A program made the translations under genes and the position numbers. From a virus, in IMG/VR virus record IMGVR_UViG_3300028393_000212, positions 1 to 33,320 of that record: 33,320 nucleotides of DNA. The stretch is one strand, 5' to 3'. Numbering within the stretch: the first letter of the stretch is position 1; each line of letters opens with the position of its first letter. Shown here one piece after another: positions 1 through 33,320 of the stretch. The notes under the pieces are model-generated. The model worked only from the letters and a program-made list of their open reading frames with translations, was not told the DNA's origin and did not search any database.

Positions 1-879
1 AAGCTGGTATCACAGACTACCAGTACAGAAGACGAACTATCAAGTTCTCAAACTGTGCCAGCACTGCATTACGGAGCTCCGGATCGTATTTTTTGGTACG
101 AGCGTCCGTGGATTAAAAAAGCAAGACAAATTTATGCTGGACAATACACCACAGCACTAGACATGTCAGTGCTACCCAACAGACACTTACGTCAATTCAA
201 ATATGCAAACATTTCTTATACTCCTCATCATGGCAGTCATGCTGCCGCTGGTTATTATACAAGTCCATTTAATCATTGTGCGATTGTTGTGCTCGATGCG
301 ATCGGAGAATTTGAGTGTGCTTCCATATGGCAAGGGCTACACGGTGAAATGAAAAAAGTATGGAGCCGTAGTTATCCACATAGTTTAGGTTTATTCTATT
401 CAGCATTTACACAACTCTGCGGACTTACACCTATTAAGGATGAATTCTTATTACAACAAATGAGTGATCAAGGCGACCCTATGCGCTACTATTGGGATGT
501 AAAAAACTATATAGACGGCTTAGTTCACGCTCATAAAAACATGCACAGAGGTATCCAAGATTGGCCGTACCCAATCACCAATCTAGATGATCAGTGTGAT
601 ATTGCCGCCGCAGTACAAACTGTTTTTACAGAGCAAGTACATGGTGTTATGAAAAAAGCCAAAGAGTTAACCAACGCCGACTGTCTAGTCTACATGGGAG
701 GTTGTGCTATGAATAGTCAAGCCAACAAAAACGTAGTTGAATCTAAATTTAAATATCGCTGGAGTTTACCTAACCCAGGAGATCCTAGTAGTAGCATTGG
801 AGCGGTATTATATCATACCAAACAGAGAGTATGGGATTATAAGTGGGATCCTGTCAAACACATTGCAATTAATGTATAA
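1..879 (+). CDS. Carbamoyltransferase (NodU/CmcH family), 3' part
   Basis: The frame is open from the first base, so the N-terminus lies outside the window; a GTG at 55 is internal. Visible family marks are a HHGSHAAAGYYTSPF block (the histidine-rich HxxSHAA motif), a VLDAIGEFE strand, MGGCAMNSQANKNV (the GGxAxNxxAN block), and PNPGDPSSSIGAVL near the C-terminus. These belong to the ASKHA-fold domain that makes carbamoyl-adenylate and transfers carbamoyl to a hydroxyl group, usually on a sugar or antibiotic. Relatives occur in marine T4-like phages. The phage substrate cannot be read from sequence; a nucleotide or glycan modification is possible. The helicase gene starts 17 nt downstream on the same strand. 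Confidence 0.9.
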   Translation, partial: KLVSQTTSTEDELSSSQTVPALHYGAPDRIFWYERPWIKKARQIYAGQYTTALDMSVLPNRHLRQFKYANISYTPHHGSHAAAGYYTSPFNHCAIVVLDAIGEFECASIWQGLHGEMKKVWSRSYPHSLGLFYSAFTQLCGLTPIKDEFLLQQMSDQGDPMRYYWDVKNYIDGLVHAHKNMHRGIQDWPYPITNLDDQCDIAAAVQTVFTEQVHGVMKKAKELTNADCLVYMGGCAMNSQANKNVVESKFKYRWSLPNPGDPSSSIGAVLYHTKQRVWDYKWDPVKHIAINV

Positions 880-891
880 AGAGAGTATAAT
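863..891 (+). promoter_or_regulatory. Possible sigma70-type promoter before helicase gene
   Basis: TTGCAA at 863-868, 17 bp, then TATAAT at 886-891. The helicase ATG lies only 5 nt after the -10 box, so a transcript from here would start at or inside the start codon. It may serve a leaderless message or be fortuitous. Confidence 0.3.
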
Positions 892-896
892 AGCGT

Positions 897-2375
897 ATGA
901 GTGATTATAACGATAACAAGAAAGATAAAGCAAGACAAAACGTAGACTATGGCTACGATATTCAGCGTGTCTATTTAGAGATGATGTTGGCAGATGCTGG
1001 TACATTTGTACGCTGTCAAAGTATTTTTGATAGTAAACTATTTGATCGCAGACTACAGGATTCCGCGGAGTTTTTAACCAAATATGTAAGCGAAAATAAT
1101 GTATTGCCCACGCCAGATATTATTAATGCGGCCACAGGATCAAATTTAAAAGCCGCCACAGATTTGCGTGAAGAACATTTTGAATGGCTACTCAACGACT
1201 TTGAAACGTTTACTCGTCACAAAGGACTTGAGCGAGCAATCTTAGAATCGGCGGACTTGTTGGAAAAAGGCGAGTATGGTCCGGTGGAAGAAAAGATTAA
1301 ACAAGCAGTACAAGTAGGACTACAACGTGACATGGGCACAGATTACTTTGCTGATCCTAGAGCACGTCTTATGAAGATCAAGGATAAAAATGGACAAATA
1401 TCTACAGGCTGGAAAAGCATTGATGATAAGTTGTATGGAGGATTTAATCGCGGTGAGCTTAATATCTGGGCTGGCGGCTCTGGTGCTGGTAAGAGCTTGT
1501 TTTTGGCTAACCTTGGTGTTAACTATGCCCTTGCTGGTCACAATGTATTGTATCTCACACTAGAGTTGAGTGAAGAATTAGTTAGCTTGCGTGTGGATGC
1601 AATGGTAACTGGAATACCTACAAGAGAGATTTTCAAGAGCATCGATGATGTTGAAATGAAAGTTAAAATGATTGGCAAGAAGTCTGGCCAGTTCCAAGTC
1701 AAGTATATGCCAAGTGGTAAGACAGCAAACGATATTCGTGCTTATATGAAAGAGTATGAAATCAAAATGGGACGTAAGATTGACGTACTGTTAGTTGACT
1801 ACATGGACTTGCTACTACCTTTGAGCAAGCGTATTAGTGCTGAAAACTTGTTTGTCAAAGACAAGTATGTGAGTGAAGAACTGCGTAATTTGGCGGTGGA
1901 AAAGAACTGTGTGTTTGTTACAGCGGCACAGTTGAATCGAGGTGCTGTTGAAGAAGTTGAGTTTGATCACAGTCATATCTCGGGTGGACTTAGTAAGATT
2001 CAGACAGCAGATAATGTGTTTGGTATCTTTACAAGTCGTGCAATGCGTGAGCGTGGACGTTATCAAATCCAGTTAATGAAAACACGTAGCTCGAGCGGTG
2101 TTGGTATGAAGATTGATTTGGATTTTAATGTGGACACACTACGCATTAGTGATCTAAGTGAGGAAGATGGTTATGGAAATCATAACAGTCAAAGTGCAGG
2201 ATCTACTTTACTAAACAGTATTAAACAACGACAGACTGTAACTACAGAAGATACCGGTTGGGAACGTGCAAGCCCTAAAGAAGGATTTGACCTAGCCAAG
2301 CCCAAGGTTAAGGCCAATGTAGAGTCAAGCAAACTTAGAGAACTGTTGAATAACTTGCCAAGTGACGACTTGTAA
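897..2375 (+). CDS. Replicative DNA helicase, DnaB/T4 gp41 type
   Basis: 492 aa, the usual size for T4-type gp41. An N-terminal helical domain (about 1-150) precedes a RecA-like motor. Walker A GGSGAGKS is at 193-200, Walker B VLLVDYMD near 297-304, the motif III-like VTAAQLNRG near 341-349, and a C-terminal KTRSSSGVGM segment supplies the basic finger region. It should unwind the lagging-strand template at the fork as a hexamer with the phage primase. The long match to the DnaB C-terminal domain makes the call secure. An AAAGAGAG stretch 13-18 nt upstream is a weak ribosome site. Confidence 0.95.
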   Translation: MSDYNDNKKDKARQNVDYGYDIQRVYLEMMLADAGTFVRCQSIFDSKLFDRRLQDSAEFLTKYVSENNVLPTPDIINAATGSNLKAATDLREEHFEWLLNDFETFTRHKGLERAILESADLLEKGEYGPVEEKIKQAVQVGLQRDMGTDYFADPRARLMKIKDKNGQISTGWKSIDDKLYGGFNRGELNIWAGGSGAGKSLFLANLGVNYALAGHNVLYLTLELSEELVSLRVDAMVTGIPTREIFKSIDDVEMKVKMIGKKSGQFQVKYMPSGKTANDIRAYMKEYEIKMGRKIDVLLVDYMDLLLPLSKRISAENLFVKDKYVSEELRNLAVEKNCVFVTAAQLNRGAVEEVEFDHSHISGGLSKIQTADNVFGIFTSRAMRERGRYQIQLMKTRSSSGVGMKIDLDFNVDTLRISDLSEEDGYGNHNSQSAGSTLLNSIKQRQTVTTEDTGWERASPKEGFDLAKPKVKANVESSKLRELLNNLPSDDL

Positions 2376-2439
2376 TCTTCGTGTAATGCTATTTTTTTAA
2401 CAATGAGATAAGTACACATATAATAACTACCAGGAAATC

Positions 2440-2883
2440 ATGGAACTTTACCGCATACGAGATATTAACGACCCGTTAACTCACTTGATGAAGGACGATC
2501 CAGTTCGTCCTCACATTCCTCTTGAACAACGTATTTCCAACAACAGTGAAATACTAATACTACGCCGAGGTGATGAAGTGCTAGCGGCCACTTGTATGCA
2601 ATGGTTAGCCGATGTTCCTGAATCTGAAGAAGATCTAGTTAGTATGAGCAAAGACCACAATGTGGCTGTGTTCTATACTATTTGGAGTTATAGTCCAGGA
2701 GCCGGAGCAAGTTTACTACAACAAGCGGCAAACTGGCTAAAATCAGAGTTTGAAACACTAACAGGTATAGTTACCCTAAGTCCTCAAACTCAAATGGCCG
2801 AACGTTTTCATTTGAAAAATGGCGCTAAGATTCGTAAGACTAACAAAGACACTGTTAACTACGAATACTACTTTAAAGAATAA
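2440..2883 (+). CDS. GNAT-like acetyltransferase fold protein
   Basis: 147 aa, preceded by an AGGAAATC ribosome site. The central strand (VAVFYTIWSYSPGAGASLLQQAANWLK, residues about 76-102) followed by LTGIVTLSPQTQMAERFHLKNGAKI resembles the GNAT acetyl-CoA site and the C-terminal 'FYxKxGF' element, with SPGAGASL in place of the usual R/QxxGxG/A loop. Its position after the helicase gene is typical of T4-like phages. The substrate is unknown, and the degenerate pyrophosphate loop leaves activity uncertain. It ends directly against the convergent proline-rich gene with no spacer. Confidence 0.6.
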   Translation: MELYRIRDINDPLTHLMKDDPVRPHIPLEQRISNNSEILILRRGDEVLAATCMQWLADVPESEEDLVSMSKDHNVAVFYTIWSYSPGAGASLLQQAANWLKSEFETLTGIVTLSPQTQMAERFHLKNGAKIRKTNKDTVNYEYYFKE

Positions 2884-3864
2884 TCAAGCACCAAAGTTAC
2901 TGTTAGGCGCAAAGCTCATTGGATTATCCATTGTACCACCTAAGGGTGTTTGCTGTCCGAGCCAGTCTACTTTCTTGTCAGCTGGCTTGGATGGCATTGG
3001 TGCAATGTTTGGCGGTTTCTTCTTGGCATCTGTGACCTTGTACATGCTACACCAGCGAAAGCGTTTGATGCCTTTCTTACGAGCTTGAGCAATAGCAGCA
3101 CTCTTACTGGCCGCTTTGATTTCTGGCAAATCACCGCCAGCTGCGGGCGCAGGACTTCCTGTTTTACTTTCAGCTTCTTTTAGTCCAGCAATCTTTCTCC
3201 AACGATTCAATTCTTCATTTTCCAGTAGAGCAGCTCGATCGTCAAGACTTTCTGCGCCAAAGTTACTGTTGGCACCAAAACCCATTGGATTAGCCATAGT
3301 ACCACCTAAGGGATCAGCTTGTCCGAGCCAGTCTACTTTCTTGTCAGCTGGCTTGGATGGCATGGGTGCAATATTTGGAACATCAATGATCTGGCACCAT
3401 TCAAAATCACTACATCCGCCCTGTTTGGCCGCAGCATAGGCCTTGTTAAAAGAAGGCATGAGTCTAAGTTTGGCTTTGAGTTCAGGACCGCATGGCTCAG
3501 TAGGGTTCACGGGCGCTGGGTCAGGAGTGGGCATAGGAGCAATAACATCGGGAACCGGAGCAGGCGTAGGTTCTGGACTAGGACCAGGTGCGGGCGTTGG
3601 CTCTGGTGCTGGGCTCGGAGTTGGCGTGGGTGCTGGAGCATCTGCTGGACCGTATTTGACATTGTAAATATCACCAAAGCGACTGCGAATCACATTGCCC
3701 GAACCATCAGTAGCAGCACTGAGAATCTTCTGTCCGTTGCGTGGATCTACATCACCTATCTTTAATGGCGGTTCATTGTGTTGAACATCCAAGTCTTCCC
3801 CACGTTCGTTGATTGCTACCAGTCGATCGCTTAGTTCGCGTATTTGTTGTGCCAAGTTAGTCAT
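2884..3864 (-). CDS. Proline-rich repeat protein, probable virion protein
   Basis: 326 aa. Residues 1-70 form an N-terminal region with LAQQIRELSDRL. Residues 74-122 are a Pro/Ala/Thr/Glu linker of the PTPxPAPEPTPAP kind. Two related modules follow (about 137-204 and 250-326), each with an FxWC strand, then PNIAPMPSKPADKKVDWLGQ, then LGGTMxNPMxF and NSNFGA. A short ENEELNRWRKIAGL helix lies between them; similar ELxRxRxLAG helices occur in T4-like structural proteins. No enzymatic motif is seen. The stiff linker and repeated modules suggest a virion surface or tail component (inference). A GATAAATA box and an AGAGGATC ribosome site precede the ATG. Confidence 0.6.
   Translation of the reverse strand: MTNLAQQIRELSDRLVAINERGEDLDVQHNEPPLKIGDVDPRNGQKILSAATDGSGNVIRSRFGDIYNVKYGPADAPAPTPTPSPAPEPTPAPGPSPEPTPAPVPDVIAPMPTPDPAPVNPTEPCGPELKAKLRLMPSFNKAYAAAKQGGCSDFEWCQIIDVPNIAPMPSKPADKKVDWLGQADPLGGTMANPMGFGANSNFGAESLDDRAALLENEELNRWRKIAGLKEAESKTGSPAPAAGGDLPEIKAASKSAAIAQARKKGIKRFRWCSMYKVTDAKKKPPNIAPMPSKPADKKVDWLGQQTPLGGTMDNPMSFAPNSNFGA
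2887..3010. repeat. Direct repeat copy 1 inside proline-rich gene
   Basis: This encodes the last module of the proline-rich protein. About 43 bp (from GTCCGAGCC to GGATGGCAT) are identical to 3321-3363, and the flanks are close, so the duplication is fairly recent or kept alike by recombination. Confidence 0.8.
3255..3374. repeat. Direct repeat copy 2 inside proline-rich gene
   Basis: Partner of 2887-3010, in the same orientation, about 360 bp away. It encodes residues about 164-204 of the proline-rich protein. Confidence 0.8.
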
Positions 3865-3882
3865 TATTGATCCTCTATGATT

Positions 3883-3901
3883 TATTTATCGTCACTAAAT
3901 A
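3883..3901. promoter_or_regulatory. Divergent late-promoter-like boxes
   Basis: TATTTATC at 3883-3890 (GATAAATA on the minus strand) faces the proline-rich gene, and CTAAATA at 3895-3901 faces the gene at 3906. The pair is nearly palindromic. T4-type late promoters consist only of a TATAAATA-like -10 box, so these are candidates for back-to-back late promoters. Confidence 0.5.
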
Positions 3902-3905
3902 AACA

Positions 3906-4112
3906 ATGCGAATTAAAGAAATTACTGAAAACTACGTGGGCAACGCACACATGGGTGCTGGCTCTGAACGAAGCCAAGATCAACGATTATTGGAAAAACC
4001 CCGCACTCGCAAGCACAATCGCAAACTCAAGGACAACATTGGCTACAGCATAGGTGCCGGTCCCGCAAGTGGTTCCTGGGCCAACTCGGGTGCTAGGTTC
4101 AAGCAGATGTGA
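3906..4112 (+). CDS. Small basic protein with capsid-targeting-like leader
   Basis: 68 aa, rich in Arg, Lys, Gly and Ser. The first nine residues, MRIKEITEN, resemble the leaders of the proteins at 31339 (MRANEFINE) and 31590 (MRIYEILKE), and the T4 internal-protein capsid-targeting sequence MKTYQEFIAE. That leader is cut by the gp21 prohead protease after [L/I]xE, and ITE fits. The rest is Gly/Ser/Arg-rich with no known fold. The likely role is an internal head protein bound to DNA. There is no ribosome site; CTAAATA ends 4 nt before the ATG. Next downstream is the convergent HNH gene. Confidence 0.6.
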   Translation: MRIKEITENYVGNAHMGAGSERSQDQRLLEKPRTRKHNRKLKDNIGYSIGAGPASGSWANSGARFKQM

Positions 4113-4127
4113 TTCGCGAAGCGGAAA

Positions 4128-4163
4128 GCAGATTTTTCGGCGAAGCCCAGCGGAAAAATTTTC
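4128..4163. repeat. Intergenic element A, copy 1
   Basis: The sequence begins AGCAGAT and ends AGCGGAAAAATTTTCC. A diverged copy in the opposite orientation lies at 18533-18573. Here it sits in the 134-bp gap after the gene at 3906. The near-palindrome GGAAAAATTTTCC could act as a weak bidirectional terminator. Confidence 0.4.
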
Positions 4164-4246
4164 CCACCCTGATTAAACTGCCAGTTAATGCTGTCACTGT
4201 TGAGAATGGGTTCTGCAGGGTAAAAAAAATACCTGCGCAAAAAAAT

Positions 4247-4951
4247 TCAACCTGAGATTCTGTTTTCCAAGATTTGTTTATATAGCGGATGATTCAAGCT
4301 GTCTTGTGTTAGTGTGCTAGCTTTGGTTTGATTGAGTTCTTTCCATAATGGACGAAGATTAGAGTAGTGATTGAGCAATAACAGTTCCGGTTCGTTACGG
4401 GCTAGCTTAACAGGTACTATGTGATCAATGTGCCAAAGCGCACGGTTGGACCATGACATACCGTGCAAGAACTGACTTTCAATATGAGCAGAGAACTCAT
4501 CAAAAGAACATCCTAGTATACTGGCAGATTTTGTAGTTTTCTTATATCCTTGATTACTTAATACATTGGCTATAAGTGTACCTACATTGGCACGCAACTT
4601 GGCCAAAGGGTTAGAACGGCGACGTTCACGCATGTACATGGCTCTTGGTGTGTTCTTTAATGGAGGTGTGGGTTTACACACACGATTGGCACGATTCTTA
4701 TCGCTGATACATGCTCTACAAGTCAACGTGTGATTGTAGAATTCAGACAGATTTTTAGTGGCAGCACACACACGGCAAGTTTTTTCAGTACGGGGTGGAG
4801 GTTTGGGTTTGGGTGTTTTTGGCACATAAGCAGCAAGTGTACACGCTCTGCATTGGCTAAGGTATTGAGTATGCCCAGTGCGGGGATTGGTGCCTTTAAC
4901 GTAGAACGCATCAAAGGGCTTGGATTGGCAACATTTGGTACAGGTTTTCAT
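4247..4951 (-). CDS. HNH endonuclease with two zinc ribbons
   Basis: 234 aa. Two Cys4 ribbons (CTKC...CRAC at 4-36, CRVC...CRAC at about 58-80) precede a basic linker and a C-terminal HNH core. The core reads WHIDHIVPVKLA, then NHYSNLRPLWKELNQTKAS, giving the metal-binding HIDH, the central Asn and the N-x2-K end. Such free-standing proteins in T4-like phages are usually homing endonucleases that spread by cutting related genomes. It stands alone, convergent with the gene at 3906 and separated from the next minus gene by a 377-bp spacer, which fits an insertion. Confidence 0.85.
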   Translation of the reverse strand: MKTCTKCCQSKPFDAFYVKGTNPRTGHTQYLSQCRACTLAAYVPKTPKPKPPPRTEKTCRVCAATKNLSEFYNHTLTCRACISDKNRANRVCKPTPPLKNTPRAMYMRERRRSNPLAKLRANVGTLIANVLSNQGYKKTTKSASILGCSFDEFSAHIESQFLHGMSWSNRALWHIDHIVPVKLARNEPELLLLNHYSNLRPLWKELNQTKASTLTQDSLNHPLYKQILENRISG

Positions 4952-4955
4952 ATAC

Positions 4956-4965
4956 TATTATTTAC
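4956..4965 (-). promoter_or_regulatory. Late-box-like GTAAATA before HNH gene
   Basis: On the minus strand GTAAATA stands 7 nt before the ATG and there is no Shine-Dalgarno sequence. It matches the TAAATA core seen at 3895, 26166, 31328 and 32307. Confidence 0.35.
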
Positions 4966-5051
4966 CCGAAAGGGTCCTGCGTCTCAAGAATTTCTTGCTC
5001 GAAAAAAAATATAAAGAAGTACTTGTAGAAAAAGAGGGGTGAAAATACTTC

Positions 5052-5109
5052 GGTACCCATGCGCTGTTGCGCTATAGCAACAGTTTTATAAAATTCATGC
5101 CTGGGTGCC
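5052..5109. other. Nested hairpin in 377-bp intergenic region
   Basis: Outer arms GGTACCCA (5052-5059) and TGGGTGCC (5102-5109) pair with one wobble. An inner 7-bp stem CTGTTGC/GCAACAG (5064-5083) has a 6-nt loop and is followed by TTTTATAAAA on the plus strand. It may be a terminator for plus-strand transcription or a structured RNA. No gene is visible in 4952-5328. Confidence 0.5.
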
Positions 5110-5164
5110 CCCACCCTCTCGATGATTATTTTATATGTCCCCCACCGATATCAAAAAGAAAAAA

Positions 5165-5196
5165 ATCCCCAGAAAGAATTTAATCAGTCTGGGGAT
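5165..5196. terminator. Hairpin ATCCCCAGA/TCTGGGGAT
   Basis: A 9-bp stem with a 14-nt loop, preceded on the plus strand by a run of A (a U run on the minus transcript). It lies 130-165 bp beyond the stop of the AAA+ gene and is a candidate second terminator for the minus operon. Confidence 0.5.
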
Positions 5197-5198
5197 AC

Positions 5199-5240
5199 AA
5201 AAGGTCTTGCCGGGAGCGATTCGGGCTTACAAGACCTTTT
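5199..5240. terminator. Probable terminator after AAA+ gene
   Basis: An 11-bp perfect stem, AAAAGGTCTTG/CAAGACCTTTT, with a 20-nt loop and T runs on both sides, so it can work in either direction. It is the first strong hairpin after the AAA+ stop at 5329. Confidence 0.6.
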
Positions 5241-5268
5241 CATGGACACACTTGCCGGGAGCGAATCG
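5206..5268. repeat. Direct repeat CTTGCCGGGAGCGAWTCG, two copies
   Basis: Copies lie at 5206-5223 and 5251-5268 and differ at one base. The first forms most of the loop of the terminator hairpin. Function unknown. Confidence 0.5.
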
Positions 5269-5328
5269 TTGGGCATGTCCTGTACAGCCTACAGCTATGC
5301 TGCTGCTTACTGTACTGTGGCGCACAGC

Positions 5329-6210
5329 TTACCTGTTGCGCATACACGTTACCTCTGCTACTGCCTTCCACTTGTCCGGGAAGCCGTGCTTCAAGTCTGC
5401 TACCTTAAGGACTGTACGCAGGCTCAGCTCACGTAGGCGTGGCACATTGGCCTTAACAAAGTCTACCACTTCCATCTTCTGGTAGTCTTCAAACTCATAC
5501 TTGTCCAACATGCCGCACTCAGCTACCACTTGCTCAATACGCAAGAGCTTCTCGCGCTCAGTATCAATAGTGAGATCCAAGTAGTGGCAACGGCTCTCCA
5601 GGGCTTCCAAGTGGTCACGCAGCTTCTTGCTCTTAACGTGATCAAACTTGATGTTGGTAATGAAGATAGCACCACCTTTGAACTCAAAGCTATCTGGCAC
5701 GCCTTCACGACGCAATAGATGTGAGTCAGTGTTCCAATGGATCATACGCTTACTGGATGTGTCCAGTGCCGCTTTGAGAATGTTCAAGCTCAAGTCATCT
5801 AACAGTACTGAGTCACAGTCATCAAACACTAGAATGTTCTTAGCATCCTTGTAGTGGTAGAGCTTACTGTACAAGCCCAATGCGCTCATTGCGCCCTTGA
5901 CCACTTCATACTTCTTCAGCTTCTGATCGTTAGCCACGTCAGCGAAGACATCATGCTTTGACAGTACTTTCTCTACACCAAAGCTCTTGCCAACACCTGG
6001 AGGGCCTGTGACAATCATAGCACGGACTTTGCCGCTCTTAACCGCACGGGTCATGTCATCGAGGATCTCAAAACGATCACGCATACGATCCATGATCTCA
6101 GCGTCTGTCTCTTTACTCAAATCTTTCTTGACTGACTCCACTTCCAAGCTCTTGGTTGTGACTTCAGATTGCAGGGCCATCAGCATCTTTGATGTAACTA
6201 CTTTCGCCAT
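5329..6210 (-). CDS. AAA+ ATPase
   Basis: 293 aa. Walker A GPPGVGKS is at 69-76, Walker B ILVFDDCD at 126-133, sensor 1 AIFITN at 181-186, and a candidate arginine finger is in LESRCHY near 207. The first 50 residues are helical and charged. It is a single-domain ATPase of the kind found in many tailed phages; its partner is unknown, and loading, remodelling or a MoxR-like role are all possible. It is the last gene of the minus-strand early block. The ATG at 6210 follows GGAGCGACG and a promoter with the 17-bp spacer. Confidence 0.85.
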   Translation of the reverse strand: MAKVVTSKMLMALQSEVTTKSLEVESVKKDLSKETDAEIMDRMRDRFEILDDMTRAVKSGKVRAMIVTGPPGVGKSFGVEKVLSKHDVFADVANDQKLKKYEVVKGAMSALGLYSKLYHYKDAKNILVFDDCDSVLLDDLSLNILKAALDTSSKRMIHWNTDSHLLRREGVPDSFEFKGGAIFITNIKFDHVKSKKLRDHLEALESRCHYLDLTIDTEREKLLRIEQVVAECGMLDKYEFEDYQKMEVVDFVKANVPRLRELSLRTVLKVADLKHGFPDKWKAVAEVTCMRNR

Positions 6211-6240
6211 TCGTCGCTCCTTTGGTTAATTAATATTTAC

Positions 6241-6269
6241 ATTATAACAGGATGTTGCCATCCTGTCAT
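6241..6269 (-). promoter_or_regulatory. Sigma70 promoter of AAA+ gene
   Basis: ATGACA, 17 bp, TATAAT. The spacer plus -35 end holds an 8-bp inverted repeat ACAGGATG/CATCCTGT with a GCAA loop. Confidence 0.85.
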
Positions 6270-6278
6270 GTCTTTTGG

Positions 6279-6599
6279 TTAGTCTAATCTCGAGCCTGCA
6301 TAAGCCTTCAAGCCCAGGCTTTGCAAGTAAGTGGCCAGAGCCTCTGCGCCAGCTTCTTTGACTGATACTGACTGAGTTGGAATCTTTGCTGGATCCCAAT
6401 AGCTCAAGCACTTGGGTTTGTAGTCCTTGCGGAAGCCAGCTGCAATCAGCTCTTTGGCCTGCTTGCTGTTGGTACGGTCCACGTACACATCCACCCAACC
6501 AAAACCGCATGCATCACGCTCGCCAATCTTTTGATACATCTCAACGCCTGCCAAGTGGGCTAGCACAAAACCTGCTTGAATCTGATTTGCTGTTACCAT
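6279..6599 (-). CDS. Conserved phage protein, unknown function
   Basis: 106 aa, ending in AYAGSRLD. The middle reads ERDACGFGWVDVYVDRTNSKQAKELIAAGF, a small alpha/beta pattern (strand GFGWVDVYV, then helix) that I associate with conserved small proteins of proteobacterial phages. No catalytic motif. The start is set by GGAGCGACACT 5 nt or so upstream. It is transcribed alone from its own promoter and ends just before the AAA+ promoter. Confidence 0.75.
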   Translation of the reverse strand: MVTANQIQAGFVLAHLAGVEMYQKIGERDACGFGWVDVYVDRTNSKQAKELIAAGFRKDYKPKCLSYWDPAKIPTQSVSVKEAGAEALATYLQSLGLKAYAGSRLD

Positions 6600-6631
6600 A
6601 GTGTCGCTCCTATTGTGTTGTTGAAGTAGTA

Positions 6632-6660
6632 ATTATACTGTCTTAGCGGCGGGTTGTCAA
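6632..6660 (-). promoter_or_regulatory. Consensus sigma70 promoter
   Basis: Perfect TTGACA, 17 bp, TATAAT, driving the 106-aa gene. The promoter lies inside the 3' end of the upstream membrane-protein gene. Confidence 0.9.
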
Positions 6661-6828
6661 GCCGTTAACGCCTGCAAAGAACAGGGCCAATCCGCAGAGT
6701 GCAATACCGCACAATGGCAAGAGTTGGCTGTCTGGGGCTGTGTCAATTGTACCTGACACTCCGTACACTAGGAAAAATCCTACGAATGCTACGACTGCGT
6801 CGCAGAATGCATATAGTTTATCTGACAT
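6643..6828 (-). CDS. Small two-helix membrane protein
   Basis: 61 aa with two hydrophobic segments (about residues 9-26 and 37-55) separated by a short polar loop GTIDTAPDSQ, and a basic tail TTRR, which by the positive-inside rule suggests a cytoplasmic C-terminus. Not recognised. A small phage inner-membrane protein could act in exclusion or lysis control, but nothing shows this. GGAGCGAAACTT precedes the ATG. Confidence 0.7.
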   Translation of the reverse strand: MSDKLYAFCDAVVAFVGFFLVYGVSGTIDTAPDSQLLPLCGIALCGLALFFAGVNGLTTRR

Positions 6829-6861
6829 AAGTTTCGCTCCTTATTTGCTGTTGATGTTGTA

Positions 6862-6890
6862 ATTATAACGTCTTAAGCCACTTCAGTCAA
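6862..6890 (-). promoter_or_regulatory. Sigma70 promoter
   Basis: TTGACT, 17 bp, TATAAT, driving the 61-aa membrane protein; it lies around the stop codon of the GP88-family gene. Confidence 0.85.
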
Positions 6891-7574
6891 CCGAATTACG
6901 AAGCCTGAATAGTCTTTTTTTGCACGACCCTTAGCCTTCAATCCAAGCATTGTGCCCTTAGGGTCTAAGAAGCGCAAGTCTGTCTCGTCAGCGGATGGAA
7001 CACCCTCTGGGATCTTGTCGTAGACAGCAACCACTGACATGCCTTGCAAGAGTGCTTCTGCCACATCGCTGTCGTTGTTCTCTGCCTTAGAGAAGGTCAA
7101 GTGGTAGTTGGCAATGCCTTTGACCTTACGACCCAGGATCTTTGTATAGTCATAGAACTGTACTGTAGGGAAGCACTCGAATACATTCAAGCCAGGGAGC
7201 ATATCGTATTTCTCCCAGCTCAAATCGCTCGTGCCGTTAAGACGAAACACAGGAGTCAGGCCCAGCTTGGTAGCCATCTTAATGCCCTTCTCAATGTCCT
7301 TCTTCAAATCAAGCATGAAGTCCTGACGCTGTTCGTAGAAATAATTCGTCTTGCGGATGCGGGCTCGCTGAATAGTGTTGGTGTTCTCACCGCGCTTGAA
7401 CATACCGCCACGGCCTGCGGTGTTAAGACATGATGCGATGCAACCAGGTGTGGCCTTTGGGCAGGTGTTGCGCCCGCTAAGGGTGGATGGTGCAAGGTGT
7501 AGGATGAATGATAGATAGCCAAGCTTCGTGCCCTTTTGGATTTTGGGATTCGCTGTAGAAAGCAGTTTGAACAT
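6873..7574 (-). CDS. GP88-family (gene product 88 domain) protein
   Basis: 233 aa from the ATG at 7574. A longer frame reaches 7634, but its extra 20 codons cover the promoter and ribosome site, so 7574 is the real start (GGAGCGAAAC directly upstream). It has the NTCPKATPGCIASCLNTAGRG cysteine block at 37-57 (Cys38, 45, 49) and a RLNGTSDLSWE block, both typical of the family named after mycobacteriophage Che9c gp88. The family is widespread in phages and has no settled biochemical role; the three cysteines could hold a metal or Fe-S centre (inference). Confidence 0.85.
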   Translation of the reverse strand: MFKLLSTANPKIQKGTKLGYLSFILHLAPSTLSGRNTCPKATPGCIASCLNTAGRGGMFKRGENTNTIQRARIRKTNYFYEQRQDFMLDLKKDIEKGIKMATKLGLTPVFRLNGTSDLSWEKYDMLPGLNVFECFPTVQFYDYTKILGRKVKGIANYHLTFSKAENNDSDVAEALLQGMSVVAVYDKIPEGVPSADETDLRFLDPKGTMLGLKAKGRAKKDYSGFVIRLTEVA

Positions 7575-7605
7575 GTTTCGCTCCAAGTTCGTTGTTGATG
7601 TAAGT

Positions 7606-7634
7606 ATTATAACGCCTTTTAGGCTGGGCGTCAA
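7606..7634 (-). promoter_or_regulatory. Sigma70 promoter of GP88-family gene
   Basis: TTGACG, 17 bp, TATAAT. An inverted repeat ACGCC/GGCGT spans the spacer. Confidence 0.85.
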
Positions 7635-7637
7635 CCG

Positions 7638-7889
7638 TTAATCCCAATCTTTCTTGCCACCATGTTGTTCATTGTACTCGTATCCAGCGGCATAGGCCAC
7701 GATCTCTGCAGGAGTCATGTCCTGGGCTTGAATGGGCTCTGAATCGTAGGAGCCACCCTCGTAGTAGTGAGGGTTGAAAGGACGGCTATACCAGCTGTCT
7801 GCTGAGCCACGATCAAAGGGTCCACCATGGCGGCTATCGTAGACTTGACCCTTGTACTCTATACGGCAAAATTGATCTTCTAATAACAT
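7638..7889 (-). CDS. Conserved small phage protein
   Basis: 83 aa, acidic, rich in Tyr, Gly and Asp (HGGPFDRGSADSWYSRPFNPHYYEGGSYDSEP). The C-terminal helix AEIVAYAAGYEYNEQHG is a common ending in small phage proteins. Its ATG overlaps the stop of the upstream gene (TAATG), so translation is coupled. Function unknown. Confidence 0.75.
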   Translation of the reverse strand: MLLEDQFCRIEYKGQVYDSRHGGPFDRGSADSWYSRPFNPHYYEGGSYDSEPIQAQDMTPAEIVAYAAGYEYNEQHGGKKDWD

Positions 7890-8263
7890 TATACCATCTC
7901 CTTAAAATAACGATAGGGCAAGCCCAACAAGAAGCAAAGGTACTCGTCGTCGCCATCACTACCTTCTGCCTCGTGAACCCAGCGCATGGCCATCTCACGA
8001 GTCTTAGCACCCGAACGCATCAAGTCCTGCATACGCATTTCGAACTCGTGTGCGGCGATTGCTTCACGCTCTTCACGCAGAGTGTTCTCTTGATCGATAA
8101 CACGAGCCAACTGAACGAACTCAGCTTCAAAGTCTGCTTCAGTCCAGTTGGTGGTATCAATACCACGTGGGCGAACGCCGTAGGCATCCTTGTACATATC
8201 CCAGTATTGGCAGGCATATTGCTCTAGCACGGACATCTCTTCCCAGCTTTTGAAATCTTCCAT
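7889..8263 (-). CDS. Conserved phage protein with YGVRPRG motif
   Basis: 124 aa from ATG 8263, which follows AAGGAGCATAAG and the promoter at 8294-8322. The frame also opens at 8374 with a GAAGG site 7 nt upstream and a second promoter further up, so a form with 37 extra residues is possible. The YWDMYKDAYGVRPRGIDTTNWTEADF segment, followed by a helix and a long charged helix with EREAIAAHEFEMRMQDLM, marks a small protein common in proteobacterial phages. Role unknown. Confidence 0.75.
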   Translation of the reverse strand: MEDFKSWEEMSVLEQYACQYWDMYKDAYGVRPRGIDTTNWTEADFEAEFVQLARVIDQENTLREEREAIAAHEFEMRMQDLMRSGAKTREMAMRWVHEAEGSDGDDEYLCFLLGLPYRYFKEMV

Positions 8264-8293
8264 CTTATGCTCCTTGTGTGTCTGTATGTCTCT

Positions 8294-8322
8294 ATTATAG
8301 CAAGGATTTGCCAAACTGTCAA
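8294..8322 (-). promoter_or_regulatory. Consensus sigma70 promoter (proximal)
   Basis: Perfect TTGACA, 17 bp, TATAAT before the 124-aa gene. Confidence 0.9.
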
Positions 8323-8394
8323 CAACCTTTCTTTCTGAAAGGTCTTTATTGGGTTGCCCAGCCTTGCCGTCCATCCCGTTGCCTTCGAAGTTTG

Positions 8395-8423
8395 ATTATA
8401 GCTGAGATCCTAGAGTCAGTCAA
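8395..8423 (-). promoter_or_regulatory. Sigma70 promoter (distal)
   Basis: TTGACT, 17 bp, TATAAT. It sits just after the tRNA terminator, about 100 bp upstream of the proximal promoter, and reads the same genes. Confidence 0.8.
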
Positions 8424-8426
8424 GAC

Positions 8427-8456
8427 GAAAGGTGTTGTATTTCTACAACACCTTTC
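8427..8456 (-). terminator. Terminator after tRNA
   Basis: A 13-bp perfect stem (GAAAGGTGTTGTA/TACAACACCTTTC) with a 4-nt loop, 5 nt beyond the tRNA CCA end. The U tract is short. A sister hairpin with the same TGTTGTA/TACAACA core lies at 10902-10923. Confidence 0.7.
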
Positions 8457-8461
8457 ATATG

Positions 8462-8538
8462 TGGTGGGCCCACCTGGACTCGAACCAGGGACCAAAGGAT
8501 TATGAGTCCTCTGCTCTAACCAACTGAGCTATAGGCCC
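8462..8538 (-). tRNA. tRNA with CAU anticodon (Ile2 or Met)
   Basis: A full cloverleaf can be drawn: acceptor GGGCCTA/TGGGCCC with an encoded A-CCA end, D arm GCTCAGTTGGTTAGAGC, anticodon arm GAGGA-CTCATAA-TCCTT with anticodon CAU, and T arm CCTGG-TTCGAGT-CCAGG. The 5' end is a standard pair, so it is not an initiator. The GGGCC acceptor resembles bacterial tRNA-Ile2, whose C34 becomes lysidine, more than elongator Met, but sequence alone does not settle it. The first base overlaps the stop codon of the upstream 60-aa gene, so the tRNA is processed from that mRNA. Confidence 0.95.
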
Positions 8539-8720
8539 TAATTCGTATACCTTCGCACTTCTCTCAGATCATCGTCTGTATCCTCTAGGATCCAAATCTC
8601 TTCGTTAAACTCAAGAAGGTCTTGTGCAACCTTCTCTGCTTCTTTAAGGGTTGGGACGCACTCGAGGAGCTCTTCATGCCCCTCGTATAGGCCCCAGACT
8701 TCAAACTGGATAAAGCTCAT
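8538..8720 (-). CDS. Small acidic conserved phage protein
   Basis: 60 aa, strongly acidic. The pattern FEVWGLYEGHEELLECVPTLKEAEKVAQDLLEFNEEIWILEDTDDDLREV (strand, helix, strand) is of a kind seen in small phage proteins. It starts 14 nt after the stop of the 116-aa gene with no clear ribosome site, and its TAG overlaps the tRNA 5' base. Function unknown. Confidence 0.65.
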   Translation of the reverse strand: MSFIQFEVWGLYEGHEELLECVPTLKEAEKVAQDLLEFNEEIWILEDTDDDLREVRRYTN

Positions 8721-8734
8721 TTTGATACCATTGT

Positions 8735-9085
8735 TTAGAAAGGAGCATCCTCGTTCTCAACAACCTTAACAGCCTTAGGAGCCTTAGGAGCAACTGCCTT
8801 CACAGGAGCTGTCTTAGCCTTAGGAGCGGCTGTCTTAGGAGTGTTGTCTTCAATGTACTCTGTGATGGTTGCCTGGGCTGTAGCATCAGCAAAGTCTTCA
8901 AGCGTCAAGAGCATCTTAGCCGCTTCCATCTTGGAGAACTCACCCTCGAGATCAGCCAAGCGGATGTCTTCATGGCCACTCTTAGCGAGCACCTTGATAC
9001 GCATGATGTCATTGGCAAAACGAATCTTGTAAGAACCGTTCAATTTAGAAATACCTGCAACCGAAAAAGTTTTATCTGTAGCCAT
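8735..9085 (-). CDS. Conserved phage protein with Ala/Pro/Lys tail
   Basis: 116 aa. Residues 1-80 form a compact domain (KTFSVAGISKLNGSYKIRFANDIMRIKVLAKSGHEDIRLADLE...) that I associate with T4-like phages. Residues 80-110 are a flexible Ala/Pro/Lys linker (APKAKTAPVKAVAPKAPKAVKVV) ending in the acidic tip NEDAPF. Basic linkers with acidic tips recall single-strand-binding-protein tails, but no OB-fold signature is evident. An AGAAGGAAAC site precedes the ATG. It leads the operon that includes the 60-aa gene and the tRNA. Confidence 0.75.
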   Translation of the reverse strand: MATDKTFSVAGISKLNGSYKIRFANDIMRIKVLAKSGHEDIRLADLEGEFSKMEAAKMLLTLEDFADATAQATITEYIEDNTPKTAAPKAKTAPVKAVAPKAPKAVKVVENEDAPF

Positions 9086-9141
9086 TTTAAAGTTTCCTTC
9101 TGTGTGTGTTTTAAAAGTATGAACGCCTTGTTCATGTTCTA

Positions 9142-9170
9142 ATTATACAACTATTTTGGTTAGTTGTCAA
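9142..9170 (-). promoter_or_regulatory. Consensus sigma70 promoter
   Basis: Perfect TTGACA, 17 bp, TATAAT for the 116-aa gene. The spacer and -35 end contain CAACTA/TAGTTG as an inverted repeat. Confidence 0.9.
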
Positions 9171-9418
9171 CCATTTTTCTTTGGTTTTGGACGAATCTTT
9201 GGATTTTCTAACTTGCCAAACTCTTTGTCCACATAGTATTGAATCAGGTTACGCTGGATCATTGTAACCAAATCGCCGTGATCATCATCCACTACAAAAC
9301 GGACTGGACAGTCTGCCCATGTCAGCTTTCTATTGAAGTCTGCAAACCAACGTCTGTGTTCCTTGTTGTTCGCATTAAAGACTACATAAGGCCTGCCAAA
9401 CAATGCTAATCGGCTCAT
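9167..9418 (-). CDS. Small conserved phage protein, unknown
   Basis: 83 aa. The centre reads RPYVVFNANNKEHRRWFADFNRKLTWADCPVRFVVDDDHGDLVTMIQRNL, followed by a basic tail KIRPKPKKNG. The ATG overlaps the TGA of the 43-aa gene before it (ATGA). No motif allows a function. Confidence 0.75.
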   Translation of the reverse strand: MSRLALFGRPYVVFNANNKEHRRWFADFNRKLTWADCPVRFVVDDDHGDLVTMIQRNLIQYYVDKEFGKLENPKIRPKPKKNG

Positions 9419-9546
9419 TTGCTTTCTGTTATCCAGGATCGGATGACAGCCTCAAGAGCTTTGAAATCATAGTCTTTTGGTGCAGGACGAACACGCGATT
9501 GCTCGCGAGCATCATGCTCTAGGTTCTTTTCTTTATTTGTTTTCAT
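9415..9546 (-). CDS. Very small ORF in operon, 43 aa
   Basis: 43 codons from ATG 9546 (AGGAACAAC ribosome site). It overlaps the upstream gene's end by 14 nt and the downstream start by 4 nt (ATGA). The protein is charged at the N-terminus (MKTNKEKNLEHDAREQSRVR) and ends in a helix DFKALEAVIRSWITESK. The tight overlaps on both sides and the ribosome site support it. Function unknown. Confidence 0.6.
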   Translation of the reverse strand: MKTNKEKNLEHDAREQSRVRPAPKDYDFKALEAVIRSWITESK

Positions 9547-10180
9547 GTTGTTCCTGTTCGTTTACCGCACTCAAACCGCCATCAAGATCGATGTCGATGT
9601 TTTCCTCGTCTTCCGAGTTCTGTTCTTCCCACTCTTCCAAGTTCTCAACGATGCACATGCACTCGTCAACTTCAGGGTTGATATACTCAGCCACTTGTGC
9701 CGCTGTCATATCTGTATAGTCCATGTAGTCGTCGCCATTCTCGTCGAACAGACCACAATAGCACATACCCGATTCCCAATAGATGAGCTTGACCTTAAAG
9801 CCCAAGTCCTGGAACTTCTCCATAGCCGCAATAGGCGGAGCCCATGCACTATCAAAGTTCATGCGTAAGTCTGTAGGACTGTCCTGGCTGGCTTGATCAC
9901 CCTCACCGCCCACATCCCACTTGGTGCCCCATTCATTCACACAGTAGTCATACCAATTGGCGTAGCCATGCTTGGCCACATTGACTTCTTCCTGTGCTAC
10001 AAGATCCTTTTGCTTTTGATCTTCGTCATCACCCACACGACCTGCCACAATGTGCAAGTCATCGGGCACTGGGCAAAACTCATTCAACAGTTTGCCATCA
10101 GCAAAGGCCTTCTTGGCCCGCTCGATCATTGCTGGGTCTTCGTGTTCTAAGACAAGATAGTTGTTGCACCAATTAGGCAT
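9533..10180 (-). CDS. DUF1281/YubB ferredoxin-like protein
   Basis: 215 aa. The start MPNWCNNYLVLEHEDPAMIERAKKAF is the signature of the Api92-like/YubB family. NWYDYCVNEWGTKWD near 76-90 and FDSAWAPPIAAMEKF near 110-125 are the other family blocks. A long acidic tail (EEWEEQNSEDEENIDIDLDGG) follows. The family occurs on plasmids and phages and has no established role. It starts 1 nt after the stop of the 88-aa gene, so the two are coupled. Confidence 0.85.
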   Translation of the reverse strand: MPNWCNNYLVLEHEDPAMIERAKKAFADGKLLNEFCPVPDDLHIVAGRVGDDEDQKQKDLVAQEEVNVAKHGYANWYDYCVNEWGTKWDVGGEGDQASQDSPTDLRMNFDSAWAPPIAAMEKFQDLGFKVKLIYWESGMCYCGLFDENGDDYMDYTDMTAAQVAEYINPEVDECMCIVENLEEWEEQNSEDEENIDIDLDGGLSAVNEQEQHENK

Positions 10181-10181
10181 G

Positions 10182-10448
10182 TTAAACTCCCATTTCGTAA
10201 AAGGTTACTGAAGGATCAATGCTGAGGAGTTCCTCAGCACAACGGCTCAAACGGCGCACCTTGTCACGCACTACATCGCGTGGCAATTCGCCATCGCAGG
10301 TAAGGTTCTCAGGGCTCATGTCTGCATCAATCATGTCAGCGATACGCTGGCGATCCTTAGCGTTCAACAAGCTCAGTTCCTTGCCTTTGAAAATGCGGGT
10401 CCACTGGTTCTTCTGTGCCACATAGGCTTCTAGTGTGCTAATGTTCAT
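10182..10448 (-). CDS. Conserved helical phage protein
   Basis: 88 aa, helical, mixed charge (STLEAYVAQKNQWTRIFKGKELSLLNAKDRQRIADMIDADMSPENLTCDGELPRDVVRDKVRRLSRCAEELLSIDPS). AAAGGAGTAAAG precedes the ATG. It leads a four-gene coupled set (88, 215, 43 and 83 aa). Not recognised beyond being of a small phage type. Confidence 0.75.
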   Translation of the reverse strand: MNISTLEAYVAQKNQWTRIFKGKELSLLNAKDRQRIADMIDADMSPENLTCDGELPRDVVRDKVRRLSRCAEELLSIDPSVTFYEMGV

Positions 10449-10478
10449 CTTTACTCCTTTGTGTGTCTGTATGTATGT

Positions 10479-10507
10479 ATTATACTGTCAAAGTCTGAAC
10501 TTGTCAA
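10479..10507 (-). promoter_or_regulatory. Consensus sigma70 promoter
   Basis: Perfect TTGACA, 17 bp, TATAAT for the 88-aa operon, overlapping the last codons of the 72-aa gene. Confidence 0.9.
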
Positions 10508-10706
10508 TAACCATGTCAGCTTCATGGGTATCGTTGCACTCGTCAGCGAACGCCAACAGCATCATTTGGATGATGGTCTTGCACTCGCGTTGCTCTACAG
10601 CGGGCAGGGTTCGAATAAAGGCATCCACACCTTCCTTGCTATTGATGCCCCACATGATGTCTGCTAAGGCCATTTGCTTTGGGTTGAATCCCAGGATCTC
10701 AATCAT
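10488..10706 (-). CDS. Conserved small phage protein
   Basis: 72 aa, helical (LADIMWGINSKEGVDAFIRTLPAVEQRECKTIIQMMLLAFADECND). Its ATG lies inside the end of the 47-aa gene (8-nt overlap), preceded by AAAGGAAAGCACA. The C-terminal codons carry the next promoter. Function unknown. Confidence 0.75.
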   Translation of the reverse strand: MIEILGFNPKQMALADIMWGINSKEGVDAFIRTLPAVEQRECKTIIQMMLLAFADECNDTHEADMVIDKFRL

Positions 10707-10842
10707 TGTGCTTTCCTTTGTGTTTGGGTTGACGTTTGTATTTAATCTTGCTCTCTACAACCTTCTGCTTGAAGGGCGTATTTTGGGCAAAGAGAACATA
10801 ATGCTCTCTATGCTTGGGTTTGATTTTTATTACAATCTTCAT
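10699..10842 (-). CDS. Very small basic protein, 47 aa
   Basis: 47 codons from ATG 10842 with a clear AAGGAGAGCGCA ribosome site and a perfect promoter 24 nt further up. The protein is Lys/His/Arg-rich (MKIVIKIKPKHREHYVLF...KYKRQPKHKGKHND) with one predicted N-terminal strand. A small basic early protein of this kind may bind nucleic acid (inference). Translation is coupled to the 72-aa gene. Confidence 0.7.
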   Translation of the reverse strand: MKIVIKIKPKHREHYVLFAQNTPFKQKVVESKIKYKRQPKHKGKHND

Positions 10843-10865
10843 TGCGCTCTCCTTACTATGTCATT

Positions 10866-10894
10866 ATTATAGCGCAGAGAGCCCAAATTGTCAA
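10866..10894 (-). promoter_or_regulatory. Consensus sigma70 promoter
   Basis: Perfect TTGACA, 17 bp, TATAAT for the 47-aa and 72-aa genes, placed right after a terminator hairpin. Confidence 0.9.
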
Positions 10895-10901
10895 CTCAAA
10901 A

Positions 10902-10923
10902 GGTGTTGTATTTTTACAACATC
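10902..10923 (-). terminator. Terminator of HTH operon
   Basis: Stem TGTTGTA/TACAACA with loop AAAA on the minus RNA, extended by a GC pair and followed by TTTT. It overlaps the TGA of the 58-aa gene. Same family as the hairpin at 8427. Confidence 0.75.
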
Positions 10924-11098
10924 AGCTGTTGCTGGTAGCGTAAGGGCTGAGCTCCTCGTCCCAAATACCTGCACCTTTGAACCAAGCATTGACAATCTCA
11001 ATGGGACAGTTCAAGTCTTTGGCAATGTCCTCTGCACTCATACCCTCATCACAGGCACGGTATTCAATTTCCCAATCAAGTTCTGCCATCTTGCTCAT
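10922..11098 (-). CDS. Small HTH-like DNA-binding protein, 58 aa
   Basis: 58 codons from ATG 11098, overlapping the stop before it (ATGA), with AAAGGACTACTACG upstream. Residues about 19-41 (GMSAEDIAKDLNCPIEIVNAWF) fit a helix-turn-helix: Ala and Ile in helix 1, a turn at Asn-Cys, and the IVNAW recognition helix. The N-terminal half is acidic. It is probably a phage transcription regulator, and the only clear candidate in this early block for control of its promoters (inference). Confidence 0.65.
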   Translation of the reverse strand: MSKMAELDWEIEYRACDEGMSAEDIAKDLNCPIEIVNAWFKGAGIWDEELSPYATSNS

Positions 11099-11241
11099 CG
11101 TAGTAGTCCTTTTGAAATTTGAACTTGAGTTTCATCCACAGAGGCTAATACCTCTGCCAAGAGAGTCTTGTCAGTCAACTCTGCGCATCGGATAATAAGA
11201 TCGTTATATCCATTAACAATTGATTGAAGTTCTTTACTCAT
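11095..11241 (-). CDS. Very small protein, 48 aa
   Basis: 48 codons starting in a TAATG overlap with the gene before it and ending in an ATGA overlap with the HTH gene. A GGAGG lies 9 nt before the ATG. The protein is a helical hairpin-like sequence (MSKELQSIVNGYNDLIIRCA...). No known motif. Overlaps on both sides support it. Confidence 0.6.
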   Translation of the reverse strand: MSKELQSIVNGYNDLIIRCAELTDKTLLAEVLASVDETQVQISKGLLR

Positions 11242-11531
11242 TACCATTTACCTCCGGTGTTGTTGATATCCATTACTGTGTCTTCTGAGAGAAAGCCTTT
11301 GAGGATGTCTTCGGGCACATGACCCAACAGTTCTTCTATTGCTGTAAGATCACCATTCTCAATGTCTATGCGGATCTGCTCCATGACTAGATCTACCAGA
11401 TCGGGCAGTTGATCCACAGCCTCTTCCAAGCGACTGATCTCTATTTCGTCCCTGACGCTGAGGCTAGGGCTTTCCCTTAGAGCCTCAAGGCGGGCAAGGG
11501 CCATAGCCCGTTTGCTTTGAAATCCGGTCAT
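11241..11531 (-). CDS. Helical conserved phage protein, 96 aa
   Basis: 96 aa from ATG 11531, which overlaps the upstream TGA (ATGA); a frame start at 11540 is less likely. It is highly helical and acidic (MTGFQSKRAMALARLEALRESPSLSVRDEIEISRLEEAVDQLPDLVDLVMEQIRIDIENGDLTAIEELLG). Unknown function; coiled-coil interaction is plausible. Confidence 0.7.
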   Translation of the reverse strand: MTGFQSKRAMALARLEALRESPSLSVRDEIEISRLEEAVDQLPDLVDLVMEQIRIDIENGDLTAIEELLGHVPEDILKGFLSEDTVMDINNTGGKW

Positions 11532-12019
11532 CCTGCGCACTCCTCTGCGTTAAGTTTCTTAATAGCGGGAGCCAGCTTCTTCCAACGCTCGCCCGCCTTT
11601 TTGTAGAACCACTCGCCTGACTGATAGTCGTCTGCTTTTGAGTACTTGAAGACATAGTAATAGTCGCTCCAAGTGTAGTGATCTTCAGCTTGCTTCAGAG
11701 TGTTGAACACTTTAAAGTCAACGTCTGACTCGCTTCTGTCGCGCTTGTAAAAAGTGCAATAGCCCTGATCCTTAGCGTGTTCGTACAAAGCCTCGTCTTC
11801 TTTGCTACCGTGCGGGCTGAAGGGATGTGCTTCGCCAATCTGTGTGCCCAAGCTACTCAAGTCGCCCATAGCAACCAAATGATTGACTTTAGAGCTTTCT
11901 GCGTAATGCTTCTGCAAGATAGCGCCGTTGTGCTCCAAGTAACCGTCCCAGTGGCAGTAGACTGCGCGAACTGTTTTGTTGTAAGGGTTTTGAATAGCAA
12001 TCATTGAACGTGTACCCAT
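11528..12019 (-). CDS. Conserved phage protein (MGTRSMIAIQN family)
   Basis: 163 aa. The start MGTRSMIAIQNPYNKTVRAVYCHWDGYLEHNGAILQKHY is a recognisable conserved opening in many phages (RS-x-IA, then YxHWDGYxExxG). The middle is acidic and Tyr-rich (YTWSDYYYVFKYSK). The family has no assigned activity. It leads a four-gene coupled operon (163, 96, 48 and 58 aa) that ends at the terminator at 10902. GGAGCACACA precedes the ATG. Confidence 0.8.
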   Translation of the reverse strand: MGTRSMIAIQNPYNKTVRAVYCHWDGYLEHNGAILQKHYAESSKVNHLVAMGDLSSLGTQIGEAHPFSPHGSKEDEALYEHAKDQGYCTFYKRDRSESDVDFKVFNTLKQAEDHYTWSDYYYVFKYSKADDYQSGEWFYKKAGERWKKLAPAIKKLNAEECAG

Positions 12020-12048
12020 TGTGTGCTCCTGTGTGTGTTTAAGTCTTA

Positions 12049-12077
12049 ATTATACAGCCAAAACGCTTACTCGTCAA
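12049..12077 (-). promoter_or_regulatory. Sigma70 promoter
   Basis: TTGACG, 17 bp, TATAAT, with the shared leader TTAAGACTTAAAC; drives the 163-aa operon. Confidence 0.85.
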
Positions 12078-12408
12078 CCGCTACACTAGAGCGCAACGCA
12101 TCAAAGCAGTCTTGCACCCGCTCGTTCACACAGGTAAAGAAAGTGTAGTCGCCCACTGTTTGGCGCCCGTCGCCTTCTTCAATGTACTCGAACCCGCCGT
12201 AGTAGTCAAGCCCACGCAAGTTGTGATTGGGCACAGCAATGATCTCATCTGCCGCATCCACTAGCAATCGTCCACAGCGGATGTCCAGTCCCAAGTCCGA
12301 GGCGGGATGCTGTACGAAGTTGTTGCGGATGTTGCGCTCGATCACTTCATTGATACAGTCCAGCATCTCGTGTGTGCTGTCGAAATCGCAATCTGTAAAA
12401 TAACCCAT
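12067..12408 (-). CDS. Small phage protein, 113 aa
   Basis: 113 aa, acidic. It begins MGYFTDCDFDSTHEMLDCINEVIERNIRNNF and ends in VNERVQDCFDALRSSVAVDE. Four spread cysteines show no metal-site spacing. Not recognised. GGAGCGAAAC lies directly before the ATG and the gene has its own promoter. Confidence 0.7.
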   Translation of the reverse strand: MGYFTDCDFDSTHEMLDCINEVIERNIRNNFVQHPASDLGLDIRCGRLLVDAADEIIAVPNHNLRGLDYYGGFEYIEEGDGRQTVGDYTFFTCVNERVQDCFDALRSSVAVDE

Positions 12409-12438
12409 GTTTCGCTCCTATGTGTTGTTTAAGTCTTA

Positions 12439-12467
12439 ATTATAGCGCCTTTCGGCGCACCTGTCAA
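12439..12467 (-). promoter_or_regulatory. Consensus sigma70 promoter with spacer hairpin
   Basis: Perfect TTGACA, 17 bp, TATAAT. The spacer contains GCGCC-GAAA-GGCGC, a stable tetraloop hairpin ending at the -10 box. Confidence 0.9.
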
Positions 12468-12721
12468 CTCAATACCACTACTCGACGCAGGGTTTCATCA
12501 ACAATCTCTTCACCCGTTTCCTCGTCGAATTCTGTGTCGTATTCGTTCTCAACCATCTTGTCCATGCGATGGTAGTCACTGTAGACCACTGCACCCACAT
12601 CAACCCTATCAACCTTTGGGGCCACTTCTGTGCGCCAGTGGTCGCCATAGTTGTAGGCATAATGTACTTGAGCCTCAGGGTCCAGACCCTGCAACATCTC
12701 AATCAATTCTTTAACTTGCAT
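12464..12721 (-). CDS. Conserved small phage protein, 85 aa
   Basis: 85 aa. MQVKELIEMLQGLDPEAQVHYAYNYGDHWRTEVAPKVDRVDVGAVVYSDYHRMDK follows the 'L-x-x-LDP-x-A-x-V' pattern of a small family frequent in phages and plasmids; the rest is acidic. GGAGCGAACC precedes the ATG. No promoter lies immediately upstream: the nearest is at 13098, about 375 bp away, across the structured leader. Confidence 0.75.
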   Translation of the reverse strand: MQVKELIEMLQGLDPEAQVHYAYNYGDHWRTEVAPKVDRVDVGAVVYSDYHRMDKMVENEYDTEFDEETGEEIVDETLRRVVVLS

Positions 12722-12739
12722 GGTTCGCTCCTATAAATT

Positions 12740-13095
12740 AGATTGGCCTTACATCAGCTTTCGCATGAATGCCTTAAATGGCGCCCCTGTAGGAGTTTCA
12801 CCTACTCACTGCCCTGAGTTGCGAACTCAGCGTGGATTCCCGGGACATAAACTTCAGTTAGAAAAGAACTAAAGGAACGTGTACATCTATCTCTACCACT
12901 AGGCAACGTCTGCACTAGGGCCTGTACTGTCATTACTTCCTACATACTCCGCCGCTTCTCTGGGATTATTTCCGTATCATCTAAACGGACCCCTGTTTCA
13001 TAGACTTACTTAGAGCGTACCCGTCGGTACGGTTCCTCGCCATAAGCCCCTAACGGTGTAGGTAACCTTTAATACTTTTCTAACTGTTCATGTGC
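12740..13095 (-). ncRNA. Candidate structured RNA / long leader
   Basis: About 350 nt with no credible gene, transcribed from a perfect promoter. A long-range stem pairs 13075-13086 (CAGTTAGAAAAG on the RNA) with 12855-12866 perfectly. After a 4x4 internal loop it continues with AAAGG/CCTTT (13066-13070 with 12871-12875). It encloses hairpins CGTACC-GACG-GGTACG (13016-13031) and CCGT/ACGG (12972-12988). Downstream are CTGAGTT-CGC-AACTCAG (12814-12830) and GTAGG-TGAAACT-CCTAC (12789-12805). No tmRNA, RNase P or group I core is recognisable. It may be a free ncRNA or the leader of the 85-aa gene. Confidence 0.55.
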
Positions 13096-13113
13096 TTATT
13101 ATAGCACATGAAC
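13086..13113. promoter_or_regulatory. 10-bp palindrome around a -10 box
   Basis: GTTCATGTGC and GCACATGAAC flank 8 bp that contain TATAAT. This is the geometry of a repressor operator, and could equally be a 5' hairpin. Confidence 0.65.
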
Positions 13114-13126
13114 CTAACCTTGTCAA
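13098..13126 (-). promoter_or_regulatory. Consensus sigma70 promoter of structured leader
   Basis: Perfect TTGACA, 17 bp, TATAAT, inside the palindrome at 13086-13113. Confidence 0.9.
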
Positions 13127-13133
13127 TTCACTT

Positions 13134-13202
13134 TCACTTTGGACGGGTATTACAAGTTTCAATACCCCTGAAGTGCCACTTTCTACAGTGTGTACATTCC
13201 AT
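13134..13202 (-). CDS. 22-codon CxxC microprotein
   Basis: MECTHCRKWHFRGIETC and five further residues (22 in total), with Cys3, Cys6, His10 and Cys17, which could form one zinc knuckle. It has a full expression set: a perfect promoter at 13229-13257, AAGGAGCACACT directly before the ATG, and the next promoter right after its stop. Its short length makes chance possible, but the dedicated promoter and ribosome site do not fit chance well. An internal hairpin (GGGTATT/AATACCC) lies in the coding part. Confidence 0.55.
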   Translation of the reverse strand: MECTHCRKWHFRGIETCNTRPK

Positions 13203-13228
13203 AGTGTGCTCCTTGTTGCTAAGTGTTA

Positions 13229-13257
13229 ATTATACTCTCAGGCCAACACATTGTCAA
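13229..13257 (-). promoter_or_regulatory. Consensus sigma70 promoter of microgene
   Basis: Perfect TTGACA, 17 bp, TATAAT, overlapping the 3' end of the 96-aa gene at 13238. Confidence 0.9.
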
Positions 13258-13528
13258 CCACTGTCAACATGTTAGCAGGCACTCTCCACTGACCCATGCC
13301 CGTGTCCACTGTGACATATTTGATGGCCACTTTGGTTACAAAGCCACGTGTGAGTCTGCCTGTCTTTGAGCTGGTGAACTCCACGTTATCGCCTGGACGG
13401 ATTGAACGTTTGATCCTCTGGGCCAATTGTGCTTTGTTCCATTTCACTGCATCAATCATGCTGGAGAGTTCTGTGTTGGTCCAACTCTGCAGCATGATAG
13501 CTGAATTCACTTGTTGAATGGTTAGCAT
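13238..13528 (-). CDS. Small phage protein with SH3-like C-terminal half
   Basis: 96 aa. The N-terminal helical half is WTNTELSSMIDAVKWNKAQLAQRIKRS. The second half, RPGDNVEFTSSKTGRLTRGFVTKVAIKYVTVDT, has the 'GDxVxFxxxxxGxxxxGxVxxxxxxxVxV' pattern of a small beta barrel (KOW/SH3-like), followed by QWRVPANML. I associate this architecture with T4-like phages. Nucleic-acid or protein binding is plausible. GGAGCGAAA precedes the ATG. Confidence 0.75.
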   Translation of the reverse strand: MLTIQQVNSAIMLQSWTNTELSSMIDAVKWNKAQLAQRIKRSIRPGDNVEFTSSKTGRLTRGFVTKVAIKYVTVDTGMGQWRVPANMLTVVDNVLA

Positions 13529-13556
13529 TTTCGCTCCTGTGTGTGTTTAAGTGTTA

Positions 13557-13585
13557 ATTATAACTTCAAATCCTCTCAACGTCAA
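13557..13585 (-). promoter_or_regulatory. Sigma70 promoter
   Basis: TTGACG, 17 bp, TATAAT for the 96-aa gene, with the shared TTAACACTTAAACACACAC leader. Confidence 0.85.
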
Positions 13586-13805
13586 CCTGTCCTAAGAGCT
13601 GGGCCATGTCTTTGAGAAAGCGTCTAATTGCAACCTTCTGCACAGTGGGCAACTCGTCTAAGAGAGCCAAGCCTCGCATCTCAGTGGCCGCTTGAAGCAA
13701 GTCACCGCCTGTGTTTTGCTCTGCATAGGCCTGTACAATCTCAATCGCTTCCTGGATGTCCATCTGATAGATGTTGCCGTTGTTCATAGTAGTGATGGTT
13801 CTCAT
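13566..13805 (-). CDS. Small helical protein, 79 aa
   Basis: 79 aa, ATGA overlap with the 65-aa gene whose end carries the AAGGAG ribosome site. Helical and neutral (MDIQEAIEIVQAYAEQNTGGDLLQAATEMRGLALLDELPTVQKVAIRRFLKDMAQLL). Not recognised. Confidence 0.7.
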   Translation of the reverse strand: MRTITTMNNGNIYQMDIQEAIEIVQAYAEQNTGGDLLQAATEMRGLALLDELPTVQKVAIRRFLKDMAQLLGQVDVERI

Positions 13806-13999
13806 ACAAAGATCTCCTTAGACAAAATTTTATCGTTGACTTCATTATAGCACAAGTTCATAGCCTGTGTGACAAACGTGTACACAAGGGCCTTGTCCTT
13901 AGCGGGCAGTTGCTCAATGCGCTCTTGCAACTGGGCAAAGGTCTCTGGTGTGTAAAAGAACCCATTGAATGGGATCGGGTTTTCAACTACATTATACAT
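13802..13999 (-). CDS. Small phage protein, 65 aa
   Basis: 65 aa: MYNVVENPIPFNGFFYTPETFAQLQERIEQLPAKDKALVYTFVTQAMNLCYNEVNDKI. GGAGCGAAACTT precedes the ATG. Coupled to the 79-aa gene. Helical; function unknown. Confidence 0.7.
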   Translation of the reverse strand: MYNVVENPIPFNGFFYTPETFAQLQERIEQLPAKDKALVYTFVTQAMNLCYNEVNDKILSKEIFV

Positions 14000-14028
14000 A
14001 AGTTTCGCTCCTTTGTTTGTATGTGTTA

Positions 14029-14057
14029 ATTATAGCGTAAAGTTGGCAAGTTGTCAA
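14029..14057 (-). promoter_or_regulatory. Consensus sigma70 promoter
   Basis: Perfect TTGACA, 17 bp, TATAAT for the 65/79-aa pair. Confidence 0.9.
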
Positions 14058-14059
14058 CA

Positions 14060-14078
14060 ACCCTACAGCTAGTAGGGT
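14060..14078 (-). terminator. Terminator hairpin (ACCCTAC/GTAGGGT)
   Basis: A 7-bp stem with a TAGCT loop on the minus RNA, then TTGTTG, placed between the 98-aa stop and the next promoter. Sister hairpins lie at 15126 and 15956. Confidence 0.65.
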
Positions 14079-14089
14079 CATTGTGTTGC

Positions 14090-14386
14090 TTATACGCAAC
14101 AATAGCTGTTTGCAGGAATTAAAGCATTTTCCTCTATGTAGCTTAAAGTATTAATAAAGCGTTCCCGTATGCAAGTGTCCATGCACATGATAGTATTGTG
14201 CAGTGCCTCTGTATTTTTTAAACTGTTAAAGTCTGCAAGGGCAAGTGTAACAACAGCAATGTCCGGGCCGTAGCCGTAGCGTTTAACGTCCTCGGGGTCT
14301 GTCAACCAGTCCGTTGTATTTTCCGCAATAGTTTGCAGTGTAATTACATTAATTTGTGTAATATGGGATTGTGTTAGTTTACGCAT
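14090..14386 (-). CDS. Small protein, 98 aa
   Basis: 98 aa, mainly helical (VITLQTIAENTTDWLTDPEDVKRYGYGPDIAVVTLALADFNSLKNTEALHNTIMCMDTCIRERFINTLSYIEE). No recognised domain. AAGGAGCTAACA precedes the ATG. From here to 16254 the genes share very similar promoters (TTGACGTTTTGG...) and a Thr/Asn/Cys-rich composition, as if acquired or expanded together. Confidence 0.65.
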   Translation of the reverse strand: MRKLTQSHITQINVITLQTIAENTTDWLTDPEDVKRYGYGPDIAVVTLALADFNSLKNTEALHNTIMCMDTCIRERFINTLSYIEENALIPANSYCCV

Positions 14387-14406
14387 TGTTAGCTCCTTAA
14401 AATTGT

Positions 14407-14435
14407 ATTATACAACAAGCTAGCCAAAACGTCAA
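14407..14435 (-). promoter_or_regulatory. Sigma70 promoter
   Basis: TTGACG, 17 bp, TATAAT; its TTGACGTTTTGG start is shared with promoters at 15083 and 16281. Confidence 0.85.
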
Positions 14436-14650
14436 ACAAACGCTTTGTATAACCCTACTGTGCAAATGGCTATTGACACGAGGTTTGTTACTAGTTGCGG
14501 AGTGTTGCGCACCCGTATGCTCCATATCAAGTAGCACCCGCCCCCAAGTACTCCTGCAATAATATTGTAGGGGTACATGTTAAGAGACATTAATGCATAC
14601 ATACAGAGGAAGCAGGCCGTGCCTGCCCACTGTATAACGTTATTAAACAT
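14432..14650 (-). CDS. Small membrane protein (three hydrophobic segments)
   Basis: 72 aa with hydrophobic segments at about 6-22, 28-45 and 55-71, and a positively charged RVRNTPQ loop between the last two. The pattern (WAGTACFLCMYALMSLNMYPYNIIAGVLGGGCYLIWSIRVRNTPQLVTNLVSI) resembles small phage/bacterial membrane proteins of the CBU_0592-like kind. It starts inside the end of the 53-aa gene (8-nt overlap). Role unknown. Confidence 0.7.
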   Translation of the reverse strand: MFNNVIQWAGTACFLCMYALMSLNMYPYNIIAGVLGGGCYLIWSIRVRNTPQLVTNLVSIAICTVGLYKAFV

Positions 14651-14804
14651 CCTCGTACCCGTCTTCTTCCCAGCCGTATTCCGTTGCTATAACGCCTGCA
14701 TCAGTTATGTCAGTTGCGTTAGCAATAGCATCTGCCTCTTCAGCTGTTTCCGCTTGTATCTCTAGCGTAAGCTCTACCGTTTGCTTGTAATAAAATGTTT
14801 TCAT
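14643..14804 (-). CDS. Small acidic protein, 53 aa
   Basis: 53 codons from ATG 14804, with ATAAGGAGCACAA upstream, 9 nt after the previous stop. MKTFYYKQTVELTLEIQAETAEEADAIANATD gives a beta strand followed by an Ala/Glu helix ('xAETxEEAxAIA'), as in many small phage proteins. The C-terminus GWEEDGYEDV is acidic. Middle gene of a three-gene coupled set (82, 53 and 72 aa). Confidence 0.65.
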   Translation of the reverse strand: MKTFYYKQTVELTLEIQAETAEEADAIANATDITDAGVIATEYGWEEDGYEDV

Positions 14805-14813
14805 TTGTGCTCC

Positions 14814-15062
14814 TTATGCGTACATTACAGTTACATCGCCCTCTACAAGCATTGCAGTGTAGCCCTCTTCGCCCGCTTGTGCGCAAGCAACCCACTCGTC
14901 AAACAAGTCGTTGTTTACTTGTTCTCTTTCAAAAATAAGTATGCCGTTACAGCTAGCAAAGTCTTGCCCGCGCTGTAGTGTAACGTTTACAGTATTACCG
15001 CTAGCATATGCGCTACTATAGTAGCCGCCGTCCTCTACGCTTACAACTTTAACTTTACGCAT
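14814..15062 (-). CDS. Small protein, 82 aa
   Basis: 82 aa, beta-rich start (MRKVKVVSVEDGGYYSSAYASGNTVNVTLQRGQDF), two cysteines, acidic end. GGAGCACACA precedes the ATG. Not recognised. Confidence 0.65.
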   Translation of the reverse strand: MRKVKVVSVEDGGYYSSAYASGNTVNVTLQRGQDFASCNGILIFEREQVNNDLFDEWVACAQAGEEGYTAMLVEGDVTVMYA

Positions 15063-15082
15063 TGTGTGCTCCTTAAAAACTA

Positions 15083-15111
15083 ATTATAGCACATTTTATC
15101 CAAAACGTCAA
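15083..15111 (-). promoter_or_regulatory. Sigma70 promoter
   Basis: TTGACG, 17 bp, TATAAT for the 82/53/72-aa set. Confidence 0.85.
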
Positions 15112-15125
15112 ATGCGCTATAATAA

Positions 15126-15142
15126 CCCTACAGCTAGTAGTG
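15126..15142 (-). terminator. Hairpin CTAC/GTAG, terminator-like
   Basis: CTAC-TAGCT-GTAG on the minus RNA followed by GGTTATTATA, a decayed copy of the hairpin at 15956. It lies right after the 134-aa stop. Confidence 0.45.
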
Positions 15143-15143
15143 T

Positions 15144-15548
15144 TTAAATATCCGCACACTCCTCATATACACTTTGCACATGTGCAGGGTCCAAACGTGT
15201 AAGCCCGTTAATAAACGCCAAACCCACGTCACAGCTAACGTAATGCTCCCCTTGCATCCCCTGCTCGCTGTACTCCACGTCGTTAGCTTCTTCTGCTGTA
15301 AAGCCCAGCTGTTGCAAGTAAGCACGTAGTTCCTGCATAAACAGTTTATCTGTGTATATAAGTCCGTTTGTAGCTGTGTCCCAGCAATTGCATCCCAGCT
15401 CGTCTGTTGCAAAGTGTACGCACAGCTCGCCAAAATCCCTCTCGTTTGTAATGTACTGCAAGTCCAGCTTCGTAATGTCAACAGCTTTTGCTGTGTTGCT
15501 CCAATAGCCGTTTCCGTTTGTGTGTAGTGTTGTGTATACTGTTTGCAT
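15144..15548 (-). CDS. Protein of 134 aa, unknown
   Basis: 134 aa: MQTVYTTLHTNGNGYWSNTAKAVDITKLDL, then a beta segment with ELCVHFATDELGCNCWDTATNGLIYTDKLFMQELRAYLQQLGFTAEEANDVEYSEQGMQG, ending VYEECADI. A few cysteines but no metal-site spacing. GGAGCGAACT precedes the ATG. I chose this frame over a slightly longer overlapping one because it begins right after the ribosome site and has a normal composition. Confidence 0.7.
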   Translation of the reverse strand: MQTVYTTLHTNGNGYWSNTAKAVDITKLDLQYITNERDFGELCVHFATDELGCNCWDTATNGLIYTDKLFMQELRAYLQQLGFTAEEANDVEYSEQGMQGEHYVSCDVGLAFINGLTRLDPAHVQSVYEECADI

Positions 15549-15580
15549 AGTTCGCTCCTATTTGCATTGTTTAAAAACTT

Positions 15581-15609
15581 ATTATAGCGCATTTTAGCCA
15601 AAATGTCAA
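15581..15609 (-). promoter_or_regulatory. Consensus sigma70 promoter
   Basis: Perfect TTGACA, 17 bp, TATAAT; spacer TTTTGGCTAAAATGCGC is a variant of those at 14407 and 16281. Confidence 0.9.
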
Positions 15610-15622
15610 ATGCGCTATAAAA

Positions 15623-15636
15623 AGCCCTTACGGGCT
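15623..15636 (-). terminator. Short hairpin AGCCC/GGGCT
   Basis: A 5-bp GC-rich stem with a 4-nt loop, followed on the minus RNA by TTTTTATAG, between the 87-aa stop and the next promoter. Confidence 0.55.
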
Positions 15637-15642
15637 GTAGGG

Positions 15643-15906
15643 TTATGCGTTTTGCACTTTGTACAGTTGCTCGTCTAAGTAGTCGGAAATAATTTGCTTT
15701 TTATATGCGTTAGTAATAGTTTCTTGTAGCGTCTCGCAAGCGCACAGCAAGTTAGTATCGCTGTCGTCTTCTTCTAGTACGTACTGCAACACTTGCAACA
15801 TTGTTTTGCCCGTACGCACTGCTTCCGCAAAAACTATAGCTTCGCAATTTTTAACGTCGTTGTTTTGCGCTGAGAAGCCGTTTGCGTATTGTGTAACTTG
15901 TAACAT
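15643..15906 (-). CDS. Small helical protein, 87 aa
   Basis: 87 aa, helical and acidic (CEAIVFAEAVRTGKTMLQVLQYVLEEDDSDTNLLCACETLQETITNAYKKQIISDYLDEQLYKV). The GKT is not part of a P-loop. AAAGGAAATAC precedes the ATG. Function unknown. Confidence 0.65.
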   Translation of the reverse strand: MLQVTQYANGFSAQNNDVKNCEAIVFAEAVRTGKTMLQVLQYVLEEDDSDTNLLCACETLQETITNAYKKQIISDYLDEQLYKVQNA

Positions 15907-15925
15907 GTATTTCCTTTAAAAATGT

Positions 15926-15954
15926 ATTATAGCACAGTTTGAGAACTTTGTCAA
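15926..15954 (-). promoter_or_regulatory. Consensus sigma70 promoter
   Basis: Perfect TTGACA, 17 bp, TATAAT for the 87-aa gene. Confidence 0.9.
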
Positions 15955-15955
15955 T

Positions 15956-15976
15956 GACCCTACTAGCTGTAGGGTC
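15956..15976 (-). terminator. Terminator hairpin (GACCCTAC/GTAGGGTC)
   Basis: A perfect 8-bp stem with a 5-nt loop between the 88-aa stop and the 87-aa promoter. Best copy of the ACCCTAC hairpin family. Confidence 0.65.
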
Positions 15977-15987
15977 TTGTGTTGTTT

Positions 15988-16254
15988 TTAGTCTACAAAT
16001 TCTACGCTGTTTGTGCGTATTGTGCTGTATACTATAGGGAGCACACTTGCAAGCTCGTTTTGCAAGTTGTTAGCAAGTAAGTCCCCGCTAACATAAGCAC
16101 ACTTTGCTTGTGTAGGGAAAGCATATACTACTTTCTCGTTACCGTATTTGTCTTTTTTAAACTGCTTGTGCGCATTAAACGCGACAACTAGCTTGTAAGA
16201 CTGTAGTTTTTTGTTGTAAACTAATTTTGCTTTTGCTATGCATTGTGTTAACAT
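15988..16254 (-). CDS. Small basic protein, 88 aa
   Basis: 88 aa: MLTQCIAKAKLVYNKKLQSYKLVVAFNAHKQFKKDKYGNEKVVYAFPTQAKCAYVSGDLLANNLQNELASVLP. Alternating strands with many lysines in the first half. AAGGAGCTAAA precedes the ATG. First gene of the minus-strand early block; divergent from the GIY-YIG gene. Confidence 0.65.
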   Translation of the reverse strand: MLTQCIAKAKLVYNKKLQSYKLVVAFNAHKQFKKDKYGNEKVVYAFPTQAKCAYVSGDLLANNLQNELASVLPIVYSTIRTNSVEFVD

Positions 16255-16280
16255 TTTAGCTCCTTTGTGTGTATGTGCTA

Positions 16281-16309
16281 ATTATAGCGCACTTAGCCCA
16301 AAACGTCAA
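16281..16309 (-). promoter_or_regulatory. Sigma70 promoter
   Basis: TTGACG, 17 bp, TATAAT; back to back with the plus promoter at 16344, with only a hairpin between them. Confidence 0.85.
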
Positions 16310-16322
16310 GTCAAAAATAAAG

Positions 16323-16341
16323 ACCCTACCGGCGTCAGGGT
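16323..16341. other. Hairpin ACCCT/AGGGT between divergent promoters
   Basis: A 5-bp stem with a 9-nt loop, a relic of the ACCCTAC terminator family, in the 34 bp between the two -35 boxes. It could also serve as an operator. Confidence 0.4.
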
Positions 16342-16343
16342 TG

Positions 16344-16372
16344 TTGACACACTCGAACTTTGGCGCTATAAT
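16344..16372 (+). promoter_or_regulatory. Consensus sigma70 promoter of GIY-YIG gene
   Basis: Perfect TTGACA, 17 bp, TATAAT. The ATG at 16379 is 6 nt beyond the -10 box. Confidence 0.9.
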
Positions 16373-16378
16373 TACAAC

Positions 16379-16696
16379 ATGACGAAGAGAACAGCACGTA
16401 AAGACAGCAACTTTGTAATCTATGTTGCTCTGCACAAAGAGCTAGCTTACATTGGGCTTACCCGCAAGGGTACTGTTACAGTTGCAGCAGCTGTGAAGGA
16501 ACGCTGGCGCAAGCATATAAGCAGAGCCCGCAACGAAGACAGGGACTGGGAGCTGTACAAGTACATCAAGCAGGGCAATTGGGCGGGCTGGACTCATCAG
16601 GTCATAGACATAGTAAGGGGCAGGGCCGAAGCATATGCCTACGAGCGAGAGCTGGTCAAGCTGATGCAACCGGAACTTAACGATCAATATCTCTAA
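16379..16696 (+). CDS. GIY-YIG nuclease-like protein
   Basis: 105 aa from ATG 16379. VIYVALHKELAYIGLT (13-28) is the GIY-YIG pair, ERWRKHISRARN (41-52) carries the catalytic-type Arg, and YERELVKLMQPELND (88-102) holds the conserved Glu and the PxxN end. The domain is complete and stands alone, as in small phage nucleases. Candidate roles are homing, host DNA breakdown or repair. The frame is open further upstream, but the promoter sits at 16344-16372, so ATG 16379 would be at or next to the transcript's 5' end (leaderless). Confidence 0.75.
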   Translation: MTKRTARKDSNFVIYVALHKELAYIGLTRKGTVTVAAAVKERWRKHISRARNEDRDWELYKYIKQGNWAGWTHQVIDIVRGRAEAYAYERELVKLMQPELNDQYL

Positions 16697-16705
16697 GGAG
16701 CAGCT

Positions 16706-16987
16706 ATGAAGCAAGATTGGACCATGTATATCTATAAAGCAGACCGGCGTACTCGAACGGGTGAACGCTTGTTTTCAACTACAGTATGGCATGACCGTAC
16801 TGAAGACAGCATGCGACGAGAGTGCAATGAAATCTATGATCTCTACCCCGCAACCAAAGGCTGGCGTTTTGAATGTCACCCTAGTATGAAATGGGTTACA
16901 AACCTCATGACGGGCAAGCCAATTCAAATTGCGCATGATACGCCCCGTGCATGCGATCCGTCCAGTGAACTCTACTGGAGCATGTAA
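16706..16987 (+). CDS. Conserved T4-like phage protein, 93 aa
   Basis: 93 aa, ATAAGGAGCAGCT ribosome site 9 nt after the GIY-YIG stop, so co-transcribed. The C-terminal half (YPATKGWRFECHPSMKWVTNLMTGKPIQIAHDTPRACDPSSELYWSM) is a well-kept block I associate with T4-like phages ('NLMTGK', 'DTP..C.PSSE.YWSM'). Function unknown. Confidence 0.75.
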   Translation: MKQDWTMYIYKADRRTRTGERLFSTTVWHDRTEDSMRRECNEIYDLYPATKGWRFECHPSMKWVTNLMTGKPIQIAHDTPRACDPSSELYWSM

Positions 16988-16997
16988 GCTAGTCCAG

Positions 16998-17026
16998 TTG
17001 ACAAGATACTAGACTAGCTGTATAAT
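16998..17026 (+). promoter_or_regulatory. Consensus sigma70 promoter with no sense gene
   Basis: Perfect TTGACA, 17 bp, TATAAT. Reading right it meets only a 7-codon ORF and then runs antisense into the gene at 17078-17299. Confidence 0.8.
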
Positions 17027-17077
17027 AGACTAAAGGTTCGAAGCACTATAACGCGGGATGGACGTTGCTCACGACTA

Positions 17078-17299
17078 TTAATAAGCACAGTCATCTTCAC
17101 CATTGACCACTATGCGCATAAAGGTTCTGGGCAAAGGTTCGGTAATATAATCGCTAGCATCCAAATTACTACCGTGATCGAATATGGCAAAGTCACAATT
17201 TGATTGTGTATACTTGAATATCTGTATAACACCGCGATCATCTACTTGCACATGTGCAGTGTGAGTAGGCAACTGTATAACTACCTTGGTTGTAATCAT
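17078..17299 (-). CDS. Small protein, 73 aa, unknown
   Basis: 73 aa: MITTKVVIQLPTHTAHVQVDDRGVIQIFKYTQSNCDFAIFDHGSNLDASDYITEPLPRTFMRIVVNGEDDCAY, mostly beta. A GGAGGG site lies 10 nt before the ATG. No clear promoter upstream; TACAAT near 17311 is weak. It lies opposite the transcript expected from the promoter at 16998. Confidence 0.55.
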   Translation of the reverse strand: MITTKVVIQLPTHTAHVQVDDRGVIQIFKYTQSNCDFAIFDHGSNLDASDYITEPLPRTFMRIVVNGEDDCAY

Positions 17300-17391
17300 T
17301 ATCTTATTCCCTCCGGTTGTATATTGTATTTAATGGTTAGGCCAATAAACTACCGTGTTGATATGATAGTATATCCTGTGTACGCTGTATA

Positions 17392-17405
17392 TAGCAGCGG
17401 GGTCT
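17392..17405 (+). repeat. TAGCAGCGGGGTCT repeat, copy 1
   Basis: First of four same-strand copies (others at 17553, 17818 and 18045). Here it forms a small hairpin CGCTG/CAGCG with the bases before it. Confidence 0.7.
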
Positions 17406-17552
17406 TAGAGTCAATGTGTCGACTTGACAAAGTCCCAGAATCGCTGCAGTGGTCGAGTCAGAGTACTAGTACTGTATACTATATGTCTGTGACTTTCAGA
17501 TCTATAGTGTAGAAAAGTGTGAGATAGATCAGACCACCCGGCGTATAGGCGC

Positions 17553-17566
17553 TAGCAGCGGGGCCT
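17553..17566 (+). repeat. TAGCAGCGGGGCCT repeat, copy 2
   Basis: Differs from copy 1 by one base; lies 11 bp before the tandem array at 17577. Confidence 0.7.
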
Positions 17567-17576
17567 AATCATTAGA

Positions 17577-17616
17577 AAAGTGCTGAAAAGTGTGATAAAG
17601 TGCAATAAAGTGTGAC
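17577..17616 (+). repeat. Four 10-bp tandem repeats, AAAGTGYRAY type
   Basis: Units at 17577, 17587, 17597 and 17607 each begin AAAGTG and are exactly one helical turn apart. A fifth AAAGTG lies at 17514. This looks like an iteron or operator array. Confidence 0.7.
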
Positions 17617-17817
17617 AAGATCTTGAATAAGAGTCAGAACCGTGCCAGGGGTACCGTGTCGTACGGTGTCTACAGTGAAGAATGGTTGAGGTCGAGACAG
17701 GCTATGTTTAAATGGTATGCTCTCAATTCCCTCTCAACTTCCCTCCCAACCTTCCCCACTCAAACGGTTCCGGTCCCTACACTATGCACTATCGTATATC
17801 ACCATGCAACAACTTAC

Positions 17818-17831
17818 TAGCAGCGGGGCCT
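17818..17831 (+). repeat. TAGCAGCGGGGCCT repeat, copy 3
   Basis: Same sequence as copy 2. Confidence 0.7.
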
Positions 17832-18044
17832 TTTCCTGCGTACCCAGATATATACATGATGCGCTTATACTGTTATGACTCATACTCAGACGATCCCTAC
17901 ACTCTAGATCAATTGGGCTTCTGCTCACACAGCTACTATGCGCAACCTTTGGGCATACGCTTCTACATACGGGAAGACCGTTTGAGTCTAGCGTTATTAG
18001 CAGACTCATTACTAGTTGCCCGACCCAAATTAGATCTCGTCATA

Positions 18045-18058
18045 TAGCAGCGGGGTCT
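18045..18058 (+). repeat. TAGCAGCGGGGTCT repeat, copy 4
   Basis: Same sequence as copy 1. It is followed by a CATACT-rich stretch (18064-18110) with CATACT at least five times. Confidence 0.7.
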
Positions 18059-18085
18059 ATTACCCATACTCATACTACTCATACT

Positions 18086-18193
18086 ATGCGCATACTCGAC
18101 GAACTCATACTAGCTGTTATCATTGGACTACTACGTGTACTAGCTGTCATAGTCATATTTGGCTTGTCACTAGTACTAGTTAGACACTTATAG
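18086..18193 (+). CDS. Possible 35-aa single-span membrane peptide
   Basis: MRILDELILAVIIGLLRVLAV, then IVIFGLSLVLVRHL: a short polar start, then a hydrophobic run with one internal Arg and a basic end. There is no ribosome site or promoter close by, so it is only a candidate. Strongly membrane-like composition over a whole frame is the sole support. Confidence 0.3.
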   Translation: MRILDELILAVIIGLLRVLAVIVIFGLSLVLVRHL

Positions 18194-18199
18194 TCACAA

Positions 18200-18439
18200 T
18201 CAATCTAAGCTGCTTACATAGTGTGTTCCAGCGTCACGATGTTGTTCGCACAAGTATGTTTGATTTTTGATCCAATTCTTAACTCCACAGTCATATCCAG
18301 TTAGTTGACTAGCTGTGTGTTCACCAATACTCTTACCAGTTGATACAGTACTCACTATGCTTATGCCGGTATAAACTGCGCAACCACTTAGAGTTGTCAC
18401 TAGATATGCTGACATAATTAAACTTGTGTACTTGATCAT
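18200..18439 (-). CDS. Small lipoprotein
   Basis: 79 aa. A signal peptide of 19 residues ends in the lipobox LSGC (17-20), so Cys20 should be lipidated and the mature 60-residue part anchored in the envelope. STGKSIGEHTASQLTGYDCGVKNWIKNQTYLCEQ has the 'GKS..H..S...G.DC......K...C' pattern of small bacterial and phage lipoproteins with two cysteines. A phage lipoprotein may block superinfection or alter the envelope (inference). No ribosome site; the ATG lies close to a weak -10. Confidence 0.75.
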   Translation of the reverse strand: MIKYTSLIMSAYLVTTLSGCAVYTGISIVSTVSTGKSIGEHTASQLTGYDCGVKNWIKNQTYLCEQHRDAGTHYVSSLD

Positions 18440-18447
18440 CTAGCTAG

Positions 18448-18474
18448 TTTATACTATATGAGTCCCTGAGTCAA
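18448..18474 (-). promoter_or_regulatory. Weak promoter of lipoprotein gene
   Basis: TTGACT and TATAAA with a 15-bp spacer (or TAAACT at 17 bp). The -10 region ends 8 nt before the ATG. Confidence 0.4.
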
Positions 18475-18532
18475 GCTCTGTGAGCACACGGGGCTTGCCG
18501 AAAGGTTTGATTTGATTTAGGGACAACTAGCT

Positions 18533-18573
18533 CAAAAATTTTCCGCTACCGCTTTGCGGGCAAAATATCTGCT
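18533..18573. repeat. Intergenic element A, copy 2 (inverted)
   Basis: The reverse complement begins AGCAGATATTTTGCCCGC and ends AGCGGAAAATTTTTG, about three quarters alike to 4128-4163. It lies between the lipoprotein gene and the promoter of the long plus operon. Confidence 0.4.
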
Positions 18574-18601
18574 TGACTCGCCCAATTTATTCTGTTATAA
18601 T
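18573..18601 (+). promoter_or_regulatory. Sigma70 promoter of long plus-strand operon
   Basis: TTGACT, 17 bp, TATAAT, then AAGGAGACACAC and the ATG at 18623. No other strong promoter is seen until 25370, so it may drive some 20 genes. Confidence 0.85.
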
Positions 18602-18622
18602 ATCTAGTATAAGGAGACACAC

Positions 18623-18967
18623 ATGGCCACAGCTTACTTAGAAACTACACAATGGGATGAAGGTTTGAGCATCAATCACACTTACTTGTTAGAGGGTGAT
18701 AAGATGTTGGCCTATATTCGTGCGGGCACTATGGAGCCGTTTTACTTCAAGGCTCCCATACGCATTGATCGTCGGGGACGTAAGTTTGTTGCGGTTGAGC
18801 CCAATCCATTTGATCAGGAAGTGCCGGAGCAATTGGCACACATTCGTGAGGTCCTGGGCTCAAAAGGAGCTAAGTATGTGGTTGACATGGAGCAAGGCAC
18901 TTGTACTTGTCCAGGTTATACATTCAGGGGCGCTTGTAAGCATACGGCTGAGTTGGTGCCCGCTTAA
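18623..18967 (+). CDS. SWIM-type zinc-finger protein
   Basis: 114 aa. The C-terminal CTCPGYTFRGACKH gives Cys94, Cys96, Cys105 and His107, a CxCx8CxH SWIM motif, preceded by the usual strand YVVDMEQGTC. The first 80 residues (YLLEGDKMLAYIRAGTMEPFYFKAPIRIDRRGRKFVAVEPNPF) form a small beta domain. SWIM motifs bind zinc and mediate DNA or protein contacts. First gene of the plus early operon. Confidence 0.8.
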   Translation: MATAYLETTQWDEGLSINHTYLLEGDKMLAYIRAGTMEPFYFKAPIRIDRRGRKFVAVEPNPFDQEVPEQLAHIREVLGSKGAKYVVDMEQGTCTCPGYTFRGACKHTAELVPA

Positions 18968-18984
18968 CACTAGGAAAATACACT

Positions 18985-19314
18985 ATGATGAATAAAAAAA
19001 TTAAAGAGCTTTGGGCCATAACCACAGCACCTCCAATTGACAACTATACCTTGGGCAATATACGCATGAGTAGCCAGCCATCCTCAATTGAGCGTTTCAG
19101 CGAGTTACTTTTAACTGATGTTCTGCAACAGCTGGCTGATGCCAATATCAATCATGCCTGTGGCACAACCTATGATTTGGGTGTGGCTGAAAGCACTAGA
19201 CAAACGCTCATGCGGGCCGTCCAGGCTACTTATGACATCAAGTTCATAGCCAAGCCCACTGAGCCAGCCTTTCCAGTTAAGGTAACTCCTCCATTGCCAG
19301 GTCGCAGGGACTGA
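18985..19314 (+). CDS. Conserved phage protein, 109 aa
   Basis: 109 aa (or 108 from the second ATG). SIERFSELLLTDVLQQLADANINHACGTTYDLGVAESTRQTLMRAVQATYDIKF contains 'ERFxELLxxDV' followed by a 'YD.GVA' turn, a block I associate with T4-like phage proteins. AGGAAAATACACT precedes. The TGA overlaps the next ATG. Function unknown. Confidence 0.75.
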   Translation: MMNKKIKELWAITTAPPIDNYTLGNIRMSSQPSSIERFSELLLTDVLQQLADANINHACGTTYDLGVAESTRQTLMRAVQATYDIKFIAKPTEPAFPVKVTPPLPGRRD

Positions 19315-19430
19315 TGAAGTATCGCCAATTCATTCTGGGCTTTTTAGTTGCCACGCTGTTTTGGGCATGGATACTCAGTGACATAACCATTCCCGAATAT
19401 ACCATTGAACATAGGGCTGTTTGCACATGA
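19314..19430 (+). CDS. Small membrane protein, 38 aa
   Basis: 38 codons in a TGATG overlap with the gene before and an ATGA overlap with the gene after. One hydrophobic span (FILGFLVATLFWAWIL, residues 6-21) with basic residues in front, then an outside tail. Overlap on both sides supports it as real. Confidence 0.6.
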   Translation: MKYRQFILGFLVATLFWAWILSDITIPEYTIEHRAVCT

Positions 19431-19729
19431 AATCATTTAGGGTTAGTCCGTTGGATCGACGTCATAAAGGCCATAAGTACTTTAGCCATTATGTCATGCC
19501 CATTTGGACCATGCACTTGGAGGACAAGTTGCGCTACTTTGAATGGCGCAATTGGTGCTGGGACACGTGGGGTCCGGGCTTGGAACGTGACATGGCTGTA
19601 GAGTGGAACAGCAAGGCCTGGGGCGATGAAGTCAAATGGGCTTGGCACACAGACGATGGAGCCAAACGTCTGTACTTTGCCACAGAGAAAGAATTGAATT
19701 GGTTTACTTTGAGGTGGGCCAGCGAATGA
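19427..19729 (+). CDS. LRW-family protein, 100 aa
   Basis: 100 aa from ATG 19427 (ATGA overlap); the frame also has a TTG two codons earlier. Rich in Trp (YFEWRNWCWDTWGPGLERDMAVEWNSKAWGDEVKWAW) and ending KRLYFATEKELNWFTLRWASE. The last 20 residues match the ends of the proteins at 20795, 21408, 22302, 23020 and 23426. Function unknown. Confidence 0.75.
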   Translation: MKSFRVSPLDRRHKGHKYFSHYVMPIWTMHLEDKLRYFEWRNWCWDTWGPGLERDMAVEWNSKAWGDEVKWAWHTDDGAKRLYFATEKELNWFTLRWASE

Positions 19730-19965
19730 CCCTAGCCGAATACTTTGCCCTGCACAGGCCCAAGCCCCGATATCAATTTGGTGACAGGGTGGAGGGTCGA
19801 TACATGGGCATACCCTGGGTGGGTACAGCCTATACGGACAACCTGCGTAATGAAACAGAGGGTGTCAGGGTAAGCATCCATTTGGACTTGCCCATCAAGC
19901 TGGATGGCCAGTATACTAGTTACATCAGGGTAGAATACAAAGACATTAAAGGACTTAGAACATGA
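19726..19965 (+). CDS. Conserved phage protein, 79 aa
   Basis: 79 aa from ATG 19726 (ATGA overlap); a longer frame start at 19636 would overlap the previous gene by 90 bp and is rejected. A beta-rich small domain: YQFGDRVEGRYMGIPWVGTAYTDNLRNETEGVRVSIHLDLPIKLDGQYTSYIRVEYKDIKGL, with a 'VSIHLDLPI' block I associate with T4-like phages. Function unknown. Confidence 0.75.
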   Translation: MTLAEYFALHRPKPRYQFGDRVEGRYMGIPWVGTAYTDNLRNETEGVRVSIHLDLPIKLDGQYTSYIRVEYKDIKGLRT

Positions 19966-20153
19966 GCGATGATAAACAGCTGGACCCTATTTCAGAGTTT
20001 TTAGCCAAGGGTGGTAAGATACAGCAAATACCCTCGGGGGTATCGGGTAGGGTAGAAGGTGCTCCAATATCAGCTTGGGGTGCTCCACGCAAAGCAGGCA
20101 GGCCAGCACAGGCTGATGTGGCTCCTGTGACGGAAGAGGATGACGACGAATGA
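19962..20153 (+). CDS. Small conserved phage protein, 63 aa
   Basis: 63 aa: MSDDKQLDPISEFLAKGGKIQQIPSGVSGRVEG, then a disordered Pro/Ala segment and an acidic tip EEDDDE. The 'FLAKGGKIQQIPxGxSG' block is common in small phage and bacterial proteins of unknown role. ATGA overlaps on both sides. Confidence 0.75.
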   Translation: MSDDKQLDPISEFLAKGGKIQQIPSGVSGRVEGAPISAWGAPRKAGRPAQADVAPVTEEDDDE

Positions 20154-20533
20154 TAAAGAATGTAATGGGCGGACCCGGCGTTGTGGTCAATGGTGGCAAC
20201 ACAACAATTCAATATATCAATCCCTCCAGCGAGAACCCCATGCAAGGTGTGATACGTGTAAAGGGCAATGACTATCAAGTGTTTGATGGCAGCACATGGC
20301 AGCAATTGGCCACAGGATATGCCAGCGTTAGTTTGGATCCGGAAACACAGGATCTACTTCAATGGGCACGTACACAACGACAGTTGGAGTTGAATCGTAA
20401 AACTCTAATTGAAAACAATGTGGCCATGGCCAAGGCCTGGGCAGCTGTCCAACGTGCCGAAGCTAATTTTGACTTCCTGGCCAAATTTGTTGAAAACGAT
20501 TTGGATGCTGAATTGAGAGAGCTGGCACCGTGA
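20150..20533 (+). CDS. Conserved T4-like phage protein, 127 aa
   Basis: 127 aa. The start is Gly-rich (GGPGVVVNGGNTTIQYINPSS); RVKGNDYQVFDGSTWQQL is a beta block, and the C-terminal half is helical (DLLQWARTQRQLELNRKTLIENNVAMAKAWAAVQRAEANFDFLAKFVENDL). I associate this layout with T4-like marine phages. A structural or scaffolding role is possible, but it sits among early genes. Function unknown. Confidence 0.75.
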   Translation: MIKNVMGGPGVVVNGGNTTIQYINPSSENPMQGVIRVKGNDYQVFDGSTWQQLATGYASVSLDPETQDLLQWARTQRQLELNRKTLIENNVAMAKAWAAVQRAEANFDFLAKFVENDLDAELRELAP

Positions 20534-20820
20534 ACATTTTAAATATATGCATAGAACTGGCTAACCCATTTGATCGCTGGGACTATTATGATAACCTTGG
20601 ATCAATGCACGGGTCTTTGTTCAAACACAAGTTTTGGGAACTAGATCACAGCTACTACAGTCCTATGCTTGTTGATTGTCTAGTTCGTTGGACACGCAAG
20701 CAGGATCATGCTGGCTTTGAGTTCAGCATGGGCGTACTGGGCTATGGTGTTCATTTCCGCATATACGATACTCGCCACTGGGACGATGCTAACAATGCCT
20801 ACGTTAAAACTTACTGTTGA
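20530..20820 (+). CDS. Conserved T4-like phage protein, 96 aa (GTG start)
   Basis: 96 aa, starting in a GTGA overlap. NILNICIELANPFDRWDYYDNLGSMHGSLFKHKFWELDHSYYSPMLVDCLVRWTRKQDHAGFEFSMGVLGYGVHFRIYDTRHW is a well-kept block I associate with marine T4-like phages. Beta-rich and aromatic; no catalytic motif. Unknown function. Confidence 0.75.
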   Translation: MNILNICIELANPFDRWDYYDNLGSMHGSLFKHKFWELDHSYYSPMLVDCLVRWTRKQDHAGFEFSMGVLGYGVHFRIYDTRHWDDANNAYVKTYC

Positions 20821-21067
20821 GCAATGGAAACAAATCCGGGAGGATTTGCACACAGAGCATCCAAAGAGTGTGTTTATGCTCAAAAGCAAAATGCGTAGCA
20901 TATTAGGCTTTACTGTACGTGAGCATAACGAATGGGTTATCAAGCCAGATGGCGGCTACGGTGAACATTCCATTCGTCTTGATTTCTACAATGAAAGAAA
21001 GTATACTATGTTTTTGTTAAAGTTTTCGGAGTTAATAAATGCGAGATCTGATCTTAGAGTACATTGA
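20795..21067 (+). CDS. LRW-family protein, 90 aa (diverged)
   Basis: 90 aa from ATG 20795, overlapping the previous gene by 26 nt; an upstream frame start at 20708 is less likely. The helical start MPTLKLTVEQWKQIREDLHTEHP is followed by a strand-rich half ending SIRLDFYNERKYTMFLLKFSE, the family end with FLLKF in place of FxLRW. Confidence 0.7.
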   Translation: MPTLKLTVEQWKQIREDLHTEHPKSVFMLKSKMRSILGFTVREHNEWVIKPDGGYGEHSIRLDFYNERKYTMFLLKFSELINARSDLRVH

Positions 21068-21197
21068 TGATATTTGGGAAGTTAATCTCGAATACGAATT
21101 CGAAACTAATCAAATTGATATTCATTTGATGAGTGATGACGACTTGTTAAAACTATTTGTAGATATTGTAAGGAAATACCCATATGACGCTAGATGA
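21039..21197 (+). CDS. Small acidic protein, 52 aa
   Basis: 52 codons (MRDLILEYIDDIWEVNLEYEFETNQIDIHLMSDDDLLKLFVDIVRKYPYDAR). The MRDLILEYxDxIWE start and the 'SDDDLLKL' helix are of a kind I associate with small T4-like phage proteins. It overlaps its neighbours by 29 and 14 nt. Function unknown. Confidence 0.65.
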   Translation: MRDLILEYIDDIWEVNLEYEFETNQIDIHLMSDDDLLKLFVDIVRKYPYDAR

Positions 21198-21411
21198 CCT
21201 AAAACACATTTTCCGCTTTCAAACAACAGCAGATGCAGACTATACTCCCAAAGATACTGTAGAATATCTACTAATTGAAGGCAAGAACAAAATGACTGGA
21301 ACACAGGCCGTTCATGAACTGGAGAATCTAGTTGTGTTACTAGATAATTTTGAGTTTGAAGGCTATAAGGATCGCATGCCTATATTTGTCATGCCAGAAG
21401 GCCAGGTGTGA
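21184..21411 (+). CDS. Small protein, 75 aa
   Basis: 75 aa, helical and acidic (MTLDDLKHIFRFQTTADADYTPKDTVEYLLIEGKNKMTGTQAVHELENLVVLLDNFEFEGYKD). An AGGAAATACCC stretch lies upstream. GTGA overlap with the next gene. Not recognised. Confidence 0.65.
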   Translation: MTLDDLKHIFRFQTTADADYTPKDTVEYLLIEGKNKMTGTQAVHELENLVVLLDNFEFEGYKDRMPIFVMPEGQV

Positions 21412-21647
21412 TTGAATTGAAGCACGTAGAAGTTGGAATGTGGAAATTGCCGGGGATTACCTTTAAAGCTGACAAGTTATCAAACGAACTTGCAAAAGAA
21501 ATGGTTGCTTGGGCAAAAGAAAACAAGTGCGGAACCTGTATGGGTCCAGGCTTTTGGTCATTTAGAACAACAGCACAGCGTGATTGGTTTATCCTACGAT
21601 GGATTGATCATATTCCTAAAGAAGATGTTAAAGAAGGACAAACATAA
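21408..21647 (+). CDS. LRW-family protein, 79 aa (GTG start)
   Basis: 79 aa from GTG 21408 in a GTGA overlap. It ends CMGPGFWSFRTTAQRDWFILRWIDHIPKEDVKEGQT, with the family motif FWSFRTTAQRDWFILRW followed by a short extra tail. Function unknown. Confidence 0.7.
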   Translation: MIELKHVEVGMWKLPGITFKADKLSNELAKEMVAWAKENKCGTCMGPGFWSFRTTAQRDWFILRWIDHIPKEDVKEGQT

Positions 21648-21847
21648 TGGATGTAAGTAACGCAGCCAACATGTTGGCAGGAAGTATATTGGTAATGATA
21701 GCATTGGTTGTTATTGTTATTGGTATTGTTGTAATAAACAATATCTTTCATAAGTATTGGCAACCTGTGCAATGGATGAAGATGATGAATCATCCTATGT
21801 ATATTACTCGTGAAGAACCGGTAGTAGAGCACAAGGAACCAAAATGA
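21647..21847 (+). CDS. Small single-span membrane protein, 66 aa
   Basis: 66 aa, TAATG overlap. One strong transmembrane segment (ILVMIALVVIVIGIVVINNIF, about 14-34) followed by HKYWQPVQWMKMM. The 'VINNIxHKxWxPV' signature is of a kind I associate with small phage membrane proteins. Unknown role. Confidence 0.75.
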   Translation: MDVSNAANMLAGSILVMIALVVIVIGIVVINNIFHKYWQPVQWMKMMNHPMYITREEPVVEHKEPK

Positions 21848-22332
21848 TTATCTATCTAGACATGGATGATGTGGTTGCAGATTGGCACACAGCCGCACAA
21901 GATATGCTGAAGATGCGTTGGAACAAAGACAACGAACGCATCCCACAAGAAGATTGGGATCGCATCAAACACAACAGTCATTTCTATCGCAACCTGCCAC
22001 TTAAAGAAGGTGCAAAGGAACTAGTTGAATATTGTCGTAATGCTGTGGCAAGTGGGAGGGCAGATGGCTTGTTCTTTCTCACCGCATTACCACACGATTA
22101 TTCAATGCCCTATACCGCCAGTGATAAAGTATGGTGGGCACACGAACACTTTCCAGATGTTACTGTATTCATTGGACCATTCAGTCACGACAAGTGGCGT
22201 CACTGCAAGCCCGGTGATATCTTAATTGACGACCGTACTAGCAACTGCGAAGACTGGATCAAAGCAGGCGGGCAAGCACACATCTATCGAACTTGGGAAG
22301 CATGCAAGCCATGGCTGGAAAATATTTGCTAA
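21844..22332 (+). CDS. 5'(3')-deoxyribonucleotidase-like HAD protein
   Basis: 162 aa. HAD motif I is IYLDMDDVVADW (nucleophile Asp6, acid Asp8), motif II is FFLTALP, and the Lys plus motif IV is KWRHCKPGDILIDDRTSNCEDWIKAGG. This matches the NT5C/PF06941 class, which removes phosphate from deoxynucleoside monophosphates. In a phage it could tune the dNMP pool from host DNA breakdown. ATGA overlap with the gene before. Confidence 0.85.
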   Translation: MIIYLDMDDVVADWHTAAQDMLKMRWNKDNERIPQEDWDRIKHNSHFYRNLPLKEGAKELVEYCRNAVASGRADGLFFLTALPHDYSMPYTASDKVWWAHEHFPDVTVFIGPFSHDKWRHCKPGDILIDDRTSNCEDWIKAGGQAHIYRTWEACKPWLENIC

Positions 22333-22631
22333 CAAGCGGCCGTCGTATGGGCAAGAGTTATGTGAATAGTTTGCTACAAAACTGGTACACCACCATGGGC
22401 ATCACATATACTCCCAAAATCAAATGGCAACGATTACCAGGACTCAAACTACAAGCCTATGTGGATGATGTGGCACCTCGTGGATTTGAGCGTGGACTGA
22501 ATGAGTCAGACTTGGATCCCGTACAGGCCTGGAGTATTGAATCTAACTGCGGCAAGCGAATGAGTTTCAATGTTTGGCAGTTTCCCAGCGAAAAGCACGT
22601 TACCATGTTCTTAATTAGGTGGGCATCATGA
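22302..22631 (+). CDS. LRW-family protein with P-loop-like start, 109 aa
   Basis: 109 aa from ATG 22302 (ATG 22311 also fits), overlapping the nucleotidase gene. The start AGKYLLTSGRRMGKSYVNSLLQNW looks like a terminase-type Walker A (SGRRMGKS) but no Walker B follows. The end is KRMSFNVWQFPSEKHVTMFLIRWAS, the family motif. Either a fusion or a chance P-loop resemblance. Confidence 0.65.
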   Translation: MQAMAGKYLLTSGRRMGKSYVNSLLQNWYTTMGITYTPKIKWQRLPGLKLQAYVDDVAPRGFERGLNESDLDPVQAWSIESNCGKRMSFNVWQFPSEKHVTMFLIRWAS

Positions 22632-23023
22632 AAAATAACTATGATTATTATAACCAGGTCAAACATAGAGACCGTGCTGGAGACTTGGAGTATTTTATCT
22701 CCAAGTTTGAATGCCGTGTGGAAGACAGCCGCGAGTACAACCAGTATGTGAGACCCAGTTCCTATCATCAGGACTTTTATGATAGAGACAGTTTCCAAAT
22801 GGACACCAAGATAACTCCCATGAAAGCTATACACCTAACTTCGGACAATCTAGCAAGGCTACTGGCAGAGCAGGAACACATGCAACGGCTTACTGATGAT
22901 GCTGAGCAGGGTAAGCAGGTATGGCGGGAAAAAATTAGGGACCGAGCAGTACGAGATGCCAATCCCGCAGTGGAAAAGGCTTATCAAAAATATGTTATAC
23001 TCTTGGAGTTGGCTCGTAAATGA
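22628..23023 (+). CDS. Conserved helical phage protein, 131 aa
   Basis: 131 aa from ATG 22628 (ATGA overlap). The first half is charged and Tyr-rich; the second half (LARLLAEQEHMQRLTDDAEQGKQVWREKIRDRAVRDANPAVEKAYQKYVILLELAR) is a long helical segment with the 'NPAVEKAYxKYxxLLxL' ending I associate with T4-like phages. Unknown function. Confidence 0.7.
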   Translation: MKNNYDYYNQVKHRDRAGDLEYFISKFECRVEDSREYNQYVRPSSYHQDFYDRDSFQMDTKITPMKAIHLTSDNLARLLAEQEHMQRLTDDAEQGKQVWREKIRDRAVRDANPAVEKAYQKYVILLELARK

Positions 23024-23283
23024 CATTAGAAGAAGAAATTCTCAACAAAGCTGGCAAGGCCATGGCCAATGACATTGACCGAGAAGTGCTGTGGGGCATG
23101 CTCCAAGGCATGGGATGGCACCGTGTTATGCTTCCGCGACTAATAGATAATTATCATGCTATTGATATATCTTATTGGTTAGAAGAGAACTGTAAACAAG
23201 CCTTTGAACGTAATGGCAGAGACTTTATCTTTGAAGATAGCAAAGATGCCAACTGGTTTAAGTTGCGCTGGGGATCAGTATGA
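23020..23283 (+). CDS. LRW-family protein, 87 aa
   Basis: 87 aa, ATGA overlap. TLEEEILNKAGKAMANDIDREVLWGMLQGMGWHRVMLPRLIDNYHAIDISYWLEENCKQAF, then NGRDFIFEDSKDANWFKLRWGSV. This is the clearest member: an N-terminal helix with 'DIDREVLWGML..MGWHRV', a middle 'HAIDISYWLEENC' and the family end. I have the impression of close relatives in T4-like marine phages. Function unknown. Confidence 0.8.
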   Translation: MTLEEEILNKAGKAMANDIDREVLWGMLQGMGWHRVMLPRLIDNYHAIDISYWLEENCKQAFERNGRDFIFEDSKDANWFKLRWGSV

Positions 23284-23429
23284 AAATTGTAATAGAATGC
23301 CTGGTTATAGTGGCTATGGTTGAAATACTTTATTTTAATCTTACTTCTACTCCTAAACAAGATTATGTACACTATAATAACCCGTGGGCAAGACCAGTAA
23401 CAAGTGGTCCACTGGAGAAAACAAAATGA
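23280..23429 (+). CDS. Small membrane or exported protein, 49 aa
   Basis: 49 codons with an ATGA overlap at each end. Residues 1-20 (MKIVIECLVIVAMVEILYFN) form a hydrophobic span or uncleaved signal; the rest is polar and Pro-rich. Unknown. Confidence 0.6.
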   Translation: MKIVIECLVIVAMVEILYFNLTSTPKQDYVHYNNPWARPVTSGPLEKTK

Positions 23430-23590
23430 CACACGAATACCATTGTGTGCATGTGGACAAGGTTCCTACATATATATTAGCATGGATGGTGGAAACATTT
23501 GGGCCCGCAGGAAGTCGCTGGTGGCACAACAATAACAAAATCTACTTCAGAGATGAAAAGGATTGGATGTGGTTTGAATTGAGGACATGA
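23426..23590 (+). CDS. LRW-family protein, 54 aa
   Basis: 54 aa from ATG 23426 (ATGA overlap); a longer frame start at 23384 is rejected. YILAWMVETFGPAGSRWWHNNNKIYFRDEKDWMWFELRT is nearly all family motif, ending in WFELRT where others have WFxLRW. The shortest member, so it shows the minimal unit. Confidence 0.7.
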   Translation: MTHEYHCVHVDKVPTYILAWMVETFGPAGSRWWHNNNKIYFRDEKDWMWFELRT

Positions 23591-24399
23591 TGAAACGACT
23601 ATTATTTTTAATCTGCTTTATTAGTACAAGTGTATTTGCAGACGGTGCTTATGCATTGTATGATTACGACCAAAGCGAATATCAAGTATCATTTAATACG
23701 TATGAAGTAAGACCTATTGCCAGTATTACTAAGTTGTTTACGGCTATTACTATTTTGCGAAGCGGTGCTGATCTAAACGAAAAAGTAAAAGTCAACGGTA
23801 AAAGTGGCGGACACTTTCCTAATGGCATGCTAGTCAGTAGGCATGACTTGATGAAGGCCATGATGATTAGCAGTGATAATCGTGCCGCTGAAACATTGGC
23901 CAATACTTACCCTGGCGGCTTTAATGAGTTTATCAAAGATGCTAACGCATACATTCGAGGTCGTGGCCTGATACATACCAGTATTGAAGAGCCCACAGGC
24001 CTAAGCCGTAATAATGTAAGTACAGCTAATGAGTTGATCAGTTTCTTAGGAGCAATTAAAGACAATGAAGCACTAAGAAACTATGCAGATGATAAAACAG
24101 CAGAGATCCTAATCCCTAAAGGCAAGAAGTACATACATATCCAATTGCATAATACCAATCCTAGTATCTTCAAGTTTGATAATATACTAATTAGTAAGAC
24201 AGGGTTTACTAATCCAGCAGGCCGATGTGTTGTCATGCTAGTTGAAAAGGACAAGCGTCACTATGGCATTGCAGTATTAGGGCAGAAGAATGTTAACGAG
24301 CGTAGTCAATTGGCAAACGGTTTAATTACTACGCCACCTTTGCCGACTAAACCTATAGAAAAGAAACCTGACCCAATACAATTTGACTTGCCAATGTAA
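23587..24399 (+). CDS. Secreted D-Ala-D-Ala endopeptidase/carboxypeptidase (peptidase S11)
   Basis: 270 aa. A Sec signal peptide (residues 1-18, ending SVFA) is followed by a complete S11 domain: SITK at 46-49 (nucleophile Ser46), SDN at 96-98, KTG at 204-206. Length and motifs match PBP7-like enzymes, which cut D-Ala-DAP cross-bridges, or DD-carboxypeptidases. It should act in the periplasm on host peptidoglycan. A Pro-rich tail (TPPLPTKPIEKKPDPIQFDLPM) replaces the usual membrane anchor. It sits in the middle of the early operon, not next to lysis genes. Confidence 0.9.
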   Translation: MMKRLLFLICFISTSVFADGAYALYDYDQSEYQVSFNTYEVRPIASITKLFTAITILRSGADLNEKVKVNGKSGGHFPNGMLVSRHDLMKAMMISSDNRAAETLANTYPGGFNEFIKDANAYIRGRGLIHTSIEEPTGLSRNNVSTANELISFLGAIKDNEALRNYADDKTAEILIPKGKKYIHIQLHNTNPSIFKFDNILISKTGFTNPAGRCVVMLVEKDKRHYGIAVLGQKNVNERSQLANGLITTPPLPTKPIEKKPDPIQFDLPM

Positions 24400-24403
24400 A
24401 AAC

Positions 24404-24979
24404 ATGAAAAAGAACCTACAAGATTATATTCAAATTTACCCAGGACTATTAAATTTACAAGTCTGTAAAGCGACAATTGATGAGTTGTCAACTATGGATG
24501 TTAGTCGATCAGCATTTAAGACATATAGTCAAGAATCTGTAACTATGCCTGGAGAGGAAGAGCGTTACGAATTTCAAATAACCGAAGACAAGCAACTAAA
24601 AACTTCAACAGAGTTAATGAAAACAATTTGGCAATCTATATTCAATTATACGAGTCATTATAGATTTCCATGGTGGCAAGGATGGAACGGGCATACTTTG
24701 CCTAAGTTTAACATATATAAACCAACATCAATCATTACAGAACATTGCGATCAAACATCTGGTGTGTTTGATGGTACTAGGAACGGTATACCTATATTGA
24801 GTATTGTTGCATTACTTAACAATGATTTTGAAGGCGGAGAGTTTGTCATGTTTCAAGATCAACCAATCCCTCTCAATGCTGGAGATGTTATGGTTTTTCC
24901 TAGTTTGTTTTTATATCCACATAAAGTTACTCCTATTATTTCTGGAACACGATACTCTATGGTGTCATGGGTTTGGTAA
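24404..24979 (+). CDS. 2OG-Fe(II) oxygenase (prolyl-4-hydroxylase-like)
   Basis: 191 aa from ATG 24404; an in-frame earlier start at 24383 would overlap the DD-peptidase gene. Iron ligands HxD at His114 and Asp116 (TEHCDQ) and His173 (YPHKV); Arg183 (GTRYS) should bind 2-oxoglutarate. FEGGEFVMF...IPLNAGDVMVFPS is the family core. Phages of this type carry several such enzymes; substrates may be protein, DNA or small molecules. Confidence 0.85.
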   Translation: MKKNLQDYIQIYPGLLNLQVCKATIDELSTMDVSRSAFKTYSQESVTMPGEEERYEFQITEDKQLKTSTELMKTIWQSIFNYTSHYRFPWWQGWNGHTLPKFNIYKPTSIITEHCDQTSGVFDGTRNGIPILSIVALLNNDFEGGEFVMFQDQPIPLNAGDVMVFPSLFLYPHKVTPIISGTRYSMVSWVW

Positions 24980-25398
24980 TGAACAGTAGTGTAATCAAAT
25001 TACCAAACGGAGATTTTACTACGACACAATACCTTAAAGATCACTATTATCAAAAAGGACACTTAGGACAACGCAAAGGTACTAAGTTAAACGACTATAT
25101 GGTACTAGAAGATCGTGTACATCAAATACATAGAGTAATAGTACACAGGTTTCGAATGGGTGAAGTAGAAGATCCAGATTTGTATGCGGCTACATCGCTT
25201 TGGGAATGGCAAGCTAGTGAAATGGGTAAGTTTGTCATGGAGAAGAGCATAGAAACTCCAGTATGGCACAGGCAACACGATGTTGCCAATTATGGCTACC
25301 AATATGCCGTTCAAGCATTTCTCAAAGGAGTAGACTACTCGTTTTGGGTTCTTAAATGGGGAAATCAAGTTGACACAAACGCCTCTTTGACTGTATAA
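24979..25398 (+). CDS. Conserved T4-like phage protein with LKW end, 139 aa
   Basis: 139 aa from ATG 24979 (TAATG overlap). HRFRMGEVEDPDLYAATSLWEWQASEMGKFVMEKSIETPVWHRQHDVANYGYQYAVQAFLKGVDYSFWVLKWG contains the 'FxMGDVEDPDLYAAxPLxxWQxSExGxWVM' block I associate with T4-like phages. The last part resembles the LRW-family end (DYSFWVLKW). The last codons carry the promoter at 25370. Unknown function. Confidence 0.75.
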   Translation: MNSSVIKLPNGDFTTTQYLKDHYYQKGHLGQRKGTKLNDYMVLEDRVHQIHRVIVHRFRMGEVEDPDLYAATSLWEWQASEMGKFVMEKSIETPVWHRQHDVANYGYQYAVQAFLKGVDYSFWVLKWGNQVDTNASLTV

Positions 25399-25399
25399 T
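25370..25399 (+). promoter_or_regulatory. Sigma70 promoter, 18-bp spacer
   Basis: TTGACA, 18 bp, TATAAT, lying across the stop codon at 25396-25398. It drives the genes from 25427 on. Confidence 0.8.
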
Positions 25400-25426
25400 A
25401 ACTTATACAACTCAAGAAAGGTTTTT

Positions 25427-25516
25427 ATGCATTGGCTTTTACCCGTAGCAATGGTGCTTACCGGCAATCTAGGCTGGGCATTGATTACCACCTTAGTTTT
25501 TATCTTAATGGAGTAA
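25427..25516 (+). CDS. 29-aa hydrophobic peptide
   Basis: MHWLLPVAMVLTGNLGWALI followed by nine residues to LME: one transmembrane span across nearly the whole peptide. AAGAAAGG lies 6 nt before the ATG and a promoter lies 28 nt upstream. First gene of its transcript; its stop is 2 nt before the next ATG, and its end carries that gene's GGAG. Role unknown. Confidence 0.5.
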   Translation: MHWLLPVAMVLTGNLGWALITTLVFILME

Positions 25517-25518
25517 CA

Positions 25519-25701
25519 ATGGAACCAAAATATCTTTATACCATTCGTTGGACACAACCCTATCCAACAGATCGTATGCGGCCGTATCTACGCCAATTGC
25601 GCGAAGACTTTGAAAAGATAATCGAAGCAAGGCTTGAACGTAAAGAGTTCGCCGAAGCAGAAGAAATCATAAGGAGAATACAAGATGCAAATAAGAGTTA
25701 A
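25519..25701 (+). CDS. Small protein, 60 aa, UvrB/C-motif-like
   Basis: 60 aa from ATG 25519 (GGAGTAACA site). MEPKYLYTIRWTQPYPTDRM, then a helical hairpin RQLREDFEKIIEARLERKEFAEAEEIIRRIQ, in which 'RKEFAEAEEIIRRI' resembles the UVR helical hairpin (DxExAAxxRDxI). Probably a protein-interaction helix. Function unknown. Confidence 0.7.
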   Translation: MEPKYLYTIRWTQPYPTDRMRPYLRQLREDFEKIIEARLERKEFAEAEEIIRRIQDANKS

Positions 25702-25864
25702 AGAAGATGCCAACGAGTTTGGCAAGTGTGGTTGTGGCCGTAGCCCGACCGGTAAGTGTATTGGTTGGCATGGGTTGACTGAAGAAGGTTTCAAACATGC
25801 TCAAATGCTTTGGATGGAAGAACAACTACGCCAAGATGCAGAATTAGAAGAAGGTAAAAAATGA
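25685..25864 (+). CDS. CDGSH-like mini-protein, 59 aa
   Basis: 59 codons from ATG 25685, overlapping the 60-aa gene by 17 nt and the next by 4 (ATGA). KCGCGRSPTGKCIGWH gives Cys15, Cys17, Cys25 and His29, close to the CDGSH Fe-S site (CxCxx[ST]...CDGxH) but one residue shorter before the third Cys and with Ile in place of Asp. It may bind [2Fe-2S] or zinc. The rest is a charged helix. Confidence 0.65.
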   Translation: MQIRVKEDANEFGKCGCGRSPTGKCIGWHGLTEEGFKHAQMLWMEEQLRQDAELEEGKK

Positions 25865-26160
25865 ATTGGTTAAAACTCAAATTGCGTAATTGGGTATTAA
25901 GTGCTCACGACGAACCTGAACAAATTTATTCAAATTCTAAAGTAAGCCGTGGTCTGAATACTGTTAGCACACGTGATGTAGGTGCTGATCCTACACTACA
26001 GTTTAAAGTATATAATGCTATTGGTGGCAAGGTTGTGGAGTTCAGCCGTTATGATCGTCAAAAGGATCGACACTTCCATGATATCTATATCATTGGTAAA
26101 AACGAAGACTTTGGCGAAAAGATCGCCAAAATTGCTATGTTAGAGAGCTTAAAAGATTAA
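25861..26160 (+). CDS. Conserved T4-like phage protein, 99 aa
   Basis: 99 aa, ATGA overlap. MNWLKLKLRNWVLSA at the start and FKVYNAIGGKVVEFSRYDRQKDRHFHDIYIIGKNEDFGEKIAKIAMLESL at the end form a well-kept block I associate with marine T4-like phages ('GGxVVE..xYD...D'). A beta-rich domain of unknown function. Confidence 0.75.
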   Translation: MNWLKLKLRNWVLSAHDEPEQIYSNSKVSRGLNTVSTRDVGADPTLQFKVYNAIGGKVVEFSRYDRQKDRHFHDIYIIGKNEDFGEKIAKIAMLESLKD

Positions 26161-26165
26161 TCACA

Positions 26166-26172
26166 GTAAATA
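26166..26172 (+). promoter_or_regulatory. GTAAATA box
   Basis: TAAATA core 18 nt before the ATG at 26191; here a GGAG ribosome site lies between. A possible late or middle promoter. Confidence 0.3.
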
Positions 26173-26190
26173 AACTAACCGGAGAAAATT

Positions 26191-26562
26191 ATGGACACGT
26201 GGATTACATGGATTTTAGGCATTTCAGCAGCTTATTGGATTGGCCATTTTGTTGGCGGACATGTTCGTGCTTATCAGATTATGCAAAACTTGATTAAAAA
26301 CCCAGATGGCATGATAGAATTGATTAACAAATTGAAAACCATTAATGATGCAGAGATTGTAGAAGCAACGGTTATCCCAGACGATGCTATCATTGTTGAT
26401 GTGCAACATGCCAACGATCAAGTTTACTGTTATGATAAACTTACCGGTGAGTTTCTAGCGCAAGCTGGTAATCTACATCAAGCCATAGTATTGGCCGCAA
26501 AACGTTTTCCTGGCAAGAAGTTTTGGCATCCTGAGTTAAAACAAGATAGCCAAACAGCTTGA
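26191..26562 (+). CDS. Membrane-anchored conserved phage protein, 123 aa
   Basis: 123 aa. An N-terminal hydrophobic segment (WITWILGISAAYWIGHFVGG, about 3-22) is followed by a soluble domain. DDAIIVDVQHANDQVYCYDKLTGEFLAQAGNLHQAIVLAAKRFPGKKFWHPE is a block I associate with T4-like phages ('QVYxYDKxTGEFLAQ', 'RFPGKKFW'). CCGGAGAAAATT precedes the ATG. Function unknown. Confidence 0.75.
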   Translation: MDTWITWILGISAAYWIGHFVGGHVRAYQIMQNLIKNPDGMIELINKLKTINDAEIVEATVIPDDAIIVDVQHANDQVYCYDKLTGEFLAQAGNLHQAIVLAAKRFPGKKFWHPELKQDSQTA

Positions 26563-26587
26563 ATATAACTAAACACTTTGTTATAAT
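26559..26587 (+). promoter_or_regulatory. Sigma70 promoter of HTH gene
   Basis: TTGAAT, 17 bp, TATAAT, overlapping the preceding stop codon. Confidence 0.75.
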
Positions 26588-26631
26588 AGATACAGCTGAT
26601 GAATTTCAGCATAATCTAAAGGAAACAAAAA

Positions 26632-26901
26632 ATGAAATATTTCAATCCAGAAACAAAAACTTATAAGTTGTTCAACGCAATGTATAACGGCGAAGCAGTT
26701 ACAGCCGCTCAAGCCGCAAAACGTTTTGGCATCAAGAACATCAGTGCTGAAGTAAGCCGCATCCGTCAAAACGGTTATGCAGTTTATGCAAACACTCGTG
26801 TTGCTGGTAACAACGCTAAGGTAACAGAGTATGTTATCGGTCAACCAAGCCGCAAGATCGTTGCCGCTGGTTACAAAGCAATGTCACTTGGTCTAGTTTA
26901 A
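26632..26901 (+). CDS. Helix-turn-helix protein common in T4-like phages
   Basis: 89 aa. GEAVTAAQAAKRFGIKNISAEVSRIRQNGYAVYANTRV has a winged-HTH pattern: helix AAQAAKRFGI, turn, helix SAEVSRIRQNG, wing YAVYANTR. The C-terminus reads PSRKIVAAGYKAMSLGLV. Near-identical proteins are, to my knowledge, frequent in marine T4-like phages. Its own promoter, AAAGGAAAC ribosome site and terminator make it a single-gene unit, fitting an abundant early DNA-binding protein. Confidence 0.8.
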   Translation: MKYFNPETKTYKLFNAMYNGEAVTAAQAAKRFGIKNISAEVSRIRQNGYAVYANTRVAGNNAKVTEYVIGQPSRKIVAAGYKAMSLGLV

Positions 26902-26923
26902 TACTAGAATAGTTTGAAAAACT

Positions 26924-26948
26924 AAACCACCTTCGGGTGGTTTTTTTA
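26924..26948 (+). terminator. Rho-independent terminator
   Basis: AAACCACC-TTCG-GGTGGTTT with a UUCG tetraloop and a run of seven T: the strongest classical terminator in the window, 23 nt after the HTH stop. Confidence 0.95.
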
Positions 26949-26976
26949 TAAGAGGTACATTTTACAGAAAGAGAAT

Positions 26977-28128
26977 ATGAAAAAGTTATTGTGTATTGTA
27001 ATTCTTGGAATCTATACAACTACGTCGTTGGCAGAATCCGAAAGTGTTTTGGATCATTGGGCCACTGGATTTAATTTTACTAACAATACTTATTTTTTTA
27101 AGAAATCGAATAGTGCTAAAACTTCTGTAAGTTTGTCAAAAAATCTTTCAATTGAGAAAGAAATTCCATCCGTAACTGATGATGTAAAAGAAATTATGGA
27201 TTCGCAAGGAACTAGGATTGTTTTGCTTTCAGTTAATAAGAAAATTGTATTAGAAAAGTACCTTAAGAATTCCTTGAAAGATTCTACACCATTAGCTTTT
27301 TCAATGTCAAAAAGCCTAACCTCGCTTGCAATAGGTCAAGCATATTGTGCAGGAAACATTAAAAGTCTTGACGATAGTGTAACAACATATGTTCCTCGTT
27401 TAGCTAACACATCCTGGGGTAACTCAACTGTAAAACAAGTGTTACTCATGAATAGCGGCAGTGCTGTTGGGAACTTTGAGTCTGGTTGGAGTGCCGAACA
27501 TGTCAAATTTCAAAATAGTTTTATATATAGCGGTTGGAAATATAAAGATTATGTTGATGATATGATTGCCAATGATGATAAAAAATTTAAACCCGGAGAA
27601 GTTTTTCAATATAATAACTATGATACAGTTGCCCTTGGACTTATAATTGAAGGAGCTGTTAAAAAAGAATTTGTGGAATATTTTCATGAATCTATTTGGG
27701 CGTTAGTTGGTGCCGAACACGATGCATCATGGTTAAGAAACAGAAACAATCAAGCCGCTACCTACAACGGTTTTAGTGCATCTCCCGAGGACTATATTAG
27801 ACTTGGCCATTATATTAACAGTCTTTACAAAGACCCTTCATCATGTATGGGGAAATACCTAAGAGAATCTATTAAACCAAAACAGCAAGTTTCTCCAACA
27901 AGATGTTACGGTTATCAAATTTGGACTTGGTGTGATGAAAAATACGGGTTTTTCTTTGTGGGTTACGGTGGGCAATATTTGATAATGCAACCGCAACGAG
28001 ATATTGTATATTATGTTCATCAAGGCTCCCAAAAAAATGACGCCAAGGTAATTTCTTTATACTCAAAAATGGTTAATCATTTATATAAAAATAATTTTAA
28101 TATAGCCAATGCTCAAATTTTTGATTAG
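26977..28128 (+). CDS. Secreted class C beta-lactamase-fold serine hydrolase
   Basis: 383 aa. A Sec signal peptide (1-19, ending SLA) precedes an S12 domain: SMSK at 109-112 (nucleophile Ser109, Lys112), YNN at 212-214 (the YxN motif), GYGGQ at 329-333 in place of KTG. This layout matches esterases, DD-peptidases and 6-aminohexanoate-dimer-hydrolase-like enzymes more than true beta-lactamases. The gene is visibly more AT-rich than its neighbours and stands alone after a terminator, which suggests acquisition from a bacterium. It should act in the periplasm. Confidence 0.85.
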   Translation: MKKLLCIVILGIYTTTSLAESESVLDHWATGFNFTNNTYFFKKSNSAKTSVSLSKNLSIEKEIPSVTDDVKEIMDSQGTRIVLLSVNKKIVLEKYLKNSLKDSTPLAFSMSKSLTSLAIGQAYCAGNIKSLDDSVTTYVPRLANTSWGNSTVKQVLLMNSGSAVGNFESGWSAEHVKFQNSFIYSGWKYKDYVDDMIANDDKKFKPGEVFQYNNYDTVALGLIIEGAVKKEFVEYFHESIWALVGAEHDASWLRNRNNQAATYNGFSASPEDYIRLGHYINSLYKDPSSCMGKYLRESIKPKQQVSPTRCYGYQIWTWCDEKYGFFFVGYGGQYLIMQPQRDIVYYVHQGSQKNDAKVISLYSKMVNHLYKNNFNIANAQIFD

Positions 28129-28183
28129 TGTTTTTATAATTTCATAAATCTCTAGTGACTAACCCCTATGCGATAATTACTGT

Positions 28184-28480
28184 ATGATTGATACAATATT
28201 CAGACCCACACTCGAATGGATTAAAGATGACTATAGAACCTATCCATTACGTTTTATGATTGAAGTCTTAGCTTGGGCTATTAGCATAGGTAACAGCTTT
28301 GTTATGATGTTAACAGTTCCTAATCCGCCTTTACTGACCTTATACCCTATATGGATATTTGGTTGCTGTTTGTATGCATGGGCTGCTTGGAGCAGGCAGA
28401 GCTTTGGTATGTTAGCTAACTATATCTTATTAGTTAGTTTAGATAGTATAGGTCTAGCAAGGATGATTATCAATGCCTAA
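28184..28480 (+). CDS. Small membrane protein, 98 aa
   Basis: 98 aa with hydrophobic segments at about 23-44, 52-68 and 75-93. DYRTYPLRFMIEVLAWAISIGNSFVMMLTVPNPPLLTLYPIWIFGCCLYAWAAWSRQSFGMLANYILLVSLDSIGLARM is a block I associate with T4-like marine phages ('SRxSFGMLxNYxLL...DxIGL'). A GATAAT at 28171 may be a -10. Overlaps the next gene by 8 nt. Confidence 0.75.
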   Translation: MIDTIFRPTLEWIKDDYRTYPLRFMIEVLAWAISIGNSFVMMLTVPNPPLLTLYPIWIFGCCLYAWAAWSRQSFGMLANYILLVSLDSIGLARMIINA

Positions 28481-29267
28481 GTTATGGATAACTGGAGATA
28501 GTTATAGCTATATCTTTCCAAATGATAACGATGAGAGAGTTTGGATTAATCAATTGGCCGCCCAGCTTAATTGTCAAGTAGAGAACGGTAGTATCTCCGG
28601 AGCCAGCCAAGATTATTGCTGGCAATACTTAGAAGATAGTAAAACAAATATATCTCCAGAAGACTATATTATAGTTTTATTAACCAAGTCTGATAGATAT
28701 TGGTTGTTTGAAGACAAGCCCGAAGCGTCTAATTCAAAAATAACCAACATGGCTGAGATGGTTGGATTTAAAAGAGCAAAAATAGCCAAAGATTTTTTTA
28801 AACATATCCAAAGACCGGAATTAGATGTACTGTCAGTGAAGAATCGATTAGGTTGGCTAGATCACACAGCATATCATAATAAATGGCGCAAACCATTAGT
28901 TATTGTTGGATTTGGACAAGATTACGGTTCTGACAATAGTTACCAATCATTAGTGTTTAGTAAAGGTAATATTAATGAAAATGTCAGCAGACAAGAACAA
29001 GAAGATCATACAGAGCGTGAATTCTTTGAAGGATCGGATGCTAGATATCATCATATGATTTTTAGCAATCATATAATCTTTGCTAAGAAAGTTTACGAGT
29101 CTTTAGTTAATAATGTAGAATTAGATTTGACACAAGGATTTATAAAACAAATCCTAACCAAAGATAAACTTGAAAATACAAACTTTACTTCAGATGAATT
29201 TGGTAAAGAAAACTATCAAAAATATCTTAAAAATCGAACAATATGGCGTAATAGGAATAGCATATGA
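28473..29267 (+). CDS. SGNH/GDSL-like hydrolase, copy 1
   Basis: 264 aa. LWITGDSYSYIFP at the start is block I of SGNH hydrolases (Ser10), SGASQDY near 62 the Gly block, and SDARYHHMIFSNH near 189-201 the likely block V with Asp and His. The long middle region is shared with the next gene. Known members remove acetyl or acyl groups from glycans or lipids. No signal peptide, so it acts in the cytoplasm or in the virion. Substrate unknown. Confidence 0.7.
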   Translation: MPKLWITGDSYSYIFPNDNDERVWINQLAAQLNCQVENGSISGASQDYCWQYLEDSKTNISPEDYIIVLLTKSDRYWLFEDKPEASNSKITNMAEMVGFKRAKIAKDFFKHIQRPELDVLSVKNRLGWLDHTAYHNKWRKPLVIVGFGQDYGSDNSYQSLVFSKGNINENVSRQEQEDHTEREFFEGSDARYHHMIFSNHIIFAKKVYESLVNNVELDLTQGFIKQILTKDKLENTNFTSDEFGKENYQKYLKNRTIWRNRNSI

Positions 29268-30082
29268 GTAGATTGTTTATCACAGGAGATAGCTTTACCT
29301 ATGTAATGCCCGCGGATCAAAATGAAAATGTTTGGCATGTAGACATAGCCAAAAGACTAAATTTAGAAATAGTCAACGTTAGTCTATGGGGATGTAGTCA
29401 AGACTTTAATTGGAGAATTCTGCACGATTTAAAAGACAAAACTGAGCCAACTATTACTTCAGACGATCAGTTAATTGTTCTATTAACCAGTCCAGGTAGA
29501 TTTTGGTTTTTTGAAGACCGCCCAGACATAACAAATCCAAATGTAATAGATTTAGATGCCGCAATAGGAACTGAACGAGCTAAAATTGCTGCTGACTATT
29601 TTAGATATGTACAACGTTCTCAATTAGATAACTTGTCTGTAAAAATGCGATTAGGATGGCTAGCTAGCACAGCTAGACAACTAGGTTGGAAACCTCCGTT
29701 AGTTATCTTTGGATTTGATCAATTCATAGGAGAAACATCTGATTTTCCAGAATTAAAATTTAGCAAAGGCGCATTAGCGGAACATGTTAGCTCTATGGAG
29801 CAAGTTGATCCAAAAGACCGTTTAACATTTAAGGCATATGATGCAAGATACGGACACTTGTGTTTAAGCAATCATAAAATATTAACTGAAAAAATTTATC
29901 AAACATTAGTTAATAATGCAGAGTTAGATCTAACTACAGGCTTTATTCAACACATATTAACTCCGGAAAATCTTCAGGATGCTGAGTTTGCTAAAAAAGA
30001 GTTTAGTCCGTTCCTATATGAAAAGTATTTAGAAAACGTTAACAAAAAAATAAAAACTCCATGGTATGAAAAATTTAAATAA
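29264..30082 (+). CDS. SGNH/GDSL-like hydrolase, copy 2
   Basis: 272 aa, ATGA overlap with copy 1. Same order of motifs: FITGDSFTYVMP (Ser10), WGCSQDF, FWFFEDRPDI, SVKMRLGWL and ARYGHLCLSNH. Copies 1 and 2 align along their whole length (for example VELDLTQGFIKQIL against AELDLTTGFIQHIL), so they are tandem duplicates that have diverged. They may have split substrates, or act as a pair. Confidence 0.7.
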   Translation: MSRLFITGDSFTYVMPADQNENVWHVDIAKRLNLEIVNVSLWGCSQDFNWRILHDLKDKTEPTITSDDQLIVLLTSPGRFWFFEDRPDITNPNVIDLDAAIGTERAKIAADYFRYVQRSQLDNLSVKMRLGWLASTARQLGWKPPLVIFGFDQFIGETSDFPELKFSKGALAEHVSSMEQVDPKDRLTFKAYDARYGHLCLSNHKILTEKIYQTLVNNAELDLTTGFIQHILTPENLQDAEFAKKEFSPFLYEKYLENVNKKIKTPWYEKFK

Positions 30083-30299
30083 CAATGAAGATCTACAAAT
30101 GGTAGAATTTCTTAGAAAACTAGATGATTTAATAATGGAGCAACAAGATAATTTTTCAGCACATGAAATATCAGGAATGTTGCTAAGTCGATTAACATTA
30201 TTAATGAGTAATGATTTACCAGTAGGAAAAGAACTTTTAAAATTTGTCTGGGATAAACTAGACGAATTAGAACAAAGCAATCCAGGACAATTTTTATGA
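30066..30299 (+). CDS. Conserved small T4-like phage protein, 77 aa
   Basis: 77 aa from ATG 30066 (17-nt overlap; ATG 30099 is an alternative). FLRKLDDLIMEQQDNFSAHEISGMLLSRLTLLMSNDLPVGKELLKFVWDKLDELEQSNPG is an acidic all-helical block I associate with marine T4-like phages. Unknown function. Confidence 0.75.
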   Translation: MKNLNNNEDLQMVEFLRKLDDLIMEQQDNFSAHEISGMLLSRLTLLMSNDLPVGKELLKFVWDKLDELEQSNPGQFL

Positions 30300-30511
30300 C
30301 AACATTTACATCAGAAGACAGAATTAATTCTGTTCCTAAAACAGGATCAAAGTGGGTTGGCTCTAACAGCAGAGAAGAGTTTACTATTTTAGCAATTTGG
30401 AACCCAAACGAAGAAAGCGATCCCTGGGTCAAATATTGTAATCAAAACGATAGTGAATTTACCTGCAGACTTGAAGCTTTTCTAAATAGATTTTCACAAA
30501 TTGTAGAATAA
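30296..30511 (+). CDS. Conserved small phage protein, 71 aa
   Basis: 71 aa, ATGA overlap. A small beta domain: SKWVGSNSREEFTILAIWNPNEESDPWVKYCNQNDSEFTCRLEAFLNRFSQIVE, with the 'F.VL.......WV.Y.......C....F..RF' pattern of DUF1653-like proteins. Unknown role. Confidence 0.7.
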   Translation: MTTFTSEDRINSVPKTGSKWVGSNSREEFTILAIWNPNEESDPWVKYCNQNDSEFTCRLEAFLNRFSQIVE

Positions 30512-30512
30512 C

Positions 30513-31331
30513 ATGCGAGTATTAGTAACTGGCCATAATGGTTTTATTGGCCGGAACATGTTAGCTTGGATGGCACACGAGTCCGACTGGCAAGTTGACG
30601 GCTGGGACTGGGATCCGGATAGTTTACCTGATATAGTAAACTACGATTGGGTAATACACTTAGGTGCAATTGCCGATATGACAAATCCAGATGTTGATAG
30701 AATTCTAAAACAAAATTTAGAGTTCAGTCAGTTGTTGTTTAAAGAATGTAATACTCACGGAGTACACTTGCAATATGCAAGTTCAAGTAGTGTCTACGGT
30801 AATACAAAAGACTTTAGCGAGTATGCTCCTTGCAATCCACAAACTCCTTATGCTTGGAGTAAGTATCTATTTGATCGCTGGGTATTTCAACAGCCACAAA
30901 GTATATTTGTACAGGGATTTCGTTACTTTAATGTTTACGGAAAATATATGCATCTTCGCGGAACCCGTTCAAACATAATACACAAGTGGAGAGAAGAAGC
31001 CCGCAAAACAGGCAAGATTACAGTATGGGAAGGCGCAGAGAACATCAAACGAGATTGGACTTGGGTAGGAGATGTTTGTCGATTACACATTGATTTTATC
31101 AAAGAAGTTAAAGGTTCGGGCATATGGAATGTTGGATCAGGACTTGCACATAGCTTCTTAGATATCGCTGAAGAAATTGCTGAAATAGAAGGCGTTCATA
31201 TTGAACTAGAGCCAATTCCTGCAGAAGAACAAGCCCGTATGCGTTCCAAAACATGTGCAGATTTAACACACCTTAAAGAAACTATTGGAAAGCGCAAGTG
31301 GCTAAATGTCTTTGAGTATTTAAATCAATAA
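30513..31331 (+). CDS. NAD-dependent sugar-nucleotide epimerase (HldD-like SDR)
   Basis: 272 aa. Rossmann motif GHNGFIG at 7-13, SSSSVYGN near 90-97 (catalytic Ser/Thr region), YAWSK at 113-117 (Tyr113, Lys117), then FRYFNVYGKYMHLRG and RDWTWVGDV. The length and the 'FRYFNVYGxxxxHRG'-like block point to the ADP-glyceromanno-heptose 6-epimerase/UDP-sugar epimerase branch of extended SDRs. It may alter lipopolysaccharide precursors or provide a sugar for a phage glycan. Exact substrate uncertain. Confidence 0.85.
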   Translation: MRVLVTGHNGFIGRNMLAWMAHESDWQVDGWDWDPDSLPDIVNYDWVIHLGAIADMTNPDVDRILKQNLEFSQLLFKECNTHGVHLQYASSSSVYGNTKDFSEYAPCNPQTPYAWSKYLFDRWVFQQPQSIFVQGFRYFNVYGKYMHLRGTRSNIIHKWREEARKTGKITVWEGAENIKRDWTWVGDVCRLHIDFIKEVKGSGIWNVGSGLAHSFLDIAEEIAEIEGVHIELEPIPAEEQARMRSKTCADLTHLKETIGKRKWLNVFEYLNQ

Positions 31332-31334
31332 ATA
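31328..31334 (+). promoter_or_regulatory. Late-promoter-like box ATAAATA
   Basis: Ends 4 nt before ATG 31339 with no ribosome site between; overlaps the epimerase stop codon. Confidence 0.5.
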
Positions 31335-31338
31335 CAGT

Positions 31339-31593
31339 ATGAGAGCAAACGAATTTATAAACGAAAAAGCCAGCCGCGCCTTATGTGTTAGTTCTAAGCC
31401 GGACAGCAAAATGGGAGCCAGTAACTTAGCTAGCTGTAAGAGCCAAGGACTTCGTGCTCGCGATGGCGAAAAGAGTCATCTAATTACATCAGGTAATCGT
31501 AAAGTGCGAGTCATTGTTGGCGGTAAACGTATTAAAGGTCGTAAATACGGCGGCCCATTACCAGACTACGGAACTAGGAAAGATCAGTTATGA
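31339..31593 (+). CDS. Small basic protein with capsid-targeting-like leader, 84 aa
   Basis: 84 aa. It starts MRANEFINEKAS, which lines up with the T4 capsid-targeting sequence MKTYQEFIAEAS, with a prohead-protease-type INE site. The rest is basic (KMGASNLASCKSQGLRARDGEKSH...KVRVIVGGKRIKGRKYGGPLPD) with two cysteines and is of a kind I associate with marine T4-like phages. Likely an internal head protein bound to DNA. ATGA overlap with the transglycosylase gene. Confidence 0.7.
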   Translation: MRANEFINEKASRALCVSSKPDSKMGASNLASCKSQGLRARDGEKSHLITSGNRKVRVIVGGKRIKGRKYGGPLPDYGTRKDQL

Positions 31594-32306
31594 GAATCTA
31601 TGAAATATTAAAGGAAGCCGTTGATAAAGATGTAATGCAATTACAACGCGAACTAAAAGCCAAAGGCGAAAACTTAGGTAATTTTGGTCCTAATCAAGAC
31701 GGTATAGATGGTAGACTAGGTCCATTCACTAGACGTGCTGCTGATCACCAACCTGACATTGCTGCAAAATACAAAGATGTATTGTCTCGTCCAAATAGTG
31801 TTGATGCACAGAAAGTAGATACAACTACAATTCAGGATCCAGACTTTAATAAAAAACTTGCAAAAGTAGCAACAGCATTAGGAACAACTTCTAATGCTCT
31901 ATTAGCTGTTATGAAACAAGAATCAGGAGTTAATCCTCATATACAAAACAGTATTGGTGCCACTGGTCTTATACAGTTTATGCCTGACACAGCACGTAGA
32001 TTAGGAACAACGACTGATGAATTGAAACAGATGGATGGTGTTCAACAACTAGACTATGTTTACAAATACTACAAAATGACAGGTGTTGGTGACGGCTCAG
32101 TTGGGGATCTATACATGGCAACCTTTATGCCAAAGTTTATTGGATATCCTGATCACTTTGTGTTGGGACAATTAGGCGGTGGCAAAGTCCCTGGAACAAA
32201 CCTAAGTAGCGATTTAGTCTACAAGCAAAACAAAGGACTAGATCGTGATCGTGATGGTAAAATTACAATCGGTGACGTAAAACAATCAGTGTCTCGATTT
32301 GCATAA
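31590..32306 (+). CDS. Lytic transglycosylase with capsid-targeting-like leader
   Basis: 238 aa. Leader MRIYEILKEA (possible cut after LKE at residue 9). A peptidoglycan-binding-like segment is near 15-50 (MQLQRELKAKGENLGNFGPNQDGIDGRLGPFTRRA). The SLT domain is at about 85-200 with catalytic Glu111 (MKQESG) and GATGLIQFMPDTA. At the C-terminus DRDRDGKITIGD (218-229) is a full EF-hand-type calcium loop. It cleaves the MurNAc-GlcNAc bond. Packaging in the head would let it pass with DNA into the periplasm at infection (inference). Confidence 0.85.
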   Translation: MRIYEILKEAVDKDVMQLQRELKAKGENLGNFGPNQDGIDGRLGPFTRRAADHQPDIAAKYKDVLSRPNSVDAQKVDTTTIQDPDFNKKLAKVATALGTTSNALLAVMKQESGVNPHIQNSIGATGLIQFMPDTARRLGTTTDELKQMDGVQQLDYVYKYYKMTGVGDGSVGDLYMATFMPKFIGYPDHFVLGQLGGGKVPGTNLSSDLVYKQNKGLDRDRDGKITIGDVKQSVSRFA

Positions 32307-32313
32307 CTAAATA
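32307..32313 (+). promoter_or_regulatory. Late-promoter-like box CTAAATA
   Basis: Ends 4 nt before ATG 32318, the same spacing as at 3895 and 31328; no ribosome site between. Confidence 0.5.
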
Positions 32314-32317
32314 CCTA

Positions 32318-32866
32318 ATGAATTTATTAGGTAATTTGTTAATCGCTCCTCCCGCCGTTAAAGGAAACTTTTGGCACAAAACTGTAATAATGATTACAGA
32401 GCAATCCCCACAAGGAACATTAGGCATTGTTTTAAACAAACAAAGTCAGTTATCTATTAGAGATTTTGGAGAACAGCTAGGTATGGAATTAGACTTACCT
32501 GGTATGATGTATGTTGGCGGTCCTGTAAGTAATCAAAGTCTAACACTACTTCATTCAACAGAGTGGTTGAGTAAGAACACACTTAGAATCAATAAAGATT
32601 TTAGTTTAAGTAGTGCAGACGATATACTTCCAAGATTACGAGATGGGGATGAACCCAAACATTGGCGACTATTTTTAGGAATGTGCGGGTGGGCTCCAGG
32701 ACAACTTCAAGGAGAATTAGCTGGAACTCATCCTTGGAAGATTGAAAATAGCTGGTGTCTTACAAGCGCAGATTTGGAATTAACTTTTGAGTCCGACGGT
32801 TCAGATCAATGGTGCGCCGCACTGGATAAAAGTGCTAATGAGTTTGCACAACGATTATTGACATAA
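32318..32866 (+). CDS. YqgE/AlgH family protein
   Basis: 182 aa, the usual length of the UPF0301/DUF179 family. Typical blocks: GNLLIAPPAVKGNFWHKTVIMITEQSPQGTLGIVLNK at the start, VGGPVSNQSLTLLHS, LFLGMCGWAPGQLQGELAGTHPWKI near 128-152. The fold is known from bacterial structures; its role is unsettled (AlgH was first linked to alginate regulation). Copies are carried by some T4-like phages. It lies in the late group here. Confidence 0.9.
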   Translation: MNLLGNLLIAPPAVKGNFWHKTVIMITEQSPQGTLGIVLNKQSQLSIRDFGEQLGMELDLPGMMYVGGPVSNQSLTLLHSTEWLSKNTLRINKDFSLSSADDILPRLRDGDEPKHWRLFLGMCGWAPGQLQGELAGTHPWKIENSWCLTSADLELTFESDGSDQWCAALDKSANEFAQRLLT

Positions 32867-32886
32867 ACTGTAATCTAGTGTATAAT
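32858..32886 (+). promoter_or_regulatory. Consensus sigma70 promoter of HNH gene
   Basis: Perfect TTGACA, 17 bp, TATAAT. The -35 box is made of the last two sense codons of the YqgE gene. Confidence 0.85.
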
Positions 32887-32891
32887 AAATA
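32885..32891 (+). promoter_or_regulatory. ATAAATA box overlapping the -10
   Basis: A late-like box fused to the -10 of the sigma70 promoter, which could allow both early and late transcription of the HNH gene 39 nt downstream. Confidence 0.3.
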
Positions 32892-32930
32892 CTTAGGTTG
32901 GGTCTGTAACACAACTATGAGAGTATTAAA

Positions 32931-33320
32931 ATGTCCGATTGTCTTTTGCTCAACGCAGATGGAAACCCAGTGGGGTTGATGCCGTTGAGCACAATTACCT
33001 GGCAAGATGCAATTCGATACATGGTTTTAGATAAAGCCGATGTATTGTACCTACACGAGAATTGGATAGTGCATTCAGCCAATTGGGAAACACAAGTGCC
33101 CAGTGTAATGATGTTACGCGAGTACATGAAACCTAAAAAATCTGTCCGATTTAGTCGTAGCAATGTGTACCTACGAGACAATTGCCAGTGTCAGTATTGC
33201 GGCGCCAAAATTGAACGTAAAGATGCTACACTAGACCACGTGTTGCCAGTAAGCAAAGGCGGTAAGAGTACTTGGGAAAACTGTACTACAGCATGCGGAC
33301 CATGCAACGCTAACAAGAGC
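32931..33320 (+). CDS. HNH endonuclease, 5' part
   Basis: 130 codons to the window end; the stop lies outside. Residues 1-80 are an N-terminal domain (LLLNADGNPVGLMPLSTITWQDAIRYMVLDKADVLY...) seen in phage McrA-like HNH proteins. Then CQYCGAK (Cys87, Cys90), TLDHVLPVSKGGKSTWENCTTACGPCNANKS with DH at 102-103, Asn117, Cys122 and Cys125. The zinc cysteines and HNH core are intact. Host DNA degradation, packaging or homing are all possible. The ribosome site is weak (GAGAGTATTAAA). Confidence 0.85.
   Translation, partial: MSDCLLLNADGNPVGLMPLSTITWQDAIRYMVLDKADVLYLHENWIVHSANWETQVPSVMMLREYMKPKKSVRFSRSNVYLRDNCQCQYCGAKIERKDATLDHVLPVSKGGKSTWENCTTACGPCNANKS

Follow-up and report, generated by a model that had tools for sequence, protein, structure and literature searches.

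The window, which is the whole stretch of DNA analysed here (the linear, 33,320-base IMG/VR virus record IMGVR_UViG_3300028393_000212), encodes on its minus strand a conserved structured RNA, RNA-A. RNA-A is probably the product of a stand-alone gene of large phages; host polymerase would transcribe this gene early, and the folded noncoding RNA would act in trans. Its promoter, its conserved fold, its presence in one copy per record and its independence from any one neighbouring gene are shown at the level of sequence. A single copy, near-invariant junctions and dozens of compensated pairs in more than 100 large-phage contigs speak for strong selection on RNA-A, although neither Rfam 15 nor any of the named phages tested contains it. 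As no known RNA family matches, we regard RNA-A as a categorically new family; a new mechanism is not shown.

The original prediction placed a perfect promoter ahead of some 375 nt without a gene, and this held: 377 nt separate the -10 box from the ATG of the next ORF at 12721, and no minus-strand ORF of 50 or more amino acids occurs in these 377 nt. Perfect promoters of this sort number 13 in 15 kb, that of RNA-A among them (Table 1), and the others of the block mostly lie 20-35 nt from their ORF, as judged by eye; the further claim that the long gap is unique in the block is not strictly established, and one other spacing (10866 to 10706) amounts to about 160 nt. The predicted RNA size of about 350 nt failed, the stretch comprising a conserved RNA of about 242 nt and two independent small modules, and RNA-A is not peculiar to the early block, with about half of its relatives near tRNA genes, many of them in arrays. 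Position 1 of our covariance model coincides with the expected transcription start (13091); the discrete size and the ends of the transcript are nevertheless inferred from sequence alone, without expression data. No terminator was found in the window between RNA-A and the following ORF of 85 amino acids, so a fraction of RNA-A may be read through and serve as a leader. The -10 box is the centre of a perfect 10-bp inverted repeat, GTTCATGTGC-TATAATAA-GCACATGAAC (13113-13086, minus strand), which recurs in L040, L054, L004, L072 and L090; the repeat is operator-like, and one may conjecture that a regulator acts on the RNA-A promoter. A tiny ORF with a CxxC motif, MECTHCRKWHFRGIETCNTRPK, is found at 13202-13134 (minus strand) with its own perfect promoter at 13257-13229.

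Table 1. RNA-A, its helices, its promoter and the adjacent small modules: positions in the window
Feature	Position	Strand	Partner, motif or evidence
Promoter TTGACA-N17-TATAAT	13126-13098	(-)	sigma-70-type, 12/12 match
RNA-A, conserved structured RNA, 242 nt	13091-12850	(-)	R1 match 192.7 bits, E 2e-53; covariation; fold z -3.2
P1 5' strand CAGTTAGAAAAG	13086-13075	(-)	partner 12866-12855; both sides vary in all 15 pairs of the helix; 88% of cells paired
P1b AAAGG	13070-13066	(-)	partner CCTTT 12875-12871; 98% paired
P2 CCTAC	13062-13058	(-)	partner GTAGG 12943-12939; 99% paired, double changes in 4/5 pairs
P3 CCGTT	13056-13052	(-)	partner GGCGG 12953-12949; 100% paired, double changes in 3/5 pairs
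P4 arm	13049-13002	(-)	inner hairpin CGTACC-GACG-GGTACG 13031-13016; double changes in 7/8 pairs
P5 arm, variable hairpin after conserved ATGAAA	12994-12961	(-)	alignments and covariation ranking
P6/P7 arm	12927-12881	(-)	P7 loop AGACGTT (12911-12905) conserved
P1 3' strand CTTTTCTAACTG	12866-12855	(-)	partner 13086-13075; covariation of the same helix
tRNA-like module, separate	12846-12779	(-)	GTCCC..GGGGC ends, anticodon-like arm CTGAG-TTCGCAA-CTCAG, encoded CCA
Small conserved leader hairpin GGCATTCA..TGATGTAAGGCCAATC before 85-aa ORF	12773-12741	(-)	same element in L103, L069, L022, L054

The closing pairing held exactly as it had been proposed: P1 is an exact 12-bp helix with its strands 209 nt apart, followed by a symmetric internal loop (UAUU/AGUU) and five further pairs, and the enclosed hairpin with the GACG loop held as well. 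In the architecture predicted by our model, P1/P1b, P2 and P6/P7 meet in one three-way junction, closed by P1/P1b; P2 runs on through P3, which would close another such junction, with P4 and P5 as its arms. P2 becomes CCTAG/CTAGG and P3 reads CCACT/GGTGG in other clades, and P4 holds the two top-ranked covarying column pairs. The strongly conserved core amounts to about 175 nt with conserved junctions; unpaired conserved stretches are UUA after P1b, AUGAAA between P4 and P5, CAGUAAUGA between P2 and P6, and the P7 loop, which displays GAC or GAT (GAU in RNA) in 85 of 89 distinct sequences, counted on alignment columns, above a stem that varies by compensatory change. The 242-nt core folds with an energy of -75 kcal/mol, below all dinucleotide shuffles (-60.3 +/- 4.5; z -3.2), and the whole 354 nt also beats every such shuffle (z -2.8; plus strand, z -1.05). 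Stability alone is weak evidence, and homologues were therefore examined.

First relatives, 90 viral loci in all, were obtained via two neighbouring proteins and one DNA pattern; the RNA was found in relatives at about 70-85% identity by BLASTN, and its conserved core by MAFFT. The pattern GGTTACCTANACCRYTAGG led to 116 viral stretches, almost every one of which has the complete core. Our covariance model, R1, based on 41 homologues, recovers 114 of these 116 contigs and about 17 that lack the exact pattern, which by our tally brings the total to about 131 IMG/VR contigs. These are for the most part fragments of large phages, with lengths of up to 356 kb, and the carriers are described as large freshwater phages. 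A second pattern, TAGGMAGTAATGACC, gave chance matches almost throughout and a single new member (L227); the chance loci served as negative control and, apart from L227, score at most 18.5 bits with R1, whereas accepted members range upward from 29.5 and 42.7 bits. When large records of up to 356 kb, possibly fragments, were searched in whole, exactly one copy was found in 23 of 24; the array locus L183 has two tandem copies. Under stricter filters, R1 found no match in nine whole phage records (PA5oct, Paride, Atu_ph07, Phosso, Vibrio 2.275.O, S-SRM01, T4, XacN1 and phiCbK), which include the nearest named relative of the window's DnaB-like helicase (PA5oct, 49.6% identity). BLASTN of the window, L107 and L174 against named phages returned no RNA-A, only matches to tRNA-Asp or replication genes, and a plasmid search with an array copy yielded a sole match, to a stretch beyond RNA-A. 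One exact match of the first pattern in a genome collection, in an Algoriphagus assembly, was dismissed as chance, with the rest of the core missing. The open-access literature we searched holds no description of RNA-A, subscription papers being mostly out of reach.

Two alignments substantiate the fold. The first (A1; 41 diverse members) was made with MAFFT without reference to structure or to the covariance model, and is the basis of an RNAalifold fold of 47 pairs, 36 of them with double changes. In it, 88.6% of cells pair, compared with 69.9% after shuffling, and both sides have changed in 385 cells, against 124.6 in shuffled columns and 60-113 with slid partners. In the second (A2; 89 distinct sequences), which is fitted to the covariance model, the corresponding values are 91.2% against 67.8% for pairing and 978 against 299 for double-sided changes. 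When all column pairs are ranked by covariation, pairs of the model stand at the top and make up 22 of the first 31, and four others extend its helices, in P4, P5 and P6. With covariation beyond both column-shuffle and slide controls, RNA-A passes the general test for a structured noncoding RNA. The proposal of a new structured RNA thus held, on covariation in homologues and on the lack of an Rfam 15 match, and the outcomes named in advance as refuting it are absent: compensatory changes are abundant, no Rfam family matches and no gene is present. No ORF spans the RNA-A region, and indels between homologues can have any length, which speaks against a translated gene there. In some array copies (e.g. 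L160, L107, L171, L175) the 5' strand of P1 doubles as the 3' arm of a hairpin located immediately upstream, whose 5' arm recurs at the 3' end of P1 (e.g. CATATGAA), so that two folds compete.

How does RNA-A compare with known RNAs? Against Rfam 15, the window region 12600-13300 gave no match at E<=10 to any family, including RNase P, tmRNA, 6S, group I and II introns, riboswitches, GOLLD, ROOL, T-box and YrlA, which bears out the earlier failure to match it to such classes by inspection; nor did eight homologous loci match over the RNA-A core at E<=5. At gathering scores, 17 loci returned tRNA, tmRNA and GOLLD. GOLLD (RF02032) and ROOL are structured RNAs of phages and prophages, of unknown function and often near tRNA islands, which greatly exceed RNA-A in size and assemble from RNA alone into homo-oligomeric nanocages (PMC12286853); the tRNA-island context is the only trait they share with RNA-A, which has about 175-240 nt and matches neither model, and in L171 GOLLD is a separate gene in the same array. 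The stable RNAs C and D of phage T4 (species 1 and 2; 119-139 nt) are likewise small and are encoded in the phage tRNA cluster, but an unfiltered R1 search of their region found nothing above noise (best 13.1 bits, outside both genes). Phage-borne tmRNA is present in the RNA-A loci L107, L109 and L118, while RNA-A itself has no tmRNA match. The company of GOLLD, tmRNA and tRNA arrays makes it testable what the non-tRNA RNAs of phage tRNA islands do.

Is RNA-A a gene of its own or the leader of another? In 76 of 96 loci a promoter of the form TTGACN-N16-18-TAYAWT is found no more than 300 nt upstream, at distances that cluster at 8, about 72, 108-116 and 165 nt. Because such promoters abound in these blocks, their mere presence weighs less than the fixed spacing; in about 30 loci the -10 box lies 8 nt before model position 1, from which transcription should start at P1. 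A cis-regulatory leader, i.e. a riboswitch or T-box-like element controlling the downstream gene, is an alternative. In its favour, 12 loci, the window included, have no promoter between RNA-A and the next ORF, the closing stem and junctions resemble those of aptamers, and, as in T-box riboswitches, a loop exposes a codon-like triplet, here GAY, the codons for Asp. However, in 33 of the 47 loci without a close downstream tRNA a further promoter precedes the next ORF, and the next proteins of these 47 loci fall into 21 unrelated clusters, so that the coherent set of downstream genes that would mark a riboswitch is lacking; tRNAs follow many copies, RNA-A is single-copy per record, and Rfam gives no riboswitch or T-box match. 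Moreover, a gene in L002 that is 99% identical to that of the window's 85-aa protein is preceded by another gene and not by RNA-A. We therefore consider a leader improbable: the promoters of the next genes and their 21 unrelated families argue for an independent RNA gene. That RNA-A is such a gene, structured and single-copy, has good support from sequence and is the likely reading, its expression and timing being inferred. In ten loci (L069, L022, L028, L014, L013, L037, L102, L113, L177 and L203) the promoter and RNA-A are separated by an additional domain of some 90 nt (GGGTCGTAGCCAAGGGATACGAAGCGAGTTTGGAGACTCGGCC).

A same-strand tRNA gene lies within 600 nt of RNA-A in 50 of 100 loci, the context known for RNAs of phage tRNA islands, though the window's copy is not within a tRNA array. 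RNA-A often stands directly before tRNA genes (0-9 nt), and the next downstream tRNA is tRNA-Asp(GUC) in 28 of 45 loci and tRNA-Glu in 10, Asp accounting for 7% of the tRNAs in these loci. This count takes in related loci, and shared descent inflates it; on a quick, weakly resolved tree, Asp adjacency changes state 13 times, as does the array or lone context, and the adjacency is also seen beyond arrays, in near-lone units under a promoter (L068, L071, L090, L094, L110). Given that relatives sit within tRNA arrays and that tRNA-Asp is the most frequent gene immediately after them, we infer that the work of RNA-A would concern tRNAs or the takeover of translation during phage takeover of the cell, a link that seems probable although nothing yet connects RNA-A with a partner or an activity. 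In this scenario, host polymerase would use the sigma-70-type promoter of RNA-A early, with transcripts beginning at the base of P1; P1, the closed stem of the folded RNA, would carry two three-way junctions stacked on each other (P1b/P2/P6 and P3/P4/P5), and the RNA would then act in trans. Early timing and action in trans are inferences, and the molecular action could be catalysis or the binding of a protein, a tRNA or the ribosome.

The same neighbourhood invites two other explanations. RNA-A could serve, as a ribozyme or processing element, in the maturation of the linked tRNAs or of the polycistronic transcript, with which its frequent position directly before tRNA genes and its conserved core and junctions would agree; yet it is about as often not beside a tRNA, Rfam holds no RNase P or ribozyme match and we noticed no invariant cleavage-site sequence, which makes this unlikely. 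Still less likely is a mobile element or a remnant of a group I-like intron: its varied places and at least 13 switches between array and lone context on the quick tree would fit, but RNA-A is single-copy per record, has its own promoter at fixed distance and shows no intron match in Rfam, nor was a linked endonuclease seen, although without a systematic search.

Within our preferred reading of a trans-acting RNA gene, a bolder version can be formulated from sequence alone. As GAC or GAU, the codons for Asp, appear in the P7 loop above a freely changing stem, and as the gene frequently has tRNA-Asp(GUC) as its immediate downstream neighbour, RNA-A might bind tRNA-Asp through a codon-anticodon-like loop-loop contact. 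If so, it would shield, deliver or titrate tRNA-Asp during takeover and represent a new kind of tRNA-dedicated viral RNA. We hold this to be doubtful. A conserved loop of five bases contains three triplets, so that a coincidental GAY has, by our own estimate, a chance of about one in ten. Covariation of the P7 loop with the adjacent tRNA is unsupported, as tRNA-Asp loops read UUGUCUA or YUGUCAC without a matching change, and RNA-A copies beside tRNA-Glu likewise show GAY. Of the tRNA-Asp(GTC) genes, 17 of 44 (L107, L137, L068, L071, L110 and others) carry U37 in the anticodon loop (UUGUCUA and kin), a position that is nearly always a purine in the other tRNAs of these loci; by analogy, this might confer resistance to anticodon nucleases (compare PMC10264068).

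Two further hairpins had been proposed downstream, and both are real (12830-12814 and 12804-12788), but they belong to the separate tRNA-like module, which, like the small leader hairpin, folds no better than shuffles. This module has 12 distinct relatives with ends that have changed yet still match, several of them in tRNA arrays; ARAGORN did not call the window's copy. This second, unlisted RNA occurs, besides the window, in L040, L059, L090, L097, L108, L135, L136, L158, L174, L180 and L184, with covarying ends (GTCCC/GGGAC, GCTC/GAGC), the signature TCCACG..GTTCGCAAC..GGCAGT, an encoded GCCA and longer forms in tRNA arrays. The small leader hairpin is also found near other genes. A recurrent array element of about 75 nt, for which no Rfam match was noticed, consists of a stem, GAGAGYCAC/GUGGCUCUC, around AUCGCCUGGAYACUUC..CACUAGGUCCUGCAACC, followed by T-rich DNA (L096, L098, L100, L101, L107, L115, L117, L121, L122, L127, L131, L134, L137, L143, L160 and L193). 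Two other conserved elements, each closed by a long stem (CATTGTTAAGTGTTATC..GATAACACTTAACAATG and TTTTGCTGACGTAAG..CGTCAGCAAAA), are located downstream of RNA-A, ahead of the tRNA that follows it (L155, L180, L195, L204 and L097, L184, L193). Elsewhere in the window, on the plus strand, a beta-lactamase-fold protein (26977-28128; PF00144, PHROG tail/lysin) and a D-Ala-D-Ala carboxypeptidase-like protein (23587-24399; PF00768) are encoded, both of which are likely phage cell-wall enzymes.
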